Assembly: GCA_017502085.1 (NCBI GenBank) | Contig: JAFVVQ010000038.1 | Span: 1-41,696 of the forward strand | DNA from: Clostridia bacterium | GTDB taxonomy: Bacteria > Bacillota > Clostridia > Oscillospirales > Acutalibacteraceae | Length of the DNA stretch: 41,696 bases | Direction of reading: 5' to 3' | Shown: positions 1 to 41,696 of the stretch, one piece after another | How positions within the stretch are numbered: the stretch's first letter is position 1 | Layout: each line of letters opens with the position of its first letter | Notes under the pieces: model-generated | Databases searched by the model: none | Told to the model about the DNA's origin: nothing | The model's input: only the letters and a program-made list of their open reading frames with translations | Position numbers and translations under genes: made by a program

Positions 1-202
1 GAAACTCGTCAATTTCATTAATCGACTGTGTGCAAAGATATATCAGCGAATAATAGAATGAAACCTTGTTTTTTATTGTAAAAGCAAGCAGATTTGTTAC
101 GTCAATATTAAACGCCACGCAGTAATGCGGTGTTGCAATTTTTGAATAAAACTCAAAATGCTCTTTTCTGTCCCAAGCGTTTATATCAATTTCTTTTCTC
201 AT
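1..202 (-). CDS. CatA-like acetyltransferase, N-terminal fragment
   Basis: Partial gene cut by the left edge; about 67 codons are visible. The translation starts MRKEIDINAWDRKEHFEFYS and continues with a segment close to the N-terminus of chloramphenicol acetyltransferase type A (CAT, PF00302) proteins: the D-x-x-x-W-x-R-K-E-x-F block, then an NIDVTNLL strand and a YYSLIYLCTQSIN helix. These enzymes form trimers and transfer acetyl groups from acetyl-CoA. The catalytic HHxxxDG motif would lie outside the window, so resistance activity cannot be inferred; many clostridial homologues are CatA-like O-acetyltransferases of unknown substrate. The ATG at 200-202 follows a good AGAGGTG ribosome binding site. 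Confidence 0.75.
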   Translation of the reverse strand, partial: MRKEIDINAWDRKEHFEFYSKIATPHYCVAFNIDVTNLLAFTIKNKVSFYYSLIYLCTQSINEIDEF

Positions 203-309
203 AAAACACCTCTTAAAAATCTTATTTGTTTATTTCTTCTTTTTTCGGTGCCGTAAGTTTGTGATATATTTCATAAAATTGCTTATCAGAAAAAAGTTTC
301 GTTGTCTCA

Positions 310-1875
310 TCACTCAAAAATATCAATAATTAATTTGCGTATTTCTTCAATTGCTATATTAAATATCTGACGAATAAATCTTACGGCTTTTTCAAAAAAG
401 CTTTCTGTTTCAAGTTCAGCATCCTCTCCGTCGGCGGAATAACAGCCGATGTTGTTGCTTGTTATTTCATTGCCGTAGAAATCTGTTATGCAACCGTCTT
501 CAACCTTAAAACCTGCACCGATTAACGGTGAGCCTTCTGCAAGCTGATATGCTTTTATCGGGTCATCACCGCCAACAAAGCCGGGAAAAGTGTTCAAAGC
601 GTCTTTATCAAAAGAGGGATTGAAAGTATTGTAATAACAGTTGTTGGCAAACACATTGTTCCAGGTTTTTGCTTCTTCATTTATATGATAAAACTTATGA
701 CCGTCTTTGAAAACTATAATATTGTTTGCAAACAGCGAATCATAAATCTGAGTCATCTGGAATTCCGATGAATTGATTATGGTATTGTTATAAAAACTGA
801 AGTTCCATTCGCCGTCGGATACACCGATTTTGTTTCTGCCCTGATTGTCATTGACGGAAAGACAGTATCTTACCGTGTTGCCTCTGTTGCCGCCTTTAGC
901 AGGATTGTTGCACATAAAACGCATATTATCGTGAGAATAAATGTATTCGTAGGTGCAGTTGTATGAGCCGTGGTCAAAATCAACCGTCATTCCGTCACCG
1001 TAGTTTTTCTGACCCGCTATTTCGCAGTAGCTGAAAGTGCAGTTTGAGGAATAATGAGTCCACATTGCGGCGGTAAAATACAGAATTTTTCCGTTTTCAT
1101 CAAGACCGACTCCCTGACAGCAGTCTATCGCACGGCAATGCGTTACCAAAGCACCGTCGCAGCCTTCAAGAACAACTGCTTCACCGTCCATATTGTAAAA
1201 TTCGCAGTTCTTTACAAGTGCATTTTTGTTCAGGTCTTGAGAGCCTGTGAAAAATATACCGTTGCCGACATCGTATATTTTGCAGTTTACTGCCTGAAAA
1301 TCGTTGACGGGATAAGGCGAGCCTCCGTAACGCTTGATAACTATTGCAGCTCTGCCTGAAATCGGACCTTCGGTATAATTGTCACGGCAAGTTACCTTAT
1401 AATTCTGCATATCGTGGAATTCGCAGTTTTCAATTCTGACACCCTTTGATTCTTTCGTAACTCCGTCAACCCAGATACCGCCGCCGTTGTGCGCCGTGAT
1501 TTCAAAGCCCGAAACGGTTATGTAGGAGCAGTCAAAAAGTTTCATAACCGCATCTCTTGCATCGGTGTTGAGGTGCGGCTTTTCGCCCTCGCCGTAGGAT
1601 GAAATGACAATGGGATTATCCTGAGTACCCGAGCAGGTGAGCGTAACAGCGCAGTCATAATCGCCGCCTGCTCTGAACAGAATTTTATCACCTGCTTCAA
1701 GTGTTAAAGAAGCAATGTTATCAACTGTTTTCCATGCAGAAGCTTCGGATAAACCCGTGTTATCGTCTTTGCCGGATATGCTGTCAATATAGTAAGTTGT
1801 TCCTGCGGCAAACACAAGCGGTGTTATGCTCAGAGTGATAACAACAGCAAGAATTACCGATAAAAGCTTTTTCAT
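310..1875 (-). CDS. Secreted right-handed parallel beta-helix protein
   Basis: 521 aa. Residues 1-23 form a clear signal peptide ending VFA-AGT. The mature protein opens with YYIDSISGKDDNTGLSEASAWKT, the usual entry of DUF1565-like/pectate-lyase-fold proteins, followed by many short repeats ending in asparagine (NCEF, NNTII, NNIIVF) typical of parallel beta-helix coils (NosD/Beta_helix families). These bind or cleave polysaccharides; no catalytic residues can be assigned safely. The last 30 residues form a charged amphipathic helix (FFEKAVRFIRQIFN...), which recurs in other secreted proteins here. The ATG follows GGAGG. It is divergent from the secreted protein starting at 2055, so the pair may be co-regulated. 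Substrate is unknown. Confidence 0.8.
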   Translation of the reverse strand: MKKLLSVILAVVITLSITPLVFAAGTTYYIDSISGKDDNTGLSEASAWKTVDNIASLTLEAGDKILFRAGGDYDCAVTLTCSGTQDNPIVISSYGEGEKPHLNTDARDAVMKLFDCSYITVSGFEITAHNGGGIWVDGVTKESKGVRIENCEFHDMQNYKVTCRDNYTEGPISGRAAIVIKRYGGSPYPVNDFQAVNCKIYDVGNGIFFTGSQDLNKNALVKNCEFYNMDGEAVVLEGCDGALVTHCRAIDCCQGVGLDENGKILYFTAAMWTHYSSNCTFSYCEIAGQKNYGDGMTVDFDHGSYNCTYEYIYSHDNMRFMCNNPAKGGNRGNTVRYCLSVNDNQGRNKIGVSDGEWNFSFYNNTIINSSEFQMTQIYDSLFANNIIVFKDGHKFYHINEEAKTWNNVFANNCYYNTFNPSFDKDALNTFPGFVGGDDPIKAYQLAEGSPLIGAGFKVEDGCITDFYGNEITSNNIGCYSADGEDAELETESFFEKAVRFIRQIFNIAIEEIRKLIIDIFE

Positions 1876-1983
1876 AACAATACCTCCATAAATTAAACGG
1901 ATATTCTGAAATACTAATCAGCATTTACCTCGCAATATTTTCTGATATTATATCATATATGATTATAAAATTCTACAGTATGT

Positions 1984-2012
1984 TTGACATAATCTTGAAA
2001 GAGAATTATAAT
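1984..2012 (+). promoter_or_regulatory. Perfect consensus sigma-A promoter
   Basis: TTGACA at 1984-1989, a 17-bp spacer and TATAAT at 2007-2012: every base matches the consensus. The start codon at 2055 is about 43 bases downstream of the -10, with a CGGAG ribosome binding site at 2042-2046. It drives the secreted pectate-lyase-like gene. Confidence 0.85.
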
Positions 2013-2054
2013 TATTGCATCACAACTTGTTATTAACAAATCGGAGCTGATAAG

Positions 2055-4286
2055 ATGAAAAAACTGTTTTCTTCGTTGCTTTGCATTTTAATTGCATTCA
2101 ACACGGTTGTTCCGTGTTTTGCGGTTGGTGAAGTAAATACACCGCAGATTATTGAAACCGTGTATCCCACAGATGATGTTATTATTGCCGATATTGTTAT
2201 CAATGCCGATTCAAGCGGTGAGAGTGATGTTACTGCAATTATTCAGCAGGCGATTGATGACTGTGCGGCAAACGGCGGCGGTACGGTCTGGCTTCCTGCA
2301 GGCAGATACAGAGTAACGGGCAATATTTATATTCGCCAGTTTGTAACGCTGATGGGTGATTATCAGGACCCCGATGTTGGTGATGACTACGGAACAATAA
2401 TCATTGCCGACGTTGAAAGCAGCGATAAGATGAATCCCGCTTTATTTACTGTCGGTGCAAGCGCAGGTGCAGTGGGTCTTACCGTCTGGTATCCCGACCA
2501 GAGCATTGATAACGTAAAACCTTATCCGTTTACTTTTTATGTAGTCGGCAACGGTGACTATATGCTTCAGACAATAAAAAACTGCACCCTCATCAATTCC
2601 TACAGAGGAATCGGTGCGAGTGCAGAATGCGAAAACGGTATTTATGAGTGCCACGAAATGCTGACGGTTGAAAACGTCAAAGGAACCTGCCTTTATCAGG
2701 GCCTGAATGCTCATAATTCAGCCGATGTTGATACCGTTAAAACCCTTTATATATCAAACGAATATTGGTGTGAAGCGGGCGAGGAGTTTAATGCTCCCGA
2801 AAGGAAGAAGCTTGATGAATACACACGCAAAAACGGCTGCGGTCTTGTAATAGGCGACCTCGAATGGCCCGAATTTGCCGATGTCAGAATCTCCGATATG
2901 CTTTACGGGATGTTTGTCAAAGAAGGCACTCGATACACCTTCAGCGGCGAATTTACAGACTTTTACATAACCGATTGTGATTACGGAATTTATATTCCCG
3001 AAGGCAACATAATTTCAAGAAAATATTCCTGGGGCACGGGCATCAGCAACGGTGTTATCGAAGGCAGCGAATGTGCAATATATGACCCCGGCGAAAATGC
3101 AATGATACTGACAAACGTTAAAACCGAAGGCAGAATTAAGGGCAAAAATATCCGTATCTATAATGCGGACACAAGTGCGTTTGCACCCGATTACGAGCAT
3201 AAGCACACAAAACCTGTCGAGATTTTATATGTTGTATCAGCAGATAAAACGGGCAAAACCGATGCATCCGTTGCGGTTCAGAATAAGCTGAATGAAGCGG
3301 CAGAAACAGGCGGAATAGTTTATCTGCCTGCAGGTCTTTACCGCTTTGAAAATCCCGTAACTGTTCCTGCAGGTGTTGAATTCAGAGGCTCATCATCTGT
3401 TGCAACCCGTTGCCAGAGAGAGAACAGCAGCGGAACTCTCATCCTTTCATATTACGGTTTCGGTGCATCGGATAAACCTCTTATCACATTAGGCGGCAAT
3501 GCTTCGGGCATCAGCGGAATCAGAGTTGATTATCCTCTCAACAATCCCGTTGATGACAGCGGAAAATATATGAAATCCACGCCCGTTATCTACAGCGAAT
3601 ATGATGATGTATTTATTATCAACTGTGCATTAACCCTTGCAAGCTGCGGAATAAAGCTTCAGAATTCCGACGGTGCTTTTGTGAAAAAGGTAATCGGCTG
3701 CTGCTTTGAATCGATGTTTGATTTAACCGATTGCAATAATACTTTTATTGAGGGCTGCCTGCAAAATGCAAACACTCTGCCGAGAAACGGTTATGCAAAG
3801 CTCGGCATACCCCGTCTGACTGAGGATAAACTGTTTGATTATGTTTTTATCCCCATCACAAGAATTCACACCGATTATATCAGGCTCAATTCCTGCAGCG
3901 GCGTTACCGTGTTCAACACGTTTATTTACGGCGGAAAATCCTTTTTAAACTCGGTTGACAGCAATGCTGTATTTGTCAATATAGGTCACGACGGTTCATC
4001 AAAAACAGAGCCTGCTCTTATTATGTCGGGCGGTGAAATCACTTTCCTCAATTCCATGCGCTCAACTTCCGACGGGCAGCAGAGTTATTATTTCTATTCA
4101 ATTGAAAACGGAACAAAGTTTAAGTCCTATAACAGCCAGTCTGTTGATATGGCATATTGCGAGCATCCCGTAATTGAAAACATAAAACTTAATGAGCTCG
4201 ATAAAAGCGAATGGATTTACGACATTCTGCAACCTTTTTACAGAATAATAGCATTCTTCGGAAATTTGTATATGAAAAATCAATAA
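2055..4286 (+). CDS. Secreted protein with two pectate-lyase-3 modules
   Basis: 743 aa with a signal peptide (residues 1-23, ending PCFA-VGE). Two copies of the Pectate_lyase_3 (PF12708) entry motif are visible: AIDDCAANGGGTVWLPAGRYRV at about residues 66-87 and a similar LNEAAETGGIVYLPAGLYRF at about 411-430. Each opens a right-handed parallel beta-helix, so this is a tandem of two helices like those in GH28/GH55-related enzymes and phage tailspikes. Such proteins act on extracellular polysaccharides, possibly pectin-like; substrate and catalytic residues cannot be read here. The C-terminus is a short aromatic helix (YDILQPFYRIIAFFGN) and not a sorting signal. It stands alone between its own promoter and a hairpin terminator. 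Confidence 0.8.
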   Translation: MKKLFSSLLCILIAFNTVVPCFAVGEVNTPQIIETVYPTDDVIIADIVINADSSGESDVTAIIQQAIDDCAANGGGTVWLPAGRYRVTGNIYIRQFVTLMGDYQDPDVGDDYGTIIIADVESSDKMNPALFTVGASAGAVGLTVWYPDQSIDNVKPYPFTFYVVGNGDYMLQTIKNCTLINSYRGIGASAECENGIYECHEMLTVENVKGTCLYQGLNAHNSADVDTVKTLYISNEYWCEAGEEFNAPERKKLDEYTRKNGCGLVIGDLEWPEFADVRISDMLYGMFVKEGTRYTFSGEFTDFYITDCDYGIYIPEGNIISRKYSWGTGISNGVIEGSECAIYDPGENAMILTNVKTEGRIKGKNIRIYNADTSAFAPDYEHKHTKPVEILYVVSADKTGKTDASVAVQNKLNEAAETGGIVYLPAGLYRFENPVTVPAGVEFRGSSSVATRCQRENSSGTLILSYYGFGASDKPLITLGGNASGISGIRVDYPLNNPVDDSGKYMKSTPVIYSEYDDVFIINCALTLASCGIKLQNSDGAFVKKVIGCCFESMFDLTDCNNTFIEGCLQNANTLPRNGYAKLGIPRLTEDKLFDYVFIPITRIHTDYIRLNSCSGVTVFNTFIYGGKSFLNSVDSNAVFVNIGHDGSSKTEPALIMSGGEITFLNSMRSTSDGQQSYYFYSIENGTKFKSYNSQSVDMAYCEHPVIENIKLNELDKSEWIYDILQPFYRIIAFFGNLYMKNQ

Positions 4287-4304
4287 CAGTAATATATAAT
4301 GCGA

Positions 4305-4356
4305 AACCACCTCAATCGATGCAGAATGCACCGATAAGAGGTGGTTAGGTGTTTTT
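4305..4356 (+). terminator. Long hairpin terminator
   Basis: Outer stem AACCACCTC (4305-4313) pairs with GAGGTGGTT (4338-4346); an inner stem ATCGATGCA/TGCACCGAT closes on a GAA loop. It is followed by AGGTGTTTTT. It ends the gene upstream and separates it from the convergent minus-strand gene. The extended length is unusual for a simple terminator. Confidence 0.65.
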
Positions 4357-4385
4357 ATGAGGGTGATTTGACAAATCGGAATTTG

Positions 4386-7025
4386 TCAGTTTACCCTGCC
4401 TATCTTATCAAGAGGGATTTCTTTAAAATCGGGAGCGACTTTTCTGATTTCATCAATGTCTTTGATACTATAATCTCCGTTATCGATATCGACAAAGATT
4501 TTATCGCATTTGCCTACATTATATATTGCGTTTTCGCTTATATCACTGAATTCCCAAACGGAGCTGTAAACTTCGCCGTAACCCATATCTTTGTTGATGA
4601 TAATGTTATTTTTGAAGGTGCTTGCAGGGTTGGGAATATAATCGGGCGAATCTGATTTTGAAATATCGTCTGTGCAGTTCTTGTATTCGGGGAATGCATT
4701 TTGCCAGGTTTTACTCTGCCAGGGTGATTTATACAGTACTTCCCACATATCGCCGCTGCCGACGTAAGCGTGAGTAAACCAACCGTTTTCAAGAGCACCC
4801 TCTCTTGCTCTGTCATCAAATCTCAGGGCGTTATTGCCGGGATTTACTATGATATTATTGGTTATGACATTGTCTCTGCCGCCGCCGACGTGAATTGAAT
4901 TGCTGGGGATGTTGATAAGAAGATTACCGTAAATCTTCTGACCCGAAACCGCATCATCAAGATAAATACCGTCGGGTCTGTGATTTTCCGAACCGACGTT
5001 ATAAATACAGTTGTATCTTACAATATTGCCATACCATACCCAGCTTCTTCCCGAATAAATTGCACCTGCATCATCCGAAAGAAGGCACACGTCGTGGATA
5101 AGATTATATTCAATAATGTGATTGTTGCCTTTGTATGTAATTGCTTCGTGAGGAGAGTTTGCCATTTCGTTGTGAGAACAGATATTTCCGACACCTTCAA
5201 GAGTAACGGCGGGCTGATAGGTCTGGTAAATTTCCGACCAATCGTGGATGTAATTGTTGTCAGCCTTGCTGTTGCCGGGAGTAAGAGTTTCCGTATCACC
5301 GCCGGAAAGAATAATTCCGCCCCTTCCTGTACGGGTGATTTCGTTGTTATATGCAAGATTGTTGCTTCCGTTCATAACAAGAGCATTGCCTGCAACATTT
5401 TTGATAAGACAGTTCTGAACTGTATTGTTATTGCCTGTTATAACTACGCCGTCACTTCGTGTTCCTTTTACGGTTAATCCGTCAAAGGTGATGTAATCAG
5501 CTTCGGAATTTATTACGGGATTGAGTGAGAGGGAAAGAATAATTTCTGTATTATTCTTGTTTTCAGGTCCCCACATACAAAGCAGTCCGTTTTCTCTGTC
5601 GAGATACCATTCACCATCTGTTGTTAGTTCCTCAAGAACATTGAAAAAATAGTACGGGGCATCGGTTTTTGTTCCGTAAAGACTGACAAACTTGGGAGAA
5701 AGTTCACGGGTGTCTTTATCGAAACTTCCTACGGGAGTTGAAGCATCCGCCCAATCATATTTCCAATAGCCGAACATCCACACATCCTCAAGATTTTTCC
5801 AGCCTGAAATTCTGTTTGCAAGTTCAGGATTGACTTTGTAAATATCGGATTCGGGGTTGCGGATTTTATCCCAATCTTTAACCTCTGTAAGCGAACCGTC
5901 GGATTCCTTGCCCAAACCTGTTTTTACAACCTCTTCGGTATAAAGATATTCATTATCGGGATATCTTGCAACGGTTTGTCTTATGTCATCCACGAAAAGC
6001 TCGCAATAAAGAGGACCTGTATAATCGCCGTCATAGTTATCTGCCGTATGGTAAGAGCCGATTGCATAAATCTTACCCCAATCGTCGCTTGTGAGCGAAT
6101 ACGGTGCTTTTGCCAGGTCAACAACCGTAACATTTTCCCGTGCTTCGGCAGAAAGTCTTTCTGCAATTTCGGGATAACTTTTTACATTTTTAAAATCAGC
6201 GGTATCAAGTGTTATACCGCCGTTGATAACAACCTCACCGTTATAAGAACAGTATGTTACGGGGCATTCCTCTGTGCCTGAATCCTCTTTGGTAAGTTCG
6301 AGAGAAGACACACGGTATTCACCCGCTTCGATGCAGACGGTTATTCCGTTTTTGCCTGCTTTATCTGTGTTTCTTACAGCTTCAACCGCTTTTTCAATTG
6401 TCAGAAACGGCGAATCTTTTGTTCCGCTGTTTTCATCATTGCCGTTTGTGCTGACATAAAAATCACCGATAATCATTTTATCATCATTCTTTTCTTTTGA
6501 TACTGTTGATATAGCAGGTGCAGGAGCAGTGTAATCTTCGTAAAGCAAAACATAAAGCTGTGATTTTATATAGGTATGGCTTCCGAAGAGAAATCCTATA
6601 ACAATAAGTACGGAAAGAATTGCTTTCAAAACCTTGCTGTCAAATATTCTGAACACACAAAGCAAAGCCATAACAGACGTGATAATAAACGTGAGATACA
6701 CGGGGATAACCATTGCAGCAAGCTCAAGCTCACCGCTGCCGATTACGGCATTTATCAAAAACATAAGTCCGATAAGGGCAAGCGCAAAGGCCAAAGCCGT
6801 CAAGACTGCATTCAATGCCGTTTTCTTTTTATCAGCTTTTTTGCTCAGCGGTATCGAAAGCAATGCACCGCCAAGGCAGACAACAAAGCCGAGAATAAAC
6901 TGAAGCGGTGTATATTCAAAGCAGAGATACTGCATATGGAAATAATATAATCCGACGATTGCAAAAGCCATGCCCAAAACAAGACAAAGTGCTTCGGATA
7001 TTTTTGCTTTCAAGGTTTTCTTCAT
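4386..7025 (-). CDS. Membrane-anchored GH141-like beta-helix protein
   Basis: 879 aa. Residues 1-165 contain about five hydrophobic membrane segments separated by short basic loops; a linker leads to a large extracellular domain starting near residue 188 (FYVSTNGNDENSGTKDSPF, a DUF1565-type entry). The domain has features of GH141-like right-handed parallel beta-helices: ELFVDDIRQTVARYPDN, a FNVLEEL...GEWYLDRENG block, and the paired acidic motifs SDDAGAIYSG (about 650) and DGIYLDDAVSG (about 690), which probably form the active site. GH141 enzymes include fucosidases and xylanases; specificity here is unknown. The polytopic anchor is odd, since relatives usually have a plain signal peptide. 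AGGAGGG precedes the ATG. Confidence 0.75.
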   Translation of the reverse strand: MKKTLKAKISEALCLVLGMAFAIVGLYYFHMQYLCFEYTPLQFILGFVVCLGGALLSIPLSKKADKKKTALNAVLTALAFALALIGLMFLINAVIGSGELELAAMVIPVYLTFIITSVMALLCVFRIFDSKVLKAILSVLIVIGFLFGSHTYIKSQLYVLLYEDYTAPAPAISTVSKEKNDDKMIIGDFYVSTNGNDENSGTKDSPFLTIEKAVEAVRNTDKAGKNGITVCIEAGEYRVSSLELTKEDSGTEECPVTYCSYNGEVVINGGITLDTADFKNVKSYPEIAERLSAEARENVTVVDLAKAPYSLTSDDWGKIYAIGSYHTADNYDGDYTGPLYCELFVDDIRQTVARYPDNEYLYTEEVVKTGLGKESDGSLTEVKDWDKIRNPESDIYKVNPELANRISGWKNLEDVWMFGYWKYDWADASTPVGSFDKDTRELSPKFVSLYGTKTDAPYYFFNVLEELTTDGEWYLDRENGLLCMWGPENKNNTEIILSLSLNPVINSEADYITFDGLTVKGTRSDGVVITGNNNTVQNCLIKNVAGNALVMNGSNNLAYNNEITRTGRGGIILSGGDTETLTPGNSKADNNYIHDWSEIYQTYQPAVTLEGVGNICSHNEMANSPHEAITYKGNNHIIEYNLIHDVCLLSDDAGAIYSGRSWVWYGNIVRYNCIYNVGSENHRPDGIYLDDAVSGQKIYGNLLINIPSNSIHVGGGRDNVITNNIIVNPGNNALRFDDRAREGALENGWFTHAYVGSGDMWEVLYKSPWQSKTWQNAFPEYKNCTDDISKSDSPDYIPNPASTFKNNIIINKDMGYGEVYSSVWEFSDISENAIYNVGKCDKIFVDIDNGDYSIKDIDEIRKVAPDFKEIPLDKIGRVN

Positions 7026-7060
7026 AAAAACAAACCCTCCTGAATTCTGATTCGATAAAA

Positions 7061-7090
7061 ATTATAGCACAATGTAACGCTTTATTTCAA
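7061..7090 (-). promoter_or_regulatory. Candidate sigma-A promoter of the GH141-like gene
   Basis: Read on the minus strand: TTGAAA (7085-7090), 18-bp spacer, TATAAT (7061-7066). The start codon at 7025 lies about 36 bases downstream behind a strong AGGAGGG site. Confidence 0.6.
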
Positions 7091-7280
7091 TCGCAAGTGA
7101 CAAAAAACTTCCTGTATTTCTGTGTTCAATGCAGCGATGCTCTGCCATAGCTTTTGCCATACCGTCATTGATAATGATTTTTCGCAGCAACGGATGTATG
7201 GTTTTTCCGAGCCGGAAACGGTTTATCATAAACATTCCGTCTTCTGTCTGCATGAATATATGCGCCGTTTCCGTGTGCAT
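7062..7280 (-). CDS. Possible small hypothetical protein
   Basis: A 72-codon open frame in the otherwise empty stretch 7026-7362. The translation (MHTETAHIFMQTEDGMFMIN...) has a natural-looking composition, but I recognise no family. The ribosome binding site (AAAGG) is weak, the frame stays open upstream of the ATG, and its last codons overlap the candidate promoter of the next gene. It could be a small gene, the remnant of a longer one, or chance. Confidence 0.2.
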   Translation of the reverse strand: MHTETAHIFMQTEDGMFMINRFRLGKTIHPLLRKIIINDGMAKAMAEHRCIEHRNTGSFLSLAIEIKRYIVL

Positions 7281-7362
7281 AATGAGCCTTTTGAATACAC
7301 CAACGTGACCACCATAAACAAAACAATAAACAACCCGAATATTTGTGCTGATAAAATAAAGA

Positions 7363-7389
7363 AAAGCCCACAGATGGCCTGTGGGCTTT
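7363..7389 (-). terminator. Terminator of the cotJ operon
   Basis: AAAGCCCACAG (7363-7373) and CTGTGGGCTTT (7379-7389) form an 11-bp stem around a 5-base loop. On the minus strand it is followed by a T-rich run, directly after the cotJC stop codon. Confidence 0.8.
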
Positions 7390-7393
7390 ATTG

Positions 7394-8002
7394 TTATTTA
7401 TTGCAGTGTTTATCGAACGACGGATTGAAAGCGTAGAAATTCTTTTCGTTGAGCTTGTCGGTTGCAAGACGCAGACCTTCGCCGAAACGTTGGAAATGCA
7501 CAATTTCTCTTGCACGCAGGAATTTGATGGGTTCCCTTACGTCAGGGTCATCGACCAGGCGGAGAATGTTATCGTATGTCGTTCTTGCTTTTTGCTCGGC
7601 GGCAAGGTCTTCTGCAAGGTCTGTGATTATGTCGCCTTTGCTCTGGATATATGCGGCAGTGAAGGGTACACCTGCGGCTGACGATGGATATACGCCTGTT
7701 GTGTGATCAACAAAATATGCATCGAAGCCTGCTTTTTTGATTTCATCTTCAGTAAGATTTCTCGTCAGCTGATAAACGATTGCGCCTATCATTTCAAGAT
7801 GCCCGAGTTCCTCTGTACCTATGTCAGTAAGAAGTCCTTTGACCTCATCAAAAGGCATTGCAAAGCGCTGACTGAGATATCGGAGAGATGCACCGAGCTC
7901 GCCGTCGGGACCACCGTACTGCGAAATAATTATCTGTGCATATTTCGGGTTCGGATTTTTAATTTTGACGGGATACTGTAATTTCTTTTCGTAAACAAAC
8001 AT
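7394..8002 (-). CDS. cotJC: CotJC spore-coat protein, manganese-catalase family
   Basis: 202 aa, the usual CotJC length. It carries the family's N-terminus (MFVYEKKLQYPVKI), the QYGGPDGELGASLRYLSQR block and the ferritin-like metal-binding motifs GTEELGHLEMIG and AREIVHFQRFGE, which supply the Glu and His ligands of a di-manganese centre. CotJC is a coat component of the endospore related to Mn catalases and may detoxify peroxide. It is the last gene of cotJA-cotJB-cotJC; its start overlaps the cotJB stop by one base (TGATG), implying translational coupling. Expected to be made in the mother cell during sporulation. Confidence 0.93.
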   Translation of the reverse strand: MFVYEKKLQYPVKIKNPNPKYAQIIISQYGGPDGELGASLRYLSQRFAMPFDEVKGLLTDIGTEELGHLEMIGAIVYQLTRNLTEDEIKKAGFDAYFVDHTTGVYPSSAAGVPFTAAYIQSKGDIITDLAEDLAAEQKARTTYDNILRLVDDPDVREPIKFLRAREIVHFQRFGEGLRLATDKLNEKNFYAFNPSFDKHCNK

Positions 8003-8253
8003 CAGCAGTCACACTCCTCAATTTCCCAGGGCCACGGACCCTTGAGCCATTCAACGCCGTGAGCCCTGTCGGCAGTCAACGGATAATAGTTCTCCTCAAA
8101 TTCTTTGCGGAGTTGCTTGTATTTTGCGGAAGCTCTGTTGTGAGACTCGAGCATGGATAAATCCCACGGATGTGTGTCGAGATAAAGATGCATTTCCCAG
8201 AGTGCAAACTGAAGAGCGCTGAGTTTTCTGAGCATTGATTCGGTTTTTGTCAT
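8002..8253 (-). CDS. cotJB: CotJB spore-coat protein
   Basis: 83 aa from the ATG at 8251-8253, which I prefer to the longer frame because it overlaps the cotJA stop as ATGA and has AGGGAAGTG upstream. The sequence (MTKTESMLRKLSALQFALWE, then HLYLDTHPWD and ending PWPWEIEEC) matches the CotJB family, a short helical, tryptophan-rich protein found with CotJA and CotJC in the inner spore coat. It lies between its two partners with overlapping ends on both sides. No enzymatic function is known. Confidence 0.92.
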   Translation of the reverse strand: MTKTESMLRKLSALQFALWEMHLYLDTHPWDLSMLESHNRASAKYKQLRKEFEENYYPLTADRAHGVEWLKGPWPWEIEECDC

Positions 8254-8462
8254 TTGCAGCACTTCCCTGCGAAAGGCTTGTTGAGTACGGGAAACAGTGT
8301 TCCGCATTCGAGAGCCTTTATGTCATCATACATCGAAATGTCGGTTTGCATCGGGACGTACATCATTGCAACTGCATAATTTGCCGGAAGGGGAGAGAGT
8401 GAACGGCTGAAAAATTCGTTGCGCGGCCCTTGCCTGCGGTTATGCATTGCATAGTCTGCCAT
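8250..8462 (-). CDS. cotJA: CotJA spore-coat associated protein
   Basis: 70 aa from the second possible ATG (8460-8462); GAAAGGA lies nine bases upstream of it but would abut the earlier ATG at 8471. The protein has the CotJA pattern: SRSLSPLPANYAVAMMYVPMQ, then a short acidic segment and the conserved GTLFPVLNKPF near the C-terminus. CotJA is needed for assembly of CotJC into the spore coat in Bacillus. First gene of the operon; its stop overlaps the cotJB start. Confidence 0.9.
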   Translation of the reverse strand: MADYAMHNRRQGPRNEFFSRSLSPLPANYAVAMMYVPMQTDISMYDDIKALECGTLFPVLNKPFAGKCCK

Positions 8463-8502
8463 AAAAATCATTCCTTTCGGTTTTGAGGTTACCCTCTGTT
8501 AC

Positions 8503-8530
8503 AGTATATGATTTAATCGATTTTGTGACA
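8503..8530 (-). promoter_or_regulatory. Possible sporulation (sigma-E type) promoter
   Basis: Read on the minus strand, CATATACT (8503-8510) resembles the sigma-E -10 (CATACAHT) and lies 14 bases after TGTCAC (8525-8530), a poor match to the -35. Position about 40 bases before cotJA fits mother-cell expression of the operon, but the match is partial. Confidence 0.3.
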
Positions 8531-8536
8531 TAAAAA

Positions 8537-8564
8537 ATCCTTGCACCGAATCCGATGCAAGGAT
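8537..8564 (-). terminator. Terminator of the hyd operon
   Basis: ATCCTTGCA (8537-8545) and TGCAAGGAT (8556-8564) form a 9-bp stem with a 10-base loop; on the minus strand six T follow. It sits just after the hydF stop codon. Confidence 0.85.
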
Positions 8565-8568
8565 GATT

Positions 8569-9765
8569 TTAATCAAGAATTTTCAATATTTCGGGGAATA
8601 TTGCGACACTTCTGCGAAGTATTCCGTTCATATGAGCGATTGCGATGCCGTAATTAACAATCGGAACACCGCTTTCAGTCGCTCTGAGAATGCGGCTTTG
8701 CATTTCCTTTTCGTTCAGCATACATCCGCCGCAATGAACAATCAGAGAATAATCTTCGGGGTTTTCGGGAAATTCCGTTCCGCTTGTGAAGGTGAAGTCA
8801 GGTTTTGCACCGGAGAAATCCTCAATCCAACGGGGCATTTTGACAGTACCGATGTCATTGCACTGGCGATGATGCGTGCAACCCTCCGCAATAAGGATTT
8901 TGTCACCGTCTTTGATTTTTGAAAGTACAGCAGCTCCGCTGACAACCCTCGCAAGGTCACCTTTGTATCTTGCGAAAAGGATTGAAAATGATGTGAGCGG
9001 AATATCGTCGGGAACGTTTTTTGAAACTCTGCCGAAAGCCTGCGAATCAGTAATTACGAGTGACGGCTTTTTTGAAAGTGAATTGAGTGTCTGTTCGAGT
9101 TCAGTATCTCTGCAGCATATCGCAGTACAACCGGAATCAAGGATATCGCGTATTGTTTGTTGCTGCGGAAGAATAAGTCTGCCCTTCGGTGCGGATTCAT
9201 CAATCGGAATAACAAGCACAACAGTATCGCCTTTATTGATAAGGTCAGATACAATACGTTTATCTGATTTTACCGATTTTAACAGAGCGGCAATTTTATC
9301 TTTCAGTTCATTTATGTTGACGTTATCTTTTGCACTGACGGAAATTGAATTGTTGTCAGCAGATACGGTCGTCAGATCCGATTTGTTATACGCAATAATA
9401 TAGGGAGTGTTTCTTTTTCTGAATTCAGCAATCAGTTCATTGTCTTTATCAGATAATCCGACCTGAGAATCGACAACAAGAATTGCGATGTCTGTCTGTG
9501 CCAGAGTCTGTTTTGCCTTCTTTATGCGGAGTTCACCGAGCTCACCTTCGTCATCGATACCGGGAGTATCGATGATAACAACGGGCCCGAGAGGGAGCAG
9601 TTCCATTGCTTTTTTTACGGGGTCGGTTGTTGTTCCTTTAACATCGGAAACAACGGCAAGTTCCTGACCTGTTACAGCATTGACAAGACTTGATTTGCCT
9701 GCGTTTCTCATACCGAAGAAACCGATGTGGATTCTTTCGGCGGAAACGGTATCGTTAAGTCCCAT
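8569..9765 (-). CDS. hydF: HydF, [FeFe]-hydrogenase maturation GTPase/scaffold
   Basis: 398 aa from the ATG at 9763-9765, placed seven bases after AAGGAG; an upstream TTG is less likely. HydF is the scaffold on which the H-cluster 2Fe subunit is built before transfer to the hydrogenase. The N-terminal GTPase domain shows the P-loop GMRNAGKSS (residues 18-26), a TTTDPV switch, DTPGIDD and NKSD. The C-terminal part has the iron-sulfur ligands in EGCTHHRQCND and HCGGCM, as expected for HydF. It follows hydG by 15 bases and ends the operon before a terminator. Confidence 0.95.
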   Translation of the reverse strand: MGLNDTVSAERIHIGFFGMRNAGKSSLVNAVTGQELAVVSDVKGTTTDPVKKAMELLPLGPVVIIDTPGIDDEGELGELRIKKAKQTLAQTDIAILVVDSQVGLSDKDNELIAEFRKRNTPYIIAYNKSDLTTVSADNNSISVSAKDNVNINELKDKIAALLKSVKSDKRIVSDLINKGDTVVLVIPIDESAPKGRLILPQQQTIRDILDSGCTAICCRDTELEQTLNSLSKKPSLVITDSQAFGRVSKNVPDDIPLTSFSILFARYKGDLARVVSGAAVLSKIKDGDKILIAEGCTHHRQCNDIGTVKMPRWIEDFSGAKPDFTFTSGTEFPENPEDYSLIVHCGGCMLNEKEMQSRILRATESGVPIVNYGIAIAHMNGILRRSVAIFPEILKILD

Positions 9766-9780
9766 AAGCAATCTCCTTTA

Positions 9781-11229
9781 TCAGAATCTGAAGTCTCTGC
9801 GATTGGAGTTTTTGATATCCAGGATATTCTGTTCTGCAATTTTGCGGACTTTTTCGCCGGGCACACGCATAAGCTCCTTGACAATCAATTCGTAGCCGAT
9901 TTTCTTTGTTTCTTCAGAAGCATAGTCAACGAGATATTCCGTCAGGGTCATAAGTGCGTTGGGATGGCAGCAGTTGAGAATCTGACCGCTCTTGCACAGG
10001 CTCATAAAACGGTCACCTGTTCTGCCTTCTCTGTAACAAGCGGTGCAGAATGAAGGTATATGTCCGTTTTCCATAAGCCAACGTACAACCTCGTCAAGTG
10101 TTCTCTGGTCTGAAACGTCAAACTGCTCCGTGTCGTGAGGACGGATTTTTTCTGTGTATCCGCCAACGGAAGTTCTTGAGCCGCCGCTGACCTGAGAGAT
10201 GCCGAGTCTGAGCAGCTTGCCTCTGACCTCTTCGGATTCTCTTGTGGAGATAATCATACCCGTATAAGGTACTGCAAGTCTGATACAAGCGGTGATTTTT
10301 GCAAAGATTTCGTCTGAAATTGAGTTGTCAAATGCATCTGCATCGATATCGTCTGCGTGCTTGATTCTGGGAACGCTTATTGTGTGCGGACCTACGCCGT
10401 GAACTGCTTCAAGGTGTTCGGCGTGCATAAGCAGACCTGCAAATTCGTATTTGTAGAGTTCAAGACCGAAGAGTACACCGAGACCGACGTCATCGATACC
10501 GCCTTCCATAGCTCTGTCCATAGCCTCTGTGTGATATGCATAATCGTGTTTCGGGCCTGTGGGGTGAAGCTCAAGATAGCTTTCTTTGTGATATGTTTCC
10601 TGGAAAAGGATATAAGTGCCGATGCCTGCGTCCTTGAGTTTGCGGTAGTTTTCAACCGTTGTAGCGGCAATGTTGACGTTGACTCTGCGGATTGCACCGT
10701 TTTTGTGGTTGACACTGTAGATGGTTTTGATGCATTCGAGAATATACTCGATCGGGTTGTTCACGGGGTCTTCGCCGGCTTCTATGGCAAGACGTTTGTG
10801 ACCCATATCCTGGAGGGCGATAACTTCGTTACGCACTTCTTCCTGGGTGAGTTTCTTGCGGGTGATGTGCTTGTTCTTAAGATGATAAGGACAGTATACG
10901 CAACCGTTTACGCAGTAATTTGAAAGGTAAAGGGGAGCAAAAATTACAATTCTGTTGCCGTAGAATGCAAGTTTAATTTCTTCTGCAATTTTATAGATTT
11001 CTTCAATCTTTTCGGGGATATCACAAGCGAGAAGCACAGATGCTTCTCTGTGAGTCAGACCTTCACAGACACTGCCCGTTGCGGTTTTCTTGGGACGGGC
11101 TTTTTCGAGGATACTGTCGATAAGCTCAACGTTGTTTTTGTTGGCTTCGGCATAAGCGATTGTGTCGAGAATTTCTTCATGATTGATGAATTCCTCTGCT
11201 TTGAGTGATTTGGGATTATAGATTGCCAT
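9781..11229 (-). CDS. hydG: HydG, radical SAM tyrosine lyase for the H-cluster
   Basis: 482 aa, a normal HydG length. HydG cleaves tyrosine to yield the CO and cyanide ligands of the hydrogenase H-cluster. The radical-SAM triad is C106, C110 and C113 (CVNGCVYC); the ThiH-like body is followed by the C-terminal second cluster motif CTACYREGRTGDRFMSLCKSG and C-C-HPNAL, which separates HydG from ThiH. It lies between hydE (24 bases upstream) and hydF. GAAGG precedes the ATG. Confidence 0.95.
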   Translation of the reverse strand: MAIYNPKSLKAEEFINHEEILDTIAYAEANKNNVELIDSILEKARPKKTATGSVCEGLTHREASVLLACDIPEKIEEIYKIAEEIKLAFYGNRIVIFAPLYLSNYCVNGCVYCPYHLKNKHITRKKLTQEEVRNEVIALQDMGHKRLAIEAGEDPVNNPIEYILECIKTIYSVNHKNGAIRRVNVNIAATTVENYRKLKDAGIGTYILFQETYHKESYLELHPTGPKHDYAYHTEAMDRAMEGGIDDVGLGVLFGLELYKYEFAGLLMHAEHLEAVHGVGPHTISVPRIKHADDIDADAFDNSISDEIFAKITACIRLAVPYTGMIISTRESEEVRGKLLRLGISQVSGGSRTSVGGYTEKIRPHDTEQFDVSDQRTLDEVVRWLMENGHIPSFCTACYREGRTGDRFMSLCKSGQILNCCHPNALMTLTEYLVDYASEETKKIGYELIVKELMRVPGEKVRKIAEQNILDIKNSNRRDFRF

Positions 11230-11253
11230 ATTTTTACCTTCTTTCAGGATTGT

Positions 11254-12300
11254 TTATTTAGAAATATCGCCTCTGTCGGTCACGATTTCATAACCGATTT
11301 TCTGCATTTTGTTTTTGAGGTTTTCAAGATTCTGTGCCGATTCGTCTCCGTCGGACAGCTTGTTGTCATAGAGCATATATTTTTTTCTGACAGATTTCGG
11401 AGAAAGATTCGGCATAATTACGTTTGCTCCCGATAATATTCCGTTTTCTCTTCCGTCTGAATTAACTGTGCCCAGAGCGGTTGTTGCGGGAAGAAGAATA
11501 TTAGGTTTAATCAAGCGGATGATCGAGAGAAGATAGCAAGTCAGTTCGGCACTGCCCGAAGGATAGTCTTTGAAATCGGTATCTTTATGAGGAATAAAAG
11601 GTCCGATTCCGCACATATCGGGTGAAAATTCTTCAATGAATTTCAGGTCTCTCGCAATATCGTAAACCGTTTGAAAAGGGGAGCCGACCATAAATCCGCA
11701 ACCCACCTGATATCCGATTTTTTTAAGAGTTTCAAGACATTCAAAACGCTTTTTAAAGCTCATCGAGTCGGGGTGAAGTTTCTGATAATGGGATTCGGTG
11801 GCAGTTTCGTGACGGAGAAGATATCTGTCTGCTCCCGCTTCAAAAAGATTGCGGTAGCTTTCTTCGTTTCTTTCACCGAGGGAAAGAGTAACCGCACATC
11901 CGTGGCAATTCAGCTTGATTCTTCTGATTATATCGCAGAGTATATCATCGCTGAAGTGCGAATCCTCGCCGCCTTGTAAAACGAAGGTGCGGAATCCGAG
12001 TGAATAACCTTCGATACAGCATTCAATTATTTCATCGGCGGTCAGTCGGTATCTGTCGCAGTTTTTGTTGCTTTTTCTGATGCCGCAGTAATAACAGTCA
12101 TTCTTACATATGTTGCTGATTTCAATCAGACCTCTGATAAAAACCTTGTTGCCGTAAACGGATTTCCTTGCGGCGACTGCTTTTTCGGTAATATATGAGG
12201 TTGATTCGGGTGACCTGAGCTCAATAAGCTTTGCGTATTCGTCCTGAGTCAATGAACGGTCAGTGTTAAGCTTGTTGATTAAACGGATTGCTTCATTCAT
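11254..12300 (-). CDS. hydE: HydE, radical SAM H-cluster maturase
   Basis: 348 aa. HydE is a radical SAM enzyme acting with HydG and HydF in building the H-cluster. The cluster motif is C65-C69-C72 (CKNDCYYC), preceded by GNKVFIRGLIEISN and followed by FVLQGGED, YLLRHETA and GFMVGSPFQT, all typical of HydE. The additional C-terminal cysteines found in some HydE proteins are absent: after ANVIMPNLSP the tail contains no Cys. It overlaps the upstream regulator-like gene by eight bases, so translation is probably coupled. Confidence 0.95.
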   Translation of the reverse strand: MNEAIRLINKLNTDRSLTQDEYAKLIELRSPESTSYITEKAVAARKSVYGNKVFIRGLIEISNICKNDCYYCGIRKSNKNCDRYRLTADEIIECCIEGYSLGFRTFVLQGGEDSHFSDDILCDIIRRIKLNCHGCAVTLSLGERNEESYRNLFEAGADRYLLRHETATESHYQKLHPDSMSFKKRFECLETLKKIGYQVGCGFMVGSPFQTVYDIARDLKFIEEFSPDMCGIGPFIPHKDTDFKDYPSGSAELTCYLLSIIRLIKPNILLPATTALGTVNSDGRENGILSGANVIMPNLSPKSVRKKYMLYDNKLSDGDESAQNLENLKNKMQKIGYEIVTDRGDISK

Positions 12301-12553
12301 GGCTGATTACCGAGGAGAATGCAGTTTTGACACTCACACCATTCAGTTTACCGATTTTGCCTGAAAGGGAAGAAATCGTATCCTGAGGCGCATCGATTGC
12401 GATACTGATGATGTTAATATTCTTTTTTTTATAAGGGATACCCATTCTGCCGATGATATAGTCTCCGTAATCGTGAAGAAGAGAATTGATTTGCTCGATA
12501 CTGTTGCCGTTTTCGACGATAATACTCATAACGGCTACTCTTGTTTCAATCAT
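12293..12553 (-). CDS. TM1266-type hydrogenase-system regulator
   Basis: 86 aa from the ATG at 12551-12553, eight bases after GGAGG; a GTG two codons earlier is too close to that site. The protein (MIETRVAVMSIIVEN...YGDYIIGRMGIPYKKKNINIISIAIDAP) matches the TM1266 family, an ACT/NikR-like ferredoxin fold annotated as iron-only hydrogenase system putative regulator and found beside hydEFG. It lacks a DNA-binding domain, so its action is unknown; it may bind a small ligand or another protein. First gene of the operon. Confidence 0.88.
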   Translation of the reverse strand: MIETRVAVMSIIVENGNSIEQINSLLHDYGDYIIGRMGIPYKKKNINIISIAIDAPQDTISSLSGKIGKLNGVSVKTAFSSVISHE

Positions 12554-12579
12554 ATACACAACCTCCGTTAAAATAAGAA

Positions 12580-12609
12580 ATGCCGCATTCCCGCAAAGGA
12601 ATACGGCAT
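12580..12609 (-). promoter_or_regulatory. Terminator-like leader hairpin of the hyd operon
   Basis: A 12-bp stem, ATGCCG-x-ATTCC (12580-12591) with GGAAT-x-CGGCAT (12598-12609), around a 6-base loop. The one non-Watson-Crick position is a G-U pair in minus-strand RNA but a C-A mismatch in plus-strand RNA, so the structure favours the hyd transcript. It is followed by TTTCTTATTTTAA and then the GGAGG site. It lies about 70-100 bases into the leader and could attenuate transcription. Confidence 0.5.
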
Positions 12610-12686
12610 AAGGACATAATAATTCCGTTATAAATATAAGCCGTAACCTTTCACTCAGAAAATCTTTGTGTCGGGGAACTGATAAT

Positions 12687-12716
12687 ATTATACCACTATA
12701 TGTGGTGTTCAGTCAA
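12687..12716 (-). promoter_or_regulatory. Promoter of the hyd operon with spacer palindrome
   Basis: Minus strand: TTGACT (12711-12716), 18-bp spacer, TATAAT (12687-12692). The spacer contains the inverted repeat ACCAC-N5-GTGGT (12692-12706), a possible repressor site. The leader to the first start codon is about 130 bases. Confidence 0.7.
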
Positions 12717-12775
12717 TATGCTTACTGTCCGATTTTTGTTGCATAAACAACGGATTTTTTGATGTTGAAATAAAA

Positions 12776-12801
12776 AAGGAGTCTGTCGGAACAGACTCCT
12801 T
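12776..12801 (-). terminator. Terminator after the PHP gene
   Basis: AAGGAGTCTG (12776-12785) and CAGACTCCTT (12792-12801) form a 10-bp stem around TCGGAA; on the minus strand TTTTTTATTT follows. Confidence 0.88.
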
Positions 12802-12812
12802 GAAGAATCGGA

Positions 12813-14303
12813 TTATACGCCAGCAATGAAATAGATAAGCTTGAGGGGAAGAATGTAGGGGAGAAGTTTAACGATTGTATCGCAGATTGCGGAAACGATA
12901 CCGCCGAAATCAAAGAATGATCCGAATTCTTCAGCCTCGGGTGCACCGTCATAGTCGAGTGTGAATGCCTGAGTATAAAGAACACCGCCGACGCCGACGA
13001 TTTCTGCTCTGACGTAGCTGCCGATTTTGTCTGAATAATCGTCAAGATCGATTTCGTTACCGACGTGAATCTGTTTTCCGTCTGCAATCCAACGGATAAC
13101 AACTGCATTTTCCGTTGCAAGAGAAATGGTGTCTTCGGTGTCATTTACGGTGATGTTTGTTACCTTCGGAGCGATTGCATCTTCGCCTGCGTAGAATTTG
13201 TCATCGCTTGCGAGTGCAGTATCGAGCATCTGAACAAAAAGCTTTGCTTCGGGTGTATCGATATTCTGAGCGATTGCCTTGTAATCGTTCATTTCGTTGA
13301 TGTTACCGATGTATTTGCTTGCTGCAAAGAACTGACCGTTTTCCATAGCCTTTTTAAGGTCGGCGGAAGTCAGATCGTTCATAAGCATTACTGTGTAACC
13401 CGAGTCAACGATGCCGAGATTGTGTGCATCGGTTGTTGCGATTGCATAAACGTTTCTGCCGTGGGGAACAAGCTTCTGAAGAAGGATATCCCAGAGTTTT
13501 CTGTCGTAACGTGTTCTGCCGTCGCCCTTGCTGTTGATATCAATGCCGAGGCAAGTGTTATATTCGGAAAGGAGCTTCGCAAACTTTGTGATTTTGTAAT
13601 TATATACAGGATCATCAAGGTTGTAGGCGTTTTCCTGCTCATCCTCGTCACGGGCGTTTGTGTATTCGCCGGGATGATTGATAACGGTAAGACCGCCGAG
13701 TTTATCAACGGCAGCGATGGGTGATTCGTAGTTACTTGTGCCGCCAAGGACACCGTTGCCGTAATCAACGAACCAGGAATTAACGTGGGCATTGTTGAAG
13801 GAAGTGGGATTCTGTTCGTTTCCGTAGGGTACACGCATCATTTTATGACCGTCTTTGCCGTCAATTGTTTCGATGTAATATTCATCTTTTGTAGCGGCAT
13901 CGGTGTCAACTCGGTAATCAATGCCGTCGGATGTTTTGCCGTTTACGGCAAGAACGTCATTATAAACCGCACCGTTCTTGATCCAGGAAATAAGTTTGAG
14001 GGGATCGTTGAAAGTCTGAGTGGTGTAGCCGTAGCTGTTTGTGCCGTGATCTGTTATTGCATAGATATCAAAACCGAGTTCGTAGTGTCTTTCAGTCATT
14101 GCAGGCAGAGTTTCGTGGCCGTCACTGAAAGTTGTGTGGCTGTGAAGGTCTGCTTTGTAGTAGTTTACTGTTCCGAAATCAATCGAGGAGTAGGGACTGG
14201 TGATTGCGTAATCAACGTCGGTACCTGCAAAAGCAACGGGCACTGAGGTGAGGAGCATTGCAATTGCAAGGATAACGGCGGTGATTTTTGAGAATTTTTT
14301 CAT
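12813..14303 (-). CDS. Secreted PHP-domain metal-dependent phosphoesterase
   Basis: 496 aa. Signal peptide 1-26 (ending VAFA-GTD). The PHP (polymerase and histidinol phosphatase) fold is shown by ADLHSHTTFSDG (51-62), YAITDHGT (81-88), a VINHPGEY block and ATTDAHNLG near residue 290; these supply the metal-binding His and Asp residues of phosphoester hydrolases. The export of a PHP protein suggests scavenging of phosphate from extracellular esters, perhaps together with the secreted metallophosphoesterase at 19005; this is inference. The C-terminus is a hydrophobic helix (ICDTIVKLLPYILPLKLIYF) that may hold it at the membrane. GGAGG lies before the ATG. Confidence 0.85.
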   Translation of the reverse strand: MKKFSKITAVILAIAMLLTSVPVAFAGTDVDYAITSPYSSIDFGTVNYYKADLHSHTTFSDGHETLPAMTERHYELGFDIYAITDHGTNSYGYTTQTFNDPLKLISWIKNGAVYNDVLAVNGKTSDGIDYRVDTDAATKDEYYIETIDGKDGHKMMRVPYGNEQNPTSFNNAHVNSWFVDYGNGVLGGTSNYESPIAAVDKLGGLTVINHPGEYTNARDEDEQENAYNLDDPVYNYKITKFAKLLSEYNTCLGIDINSKGDGRTRYDRKLWDILLQKLVPHGRNVYAIATTDAHNLGIVDSGYTVMLMNDLTSADLKKAMENGQFFAASKYIGNINEMNDYKAIAQNIDTPEAKLFVQMLDTALASDDKFYAGEDAIAPKVTNITVNDTEDTISLATENAVVIRWIADGKQIHVGNEIDLDDYSDKIGSYVRAEIVGVGGVLYTQAFTLDYDGAPEAEEFGSFFDFGGIVSAICDTIVKLLPYILPLKLIYFIAGV

Positions 14304-14339
14304 ATTAATTCCTCCGATATATGCTTGATGTTATTAATC

Positions 14340-14368
14340 ATTATATCAGCATCGGAATTTTTTGTAAA
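14340..14368 (-). promoter_or_regulatory. Promoter of the PHP gene
   Basis: Minus strand: TTTACA (14363-14368), 17-bp spacer, TATAAT (14340-14345), about 36 bases before the start codon. Confidence 0.65.
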
Positions 14369-14372
14369 TAGT

Positions 14373-14400
14373 CAACAAAAAAATATTGATATTTTTGTTG
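14373..14400. repeat. AT-rich inverted repeat in the divergent promoter region
   Basis: CAACAAAAAAATAT and ATATTTTTGTTG are inverted around TG between two divergent promoters. It may be an operator serving both, or a hairpin; the low complexity makes chance possible. Confidence 0.4.
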
Positions 14401-14420
14401 CTGTGAAATTAATAATATAT

Positions 14421-14449
14421 TTGATATTTTATATTTCATATGATACTAT
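14421..14449 (+). promoter_or_regulatory. Promoter of the hydrolase operon
   Basis: TTGATA (14421-14426), 17-bp spacer, TACTAT (14444-14449); the GTG start is at 14485. It heads nine closely spaced plus-strand genes. Confidence 0.6.
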
Positions 14450-14484
14450 ATTTATGAAATTTTACTTTTTAAGGGATGGTTGCA

Positions 14485-15339
14485 GTGTTTTTAATCAGAA
14501 AAATTTGGTCTTTATTAACTTTGCCGTTACTTCTTCTCACTCTTGTCACCAGCCCCGTTGCTAAATCAACTGAAACGGCGGAACTGATTTCAAAGAATGT
14601 ATTTGTGTTTGAAAAAGCTCTGATTATGGGTCAGGGTATTACAACGGACGGAGAATACTATTACACCAGCGGATCGATTACTGCCCTTGATTTACAGGCA
14701 CTTGCAAAATTCAGGGTTGAGGATATGGAATTGGTCAAAAGCAGAATAAATCCTCTTCCCGATGTCTGCAAAGACAGAGGAAACAATCATATCGGCGGAA
14801 TCAGTTATTATAACGGTAAAATATATGCAGCTGTTGAGGGTGGCGATGATTGTTATGCATGCATCGTTACATTTGATCCTGAAACGCTGAAACCGACGGG
14901 TGAGGTTTATGATCTGCCCAATGAACTTTATGATGACGGCGTTCCGTGGCTTGCGGTTGACGGAGAAACAGGTCTGCTTTATGCCACAAAATGGACCGAT
15001 GCCGAATATCTCCGTGTTTATGATGTCAACGACGGTATGAAAAATGTTGATAATATCCGCCTTTCCGAAACGTTACACAGAATTCAGGGCGGCGAATTTT
15101 ACAACGGCACTCTTTATCTTTCGAACGATACGGAGGATTATGGAAACTTCAAGAAGATTCTTACCGTTGACGTTGAAACAGGAAATGTTGAAGTTTTTGC
15201 TGTCAGAGACATGGGCGGGGATAACGTTGAAGCTGAAGGTATTACTTTTGTTGAAATGCCTGACGGTGCGGAAATGCACGTTCTGGATTATAACAAACTT
15301 ATAGGTATTTTCGTTCATCACTATAATATCGATTCTTAA
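14485..15339 (+). CDS. Exported propeller-like protein of unknown function
   Basis: 284 aa from the GTG at 14485, nine bases after AAGGG (14471-14475); the ATG at 14476 abuts that site and is unlikely. The N-terminus (FLIRKIWSLLTLPLLLLTLV) is a signal peptide or anchor. The rest shows repeated short blade-like units: GITTDGEYYYTSG, GGISYYNGKIYAAVEGGDDC, WLAVDGETGLLYATKWTD, GGEFYNGTLYLSND and EGITFVEMPDGAEMHVLDYN, which suggest a beta-propeller of the SMP-30/NHL or esterase-like phytase class. I cannot assign an activity. First gene of the operon. Confidence 0.65.
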   Translation: MFLIRKIWSLLTLPLLLLTLVTSPVAKSTETAELISKNVFVFEKALIMGQGITTDGEYYYTSGSITALDLQALAKFRVEDMELVKSRINPLPDVCKDRGNNHIGGISYYNGKIYAAVEGGDDCYACIVTFDPETLKPTGEVYDLPNELYDDGVPWLAVDGETGLLYATKWTDAEYLRVYDVNDGMKNVDNIRLSETLHRIQGGEFYNGTLYLSNDTEDYGNFKKILTVDVETGNVEVFAVRDMGGDNVEAEGITFVEMPDGAEMHVLDYNKLIGIFVHHYNIDS

Positions 15340-15351
15340 GGAGATTTTGAT

Positions 15352-16206
15352 ATGACATTTTCGGATATAAACATCCGTGACCCGTTTGTGCTTGTTGAAA
15401 ACGGCAAGTATTATCTTTACGGCACAAGAGGAGCGACAACCTGGACAAAGGCATACGGCGTTGACGTTTATGTCAGCGATGATCTCAGAAATTGGAGCGA
15501 TGCAATCGAGTGTTTTTCAGTTCCCGAGAATTTCTGGGCTGATAAAGAAATCTGGGCACCTGAGGTGCATAAATTCAAAGACAAATTTTATATGTTCGTA
15601 ACTTTTCGCTCCGATACCCGTAACAGAGCAACCCAGATACTCCGCAGTAATTCTCCCGAAGGTCCTTTTCTTCCTTTCACGGAGGGACCGGTTACTCCTG
15701 AAGAATGGTTCTGCCTTGACGGTACTTTTTATGTTGACGAAGAAGGTAAACCCTATATAGTTTTCTGCCACGAATGGGTTCAGGCGGTTGACGGAGAAAT
15801 ATACGCAATGCAGCTTACGGATGATCTTACCGCTCCGGCAGGTGATCCGATTCTGTTGTTCAAAGCATCAGAGCCGTTCTGGGCTGACAAATCAAGAGAT
15901 AAGTTTATCACGGACGGACCTTTCATTTACAAAACAAAAGGCGGAAAGCTACTGATGATCTGGTCAACTTTCACTCAGTCGGGTTATACTCAGGCGATTG
16001 CATATTCCGAAAACGGAAAGATTGACGGTAAATGGATTCACGAAAAACCTCTGTTTGATAAAGACGGAGGCCACGGTATGATCTTCGATGATCTTGAGGG
16101 CAATAAGCATCTGATTCTTCATTCGCCGAATGAAACTTTCCTTGAAAGACCCGTACTTTACGGCATAGAAGAAAAAAATGATTTTCTTTATCTGAAAGGA
16201 GAATAA
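15352..16206 (+). CDS. GH43-family glycosidase
   Basis: 284 aa, no signal peptide, so intracellular; acts on imported oligosaccharides. GH43 is a five-bladed propeller family of beta-xylosidases and alpha-arabinofuranosidases. Seen: the catalytic base Asp10 in IRDPFV, IWAPEVH (68-73), the pKa-modulating Asp123 in LDGTFYVDEEGKPY, DGPFIYKTKGGKLLMIWS (188 on) and GGHGMIFDDLEGNKHLILHSPN. At the place where many GH43 enzymes have the general acid Glu (E-G-P or E-A-P) this one has TDGP with Asp188; subfamily and exact acid are uncertain. AAGGAG lies before the ATG; genes on both sides are 2-12 bases away. Confidence 0.85.
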   Translation: MTFSDINIRDPFVLVENGKYYLYGTRGATTWTKAYGVDVYVSDDLRNWSDAIECFSVPENFWADKEIWAPEVHKFKDKFYMFVTFRSDTRNRATQILRSNSPEGPFLPFTEGPVTPEEWFCLDGTFYVDEEGKPYIVFCHEWVQAVDGEIYAMQLTDDLTAPAGDPILLFKASEPFWADKSRDKFITDGPFIYKTKGGKLLMIWSTFTQSGYTQAIAYSENGKIDGKWIHEKPLFDKDGGHGMIFDDLEGNKHLILHSPNETFLERPVLYGIEEKNDFLYLKGE

Positions 16207-16208
16207 AT

Positions 16209-17663
16209 ATGAAAAGATTAACAGGAATAGTTCTTGCTCTGGTTATTGCATTATCGGCTGTTTTGCCTGTTTTTGCTCAGGCAGAGCATAACCCCGCAAC
16301 TTGCACCGACGTTCCCGTGCTTGTTGTCAGGGGTATGGATTTCGGCGGTCTTTATACTGACGTCGGAACTGAAAAGCAGGAAGCTGCCATCAGAGTCGAA
16401 GCGAAAGCTATTGTAGGCGCAGTGTTCAAAGGTCTTTTCGGCAGCGCACTGACTCTCAGCCTTGATCCGACCATGAAAGCGGTTGCTAATCTTGTCAGCG
16501 GTATTTTTGAGTATATCAAGATGAATCCCGACGGAACATCGAAACATAACACTTCTGCTATTGAATATCCTCTTGCCGCACAGAATTATGAGGCTTTCTG
16601 CAATGGTATCGACAGTGAATACGGCATGATTCATTCTATGATTGATGAAGTCGGTGATCACGCATATTATTTTAATTATGACTGGCGTATTGATCCGTTT
16701 GTTGTTGCCGATGATATCAACGAAACGGTTGAAAGAATGGTAAAAGAGACGGGACACGATAAAATCAACATTGCCTGTTGCAGTATGGGTGGTGTTATGA
16801 CTCTTGCATATCTCACCGAATACGGTTATGACCGTGTCAACAGAATCTGCTTTATGTCGTCAACTTTCTGCGGCGGTCAGGTTGCCTCCGACTTGCTTGC
16901 AGGTCAGCTCGAAATAGGCGACGATACTCTTTTCAACATTGCTTACGATGCAACAAAGGATATCCCTGTTGTCGGTTTCCTTATGAAAGCGCTTAAATTT
17001 GTCGGTGCATTCAAACTCGTTTCGGGTCTTGCAGGTAAGATTACAAGCAAATATCTTGAACCGGTCAATGACGAAGTTCTTTATCCTGTTTTCGGGGGTA
17101 CACTTACTTTCTGGGCACTTGTTCAGCCTGAAGACAGACAGCCCGCTATTGATTTTATCCTTAAAGGCAAGCCTGAATCGCATCCCGAGCTTTATAAAAA
17201 AATTCAGGCTTTGTGGGCAATGATGGACGGCAGAAATGAACTTCTTTATGAGATGCTTGACAACGGTGTTCAGATTGCCGTTGTTGCTCATTACGATACT
17301 CCTCTTATTCCCGTTTATGAAGGTGCGTCGATGAACGGTGACGGTATTCTTGAAACCTATGAGATGTCGGGCTATGCAACTGTTGCTCCCTATGGTAAAA
17401 CTCTCGGCGACGATTACGTTGCAGAGAATCCCGAATATCTTTCACCCGACAGAGTTGTTGATCTCTCAACGGCTATTCTTCCCGATCATACATACATTAT
17501 CAAGGGTGCGCCTCATGTAGGCGGTACTTACGGTACAGATTATGCTGATTTCTTTGTATGGCTTATGACCAATGACGGCGAAGAATTCTATGCTGGAGTA
17601 AATCCTGATTATCCGAGGTTTATGCTTTCGGACGACAGTCAGACACTCACTGCATTTAATTGA
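16209..17663 (+). CDS. Secreted LCAT-like alpha/beta hydrolase
   Basis: 484 aa with a signal peptide (1-25, ending VFAQA). The region FNYDWRIDPFVVADDINETVERM and KINIACCSMGGVMTLAYL is characteristic of lecithin:cholesterol acyltransferase-like lipases (PF02450). The nucleophile should be Ser192; the elbow reads C-C-S-M-G instead of the usual G-x-S-x-G, so the first glycine is replaced by Cys190. DTPLIPVYEG and the C-terminal PHVGG provide candidates for the acid and the catalytic His. Likely an exported lipase, esterase or acyltransferase; substrate unknown. It starts two bases after the GH43 stop. Confidence 0.78.
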   Translation: MKRLTGIVLALVIALSAVLPVFAQAEHNPATCTDVPVLVVRGMDFGGLYTDVGTEKQEAAIRVEAKAIVGAVFKGLFGSALTLSLDPTMKAVANLVSGIFEYIKMNPDGTSKHNTSAIEYPLAAQNYEAFCNGIDSEYGMIHSMIDEVGDHAYYFNYDWRIDPFVVADDINETVERMVKETGHDKINIACCSMGGVMTLAYLTEYGYDRVNRICFMSSTFCGGQVASDLLAGQLEIGDDTLFNIAYDATKDIPVVGFLMKALKFVGAFKLVSGLAGKITSKYLEPVNDEVLYPVFGGTLTFWALVQPEDRQPAIDFILKGKPESHPELYKKIQALWAMMDGRNELLYEMLDNGVQIAVVAHYDTPLIPVYEGASMNGDGILETYEMSGYATVAPYGKTLGDDYVAENPEYLSPDRVVDLSTAILPDHTYIIKGAPHVGGTYGTDYADFFVWLMTNDGEEFYAGVNPDYPRFMLSDDSQTLTAFN

Positions 17664-17677
17664 CTCGGGTGATCTGA

Positions 17678-18364
17678 ATGGAAAATATTATTCCTGTAAA
17701 AGAACTTGAACTTTATATTATCCGTCACGCTCAGAGTATGGGCAATGCGGGTTACGGTGACAGAACAGATCTGACTGACGTTGAAATGCACGATCCCGTT
17801 CTTACTGAAAAAGGTGTTTCTCAGGCTGATAAAGCAGGCAGATATCTTGCTGAGGTTGAATTTGATTTTGTTTATTCAAGTGCCATGCTGCGCGCCGTTC
17901 AGACAGCGACGGGCATAATGAAATATCAGAAAAAAACTCAACCGCTCAATATTCTTCCTCTTGTTTGTGAAATGGGTGTTCCGCCCGAATACGGCGGTGT
18001 GACGATGGAAGACTTGCTGAAGATCAATTCTTCCGCGGTTTTTGCACCCGATGTTTCTCCGGATTCCCCGATGGTATATTCAACTTGTGAAGAAGCGGAT
18101 ACGTTTGAAAGAGCCAAAACTGCTCTTGAATATTTTTGCTCAAAATATAAAAACGGTGAAAAGGTTGCGGTTGTTTCTCACGCAGCGTTTATAACTTATC
18201 TAGTATTCTCCCTGATGGGATATGACAAAGCGCCTTTGTTTGATATTGATTTTCATAATACCGGTATCACAAAGGTTGTCTTTTATCAGAAAGGTACAAA
18301 CAAATACGGCGATATTGTTTTTGAAAAAATCGACGATACCGCACATTATATGATTGAAGGTTAA
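17678..18364 (+). CDS. Histidine phosphatase family protein
   Basis: 228 aa, cytosolic. The phosphoglycerate-mutase-like signature IIRHAQSMGN (RHxxxxxN) supplies the phosphohistidine; LTEKGVSQADKAGRYL, SSAMLRAVQTA and AVVSHAAFITYL add the second Arg and second His of the pocket. The family removes phosphate from many small molecules; no substrate can be given. A paralogue with the same RHA-x-SMGN signature lies at 38022. It sits between the lipase and thiN with short gaps. Confidence 0.85.
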   Translation: MENIIPVKELELYIIRHAQSMGNAGYGDRTDLTDVEMHDPVLTEKGVSQADKAGRYLAEVEFDFVYSSAMLRAVQTATGIMKYQKKTQPLNILPLVCEMGVPPEYGGVTMEDLLKINSSAVFAPDVSPDSPMVYSTCEEADTFERAKTALEYFCSKYKNGEKVAVVSHAAFITYLVFSLMGYDKAPLFDIDFHNTGITKVVFYQKGTNKYGDIVFEKIDDTAHYMIEG

Positions 18365-18368
18365 TTTT

Positions 18369-18986
18369 ATGTCGGTATGTTATATTGTCGGTGCGGGTGA
18401 ATGCGATTCTCTGCCGATTGAAAAGAAATGCGGGGATATTGTCATTGCCGCTGACGGTGGCTTGAAACACCTCGAAAAATTCGGTGTGACACCTGATATT
18501 ATCATCGGTGATTTTGATTCTCTCGGACTGATTCCCGAGGGTGACAGGGTCATTCGTCTTAAACCTGAAAAAGATGTTACCGATATGTTCGCGGCTGTTG
18601 AAGTCGGTATGGAATACGGATGTGACAGTTTTGAAATTTTCGGTTCTATGGGTGGCAGAATTGATCATTCGCTTGCGAATATTCAACTTGCAGTGTCACT
18701 TGCGGAAAAAAGGATGGCCCACGTATTAAGAGGCAACGGTTTCAATGTTGTTGCCGTGAAAAACGGCGGAATTCCTTTTTTCTCCGATATGAAAGGCTAT
18801 GTTTCCGTGTTTTCGCATTCGGATGTCTGTAAAGGCGTCAGAATAAAAGGCCTGAAATATGAGCTTGAAAATGCGGAGCTTACCAATAACTTTGCACTCG
18901 GTGTCAGCAATGAATTCATCGGAAAAGACAGCAGTATATCCGTTGAAAACGGTACGCTGGTCATAGTTTACGGATATAGTCTATAA
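18369..18986 (+). CDS. thiN: Thiamine pyrophosphokinase
   Basis: 205 aa from the ATG at 18369, eight bases after GAAGG; a TTG five codons earlier would overlap the previous gene. ThiN converts thiamine to thiamine diphosphate using ATP. The family blocks are all present: IAADGGLKHL, PDIIIGDFDS, KDVTDM and GSMGGRIDHSLAN, followed by the C-terminal nucleotide and thiamine-binding beta-sandwich ending in NGTLVIVYGY. Its location inside an operon of hydrolases is unexpected; ThiN genes in Firmicutes are more often near rpe/rsgA. Confidence 0.92.
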   Translation: MSVCYIVGAGECDSLPIEKKCGDIVIAADGGLKHLEKFGVTPDIIIGDFDSLGLIPEGDRVIRLKPEKDVTDMFAAVEVGMEYGCDSFEIFGSMGGRIDHSLANIQLAVSLAEKRMAHVLRGNGFNVVAVKNGGIPFFSDMKGYVSVFSHSDVCKGVRIKGLKYELENAELTNNFALGVSNEFIGKDSSISVENGTLVIVYGYSL

Positions 18987-19004
18987 TGAAAGAGGTAAAA
19001 AATC

Positions 19005-20432
19005 ATGATTAAATTGAACAAGAAGATTTTGTCGGTATTTCTCGCAGCAGTTATGCTTTTTGCATCTGTTTCATGCGCATTTGCTCAGCCGGTTGAGGAT
19101 TGGAATGCATATTGGGAAACTGCGGATGCAAAAGCCGGTATCATTATGTTTAACGGTTCTGACGATTCTCAGCGCAACTTTTCGTGGTATTCCGATGTTG
19201 AATCCAAACCCGTTATCCGTCTTTCTCTCAACTCAGATATGTGTGATTATAAAGAGTTTTCGGGTGAATCCGTTAAAACTTATGACGGTAATATTGCCAA
19301 TAAAGTAACCGTTTCGGGTCTTGAGGCAGGCAAAACATATTACTATCAGTGCGTTTCGACAGATTTCACTTCGTCTGTTTACTGTTTTGAAACCGATGAT
19401 GACAATGCCTTTACCGCTATGTACGTGACTGACGTTCACGTTTCTCATCATGATGATATACCCGAAAACATAAGAGACACTGCATATACCTTTGATTTTA
19501 CAATAGAGAAAGCTCTTGAAACAAACAATGATATTTCACTCATCCTTTCTGCAGGCGATCAGGCAAGCGAAGGATTCCAGACGGAGTATGTCGGTTTTGC
19601 CGCATCTCCTTACGTCAAGAGTATTCCCGTTGCAACAACGGTCGGCAATCACGATCTCAAAGGTGTTGCATACAGAACATTCACCAATATGCCCAATGAG
19701 TCAAAAATGACTCCGTCTACATATGTGGGCAACGATTACTACTTTGTCAGGAACAACGTTCTTTTTCTGATTATGGACAGTAATAACACCAACTCGACAG
19801 GACACAGAAATTTTGTCAGAAAAGCAGTCAAGGATAATCCTGATGTCAACTGGAAAGTTATGATGTTCCATCATGATCTCTACGGTGGCAGAATTGAGCA
19901 CAGAGAAAGCGAAAACGCTCTTCACCGTCTTCTCTGGGCACCCATCTGCGATGAATTCGGTATTGACCTTGTGCTTCTCGGTCACAGTCATTATTATACT
20001 GTTTCCAATGTTATGTATAATAATAAAACCGTAGCTCCCGTTACAAAGGGCGGAACAGTTGTTGACCCCAACGGAACAATTTATATGGTTTCAGGCTCAC
20101 TTAACAGACCCAGAGACGATGAGAATCCTCCTCTCGGTGAAAACGTAGCAATTGAATATCTTACAGAGGATAAGATTTATAATCTGATCGATTTTACGGA
20201 TGATTCATTGACAGTTAAATCATATGCGATTGAAAGTGATGTCTGCTTTAATTCTTTTACAATCCAGAAGACGTCTGCTGACGGCGGTCACAGTGACAGA
20301 ATGCCTCCGCTTTATAATTTCATTGTCAGATTCATTGCAACAATTTATGAATTTTTCAATAATATTGGAATACACGGTGATCTTACAGACAAAGGATTCA
20401 CGGTTAATTTCTTTGATATAGTTTTCGGATAA
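19005..20432 (+). CDS. Secreted metallophosphoesterase, purple-acid-phosphatase-like
   Basis: 475 aa. Signal peptide 1-27 (ending CAFA-QPV). Residues about 40-130 look like the fibronectin-type N-terminal domain of purple acid phosphatases. The calcineurin-like core shows all metal motifs in order: D143-x-H145 (TDVHVS), SAGDQ (D185), GNHD (215-218), FHHDLYG and GHSHYY. It probably hydrolyses extracellular phosphate esters or nucleotides. The C-terminus has an aromatic amphipathic segment (PLYNFIVRFIATIYEFFNN) like other exported proteins in the window. A clean AAAGAGG site precedes the ATG. Confidence 0.87.
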   Translation: MIKLNKKILSVFLAAVMLFASVSCAFAQPVEDWNAYWETADAKAGIIMFNGSDDSQRNFSWYSDVESKPVIRLSLNSDMCDYKEFSGESVKTYDGNIANKVTVSGLEAGKTYYYQCVSTDFTSSVYCFETDDDNAFTAMYVTDVHVSHHDDIPENIRDTAYTFDFTIEKALETNNDISLILSAGDQASEGFQTEYVGFAASPYVKSIPVATTVGNHDLKGVAYRTFTNMPNESKMTPSTYVGNDYYFVRNNVLFLIMDSNNTNSTGHRNFVRKAVKDNPDVNWKVMMFHHDLYGGRIEHRESENALHRLLWAPICDEFGIDLVLLGHSHYYTVSNVMYNNKTVAPVTKGGTVVDPNGTIYMVSGSLNRPRDDENPPLGENVAIEYLTEDKIYNLIDFTDDSLTVKSYAIESDVCFNSFTIQKTSADGGHSDRMPPLYNFIVRFIATIYEFFNNIGIHGDLTDKGFTVNFFDIVFG

Positions 20433-20441
20433 GGTGATAAA

Positions 20442-20732
20442 ATGATTAAACATATTGTTTGCTTCAAACTCAAAGACAACAGTATTGAAAATTGTGAAAA
20501 AGCAAAGGAAATTCTGCTTTCTATGGAAGGAAATGTTCCGCTTATCAGGGATATTAGAGTCGGGATCGACTTCCTTCATTCAGAACGATCATATGACGTT
20601 ATTCTTGAGGTTGTACTTGATAATGCAAAAGCACTTGAGGATTATCAGAATGACCCGTATCATTGCTCTGTTGTCAAAACTCATATGCATGCCGTCAGAG
20701 AATCATGCATAGCGATTGATTATGAACTTTGA
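20442..20732 (+). CDS. Dabb (stress-responsive alpha-beta barrel) domain protein
   Basis: 96 aa. The N-terminal IKHIVCFKLKD and the middle SYDVILEVVLDNAKALEDYQNDPYH match the Dabb family (PF07876), small dimeric ferredoxin-like barrels. Members include olivetolic-acid cyclase in plants, but most bacterial copies have no known function. Nine bases separate it from the phosphoesterase and 21 from the GH3 gene, so it belongs to the operon. Confidence 0.85.
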   Translation: MIKHIVCFKLKDNSIENCEKAKEILLSMEGNVPLIRDIRVGIDFLHSERSYDVILEVVLDNAKALEDYQNDPYHCSVVKTHMHAVRESCIAIDYEL

Positions 20733-20753
20733 ACCGTTTCAGAGGTGATATAA

Positions 20754-23183
20754 ATGAACGTAATCAAGAAAAAAGCATATAAACTTGTGGGCAAGATTGT
20801 CAATGCTGTAACGAACGCCGCGACGGCTCAGGATTCAAATTCAAAGCATGGCAACGGATATAAGCCCGATGAAAAAATAATTTCGCTCTGCCGTCAGATG
20901 GGTGCAGAGGGTATTGTTATGCTCAAAAACAATAATAACGTGCTTCCTCTTAATAAAGAACGTACGGTCTCCGTTTTCGGCAGGGTTCAGCGTGATTATT
21001 TTTATGTAGGATACGGCTCGGGCGGTGACGTCAACGCGCCTTATAAAATCAGTTTGATGGACGGTCTTCGTGCAAACAAGAATATCTCCGTCAACGAAGG
21101 CCTTGCGGCAGTTTATGAGAAATGGTGCAGAGAAAATCCTGTTGACGACCGTTTCTGGGGACATTGGCCGATGTGTTATGACGAAATGCCCGTTAGTGCC
21201 GATCTTGTTGGTGAGGCAGCAGAAAATTCCGATACTGCCATTGTTGTTATCGGCAGAGCTGCGGGAGAGGACAGAGAAAACAAGCTTGAAAAAGGCAGCT
21301 ATTATCTGACCGACGAAGAACACTCCATGCTTGATGCGGTTACTGAAAAATTCAGTAAGGTTATTCTTCTTCTCAACTGCGGAAGCATTATGGATATGTG
21401 TGCGATCAATGCTTACGGCGACAGAATTTCTGCAATACTCTACGTGTGGCAGAGCGGTATGGAGAGCGGCAATGCGGTTGCAGATGTGCTTTCGGGCAAG
21501 GTTTCTCCGAGCGGCAAACTGACCGATACAATTGCAACAAGCTATAAGCGTTATCCCGGATGTAACGATTTCGGTGACAGAAAGTTCAACTGCTACACCG
21601 AAGATATCTACGTCGGTTACCGCTATTTTGAAACGTTCAAGCCTCACAGAGTGCTTTATCCTTTCGGTTTCGGTATGAGTTATACTGAATTTGCATTTGA
21701 GAATATTGAATTCTCCGCAGATAACGGTAAAATTACAGTTTCATCTGATGTTAAAAATATCGGTGAACGTGCTGGTAAAGAGGTTGCACAGGTTTATTTT
21801 GAAGCGCCTTGCGGCAGACTTGGTAAACCTTCCCGCGCTTTGATCTCATTTGCAAAAACCAAGCTTCTCGGTGTCGGCGAATCGGAGAGAATTTCGCTTG
21901 AGTTTGCAATTTCCGATATGGCTTCGTATGACGACGTTGATGAATTTGCGTACATACTTGAAAAAGGCGAATATAGGATTTATCTCGGGGCAGATGTGCG
22001 TTCCGCAAAGCTTTGCGGAACTTACGTTCAGGACGCCGATGAAATTACTCTTCAGCTTTCGCAGACGGCGGCGCCCGTTGAAACTTTTGCAAGAATGAAG
22101 GCTATGCCTGAAGGTCTGGCATATGAAACGGTACCGCTTGCGAAATATGATCTCAGACAGATTATTCTTGATAATATTCCCGATGCATTGCCGAAATACA
22201 ATAAGCCTTGCACTCTTGCAGATGTTAAAAACGGCAAGGTCACTCTTGAACAGTTTGTTTCAACACTTAATGAAAAAGAACTTGAAGCAATCAGCAGGGG
22301 AGACTATACAATGAACAGTCCCCTTGGTGCCAAGGGCAATGCCGCTGTTTTTGGTGGGGTGCTTGAATCTATGCGAAAAAAGGGTATCCCTCCCGTGACT
22401 ACAACTGACGGTCCCTCGGGTATCCGTCTGTCCTCGTGCGCATCGCTTATGCCGATCGGTACTGAAATTGCGTGTTCGTGGAATACTGATCTTGCAAAAG
22501 AACTCTATGCTGAAGTCGGTAAGGAAATGAAGATTCTCGGTTCAGACGTTCTTCTTGCACCCGGTATCAATATTCACAGAAATCCTCTCTGCGGCAGAAA
22601 TTTTGAATACTATTCTGAAGATCCGTATCTTACAGGTAAAATTGCAGCGGCGGTTGTCAGTGGGATGCAGAGCAGCGGTGTATCGGCTTGTCCGAAGCAT
22701 TTTGCCTGCAATAATCAGGAAACAAACCGAATCCACAACGATTCAAGAGTATCCGAACGAGCTTTGCGCGAGATTTATCTCAAAGGATTTGAAATCTGTG
22801 TCAAAGAAGCAAAACCGCAGAATATTATGACTTCCTATAACAAAATCAACGGTGTATGGGGTCATTATCATTATGAGCTCTGCACTCGTATACTCAGAGG
22901 TGAATGGGGTTATGACGGATGCATTATGACCGATTGGTGGATGCGTTCATCCAAGTCACCGGAATTCCCGAATATCTGCGATCAGGCTTACAGAGTTCGT
23001 GCAGGTGTCAACGTTCTTATGCCCGGAGGCGGCAGAACGGGTAAAAGAAAGCCCGACGGAACGCTTCTTAAAACTCTCGGCAAGTATAACGGTATCACTA
23101 TGGGCGAACTTCAGCGCAATGCCGTTCAGATTCTCGGCTATATCATCAACAGTGCGGCTATGAAAGGAGATTATCTCGGATGA
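20754..23183 (+). CDS. GH3 beta-glycosidase with reversed domain order
   Basis: 809 aa, no signal peptide. The order differs from canonical GH3: the alpha/beta sandwich comes first (MGAEGIVMLKNNNNVLPL near residue 50; VWQSGMESGNAVADVLSGKVSPSGKL near 225-250), then a fibronectin-III domain (after FGFGMSY, about 302-415), and the TIM barrel last (DGPSGIRL near 552; KHFACNNQE). The nucleophile Asp727 lies in IMTDWW. This arrangement is known from some Ruminococcus and Butyrivibrio beta-glucosidases. It probably releases monosaccharides from imported oligosaccharides, alongside GH43. Its stop overlaps the following GNAT start by four bases. Confidence 0.93.
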   Translation: MNVIKKKAYKLVGKIVNAVTNAATAQDSNSKHGNGYKPDEKIISLCRQMGAEGIVMLKNNNNVLPLNKERTVSVFGRVQRDYFYVGYGSGGDVNAPYKISLMDGLRANKNISVNEGLAAVYEKWCRENPVDDRFWGHWPMCYDEMPVSADLVGEAAENSDTAIVVIGRAAGEDRENKLEKGSYYLTDEEHSMLDAVTEKFSKVILLLNCGSIMDMCAINAYGDRISAILYVWQSGMESGNAVADVLSGKVSPSGKLTDTIATSYKRYPGCNDFGDRKFNCYTEDIYVGYRYFETFKPHRVLYPFGFGMSYTEFAFENIEFSADNGKITVSSDVKNIGERAGKEVAQVYFEAPCGRLGKPSRALISFAKTKLLGVGESERISLEFAISDMASYDDVDEFAYILEKGEYRIYLGADVRSAKLCGTYVQDADEITLQLSQTAAPVETFARMKAMPEGLAYETVPLAKYDLRQIILDNIPDALPKYNKPCTLADVKNGKVTLEQFVSTLNEKELEAISRGDYTMNSPLGAKGNAAVFGGVLESMRKKGIPPVTTTDGPSGIRLSSCASLMPIGTEIACSWNTDLAKELYAEVGKEMKILGSDVLLAPGINIHRNPLCGRNFEYYSEDPYLTGKIAAAVVSGMQSSGVSACPKHFACNNQETNRIHNDSRVSERALREIYLKGFEICVKEAKPQNIMTSYNKINGVWGHYHYELCTRILRGEWGYDGCIMTDWWMRSSKSPEFPNICDQAYRVRAGVNVLMPGGGRTGKRKPDGTLLKTLGKYNGITMGELQRNAVQILGYIINSAAMKGDYLG

Positions 23184-23656
23184 GCTCCTTTGAAATAGTC
23201 TTCGCTAATGAAAATGACTGCGACGAAATTCTGAAATTCATCAGATTGCTTGCCGAATACGAAAAGATGAGTGACGAGGTTGTTGCAACCGAAGAACTTC
23301 TCAGAAAATGGATTTTTGAAAAGAAAAAAGCAGAAGTTGTTTTTGCTGTTGAAGACGGATAAAAGGTAGGCTTTGCTTTATTCTTTCATAATTTCTCAAC
23401 GTTCCTCGGCAGAGCGGGAATTTATCTTGAGGATCTCTTTGTTTTACCCGAATTCAGAGGTAAAGGCTACGGCAAGGCTTTGCTCAGAAAACTTGCAGCT
23501 GTTGCCGTTGAAAGAGGATGCGGCAGACTCGAATGGTCTTGCCTTGACTGGAATAAACCGAGTATTGATTTCTATCTTTCTCTCGGAGCCAAACCGATGG
23601 ATGGGTGGAAGGTATACCGTCTTGACGGTGAAACTCTCAAAATAAATGCTGAATAA
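23180..23656 (+). pseudogene. GNAT acetyltransferase interrupted by an in-frame stop
   Basis: The frame starting at 23180 (ATGA overlap with GH3) encodes 60 residues ending VFAVEDG, then TAA at 23360-23362, and then continues in the same frame to TAA at 23654-23656. The downstream part is an intact GNAT domain: KVGFALFFHNFSTFLGRAG, EDLFVLPEFRGKGYGKALL (acetyl-CoA loop R-G-K-G-Y-G-K), EWSCLDWNKPSIDFYLSLGA. Only one codon is wrong; relatives have a Lys, Gln or Glu-type codon here. The gene resembles diamine/polyamine-type N-acetyltransferases. Either a recent nonsense mutation, a sequencing error next to an A run, or, less likely, readthrough. Confidence 0.88.
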
Positions 23657-23663
23657 TAAAAAT

Positions 23664-23695
23664 ATACCGCCTTGTGGATATCCACAGGGCGGTAT
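23664..23695. terminator. Bidirectional terminator
   Basis: A 14-bp stem ATACCGCCTTGTGG (23664-23677) with CCACAGGGCGGTAT (23682-23695), one G-T pair, 4-base loop. T-rich tracts flank it on both strands, and genes converge here. Confidence 0.85.
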
Positions 23696-23698
23696 TTC

Positions 23699-24682
23699 TT
23701 ATGCAGGTATGTATTCCATTTTAAAACAATGTGAACGGATTTTATAATCCATAACGCTTCCTCTGAATGCGTTGCCGCGGATTTCACGGTTACCGACTTT
23801 CATTTTTTCAACGTAACCGACTGATGAATTATAAGCTGAATCGTGAGAAATGATTTTCAGCCATTCAGCAGGATTTTCCTCAAGTATAATATCGGCGTCA
23901 TACGAAAGAATAATTTCTTTCATTTCTTCGATAGTGAATTCAGCGGTTGCAATTTCGATTGTTTCAGGGCTTGTGTTACCTCCGCAGAGATACGGATAAT
24001 CCCCGCCCCAGGTTGTTGAGGCGGCTGTTGTTTTGCCTGCGCAGGAATCGAAATAGCAGGTGAATGCAGCTTTACCGTTGTAATCTACGTAGGGAGCACT
24101 CGGAACGGAATTGTCATCCTTCATTCCGAGAACCGAAAGACACGCTTTGTGAAGGTTTGTTCCTTCATATTTATACGTATAATCATATGCGTGGCGATCT
24201 GAGGCTACGTTAAAATCATACCATTTTGCGAATGTGTAAACCGCAACAATCTGCGCTTTAAGCGCTTCTGTCGGAGAACTTGGACCTATTTCCTGCTCGG
24301 TTGTTCTGCAGAGATATTCAACAATCGGAATACTCTTTCCACCGTATTTTATATGAGTCGGTGTTGATTTGTCGGTTTTCACCGTTGTGCCCGTATAGTA
24401 GTTGAGGAGAATTTCCTCATAGTTACTGCCGTTACGTGCCATCTGAATCGCACCGTCCTGACTCATTCCGACACCGTGTCCCCATCCGTATGTTGTGAAA
24501 ATAAACTTTCCTTTACCGTAATCTGTGTCGGGTTTGCTCGGCTGAGTGACTGATGTGGGAGGTTCGGTTGTTGAGGGAGGTTCAACGGGAGTTTCGCCGC
24601 CTCCGCCCAGAATCGAGAGAAATAGCTCAAGAATAACTGAAAAAATTGTTAGAAACGATGTTAAAATTTTAGCAATTGACAT
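23699..24682 (-). CDS. SpoIID/LytB-type protein, circularly permuted
   Basis: 327 aa. Residues 1-26 are a hydrophobic segment (KILTSFLTIFSVILELFLSIL), then a Pro/Thr-rich linker to about 55. The block YGWGHGVGMSQDGAIQMA (65-82) with YEEILLNYYTGT follows; in canonical SpoIID/LytB proteins this block is at the C-terminus. After it come IPIVEYL (118-124), EALKAQIVAVYTFAKWY (139-155), CYFDSCAGKTT, WGGDYPYL and finally the FRGSVMDYKIRSHCFKMEY segment that usually precedes GHGVGMSQ. SpoIID is a peptidoglycan lytic transglycosylase in engulfment; LytB stimulates an amidase. Here an extracellular, membrane-tethered cell-wall enzyme is likely. Last gene of the birA operon. Confidence 0.85.
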   Translation of the reverse strand: MSIAKILTSFLTIFSVILELFLSILGGGGETPVEPPSTTEPPTSVTQPSKPDTDYGKGKFIFTTYGWGHGVGMSQDGAIQMARNGSNYEEILLNYYTGTTVKTDKSTPTHIKYGGKSIPIVEYLCRTTEQEIGPSSPTEALKAQIVAVYTFAKWYDFNVASDRHAYDYTYKYEGTNLHKACLSVLGMKDDNSVPSAPYVDYNGKAAFTCYFDSCAGKTTAASTTWGGDYPYLCGGNTSPETIEIATAEFTIEEMKEIILSYDADIILEENPAEWLKIISHDSAYNSSVGYVEKMKVGNREIRGNAFRGSVMDYKIRSHCFKMEYIPA

Positions 24683-24695
24683 TTTTTATATCCTT

Positions 24696-26798
24696 TTATT
24701 CTTCAATTAATCCGTAATATCTGCCAAACCAATAGGGGAGAAGGTAGCAACTCGGTGAGCATGTGCTGGAATTGTTGCCCCAATTTGTTTCGAACGGATT
24801 GGTGTCGTAGTTATAGCAACTTTTTTCATCATAATCAAGCGGGAAAAGAAGCTGAGGAACTTCGCCCCATCGTTCCTGTTCGGTATCATAAACAAGATTT
24901 CTTCTGTTGGAGTTGAGAATAATTCTGCCGGTGTAATCCATTGGCATATCGCGTAAAGCCTTGATAGCGGAATCGATATCACAGACCTCATCGGTAAATG
25001 CACCGTAGATAAGATTAAATAACGGACTTTTTTCGCTTCGTTCATATTCCCAGTGATGTTTCATACCCATGAGGAGATATTTTCTGATTGACGGATCTTT
25101 TTCGATCCGAAGAATTGTTGCGGTGCAAAGGAAACCGAGATTGTCGTCGATATGTGTGATTCTTGCATCGTCTTTTTTATGCTGAGCCGCATTGATAAGA
25201 TAATGCTCATCGACAGCGAGACGGAGGAATTCATTTCTGTATTTTTCGTCTCCGCTTATGTGATATGCGACGTCAAGAAATGTAAGCATCTCAAGGGAAT
25301 TGATGCATTTTTCCCAGAGCCACATACTGTTTCTGTTAAGCTCATCGGGATTCCACATTGCCCATGTTGTCGGCAAGCCGTCAATATCACAGAGCTTATA
25401 ATTGTGATCGATAATGTGGTCAACTATATCGCAGAGAACTTCCCTGATGAGTTCCTTTTCTTCATCGTTCGCGCAGAAATCATAGTAAAGAGAGAATCCA
25501 AAGAAATGACCTGTCATCTCATCGCTTGAAGTTTCTCCAAGCCATTCGCAGGAACCGTCGGGAGCGGTGTGCCATTCCTCACCTGCACGATCAACTCTTG
25601 TGCCGTAGCCATCTTCGCCTTCATAACGAATAGCTCTGGCCGTAAAGCCTTTTATGCCCGTAACTTTTGTAAGTTTAACCATAGCATACATACTGCGTCT
25701 TGCGGCCTCGAGTACCTTTTCGCTCTTGGTTACTGCATACAAATAGCAAAGGGAACCGAGGTATGTATGTGTCCAGAGTCCGTCATTATCGGTGATGTTG
25801 GGCTCTCCGGTTGTTATATCGTTATTTTTGATTTTGTCGAGACCTGTTACGAACCCGTCTTTTCTGATGAAATATTTTTCAGTGAGATCAAAGCAGTATT
25901 CAGCCTTTTCTTCAAGAGTCATCGATTTCTCATAAATTCTGGTAACGCCTTCGTCTGAAGCAGTCCAGATCTCGTTACCGATGGCGATTGCATCGTTGAC
26001 TTTTTCGCAGCATACCCATCTGGTTGCGGGCAGATATTTTGCCGCACCGTTGTTGATAACTATCAGACCTGCATCGCTTGAGAGAATTACTTTACCGTCA
26101 TCTGTGAGGTCGATTGAAAATATTTCTTCTTCGGGAAGGCAGCTGATCTCTTTGTGACCGTACCAGCCGCAACGGTTATCATAGATATATGCGCCTTTAT
26201 CTGTGCCGAGCCAGATGAATCCGAGAGTCTCGTCGAAGGCGACGCAGTTGATTTTGAATTCGGGCATTGTTGAATGTTCGGGAAAAATGCACATCCAATG
26301 CTTTCTTTTGCCGGTCAGAATGCAGAGCGATCTGCCTGAGAATGATATGATATTTTCTCCCGAAACCGCAAGACCTTGTGCACGGAGATCTGTTGAATGG
26401 TGGTGAATAAATTCATCGCCGTTGAGTCTGTAAAGTACGCTTTCAGTAATAACGTAAATGATATCTTTACCGCCAATACCTTTGATTTCTTCATCGAAGG
26501 TCTTAAGCTCTTTGATTATTCCGTCTTCGCAGACATATACGGTTTTTTCGGCGGAAAAATATACTTTTTTTCCGCTTGCGTGAGCGTTTGTTACTTTTCC
26601 GCAGGCAAATGAAGCGAAAGTGCCGCCATTGTCGGAAAAGTTCAAAAAGTTCAGTCCGCTTTCTGTTCCGATGTAAACTCTGCCGTCGCAATCAGCTGCA
26701 AGGCAGAGCGCTTTGTCTGAAAGCAGTCCGTTTGATGCACCGTAGTAATCGCAGAATCTCTGAGGAAATCTGTTGCTTTTGTAACTTCCTTTTCTCAT
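24696..26798 (-). CDS. Regulator-type beta-propeller fused to a helical (alpha/alpha) domain
   Basis: 700 aa, no signal peptide. Residues about 15-300 consist of propeller repeats like those of two-component regulator propellers (Reg_prop): GLLSDKALCLAADCDGRVYIGTESGL, then IWLGTDKGAYIYD and VILSSDAGLIVINN. From about 310 the sequence is helical with tryptophans and acidic motifs (DNDGLWTHTYLGSLCYLYAVT, DEMTGHFFGFSLYYDF, RITHIDDNLGF), reminiscent of (alpha/alpha)6 toroids in glycoside hydrolases and polysaccharide lyases. I do not recognise a characterised family. A role in glycan processing is a guess. AAGGAG precedes the ATG; it is flanked by a lipoprotein and the SpoIID-like gene. Confidence 0.6.
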   Translation of the reverse strand: MRKGSYKSNRFPQRFCDYYGASNGLLSDKALCLAADCDGRVYIGTESGLNFLNFSDNGGTFASFACGKVTNAHASGKKVYFSAEKTVYVCEDGIIKELKTFDEEIKGIGGKDIIYVITESVLYRLNGDEFIHHHSTDLRAQGLAVSGENIISFSGRSLCILTGKRKHWMCIFPEHSTMPEFKINCVAFDETLGFIWLGTDKGAYIYDNRCGWYGHKEISCLPEEEIFSIDLTDDGKVILSSDAGLIVINNGAAKYLPATRWVCCEKVNDAIAIGNEIWTASDEGVTRIYEKSMTLEEKAEYCFDLTEKYFIRKDGFVTGLDKIKNNDITTGEPNITDNDGLWTHTYLGSLCYLYAVTKSEKVLEAARRSMYAMVKLTKVTGIKGFTARAIRYEGEDGYGTRVDRAGEEWHTAPDGSCEWLGETSSDEMTGHFFGFSLYYDFCANDEEKELIREVLCDIVDHIIDHNYKLCDIDGLPTTWAMWNPDELNRNSMWLWEKCINSLEMLTFLDVAYHISGDEKYRNEFLRLAVDEHYLINAAQHKKDDARITHIDDNLGFLCTATILRIEKDPSIRKYLLMGMKHHWEYERSEKSPLFNLIYGAFTDEVCDIDSAIKALRDMPMDYTGRIILNSNRRNLVYDTEQERWGEVPQLLFPLDYDEKSCYNYDTNPFETNWGNNSSTCSPSCYLLPYWFGRYYGLIEE

Positions 26799-26810
26799 AT
26801 TGAATCTCCT

Positions 26811-27494
26811 TTAATTAATCACAGTTATTGACGTCTGAATATAATTGTCTGAATTAACTTCTCTGATAATTATTTTTCTGTAGCCGATATCACAGTTATC
26901 TGTGTCAAACGTCCACGAAACAACACCTGAAGCATTTGCTGTCTGTGGATTGAGTTTGTCGGATGTGAGCGTGTTTTTATCGTTTCTGTAAACTTCAACA
27001 GTATATTCTTTTCCCGCAACACCGTTGATTGCAATTGTAGCATCATTTCCCTTGATAACGGGATTGCTCTTGAACTGAATGGAAATGCCGTTTGCTTTTT
27101 CGGGTATTGTCACGGCAGAATCAAAAGTTGGCTGATCGGGATAGTGAATCTGTGTGGGAGAAGTGTGTTTATCAATCTCGGGCAGTGTAACGGGTTGGTC
27201 AGGTGTGACCGAAAAATGAGGTGTTGTCACGACCTTGTAGGTAGGCGGTTGTGTTCTTGACGGAACGGGCGGGTGGGTCTTTTCCTGAGTAGGCGGATCG
27301 ATTCTCGAAACAACGTGATAACCGCTTTCGTCAACGTAGGTGACGGTCTGTGTCGGGATTTCAGTTTCCTCGGTCTGCAAAGCTGTTGTTTCAGGATGAG
27401 TCGTTATTTGCTCAGGAGTTTCTTTTCCGCAAGCGCAGAGAATTATACTCAGACAGAGTATTGCCACGGATATAAGATAGAATTTGTTTTTCAT
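26811..27494 (-). CDS. Lipoprotein with Pro/Thr-rich linker and Ig-like domain
   Basis: 227 aa from the ATG at 27492-27494, which follows GAGG at the end of birA; an upstream GTG overlaps that site. Lipobox LCAC with a cysteine at about residue 21 predicts lipidation. Residues about 25-135 are rich in Pro, Thr and Gln (TTHPETT, TQPPTYKVVTTP), a wall-spanning linker. The last 90 residues (NPVIKGNDATIAINGVAGKEYTVEVYRNDKN... GVVSWTFDTD) look like an Ig/Big-type beta-sandwich. No enzymatic motif is seen; it may be a surface anchor or partner of the wall enzyme encoded downstream. Confidence 0.7.
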   Translation of the reverse strand: MKNKFYLISVAILCLSIILCACGKETPEQITTHPETTALQTEETEIPTQTVTYVDESGYHVVSRIDPPTQEKTHPPVPSRTQPPTYKVVTTPHFSVTPDQPVTLPEIDKHTSPTQIHYPDQPTFDSAVTIPEKANGISIQFKSNPVIKGNDATIAINGVAGKEYTVEVYRNDKNTLTSDKLNPQTANASGVVSWTFDTDNCDIGYRKIIIREVNSDNYIQTSITVIN

Positions 27495-27502
27495 ATAAAA
27501 CC

Positions 27503-28192
27503 TCACAAAATAATTGATATTTCGCCCGAGGACAGATTTTTTTCAGTATTATCGGGCAACGAAACCATCAGGTTACATTGACTGTTAATGCCTTTGACAA
27601 CAGCATTGTATTTTATATTATTTTCGGTAAACGATATGTTTTTGCCGATAATAAAAAGTCTTTTTTCGTATTCAGACAGAATCAGAGTTTCGTTTGGGTT
27701 CCTGACATAATGCAATATCGCTTCGGAAATATAAACAGCAAGTTTGTCTTTTTCGCAATCGATTCCCAGCGAACCGGCATTCGGAAGATTGTCGGGGAAA
27801 TAGCTTGTGGTCAGATTGATTCCGATTCCGAGTGAAATCAGCATTTTGCCGTTTGACTTGAAGCATTCCGAAAGAATTCCGCAAATTTTTTTGCCGTTGA
27901 GAAATATGTCGTTCACCCATTTGATTTTAGGGAGAATTCCGAAATGTTTTTCGATTGTTTTGCAAACAATCACAGCGGTTGCCGGTGTGATCAGCGGAAT
28001 TGAATCTTCGCATTCAAAAAGTAAAGTCATATAAAGACCTGTGTTTTCGGGCGAATAAAAACTGTTACCCCGTCGGCCTCTGCCATTGGTTTGGGTATTT
28101 GCGATTATCAGTGAGGGCAGGGGGAGTGTTGATGCGTTTTCTCTTGCATAAGTGCTTGTTGAGTTGAGAACATCGAATTTCAGAACGTTCAA
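27503..28192 (-). CDS. birA: Biotin--[acetyl-CoA-carboxylase] ligase, monofunctional
   Basis: 229 aa from a TTG start (28190-28192) with AAAGGTGG upstream. BirA attaches biotin to carboxylase carrier proteins through biotinyl-AMP. Seen: STSTYARENA, the biotinyl-5'-AMP loop TQTNGRGRRGNSFYSP, LYMTLLF, KWVNDIFLNGKKICGILSE and GIGINL. There is no N-terminal helix-turn-helix, so this is a class I ligase that does not repress transcription. First gene of a minus-strand operon continuing into the lipoprotein gene (overlap with its ribosome binding site). Confidence 0.92.
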   Translation of the reverse strand: MNVLKFDVLNSTSTYARENASTLPLPSLIIANTQTNGRGRRGNSFYSPENTGLYMTLLFECEDSIPLITPATAVIVCKTIEKHFGILPKIKWVNDIFLNGKKICGILSECFKSNGKMLISLGIGINLTTSYFPDNLPNAGSLGIDCEKDKLAVYISEAILHYVRNPNETLILSEYEKRLFIIGKNISFTENNIKYNAVVKGINSQCNLMVSLPDNTEKNLSSGEISIIL

Positions 28193-28222
28193 TCTGCCGC
28201 CACCTTTCTGTCATACACTGCA

Positions 28223-28251
28223 AGTATATCATATTTTCAAAACTATTTCAA
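28223..28251 (-). promoter_or_regulatory. Promoter of the birA operon
   Basis: Minus strand: TTGAAA (28246-28251), 17-bp spacer, TATACT (28223-28228), about 30 bases before the TTG start. Confidence 0.65.
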
Positions 28252-28284
28252 TGCAAAAAATTTATTATATTAATTATTAAATTA

Positions 28285-28313
28285 TTGACTTATTTTTAGA
28301 ATAGGAATATATT
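28285..28313 (+). promoter_or_regulatory. Promoter of the glycyl radical enzyme operon
   Basis: TTGACT (28285-28290), 17-bp spacer, TATATT (28308-28313); a TATAAT a few bases later is at a poorer distance. The TTG start of the activase is at 28348. Confidence 0.6.
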
Positions 28314-28347
28314 ATATAATAGACCAAATATGGGGAGGTGCAGACAC

Positions 28348-29052
28348 TTGAAGATTTTACACAAGGGGTTCAACTATTCTCAGGACGGTCCCGGAAACAG
28401 ACTTGTCTATCATCTTCAGGGATGCAATTTTGCCTGTAAATGGTGTTCGAATGCTGATACAATTCCCCGTGATAATTCCGAATCAAAGGATATTCCGATA
28501 ACTGAAATTTTTGATGAAATTCTCAGAAGCAAAATGATGTTTTTTGATGGCGGAGGCGTTACGTTCACAGGCGGCGAAGCAACTCTTCAGGCTGATGAGC
28601 TTCTTGCTCTTCTGAAAATGCTCAAAGCGGCGGATATTCACACGTGCATTGAAACAAACGCATCTTCAGAGAGGTTTTCCGAATTCTGCGATGTTGTTGA
28701 TTATTTGATAGTCGATGTGAAGCATTACGACAGTGAGCTTCATAAAAAGTGGGTCGGCAAACCGCTTGATTCGGTGCTTGAAAACGTCGCCTATGCTTTC
28801 GGTACGGGCAGACAGATTCACGTTCGTATTCCCGTAATTAACGGTGTCAACGTCAATCCCGAAGGCTTTTCGGATTGTTTCTCGCAGTTTAATACTGATA
28901 ATGCGGTTTTTGAATTCCTTGCTTATCATGAATACGGCAAGGATAAGTGGCACGGAAAATATCAGATTGAAAACGGTTTTGTTTCCGACGGAGTAATTGA
29001 TGAATTCACCCACGTGTTCGGAAAACACGGACTTAAAACGGTTTCAACATAA
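28348..29052 (+). CDS. Glycyl radical enzyme activase, single-cluster type
   Basis: 234 aa from TTG at 28348, nine bases after GGAGG (28334-28338); an ATG at 28330 overlaps that site and is unlikely. Radical SAM protein with CNFACKWC (CX3CX2C) for the 4Fe-4S cluster, DGPGNR near the start and GGVTFTGGEA for SAM binding, as in pyruvate formate-lyase activase. It should abstract a hydrogen from Gly746 of the adjacent enzyme, installing the radical. There is no cysteine-rich ferredoxin insert after the radical SAM motif, unlike most dehydratase activases. It sits 17 bases upstream of its target gene. Confidence 0.9.
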   Translation: MKILHKGFNYSQDGPGNRLVYHLQGCNFACKWCSNADTIPRDNSESKDIPITEIFDEILRSKMMFFDGGGVTFTGGEATLQADELLALLKMLKAADIHTCIETNASSERFSEFCDVVDYLIVDVKHYDSELHKKWVGKPLDSVLENVAYAFGTGRQIHVRIPVINGVNVNPEGFSDCFSQFNTDNAVFEFLAYHEYGKDKWHGKYQIENGFVSDGVIDEFTHVFGKHGLKTVST

Positions 29053-29069
29053 AAGGAGAAAAAAATAAA

Positions 29070-31394
29070 ATGACTAACATTCTTAATTCAGCAAAGATTA
29101 CTGAAATGGCGAAATCACTTTTCGCAGAGAAAAGAGCCGGTAAACGACTTGACGGCTGGTTTATCGCCAAGGAAAAAGAACTTGAGCTCTCAAAGGTTTA
29201 TGAGGGTGAAAATGAAGAAGTGAAAAAAGCACTTATCCTTCGTGACATCATCAAAACAATTCCTCTTTATCTCAGCGATTATCAGCTTTTTGCCGGCACT
29301 CAGGACGATGCTTTTGCGAGAAGCTACGCACTCATTAATCCCACCTTTAAAGTTGAAGAATTCAGCGGATACTGTGACCCGGCAGCGGTTTTCGGTGATA
29401 TTGAGCCTGACGGTGAATTCTCTGCCGAAAGAATTGCAAAGGCGAGAGCTGAATTTGCCAAGACTGAATATGCGGTCAAACTTGGCGAAGTTTACGGCGA
29501 AAATGAATGCTACACCAAAGAGGTTATTTTCTTTTTTGAGCAGGTAACGGGTCATCTGATTCCCGATATGCGTTTTGCAGTCAGATACGGCGTTAAGGAA
29601 ATGCTTAAAAAGATTGAGGGCAAAGAAGGCGACGGCTATAAGGCATTCAGGATTGCACTTGAGAGCGTTATAATCCTTGCGAACAGATATGCCGATATTG
29701 CCTCGGAGAAGAAGAAAACCGCTTCGGCAGAAAGAAAAGCTCAGCTTGATGTTATTGAAAAAACTCTTCGCAAAGTACCCGAATACGGTGCGGAAAATCT
29801 TTGCGAAGCAATTCAGTCGTTCATTCTTATGTGGCAGGTAATGTGTCTTGAGCAGACTCCCAATCCGTTTGCATTCTCTGTCGGTAATGCTGACAGAATC
29901 TTCGAGCCTTACCGCAACGGTCTTGACCGCGATACAACAGCTGCACTTCTCAAGCATTTTCTTGTTTTCTTCAACGTTGCTGACAGAAGCTGGGCAATTT
30001 CGCAGAATATCATAGTCAGCGGCAGGGACGTTGACGGTAATGATCTCACAAATGATACCACGTATGCACTTATGGATGCATATTACGATATGAATCTGCC
30101 GCAGCCTATTCTTTCGGTCAAGCTTCATAAGAATACTCCTGTAAAGCTTTACGAAGAAATGGGCAGATTCCTTTTCACTGCGGGAGCATTGACTCCTTCG
30201 TTTTTCAACGACGACTCTCTCTTTGAAGTTCTTGCATCAAAGGGCGTTGATGAATGTGATCTTCCTGATATTTCCGTTGCGGGTTGTCAGGAGCCTCTGA
30301 TTATGGGTAAAGACAATGCCAACACAACAAACAGCTGGTTCAATCTTCCGAAAATTCTTGAAATGACTCTCACGGGCGGTGTTTCCGCAATTACGGGTGA
30401 AAAACTTGTTGAGTGCGAAGTCTGTGACCTTGAAAACGTCAGAGAAGAATTTTATAAAAATGTTCAGCGTTTTGCCGATGCGATGGCTGAGGCTGCAAAC
30501 GGCGCTTCAAAGGCTCTTTCGACTCAGAGAGTGCCCTTCCTTTCTTGTTTGATGGGTGGCCTTGAAAACGGAATTGATGCAAGAGATATTAACCGTCAGG
30601 GTACGAAATATAACGGAAGCGGATGTCTCATTCACGGTGTTTCTGTTATTGCCGACAGTTTCAGTGCCATTGATAAGCTTCTTGCCGAGAGACCTGAGGA
30701 TAAAGATAAACTCGTTGATGCTCTTAAGGCGGATTTCATCGGATATGAAGAACTCCGGGAATTCCTTCTTTCAGCAGATAAGTTTGGTAATAATATCGAA
30801 AAAGTAGACACAGAAGCGGGCGAGATTGCTTCAAAGGTAGCCGATATCATCGCAAACGAGAAGAATTATCTCGGCAATCCATTCAGACCCGATTTCAGTT
30901 CACCATCAACCCATTTGCTTTACGGTTATTGGGTTGGTGCAACACCTGACGGCAGACGCTCAAGGGATATGCTCGGCTACGGTGTTGATCCGCTTTACGG
31001 CAGTGCTGAAAACGGTCTGGGATTCAGAATGCTTTCAAATATGAAGATGCCTTTTGAAAAAATGAACGGCGGATATGCATCACATCTCGGAATTGACCCT
31101 AAATACTTTAAGGGCGAATCCAATGAGGAAAAGGGTGTTGAGTTCAGAGATAAAGTCATTAATCCTCTGTTTTTCAATCCCCTCAAGGAAGGTGTTTCAC
31201 CCTTCTATCTCTACGTTAACGTTACAACTGCTGAAATTCTCCGCAAGGTTCTTGCGGATCCGAAAAAATATGCTCCGAGCGGAGTTTATATTATGAGAAT
31301 TCACGGCACGTTTGTTAATTTTCTTGATCTGTCGCCCGCAATTCAGCAGGATATTATCACAAGACTTGATCCTCAATCAACTTCTTTATGCTGA
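29070..31394 (+). CDS. Glycyl radical enzyme of unknown substrate
   Basis: 774 aa, the usual size of the pyruvate formate-lyase/dehydratase superfamily. The active-site thiyl residue is Cys406 in GCQEP (405-409), with Glu408 in the position of the base used by glycerol, propanediol and choline-lyase type enzymes (GCVEP). The glycyl radical is Gly746 in RIHGTF; most relatives have R-V-S/A-G-Y. Also visible: KYNGSGCLIHGVSVIADSFSAI and the C-terminal IQQDIITRLD. It is not pyruvate formate-lyase, which has two adjacent active-site cysteines. The neighbours (activase, sedoheptulokinase-like kinase, phosphomannose-isomerase-like protein) point to a sugar or polyol substrate, not a choline or amino-acid one. 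Cytosolic and oxygen-sensitive. Confidence 0.92.
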   Translation: MTNILNSAKITEMAKSLFAEKRAGKRLDGWFIAKEKELELSKVYEGENEEVKKALILRDIIKTIPLYLSDYQLFAGTQDDAFARSYALINPTFKVEEFSGYCDPAAVFGDIEPDGEFSAERIAKARAEFAKTEYAVKLGEVYGENECYTKEVIFFFEQVTGHLIPDMRFAVRYGVKEMLKKIEGKEGDGYKAFRIALESVIILANRYADIASEKKKTASAERKAQLDVIEKTLRKVPEYGAENLCEAIQSFILMWQVMCLEQTPNPFAFSVGNADRIFEPYRNGLDRDTTAALLKHFLVFFNVADRSWAISQNIIVSGRDVDGNDLTNDTTYALMDAYYDMNLPQPILSVKLHKNTPVKLYEEMGRFLFTAGALTPSFFNDDSLFEVLASKGVDECDLPDISVAGCQEPLIMGKDNANTTNSWFNLPKILEMTLTGGVSAITGEKLVECEVCDLENVREEFYKNVQRFADAMAEAANGASKALSTQRVPFLSCLMGGLENGIDARDINRQGTKYNGSGCLIHGVSVIADSFSAIDKLLAERPEDKDKLVDALKADFIGYEELREFLLSADKFGNNIEKVDTEAGEIASKVADIIANEKNYLGNPFRPDFSSPSTHLLYGYWVGATPDGRRSRDMLGYGVDPLYGSAENGLGFRMLSNMKMPFEKMNGGYASHLGIDPKYFKGESNEEKGVEFRDKVINPLFFNPLKEGVSPFYLYVNVTTAEILRKVLADPKKYAPSGVYIMRIHGTFVNFLDLSPAIQQDIITRLDPQSTSLC

Positions 31395-31406
31395 GGAGGA
31401 TAAAAA

Positions 31407-32699
31407 TTGAAGGTTATTGGTATTGATATCGGTACTACAAGTATCTGCGGAGTTATTGCCGATGCGGTTAGCGGTGAAATTGTCAAATCCGTCACTCTGC
31501 CGAACACGTCGTTTATTATCACCGATAAAGAATATGAACGCATTCAGGATACCGATGTGATTATGGATACGGTTTATAAGATCCTTGATGAACTCGATGC
31601 AAAGAGTGCTGATGTCATCGGTTTTTCGGGTCAGATGCACGGAATTGTTTATACCGATGCAAATGGTAATGCCGTCAGCCCTCTTTATATCTGGCAGGAT
31701 ACGAGAGCAAATCTTGAGTATAAAGACGGCAGAAGTTATGCGGAGATTCTCGGATGCTTTGCAGGTTACGGTCTTGCAACCGACTTTTATAATTCAGTAA
31801 ACGGACTTATACCTGAAAATGCAAAATACCTTTGCACCGTTGCCGATTATGCGGTTATGCAGCTTTGCGGTAATAAGATTCCCGTTTGCCATATCACCAA
31901 CGCAGCGAGTCTCGGTTGCTTCGACGTTGAGAAAAATGTGTTTAAAATTGATAATCCGAGACTCCCTGAGGTTGAAACCGGTTTTGTTTCTTGCGGAAAT
32001 TATAACGGCGTACCTGTCTGTGTTGCTCTCGGAGATAATCAGGCCAGTTTTATAGGTTCGGTCAGAAATACCGCCGATGTTCTTTTGAACGTTGGTACGG
32101 GTGCTCAGATTTCGTGGTTATCAGAATCTCCTGTCAAGGCTGAGTCGGTTGAAATCAGACCTTTTGACGGTAAACGTTATCTTATGGCGGGTTGTTCTCT
32201 TTGCGGAGGCAGAGCTTATGCGATGTTTGAAAAATTCTGCAGAGAAATTGCATTGACCGCAGGTGCGGATATTGATTCGTTTTACCCGTTTCTTGATAAA
32301 ATGCTTCTGTCAAAAAAACGTTCCGAAATAATTGGTGATTGCCGTTTTTGCGGCACCCGAAATAATCCGCATCTCAGAGGTTCGTATTCGGGTATATCTG
32401 AAAACAATTTTACCCCGGCGGATTTTGCATATGCAACGCTTGACGGCATGGCTGCGGAGCTTTTTGATATGTATGCCTCCGCAGATAAAAGGGCATCGGG
32501 ACTTGTTTGTTCCGGCAACGGTATACGAAAGAATGCCGCACTCAGAAAAATTGTTTCCGATAAATTCGGATGCGGAATAAAAATTCCTCTTTATGAAGAG
32601 GAAGCGGCTTACGGAGCAGCTCTTTCTGCTGTTGTTGGCGGTGGAATATCTGCAGATATTGATTCGGCTTGCTCGATAATAAAATATAAGGATGAATGA
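31407..32699 (+). CDS. FGGY kinase, sedoheptulokinase-like
   Basis: 430 aa from TTG at 31407, six bases after GAGGAGGA. FGGY kinases phosphorylate ketoses and polyols. The ATP motif GIDIGTTS (4-11), SGQMHGIVY (about 74-82), WQDTRA, ALGDNQASF (catalytic Asp near 210), NVGTGAQISWL and the C-terminal VCSGNGIRKNAAL with EEEAAYGAAL follow the pattern of sedoheptulokinases (CARKL/SHPK) more closely than xylulokinase or glycerol kinase. Product is probably a ketose or polyol phosphate; actual substrate unknown. It is 12 bases after the glycyl radical enzyme gene and overlaps the next gene by four bases (ATGA). Confidence 0.88.
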   Translation: MKVIGIDIGTTSICGVIADAVSGEIVKSVTLPNTSFIITDKEYERIQDTDVIMDTVYKILDELDAKSADVIGFSGQMHGIVYTDANGNAVSPLYIWQDTRANLEYKDGRSYAEILGCFAGYGLATDFYNSVNGLIPENAKYLCTVADYAVMQLCGNKIPVCHITNAASLGCFDVEKNVFKIDNPRLPEVETGFVSCGNYNGVPVCVALGDNQASFIGSVRNTADVLLNVGTGAQISWLSESPVKAESVEIRPFDGKRYLMAGCSLCGGRAYAMFEKFCREIALTAGADIDSFYPFLDKMLLSKKRSEIIGDCRFCGTRNNPHLRGSYSGISENNFTPADFAYATLDGMAAELFDMYASADKRASGLVCSGNGIRKNAALRKIVSDKFGCGIKIPLYEEEAAYGAALSAVVGGGISADIDSACSIIKYKDE

Positions 32700-33751
32700 T
32701 TATGGCGTTTGATAATCCTATCAGATATGAAAAGAATTTCTATAATTTTCCCATATTTTTTGAGAAAAACAGAGTTTTCAGGGTTTATACAGGAGGAAAA
32801 CTTTTTTCGGAATTTTTCGGAGATGATTCTACGGACGGGTTTTATCCCGAAGAGTGGGTTGCTTCAAGTGTGAGAGCACTGAACGAAGGCAGCACCGATG
32901 AACACGAAGGCGTTTCGAAAATCAGAAATTCCGATGTGTATTTTGATGAAATACTTGAAAAATACCGAAAGGAGCTTCTCGGTAAAAGAGAGGATCTCGG
33001 TATTCTGACAAAGATTCTTGACAGCGCGATCAGACTTCCCGTTCAGGCTCATCCCGACAAGGCTTTTTCCGAAAAGTATTTCAATTCAAAATACGGTAAG
33101 GAAGAATGCTGGATTATTCTCGCAACCAGACCCGGTGCAAAGATTTTCTTCGGTTTCAAAGAAGGGACAACCAAGGAAGATTTTATTGCCGCAATTGAAG
33201 CGAGTGAAAACGGCGGAAACGCAATGGAAGATCTGCTTTGCTCCATTGATGTGAAGGTCGGAGACGTAATTTATATTCCCGCTAAAATGGTTCATGCAAT
33301 CGGATACGGTTGTCTGCTTCTTGAAGTTCAGGAGCCTACCGATTTCACTATTCAGCCGGAGCGCTGGTGCGGTGAATATAAGCTTTCCGACAGAGAAATG
33401 TATCTCGGACTTGACAGAGAACAGGCTCTTGAGTGCTTTGATATGGATAAACGTTATCCTGCTCCGCTTGAATCTCAGGTTATTTCGGACGGAAACGGTG
33501 TTCTTTATGAGTCAATTATCAATTCCGATATCACCACGAGCTTTACCGTAAATATGGTAACGATAGATGACGGATTTTTTGTTTTTCATAACAGTGCCGC
33601 TATATATGTAGTTATTGAAGGCGAAGGCATTATTTCGGGGGACTGTTATTACCGTGACGTTAAAAAAGGGGATTATTTTATGATTCCCCATAGTGCCGTA
33701 TGCAGATACACTGTCAGCGGCAAATTGAAGATTGTTGAATGTTTTGCTTGA
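32696..33751 (+). CDS. Type I mannose-6-phosphate isomerase-like protein
   Basis: 351 aa. Zinc-site motifs of type I phosphomannose isomerase: PVQAHPDKAFSEKYF (Gln and His, about 115-129), GKEECWIIL (Glu about 134), PAKMVHAIG (His about 202), and EVQEPTDFT. These interconvert aldose- and ketose-6-phosphates. The N-terminus carries about 60 residues with FRVYTGGKLFSEFFGD before the usual EEWVASS block. Start at 32696 overlaps the kinase stop (ATGA); an ATG at 32702 is an alternative. In this operon it may isomerise the product of the kinase and not mannose-6-phosphate itself. Annotated manA by homology only. Confidence 0.85.
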   Translation: MIMAFDNPIRYEKNFYNFPIFFEKNRVFRVYTGGKLFSEFFGDDSTDGFYPEEWVASSVRALNEGSTDEHEGVSKIRNSDVYFDEILEKYRKELLGKREDLGILTKILDSAIRLPVQAHPDKAFSEKYFNSKYGKEECWIILATRPGAKIFFGFKEGTTKEDFIAAIEASENGGNAMEDLLCSIDVKVGDVIYIPAKMVHAIGYGCLLLEVQEPTDFTIQPERWCGEYKLSDREMYLGLDREQALECFDMDKRYPAPLESQVISDGNGVLYESIINSDITTSFTVNMVTIDDGFFVFHNSAAIYVVIEGEGIISGDCYYRDVKKGDYFMIPHSAVCRYTVSGKLKIVECFA

Positions 33752-33766
33752 TTGCGAGGTTAATAT

Positions 33767-34540
33767 ATGAAAAAAATTATAAGTATTCTTTCGGTTATTC
33801 TTTCTTTTGTGCTTCTTCTTGCCGGATGCAATAATTCAGGTTATATCGACGATATCAAAAATATGACCAAGCCGACGGACCTGAATGAAAGTATTACTGA
33901 ATACGTTCCTGAATTCGTAACTTTCGAATATGACGACAACGGCAATATTATCTATACGCAGGGCGAGGCGGATGCTCCTTCTTCGGAAGAGACTTCATCT
34001 GATTCCGCAGATAACGGTTCGGGAGAGGTTACAGAATCCGTTGAAATTGCAAAGCATCAGAAGGTCAGATTTACTATGAAGGACGGCGGAAGCTTTGTTA
34101 TTGAACTTTATCCCGAGTATGCTCCCGAAACCTGTGCCAATTTCGTTAAGCTTGTCAGTGAAGGTTTTTACGACGGGCTGACTTTCCATAGAATTATCCG
34201 CGGATTTATGGCTCAGGGCGGTGAGAATATCAACAAAGAACCCGAATCAATAAAAGGTGAATTCAAGGCGAACGGTTTTGATGCAAACGTTATTGCACAT
34301 ACAAGAGGCGTTGTGTCGATGGCACGTACCAATGACCCTGATTCTGCATCCTCACAGTTCTTTATCTGCTATGACCATGCTCCGCATCTTGACGGCGCCT
34401 ATGCCGCATTCGGTCTTGTTGTTGAAGGTATGGAGGTTGTTGACGATTTCCTTAAGATTGAAAGAACACTGGGTAATGACAGAGAACTTTCAAAGCCCGT
34501 AACTCCCATTGTTATTGAAAAAGCGGAGGTTATCGGATGA
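33767..34540 (+). CDS. Lipoprotein peptidyl-prolyl isomerase, cyclophilin type
   Basis: 257 aa. Lipobox LLAGC places Cys21 as lipidated residue; a low-complexity acidic Ser/Glu linker covers about 70-90. From about residue 95 a cyclophilin domain: FTMKDGGSFVIELYPEYAPETCANFV, FYDGLTFHRIIRGFMAQGG, SMARTNDPDSASSQFFI and HLDGAYAAFG, with the catalytic Arg in FHRI and the MAR/QFF pocket residues. It assists folding of exported proteins outside the membrane. Its stop overlaps the start of a SecB-like gene by four bases, linking two protein-export functions. Confidence 0.92.
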   Translation: MKKIISILSVILSFVLLLAGCNNSGYIDDIKNMTKPTDLNESITEYVPEFVTFEYDDNGNIIYTQGEADAPSSEETSSDSADNGSGEVTESVEIAKHQKVRFTMKDGGSFVIELYPEYAPETCANFVKLVSEGFYDGLTFHRIIRGFMAQGGENINKEPESIKGEFKANGFDANVIAHTRGVVSMARTNDPDSASSQFFICYDHAPHLDGAYAAFGLVVEGMEVVDDFLKIERTLGNDRELSKPVTPIVIEKAEVIG

Positions 34541-34926
34541 GCAACGTTTCGTTCAAAAGCTTCAGGGCAACCGAAATCGAGTTTATCAACAAACACGATA
34601 ACGGCACAAGAATTGAATTTGAAAACAAGTATACCTATAACGTGAAATATAATCAGAATAATCTCTGTATGGGTGAATTCACAGTAGAGGTTTTTGATAA
34701 AAACAATAAGGAAAAATTTCATATCAAAGCAGTTATGTGCGGCATTTTCAGCTATAATCCCGAGGTTAAGAAAGAAGTACTTCACGTTGAAACTTTCAAA
34801 GAAATTTTTCCGTATGCCAGAACGATGATTTCTTCTCTGACGGTCAATGCGGGTCTTCCGCCTGTTATTATTCCCTCGTTTGATATTGAAAAGCAAAGTA
34901 TCTATAAATTCGGCAAGAACTGCTGA
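34537..34926 (+). CDS. SecB-like chaperone
   Basis: 129 aa. The central beta-sheet (GTRIEFENKYTYNVKYNQNN, CMGEFTVEVFDKNNKEKFHIKAVMCGIF) and the C-terminal FKEIFPYARTMISSLTVNAGLPPVIIPSFD match the SecB fold, where FPYAR-x-x-I-x-x-L and G-LPP-hydrophobic-P are the family signature. SecB keeps preproteins unfolded for SecA. Classical SecB is proteobacterial; Firmicutes relatives are mostly toxin-antitoxin-associated or unstudied. No toxin is adjacent, and the overlap with a lipoprotein cyclophilin suggests a role in export. Function is an inference from fold. Confidence 0.7.
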   Translation: MSNVSFKSFRATEIEFINKHDNGTRIEFENKYTYNVKYNQNNLCMGEFTVEVFDKNNKEKFHIKAVMCGIFSYNPEVKKEVLHVETFKEIFPYARTMISSLTVNAGLPPVIIPSFDIEKQSIYKFGKNC

Positions 34927-34944
34927 ATGACGGAGTGATTTCAA

Positions 34945-35730
34945 ATGCTTATTGCAATATATTCGGCAGTTATTCTTCTTGCCACGACTCTCGGTGCTTT
35001 TGTCGGTCTCGGCGGAGGGGTTATTATCAAGCCCGTTCTTGATTTCATCGGCAGTGAACCCAGAATGCAGGTGGATTTTCTTTCGGCAACGGCAGTTTTT
35101 ACCATGTCTGTTGTGTCAACCGCCAAGATGCTTAAACGCAAACAGAAGTTTGACGCAGGAATCATTCTTTTTATTGCGTTTGGATCGATTGTCGGAGGCT
35201 ATCTGGGGTCTGCCGTTATGGATATAATCGGAGGTCACATTGACCAGCAACTGATCCGATGCATTCAGGCGTTTACTCTTGCCGTTCTTCTTACCGTTGT
35301 CAGCGTATATGTTGGTAAATGCAGCTTTTCTTTTCACATAAAAAATAAAATTGCAGTTCTTGCCGTTGGTCTGACTCTCGGTTTCTTTGCTTCATTTCTC
35401 GGAATCGGCGGAGGTCCTGTCAACGTTGCGGTTCTGACGTTTTTCTTTTCAATGAACGTCAAGGAGTCGGCGGTTTATTCTGTTGCGATAATTTTCTTTT
35501 CGCAGCTTTCAAAATTGATTACAGTCTTTTCAACCGCAGGTTTTGAGCCATATGCTCATCAATGGAAAACGCTGATTTTTATTCTCCCCGCCGCGGTAAT
35601 CGGCGGATTTATCGGCTCGTCGCTCAACCGCAGATCTGATGATGCAATAATCAGAAAAGTATTTGTGGCAGCGATGGTGCTTCTTGTTGTTCTCAATCTT
35701 TATAACGGCATTTCGGTGCTGGTCGGTTGA
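34945..35730 (+). CDS. TauE/SafE (TSUP) family transporter
   Basis: 261 aa with about eight hydrophobic segments. The duplicated family motif is seen as GAFVGLGGGVIIKPVL near the N-terminus and GFFASFLGIGGGPVNVAVL around 145-163, plus AVIGGFIGSSL near the C-terminus. Members export sulfite, sulfoacetate or other organic anions; the substrate is not predictable here. 18 bases after the SecB-like gene. Confidence 0.9.
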   Translation: MLIAIYSAVILLATTLGAFVGLGGGVIIKPVLDFIGSEPRMQVDFLSATAVFTMSVVSTAKMLKRKQKFDAGIILFIAFGSIVGGYLGSAVMDIIGGHIDQQLIRCIQAFTLAVLLTVVSVYVGKCSFSFHIKNKIAVLAVGLTLGFFASFLGIGGGPVNVAVLTFFFSMNVKESAVYSVAIIFFSQLSKLITVFSTAGFEPYAHQWKTLIFILPAAVIGGFIGSSLNRRSDDAIIRKVFVAAMVLLVVLNLYNGISVLVG

Positions 35731-35754
35731 ATAAAAAATATTTAAGGTTGGTTT

Positions 35755-36909
35755 GTGATGAATAAAAATATTGATAAACTTCATTATTACCGTAGCTACG
35801 CGAGAATCAATCTCAGTTGTATAAGAAACAATTTTGATGAATTGAAGAAGCGTCTTGCTCCGGGAACAAAAACTATGGCTGTCGTCAAGGCTGATGCATA
35901 TGGTCACGGCTCTGTTGAGGTTGCTAAAACACTTGAAAACAGAGCGGATTATTTTGCCGTAGCTGATATTGCAGAGGCTGTTGAACTTCGTGAGGGCGGA
36001 ATAAAAACACCCATTCTGATTCTCTCGTATACGAGTCCTTATCAGTATGAGGAACTGATTAATCTCAAACTGACGGCAACAGTATATTCGCTTGCCGATG
36101 CAATAAAGATTTCTTCAACTGCATCAAAACTCGGTAAAACCGCAACAATTCATATTGCGGTTGATACCGGCATGGGCAGAGTCGGATTCAAGGATAATGA
36201 AGAAAGTGTTGATACAATCGAAAAGATTAATCAACTTGAAAATATATTTATTGAGGGTGTTTTCAGTCATTTTGCCTGCGCTGATTGTGAAGACAAAACT
36301 TCTGCGCTCGAACAGAAAGGCAGATTTGATTCCTTCCTTGCAATGCTTGAGGGGAGAGGTATCGATATCCCGATAAAACATTTCTGCAATTCTGCGGCGG
36401 TAATCGATATGGATTGTCACTATGATATGGTGCGCCTCGGAATATCGGTTTACGGATTGTACCCTTCCGAAGAAGTAGGAAAAGACGGTCTTAACCTCAG
36501 ACCTGCGATGGAAATTGTGAGCCATATTATTCACATTAAGGATGTTGATGAAGGTACTCCCATTGGCTACGGTCATACCTATGTTGCACCCTCGGATAGA
36601 AGAATTGCAACTGTTTGTATCGGTTATGCGGATGGCTATCAGCGAGCGTTTTCCAATAACGGTGTTGTACTGATCAGAGGTAAAAGAGCTCCGGTTGTCG
36701 GCAGAGTTTGTATGGATCAGATTATGATCGATATTACGGGCATCGACGGCGTCAACGTCGGTGATTACGTTGTTATAATGGGCAAAAACGGTGATGAAGT
36801 TCTTTCTGCGGAAGAACTCGGAGAACTTGCAGGCAGTTTCAATTATGAGATTATCTGTACGTTTATGCCCAGAGTTATCCGAACTTATTCGGATGATGAA
36901 ATTGAATAA
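35755..36909 (+). CDS. alr: Alanine racemase
   Basis: 384 aa (or 383 from the ATG at 35758, right after the GTG). Converts L- to D-alanine for peptidoglycan. PLP-binding Lys lies in MAVVKADAYGHG (about 41-52), the family's main signature; VDTGMGRVGF, FSHFACAD and the catalytic Tyr region GYGHTYVAP (about 267-275) follow, with RVCMDQIMID in the C-terminal barrel. AAGG at 35744 is the ribosome binding site. It ends with a terminator. Confidence 0.95.
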   Translation: MMNKNIDKLHYYRSYARINLSCIRNNFDELKKRLAPGTKTMAVVKADAYGHGSVEVAKTLENRADYFAVADIAEAVELREGGIKTPILILSYTSPYQYEELINLKLTATVYSLADAIKISSTASKLGKTATIHIAVDTGMGRVGFKDNEESVDTIEKINQLENIFIEGVFSHFACADCEDKTSALEQKGRFDSFLAMLEGRGIDIPIKHFCNSAAVIDMDCHYDMVRLGISVYGLYPSEEVGKDGLNLRPAMEIVSHIIHIKDVDEGTPIGYGHTYVAPSDRRIATVCIGYADGYQRAFSNNGVVLIRGKRAPVVGRVCMDQIMIDITGIDGVNVGDYVVIMGKNGDEVLSAEELGELAGSFNYEIICTFMPRVIRTYSDDEIE

Positions 36910-36915
36910 CAAACG

Positions 36916-36945
36916 ACCGTTTGCCGTATGAGGCAAACGGTTTTT
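36916..36945 (+). terminator. Terminator after alr
   Basis: ACCGTTTGCC (36916-36925) and GGCAAACGGT (36932-36941) form a perfect 10-bp stem around GTATGA, followed by TTTTT. Confidence 0.9.
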
Positions 36946-36964
36946 GTGAAAAGAGGGTAATTTT

Positions 36965-38002
36965 ATGATTCGTTTTCCCGAGTCTTCGTGGGATAAAATC
37001 AAAAAAAGCGAAAAGCCTGTTTTGATTTACGGAATGGGTAACGGTGCGGATAAGGTGATTGATGAGTTTCAGAGACTTGAAATTCCGATTCTGGGAGTTA
37101 CCGCAAGTGACGCTTTTGTCAGAGGGCAGAATTTCAGAGGCTTTACCGTGAAGAAACTTTCGGAGTTTGACGGTGATTTCATTATTGCGGTTGCTTTTGC
37201 TTCCTGTATTCCCGAGGTTATAGAGCATATTTTATCGCTTGGAAACAATTACGAGCTGATTGTTCCATGCGTGCCAGTTATCGGTAATGAAATAATCAAT
37301 TCCGATTTCATTAATAAATACCGTGATAAAATCGAAGATGTATATTCTCTCTTTGATGAAGAATCGAAAAAGATCTTTTCGGGCTGTCTCAGCTTTATGC
37401 TGGGCGGAGACCTGACAGATCTTTTTAAGGTTACCACCGATAAATCCGAAGCATTCAGTAATATTCTGAAGCTTACTCCGAATGAACATTACCTTGATCT
37501 CGGTGCGTACAGAGGTGACACAATCGATGAATTTCTGCATTATTCGGGCGGCGGTTATTCGTCGGTAATTGCTCTTGAACCTGATGCAAAAACCTTCCGA
37601 AAACTTTCGGAACATATAGATGGTATGACCGATGTTACTGCGTATCAGAAAGCGATTCATTCATTCAGCGGAGTTGTTAAATTCAATTCAGCCGCAGGCA
37701 GACAGTCGTCAATTGATTCAAAAGGTAAAGAAATTGAAACGGTTACCGTTGATGAACTTTGTGAGGGCAAGGATGTTACCTACATAAAAATGGACGTCGA
37801 GGGAGCGGAAAAGGATGCGATTCTCGGAGCGGCAAAAACTTTGGCTGAAAAAAAGCCGAAGCTGAATATCGCTCTGTATCACAAATTCACCGATATTTTT
37901 GAGTTACCGCTTCTTATAAAATCGATTAATCCCGATTATAAAATTTTTCTCCGCCGCCACCCGTATATTCCTTGCTGGGATATGAATTTGTATTGTATAT
38001 AA
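36965..38002 (+). CDS. FkbM-family methyltransferase with N-terminal Rossmann-like domain
   Basis: 345 aa. Residues about 17-115 (PVLIYGMGNGADKVIDEFQRL, GFTVKKLSEFDGDFIIAVAF) resemble a nucleotide-binding domain seen fused to FkbM proteins. From about 175 the methyltransferase: HYLDLGAYRGDTIDEFL (SAM motif I), VIALEPDAKTF, and YIKMDVEGAEKDAILGA, the FkbM signature. Such enzymes O-methylate sugars or polyketides; here a cell-surface glycan is a plausible but unproven target. It is 23 bases after the alr terminator and 19 bases before the next gene. RBS AGAGGG. Confidence 0.85.
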   Translation: MIRFPESSWDKIKKSEKPVLIYGMGNGADKVIDEFQRLEIPILGVTASDAFVRGQNFRGFTVKKLSEFDGDFIIAVAFASCIPEVIEHILSLGNNYELIVPCVPVIGNEIINSDFINKYRDKIEDVYSLFDEESKKIFSGCLSFMLGGDLTDLFKVTTDKSEAFSNILKLTPNEHYLDLGAYRGDTIDEFLHYSGGGYSSVIALEPDAKTFRKLSEHIDGMTDVTAYQKAIHSFSGVVKFNSAAGRQSSIDSKGKEIETVTVDELCEGKDVTYIKMDVEGAEKDAILGAAKTLAEKKPKLNIALYHKFTDIFELPLLIKSINPDYKIFLRRHPYIPCWDMNLYCI

Positions 38003-38021
38003 ATCTGACAGGAGTGATTTT

Positions 38022-38612
38022 ATGAGAAACGATGACGTTGTTCTTCAGCTTTACCTTATCAGGCACGCTGAAAGTATGGGTAATATCGAAACGGAAGAGC
38101 CGTTCGACGTTATGAATCCGCCGTTGACCGATCACGGATTCCTTCAGGCTAAGGCACTTTCCGAACGTATGAAAAACGTAAAAATTGATTCGATTATCAC
38201 GAGCCCTCTTGAAAGAGCAATTTGCACTGCAATTCCGATATCTGAAATCAGCGGAGTTCCGATTGCGTTTGAACCTCTTCTGTGCGAAAAGGATGTATGT
38301 ATCGGCGGCAAGGGATTTCTGCACTATGATGAATCTGATTCAGATTGTGAAATCAGGGCTGAAAAAATCATTAAAATGCTTTTGGAAAAACATAAAGGAG
38401 AAGCAGTTGCGGTTGTCACGCACGGAGAATTTCTGCAATATCTTCTGCGTAAAGCGATGAACATACCGTCAGATACCGAAGTGCGTTTTTGCGTTTATAA
38501 TACTTCCGTTTCAAAAATAAATTTCAGAGAAGGCAAATCAAATAAACTTGCATTTCAGAACGATATCTCGCATCTTGTTCCGCTTGACGGTTATAAAACC
38601 GAATGGATGTAA
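38022..38612 (+). CDS. Histidine phosphatase family protein
   Basis: 196 aa. LYLIRHAESMGNIE gives the RHxxxxxN phosphohistidine signature; SPLERAICTAIPIS and AVVTHGEFLQYLL carry the second Arg and His. It resembles the protein at 17678 in length-normalised motifs (RHA-x-SMGN, TxxG.xQAxAL), so the two are probably paralogues. Substrate unknown. Follows the FkbM gene by 19 bases and ends before a terminator. Confidence 0.86.
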   Translation: MRNDDVVLQLYLIRHAESMGNIETEEPFDVMNPPLTDHGFLQAKALSERMKNVKIDSIITSPLERAICTAIPISEISGVPIAFEPLLCEKDVCIGGKGFLHYDESDSDCEIRAEKIIKMLLEKHKGEAVAVVTHGEFLQYLLRKAMNIPSDTEVRFCVYNTSVSKINFREGKSNKLAFQNDISHLVPLDGYKTEWM

Positions 38613-38619
38613 TATAAGA

Positions 38620-38655
38620 ATACCCGACAGCCTGAATCAACAGACTGTCGGGTAT
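38620..38655. terminator. Convergent hairpin terminator
   Basis: ATACCCGACAG (38620-38630) and CTGTCGGGTAT (38645-38655), an 11-bp stem with a 14-base loop, between convergent genes. The T-run is weak on the plus strand and modest on the minus strand. Confidence 0.75.
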
Positions 38656-38667
38656 CTTTAACTTATA

Positions 38668-38844
38668 TTATAAGGAAGAGGAAGTGTTGTTTTCAACTGA
38701 ATTCGGGCAGACTCCGTATTTGCAGTTTTCGGAGCATTTTGAACATCCAGCGCAGTGACCGCCTTTTTTGCGGTTTCTGACTGAGGAAAAAACTATCAGC
38801 CCGATGATAATAACCAGTACGGATATAACTATAAAATCACCCAT
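38668..38844 (-). CDS. FeoB-associated Cys-rich membrane protein
   Basis: 58 aa. One N-terminal membrane helix (DFIVISVLVIIIGLIVFSSV), a short basic segment, then a cysteine cluster CAGCSKCSENC-x4-C and a polar tail. This matches the small FeoB_associated family (PF12669) that follows feoB in many Firmicutes. It may help FeoB handle ferrous iron or fill the place of FeoC; function is unproven. AAGGAG lies before the ATG, and the gene starts 18 bases after the feoB stop. Confidence 0.88.
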   Translation of the reverse strand: MGDFIVISVLVIIIGLIVFSSVRNRKKGGHCAGCSKCSENCKYGVCPNSVENNTSSSL

Positions 38845-38862
38845 TGGATTCTCCTTGTATTA

Positions 38863-41025
38863 TTATTTGAATTTTTTGTCAGCCTGATATCCTTTTCTGA
38901 AAATGAGGAAAAGTAAAACAATAAGAACAACTGCGGCAAGAACGGTGAATATGCTGAATTCAGCTTCACCCGATATGATTCCCGCAAACTGATAAACCAT
39001 CATTGAAATCGCATAAGCAAATGCCGTCATATAACCGAGCGATGCGGCTGTCCATTTTGCATTACCCATTTCTCTTCGGATTGCGCCCATTGCAGCGAAG
39101 CAGGGGGCGCAGAGAAGATTGAATATCATAAAACTGTATGCTCTGACGGGACCGAAATCCTGAGCAATCAAAGACCAGATTTCATTGCCGGATTCGCTGA
39201 TTTCATTGCCGAAGTTATAAAGTGTTCCGAATGTCATAACAACTTCTTCTTTAGCGATCAGACCTGTAAACGTGGCTACAGTTGCTTTCCAAGCCATATC
39301 TCCCATCCAGCCGAGGGGATAGAATATCCACGAAAAAGCTTTGCCCAATGATGCGAGAAGCGAAGTGTTGTTATCGGTTACTGCGGTGAATGAGCCGTTG
39401 GTGAAACCGTAGCTCTGCAAGAACCATAAAACGATTGAACTGAGAAGAATTATTGTGAATGCACGTTTAACAAAGTCCCAGCCTCTTTCGAGAGTTGAAC
39501 GGAAAACGTTTCTCGGTGAGGGGAAATGATATGCGGGCAATTCCATAACAAAAGGTGCAGGTTTGCCTGAAAGTGCTTTGAATTTCTTGAGTATAATTCC
39601 CGAAATAACAACGGCGGATACACCGATTAAAAAAGCAGATACGGCAACGATGGGGGAGTTACCGAAAACTGCACCGGCAAACAAACCGATAATCGGCATC
39701 TTTGCGCCGCAAGGTATAAATCCCGTTGTCATAACGGTGATTTTTCTGTCACGTTCCTGCTCGATGGTGCGTGAGGAAAGTATGCCCGGAACACTGCATC
39801 CCGTTGCAACAATCATCGGAATAATACTTTTACCTGAAAGACCGAATTTGCGAAGAATTCTGTCCATAATAAATGCAACTCTTGACATATAGCCGATATC
39901 TTCGAGTATGCCGAGCAAAAAGCACAGTACAAGTATCTGCGGAACAAATCCGAGGACAGCACCGACACCCGCAAGAATTCCGTTGATAACAAGATCGTAG
40001 AGCCAGTCGCTTACACCGAGCGAAGTCAGCAGTCTGTCAAACAGATTCGGAATCCATTCGCCGAACAGCACGTCGTTTGCAAAGTCAGTGCCGATTGTGC
40101 CTATTGAGAAGGGGAAACTACCCATAGCAATAGCATACATAAGAAACATAACGGCAGCAAAGATCGGTAATGCAAGAACTCGGTGAGTTATAATACTGTC
40201 GATTTTATCTGAAAGCGACATAGCGTATTTTGATTTCTTTCTTTTGACCGCTTTATCAACTGCTTTGCCGATATATGTATATCTCTGGTCAGCAATGATA
40301 CTTTCGGCATCGTCGTCAAGTTCTTTTTCGCAATCCGAAATATGAAACTCTATATGTTCAAGAAGTTCTTTGTCGAGATTGAGTTCATTGCGTACCATTT
40401 CATCGCGTTCAAATATCTTGATAGCATACCAGCGAAGGTAGTTCTTTTTGACAGAGCCTTCAATTGATTCCTCAATATGTGCAAGAGCGTGCTCGACACT
40501 TCCGTCAAAAACGTGAGGCATATCACCATGATTATGATTTCTTGCGTGTTCAACTGCCTTTTTAGCAGCCTCAAAACAACCTTCACCTTTAAGTGCGCTG
40601 ATTTCAACAACCTCACAGCGAAGCAGTTCACCAAGCCTTTTCAGATCGATTGAATCGCCGTTTTTGCGAACAAGGTCTATCATATTAACGGCTACAACAA
40701 CGGGATGACCGAGTTCGATAAGCTGAGTTGTCAGATATAAATTGCGTTCAATATTAGTGCCGTCAATAATGTTGAGTATTGCGTCAGGATGTTCATCAAC
40801 GAGGTATGTTCTTGTAACAATTTCTTCGGGAGAGTAAGGTGAAAGTGAATATATTCCGGGTAGATCCTGAATAATAACGTCTGATTCACCTTTGAGTCTG
40901 CCTTCTTTTTTTTCAACAGTAACACCGGGCCAGTTTCCGACATATTGATTTGAGCCGGTCAGAACGTTGAAAAGAGAAGTCTTGCCTGAATTCGGATTAC
41001 CGGCAAGAGCAATTCTGATATCCAT
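38863..41025 (-). CDS. feoB: Ferrous iron transporter FeoB
   Basis: 720 aa. Imports Fe2+ across the membrane. The N-terminal G domain has GNPNSGKTS (9-17), WPGVTVEKKEG (switch I), DLPGIYSLSPYSPEE (G3) and NMID (G4), then a helical GDI-like segment to about 260. The membrane part carries the two Gate domains, with GCSVPGILSSRTI (metal-pathway Cys) and the C-terminal VATFTGLIAKEEVV block, plus CAPCFAAMGAIRREMG. Length and order are normal. Preceded by a terminator-like hairpin and a copy of the feo palindrome, so its level may be set separately from feoA. Confidence 0.96.
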   Translation of the reverse strand: MDIRIALAGNPNSGKTSLFNVLTGSNQYVGNWPGVTVEKKEGRLKGESDVIIQDLPGIYSLSPYSPEEIVTRTYLVDEHPDAILNIIDGTNIERNLYLTTQLIELGHPVVVAVNMIDLVRKNGDSIDLKRLGELLRCEVVEISALKGEGCFEAAKKAVEHARNHNHGDMPHVFDGSVEHALAHIEESIEGSVKKNYLRWYAIKIFERDEMVRNELNLDKELLEHIEFHISDCEKELDDDAESIIADQRYTYIGKAVDKAVKRKKSKYAMSLSDKIDSIITHRVLALPIFAAVMFLMYAIAMGSFPFSIGTIGTDFANDVLFGEWIPNLFDRLLTSLGVSDWLYDLVINGILAGVGAVLGFVPQILVLCFLLGILEDIGYMSRVAFIMDRILRKFGLSGKSIIPMIVATGCSVPGILSSRTIEQERDRKITVMTTGFIPCGAKMPIIGLFAGAVFGNSPIVAVSAFLIGVSAVVISGIILKKFKALSGKPAPFVMELPAYHFPSPRNVFRSTLERGWDFVKRAFTIILLSSIVLWFLQSYGFTNGSFTAVTDNNTSLLASLGKAFSWIFYPLGWMGDMAWKATVATFTGLIAKEEVVMTFGTLYNFGNEISESGNEIWSLIAQDFGPVRAYSFMIFNLLCAPCFAAMGAIRREMGNAKWTAASLGYMTAFAYAISMMVYQFAGIISGEAEFSIFTVLAAVVLIVLLFLIFRKGYQADKKFK

Positions 41026-41046
41026 AATATTATCCTCGCTTCCGTG

Positions 41047-41062
41047 GTTAGCGTTCGCTAAC
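41047..41062. promoter_or_regulatory. Feo palindrome, copy 3 (between feoA and feoB)
   Basis: GTTAGCGTTCGCTAAC, a perfect 16-bp inverted repeat with the same GTTAG/CTAAC arms as the two copies upstream of feoA. It lies 22 bases before the feoB start. Likely a binding site for an iron-responsive repressor of the DtxR/IdeR type; regulator inferred, repeat seen. Confidence 0.7.
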
Positions 41063-41075
41063 TGTTAGGTATTAA

Positions 41076-41095
41076 AAAAGCGGAACACCGCTTTT
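41076..41095 (-). terminator. Hairpin between feoA and feoB
   Basis: AAAAGCGG (41076-41083) and CCGCTTTT (41088-41095) form an 8-bp stem with a 4-base loop; on the minus strand TTTTTTAATA follows. A terminator or partial terminator inside the feo operon. Confidence 0.7.
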
Positions 41096-41105
41096 AAGTT
41101 ATAAC

Positions 41106-41327
41106 TTATTCAACTTCAATCATTTCAGCATCAGCTTTTCTGAGTGAGAGTTCGTATCCTCTGACAGTTACTTCGATAGGATCACCGAGCGGAGCAACTT
41201 TGCGGACAAATATCTCAACACCTTTTGTGATTCCCATATCAAGAATTCTTCTTTTGAGGGGACCTTCGCCGTGTAGCTTGATAACTTTAACGGTTTTTCC
41301 GATTTTAGCATCTCTGAGTGTCTTCAT
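41106..41327 (-). CDS. feoA: FeoA, cytosolic partner of FeoB
   Basis: 73 aa, a single SH3-like domain. The pattern GKTVKVIKLHGEGPLKRRILDMGITKGVEI and VRKVAPLGDPIEVTVRGYELSLRKADAEMI is diagnostic of FeoA. It supports FeoB-dependent ferrous iron uptake. Start ATG at 41325-41327 behind GAAGGTG. First gene of the feo locus, with two palindromic operator candidates in its leader. Confidence 0.95.
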   Translation of the reverse strand: MKTLRDAKIGKTVKVIKLHGEGPLKRRILDMGITKGVEIFVRKVAPLGDPIEVTVRGYELSLRKADAEMIEVE

Positions 41328-41372
41328 AAAATCACCTTCGATTCTTAATTTATAACTTGTAAGAATATGTTC

Positions 41373-41388
41373 GTTAGTCTTAACTAAC
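41373..41388. promoter_or_regulatory. Feo palindrome, copy 2 (feoA leader)
   Basis: GTTAGTCTTAACTAAC, arms GTTAGT/ACTAAC around CTTA, 34 bp from the next copy. Located in the untranslated leader downstream of the feoA promoter. Confidence 0.7.
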
Positions 41389-41406
41389 TACGAAGTATTT
41401 TAAAAA

Positions 41407-41422
41407 GTTAGTGATAACTAAC
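41407..41422. promoter_or_regulatory. Feo palindrome, copy 1 (transcription start of feoA)
   Basis: GTTAGTGATAACTAAC, arms GTTAGT/ACTAAC around GATA. It begins seven bases downstream of the -10 box, so a bound repressor would cover the transcription start. Confidence 0.75.
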
Positions 41423-41429
41423 TGCATAT

Positions 41430-41458
41430 ATAATAAATGATAAGTCAGAAGTTGTCAA
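41430..41458 (-). promoter_or_regulatory. feoA promoter
   Basis: Minus strand: TTGACA (41453-41458), 17-bp spacer, TATTAT (41430-41435). The leader to the feoA start is about 95 bases and holds two palindromes. The stretch 41459-41608 beyond it is AT-rich and shows no gene. Confidence 0.75.
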
Positions 41459-41608
41459 GATTTTTTTGAAAAAAATGTAAAAAAATCAATCTCAAATATA
41501 ATTAATTACAATAAATATTGTGCAATCGACATTTCAAAGAAATATGTCAAAATATGCGAAACACACGGAGGAGTTGAGAATAGGGGCAAAAAATATTGAA
41601 AAAAGGTG

Positions 41609-41637
41609 TTGACAAATGGGAATGAATTTGGTAATAT
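41609..41637 (+). promoter_or_regulatory. Probable rRNA operon promoter
   Basis: TTGACA (41609-41614), 17-bp spacer, TAATAT (41632-41637), on the plus strand heading off the right edge. The following leader looks like that of an rRNA operon. Confidence 0.65.
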
Positions 41638-41696
41638 ATCGGAGCGCTCTGAAATACAGCAGCGCACCGCACCTTGAAAATTAAACAACGAGAAGA
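41638..41696 (+). other. Probable rRNA operon leader, cut by the window edge
   Basis: After the promoter comes a hairpin (GCGCTCTG 41644-41651 with CAG-C-AGCGC 41657-41665) and then CCTTGAAAATTAAACAACGA, which resembles the antitermination leader found just upstream of 16S rRNA genes in Firmicutes (compare the CTTTGAAAACTAAACA type). No rRNA sequence itself is in view. Confidence 0.55.

Follow-up and report, generated by a model that had tools for sequence, protein, structure and literature searches.

A glycyl radical enzyme family of gut Clostridia that travels with a sugar kinase, often with a ManA-like cupin, and probably cleaves a C-O bond of a sugar-like compound

A four-gene unit in a Clostridia contig

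The window analysed here, a stretch of 41 696 nucleotides from a Clostridia genome, carries four consecutive genes in the order activase, glycyl radical enzyme (GRE), FGGY kinase and ManA-like cupin. The features of the unit are as follows.

28285..28313, + strand: promoter-like site TTGACT-17-TATATT, 10/12 matches
28348..29052, + strand: radical SAM activase, 234 aa from a TTG start, with CX3CX2C
29070..31394, + strand: glycyl radical enzyme, 774 aa, PF02901 (row 1 of family alignment A1)
29553..29555, + strand: His162 codon, matching the glycerol dehydratase GH motif in the alignment
30285..30293, + strand: Cys406-Gln407-Glu408 codons (GCQEP), by homology the predicted thiyl residue and general base
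31296..31316, + strand: glycyl loop RIHGTFV (Arg743-Val749), with Gly746 at 31305-31307
31407..32699, + strand: FGGY-family sugar kinase, 430 aa, TTG start behind GGAGG
32696..33751, + strand: ManA-like two-domain cupin, 351 aa, PMI_typeI_cat and MPI_cupin_dom

The ORF coordinates bear out the spacing described in an earlier note on this DNA, with 17 and 12 bases between genes and one 4-base overlap. The same note assigned the genes their own promoter; a promoter-like sequence does lie at 28285, but such sites are only slightly commoner in the window than expected by chance (17 vs 11.2, sd 3.3). For the activase, the TTG at 28348 behind GGGGAGG is a likelier start than the ATG at 28330 (ORF 28330-29052, 240 aa), and the Cys-rich insert typical of longer activases is absent. 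Same-strand ORFs run on past 33751, with a cyclophilin gene beginning 15 bases further, to about 38612, so the four-gene unit is delimited by comparison with other genomes rather than by the window itself. The genes further down (cyclophilin, SecB-like, TauE, alanine racemase) were considered as pathway members and rejected because they are retained mainly in near relatives. By ORF and domain annotation the operon of the window lacks a PTS gene, and an Rfam search of positions 27900-34600 returned no match.

An isolated glycyl radical enzyme family

The 774-aa protein matches the PFL-like domain model PF02901 with 326 bits (cut-off 24.3) and shares 60-94% identity with the GREs of 80 loci of its own family, while identity to 19 other GREs is 21-29%. 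Among the NCBIfam models, all ten that match it do so under their cut-offs, the best being TIGR01774 (PFL2/glycerol dehydratase) at 226 vs 678 bits, a cut-off exceeded by nine of the ten other GREs scanned. By these comparisons the enzyme founds a tight, isolated family, and it groups with none of the characterised families compared. Pyruvate formate-lyase has an adjacent Cys pair; the single, invariant Cys of GCQEP and a TIGR01255 score of 68.5 vs 994 bits rule out that identity, as the earlier note had held. Identities as hydroxyproline, choline, sulfopropanediol or arylacetate GREs were likewise rejected on scores under the NCBIfam cut-offs.

The expected catalytic residues are conserved throughout the family. 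His162, Cys406 and Glu408 are invariant in 52/52 rows of the alignment, and Gly746 is kept in all 51 rows that reach that site, placing the thiyl Cys and the radical Gly at the positions first proposed for them. The glycyl loop reads RIHGTFV where other GREs have RVxG(Y/F), and the Pfam Gly_radical model (PF01228, E<=10) matched none of three family members although it matched all five control GREs (49-127 bits). Since the family is missed by the Pfam model and scores below the NCBIfam cut-offs, surveys relying on these resources could overlook it.

The best-scoring solved relative is the B12-independent glycerol dehydratase (1r8w; profile 285 bits), whose His-Cys-Glu set the GRE keeps, as do PflD and YbiW. 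In contrast, His281-Ser282 of the 1r8w glycerol site aligns with Phe/Tyr267-Ala268, and Asp447 with Thr420; the new family also differs in having sugar-type neighbours.

Members occur in Blautia schinkii DSM 10518, Claveliimonas bilis c-25 and Bilifractor porci. In a phylum sample of 398 genomes, sorted by kinship with 15 genomes of the window's class followed by other classes, the family was found solely in the window's genome. All 46 records of a plasmid search were below 60% identity to the GRE (24.5-25.2% in the 10 matches listed), and family- and order-level searches of 4 to 22 genomes each added nothing useful.

Conserved partners and sugar-type neighbours

Beside the GRE, an FGGY kinase is found in 73 of the 80 loci, an activase in 72 and a ManA-like gene in 44. 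Across 291 Clostridia genomes, the kinase is present in 14 of the 15 with the GRE vs 15 of the 276 others, and the ManA-like subfamily in 9/15 vs 1/276. The 15 include one genome (G126) with a family fragment outside the 500-bit threshold (79% identity over 105 aa) and with neither a kinase nor a ManA-like match. With such exceptions, conservation of both partners holds beside the GRE and across genomes.

The kinase has FGGY_N and FGGY_C domains, which it shares with XylB-type kinases, but is about 50-70 residues shorter. Its best NCBIfam match is the xylulokinase model TIGR01312, at 100 bits vs a cut-off of 380. The 'sedoheptulokinase-like' label given to it earlier was not confirmed, as that name is absent among the models and solved structures returned. 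In 4 of 15 inspected loci that lack the GRE, a kinase relative adjoins GH32 or DUF2961-type genes, which fits a ketose kinase.

Related loci support the sugar-type chemistry that had been suggested for this operon, with aldolase, glycerol dehydrogenase, ribose-type ABC transporter and glycoside hydrolase genes. In Blautia schinkii (L058), the gene row consists of the GRE, GntR, a kinase, a fructose-6-phosphate-aldolase-type (FSA) gene and a second kinase, and in Dorea D27 (L061) an FSA-type gene lies about 1.6 kb beyond the GRE on the opposite strand. Both aldolases score above the NF009299 cut-off and share Gln59 and Tyr131 with E. coli FsaA, whose own gene adjoins ybiY-ybiW. In Claveliimonas bilis (L059), a glycerol dehydrogenase gene (391 bits vs cut-off 336) is found 98 bases past the GntR gene on the opposite strand. 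FSA-family genes lie within 8 kb of the GRE in just 3 of the 80 loci; one of these, in L121, was rejected as an FSA, since its signature positions hold transaldolase-like Glu and Phe. A ribose-type ABC ATPase occurs within 8 kb in 7/80 loci and GH38 in 8/80 (one locus counted twice), while a lyxose/mannose isomerase family gene accompanies an aldose epimerase and PfkB in L130 and is assigned by likeness in L161.

The fourth protein is related to type I mannose-6-phosphate isomerase (ManA) and, aligned with ManA 1qwr, keeps the metal residues His119, Glu137 and His200. It differs in scoring below the TIGR00218 cut-off (86 vs 116 bits) and in having Gln220 in place of the Arg of the TYR motif, an active-site residue of ManA. 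A plain mannose-6-phosphate isomerase role was rejected, since the window's genome has a separate ManA above that cut-off on another contig and the ManA-like subfamily tracks the GRE.

A candidate radical route to a deoxyketose

According to section 5.1 of PMC12441222, YbiW and PflD of E. coli convert 1,5-AG6P and 1,5-AM6P to 1-deoxyfructose-6-phosphate. The window enzyme resembles them as a GC-x-E GRE with a neighbouring activase, and an FSA-family gene lies near some members of its family and a glycerol dehydrogenase gene near one. FsaA/FsaB and GldA are reported to carry out the later steps in E. coli. In contrast, the GRE is 24.2% identical to PflD and 21.0% to YbiW, the operon has an FGGY kinase and not a PTS, the family has a divergent glycyl loop and a ManA-like partner, and no FSA or transaldolase (and no PF00923 match) was found in the window's genome, which is 84.5% complete.

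This family of gut Clostridia GREs probably breaks a C-O bond of a sugar-like compound, allowing its fermentation. The specific reading that we favour, tentatively and at somewhat less than an even chance, is a C-O-cleaving eliminase acting on a six-carbon sugar-derived polyol, likeliest a 1,5-anhydrohexitol that enters unphosphorylated, in a kinase-dependent, PTS-free radical glycolysis leading to a 1-deoxyketose. The data show the operon, the invariant His162, Cys406 and Glu408, the conserved partners and the aldolase or glycerol dehydrogenase genes of relatives; the substrate, the regiochemistry, the sequence in which GRE and kinase act and any function of the ManA-like protein are inferred. 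The activase would place a radical on Gly746, after which the Cys406 thiyl would abstract H from the carbon bearing the C2-hydroxyl, with Glu408 deprotonating that hydroxyl. Cleavage of the C1-O (ring) bond with the help of His162 would then give the 1-deoxyketose, which the FGGY kinase would phosphorylate, at C6 by analogy, in place of the PTS of the PflD/YbiW route. An aldolase could cleave the phosphate into glyceraldehyde-3-phosphate and hydroxyacetone, the latter being reduced to 1,2-propanediol. If this reading is true, hydroxyacetone and 1,2-propanediol are likely products, and radical fermentation of sugar-type compounds reaches organisms in which a kinase stands in for the PTS.

The favoured reading is weakened by the lack of an FSA or transaldolase match in the window's genome and the rarity of FSA-family genes near the GRE, by the G126 fragment without partners, by the low identity to PflD and YbiW (24 and 21%), and by a ManA-like protein that tracks the GRE yet gets no clear job. 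The earlier proposal of a radical sugar pathway came through both refutation tests named in the note, as the GRE groups with none of the characterised families compared and its kinase and ManA-like neighbours are conserved, with exceptions. Its sugar-type chemistry is supported. Its last step, the channelling of a deoxyketose into glycolysis by the isomerase, is not supported, since an aldose-ketose isomerase would find no C1 hydroxyl on a 1-deoxyketose and the ManA-like protein has Gln in place of the TYR Arg.

A rather unlikely alternative reverses the order, with the kinase phosphorylating the polyol or anhydrohexitol first, in place of a PTS, and the GRE acting on the phosphate. Glycerol and other polyols are substrates of some FGGY kinases, and glycerol kinases are among the solved structures nearest to the window kinase. 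PflD and YbiW also act on 6-phosphates, as PMC12441222 states. The kinase relatives beside GH32 or DUF2961-type genes suggest a ketose substrate instead, and a phosphate site in the GRE was not identifiable either way.

It is also unlikely that the enzyme is a dehydratase of a linear hexitol such as mannitol, where H abstraction at C2 and loss of the C1-OH would give the same 1-deoxyketose without ring opening. The same downstream genes would serve, zinc alcohol dehydrogenase or aldo-keto reductase genes lie near the GRE in L059, L061, L066 and L068, and enzymes of the manno type turn up repeatedly (GH38, ManA-like, lyxose/mannose isomerase), but we know of no GRE whose substrate is a linear sugar alcohol with more than three carbons.

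Quite unlikely, in our estimate, is a variant in which a GRE with a remodelled glycyl domain opens or dehydrates an unphosphorylated sugar polyol in a PTS-free radical glycolysis and the ManA-fold metal cupin without the TYR Arg replaces the FSA step after the kinase in many members. Both loci with the FSA signature, L058 and L061, are without a ManA-like gene, and the 44 loci with a ManA-like gene have no FSA-signature gene within 8 kb (one, L121, has the transaldolase-like gene).

A non-sugar substrate with incidental neighbours is improbable: the kinase is missing in 7/80 loci, the ManA-like gene in 36/80 and both in G126, but the two co-occur strongly with the GRE, and sugar transporters, sugar-type regulators and glycosidases lie near some members. 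Radical glycoside cleavage, in which a sugar would leave glycosyl-glycerol or a similar polyol glycoside for processing by the kinase and isomerase, would suit the mannose-type enzymes near some members (GH38, L130, L161) but is very improbable, as hydrolases able to do the same job sit in the same clusters and no precedent among GREs is known to us.

A literature search found no paper joining GREs with anhydroglucitol, with a kinase and deoxyfructose, or with FGGY, and a wider one found nothing naming the GRE/kinase/ManA-like combination. Papers on radical-mediated glycolysis cite Ma et al. 2024. Many abundant gut-bacterial GREs are of unknown function according to a review (PMC11574389), and the family described here brings with it a small set of testable partners and is present in named strains.

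A distinct glycyl radical enzyme family

The window's glycyl radical enzyme (GRE) belongs to the GRE superfamily by its barrel, Cys, Gly and activase, although its C-terminal domain fails the Pfam Gly_radical model, which has no match at E<=10 in any of three family members and matches all five control GREs. It lies outside PflD, YbiW and every named GRE group tested: all ten matching NCBIfam models score it below cut-off, and the family is 21-29% identical to 19 other GREs (PflD, YbiW, 16 from the class search and one adjoining the family in locus L041). The closest solved structure by profile is glycerol dehydratase at 285 bits, followed by PflD (215) and YbiW (162).

Family members were collected from a genome_contigs scan, using the best 80 of 96 confirmed loci, which are 60-94% identical to the window GRE; the 52 rows of the family alignment span 60-88%. 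A profile search found the family in 15 of 291 Clostridia genomes, the window's own included. Fourteen have matches of at least 871 bits, some divided between contigs, and the top clearly non-family match reaches 269 bits. In the fifteenth, G126, a contig end (L164:3-317) codes for a 105-residue fragment that has the RIHGTF loop and shares 79% identity with the window GRE. Among 398 genomes of a phylum sample, mostly of other classes, the family was seen only in the window's genome. Searches of the open-access literature turned up nothing on this combination.

His162, Cys406, Glu408 and Thr420 are invariant in all 52 rows, and their roles are putative, assigned by homology. At the position of His162, 17 of the 19 other GREs also have His, and the remaining two, L108 (a CutC-like enzyme) and L113, have Glu. 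His281-Ser282 of the glycerol site in glycerol dehydratase is replaced by Phe/Tyr-Ala in the family. A segment of ~13 residues ahead of WAISQN is absent, as it is in several of the 19. The glycyl loop reads RIHGTFV in all 51 rows reaching it (one row stops short) and is preceded by a three-residue insertion, whereas all 19 other GREs carry an RVxG(Y/F) loop without the insertion. Because this combination escapes the Gly_radical model in the three members tested, domain-based GRE surveys could overlook the family.

Other GRE genes were seen in passing. Those at L041:5872-8082 and L115:1276-3486 encode ~736-aa proteins whose active-site Cys lies in a GCNW or GCNQ motif, with no Glu two residues past it; the L041 gene is directly upstream of a family operon and has its own activase. 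The other PFL-type gene of the window's genome (G000:C50:14466-16225) is split by a frameshift or assembly error: its two matches overlap but lie in different frames, and one contains TGA.

Genes that accompany the enzyme

The four genes of the radical sugar pathway proposed in the earlier note, with their intergenic gaps and named residues, were all borne out on re-reading the window sequence; for the activase, TTG 28348 is the probable start codon. The operon may extend beyond 33751, because a same-strand cyclophilin gene begins 15 bases on. The downstream block is retained among near relatives, and outside them the conserved unit stops at the ManA-like gene or before. The gene at 24696-26798 (- strand), for a 700-aa protein that no Pfam or NCBIfam model matches at E<=0.001, is likewise retained in near relatives, where it adjoins a biotin ligase gene.

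For a neighbourhood census, 94 loci were examined and 80 kept after dropping 14 with less than 4 kb downstream; the counts include one duplicate pair (L034 = L120) and many related species, and are hence non-independent.

Gene types within 8 kb of the family GRE at 80 loci
FGGY kinase, same strand: 73/80
Activase, same strand: 72/80
ManA-like gene, same strand: 44/80
GntR regulator, same strand: 7/80
ROK gene, either strand: 14/80
GH38, either strand: 8/80
Ribose-type ABC ATPase, either strand: 7/80
XylB-type kinase, either strand: 6/80
Aldose epimerase, either strand: 4/80
Aldo-keto reductase, either strand: 3/80
FSA-family gene, either strand: 3/80

Seven loci lack the FGGY kinase. In L059, L061 and L071 a XylB-type kinase takes its place, and L043, L073, L076 and L077 have neither within 8 kb. 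Other operon mates include DUF2961 with a GDSL esterase (L128), GH32 (L043), GH2 (L033), a lyxose/mannose isomerase family member with aldose epimerase and PfkB (L130), RhaA-RhaD (L037) and the following fusion:
L120:6334-9732 (= L034), GH38 alpha-mannosidase/aldo-keto reductase fusion, just downstream of the kinase

Activase build varies within this one GRE family. The window's version has 234 aa and 6 Cys; in L058, L061 and L082 the protein carries a Cys-rich insert and measures 288-290 aa, with 12-13 Cys.

With a threshold of 400 bits, 29 of the 291 Clostridia genomes carry the kinase: 14 of the 15 GRE-positive and 15 of the 276 GRE-negative ones; G070 additionally has a kinase fragment of 224 bits. 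In the sole GRE-positive exception, G126, neither kinase nor ManA-like gene was found in the 8.7 kb after the GRE fragment, or elsewhere in the genome at the thresholds used. Ten genomes carry the ManA-like subfamily at 500 bits or more (next match 252 bits), nine of the 15 GRE-positive and one of the 276 GRE-negative; in G079 the ManA-like gene and the GRE are on separate contigs. The GRE-negative carrier, G248, shares its genus with three of the GRE-positive genomes. Its contig breaks off within the kinase gene, on the side where the GRE is expected. Fisher values for co-occurrence with the GRE are 4e-15 (kinase) and 1e-12 (ManA-like), nominal since the genomes are related.

Fifteen GRE-less kinase loci (L144-L158) were inspected. 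The kinase adjoins GH32 in L157 (Pfam) and DUF2961 (GH172) in three others:
L152:1289-3659, kinase-family gene and DUF2961 gene (Pfam)
L154:3922-6277 and L155:7499-9860, kinase-family gene and DUF2961-like gene (by likeness of first residues)
No such neighbour was seen at the other 11. In a rough tree, disregarding the mis-trimmed L157 row, some GRE-less kinases are interspersed with GRE-linked ones and others lie outside them.

A candidate 1-deoxyketose route

The family GRE may work like PflD and YbiW. In E. coli, PTS uptake is followed by cleavage of 1,5-AG6P and 1,5-AM6P by YbiW and PflD, giving 1-deoxyfructose-6-phosphate (PMC12441222). PTS genes surround pflD, and fsaA, for fructose-6-phosphate aldolase (FSA), adjoins ybiY-ybiW. 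In work by Ma et al. in 2024, FSA and glycerol dehydrogenase (GldA) reportedly complete the route to 1,2-propanediol.

In the proposed scheme, the family GRE would be an eliminase yielding a 1-deoxyketose, which would then be phosphorylated and split. The scheme fits the kinase, the conserved trio of Cys, Glu and His, and the FSA or GldA present in some relatives. In L058 (Blautia schinkii) the order is activase, GRE, GntR, kinase, FSA and XylB-type kinase; in L061 (Dorea D27) FSA lies ~1.6 kb past the GRE on the opposite strand. Both FSAs exceed the NF009299 cut-off and retain the Gln and Tyr (59 and 131 in E. coli FsaA) that distinguish FSA from transaldolase. The L121 FSA-family protein, coded between GRE and kinase, exceeds TIGR00875 and has Glu and Phe at these sites, as in transaldolases. 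In L059 (Claveliimonas bilis) a glycerol dehydrogenase gene lies 98 bases past the GntR gene, on the opposite strand.

The strongest result against the scheme for the window itself is that no FSA or transaldolase was found in its 84.5%-complete genome. The ManA-like protein tracks the GRE yet has no step in the scheme; it lacks the TYR Arg of ManA and could have another activity. The window's genome encodes a separate ManA that scores above cut-off.
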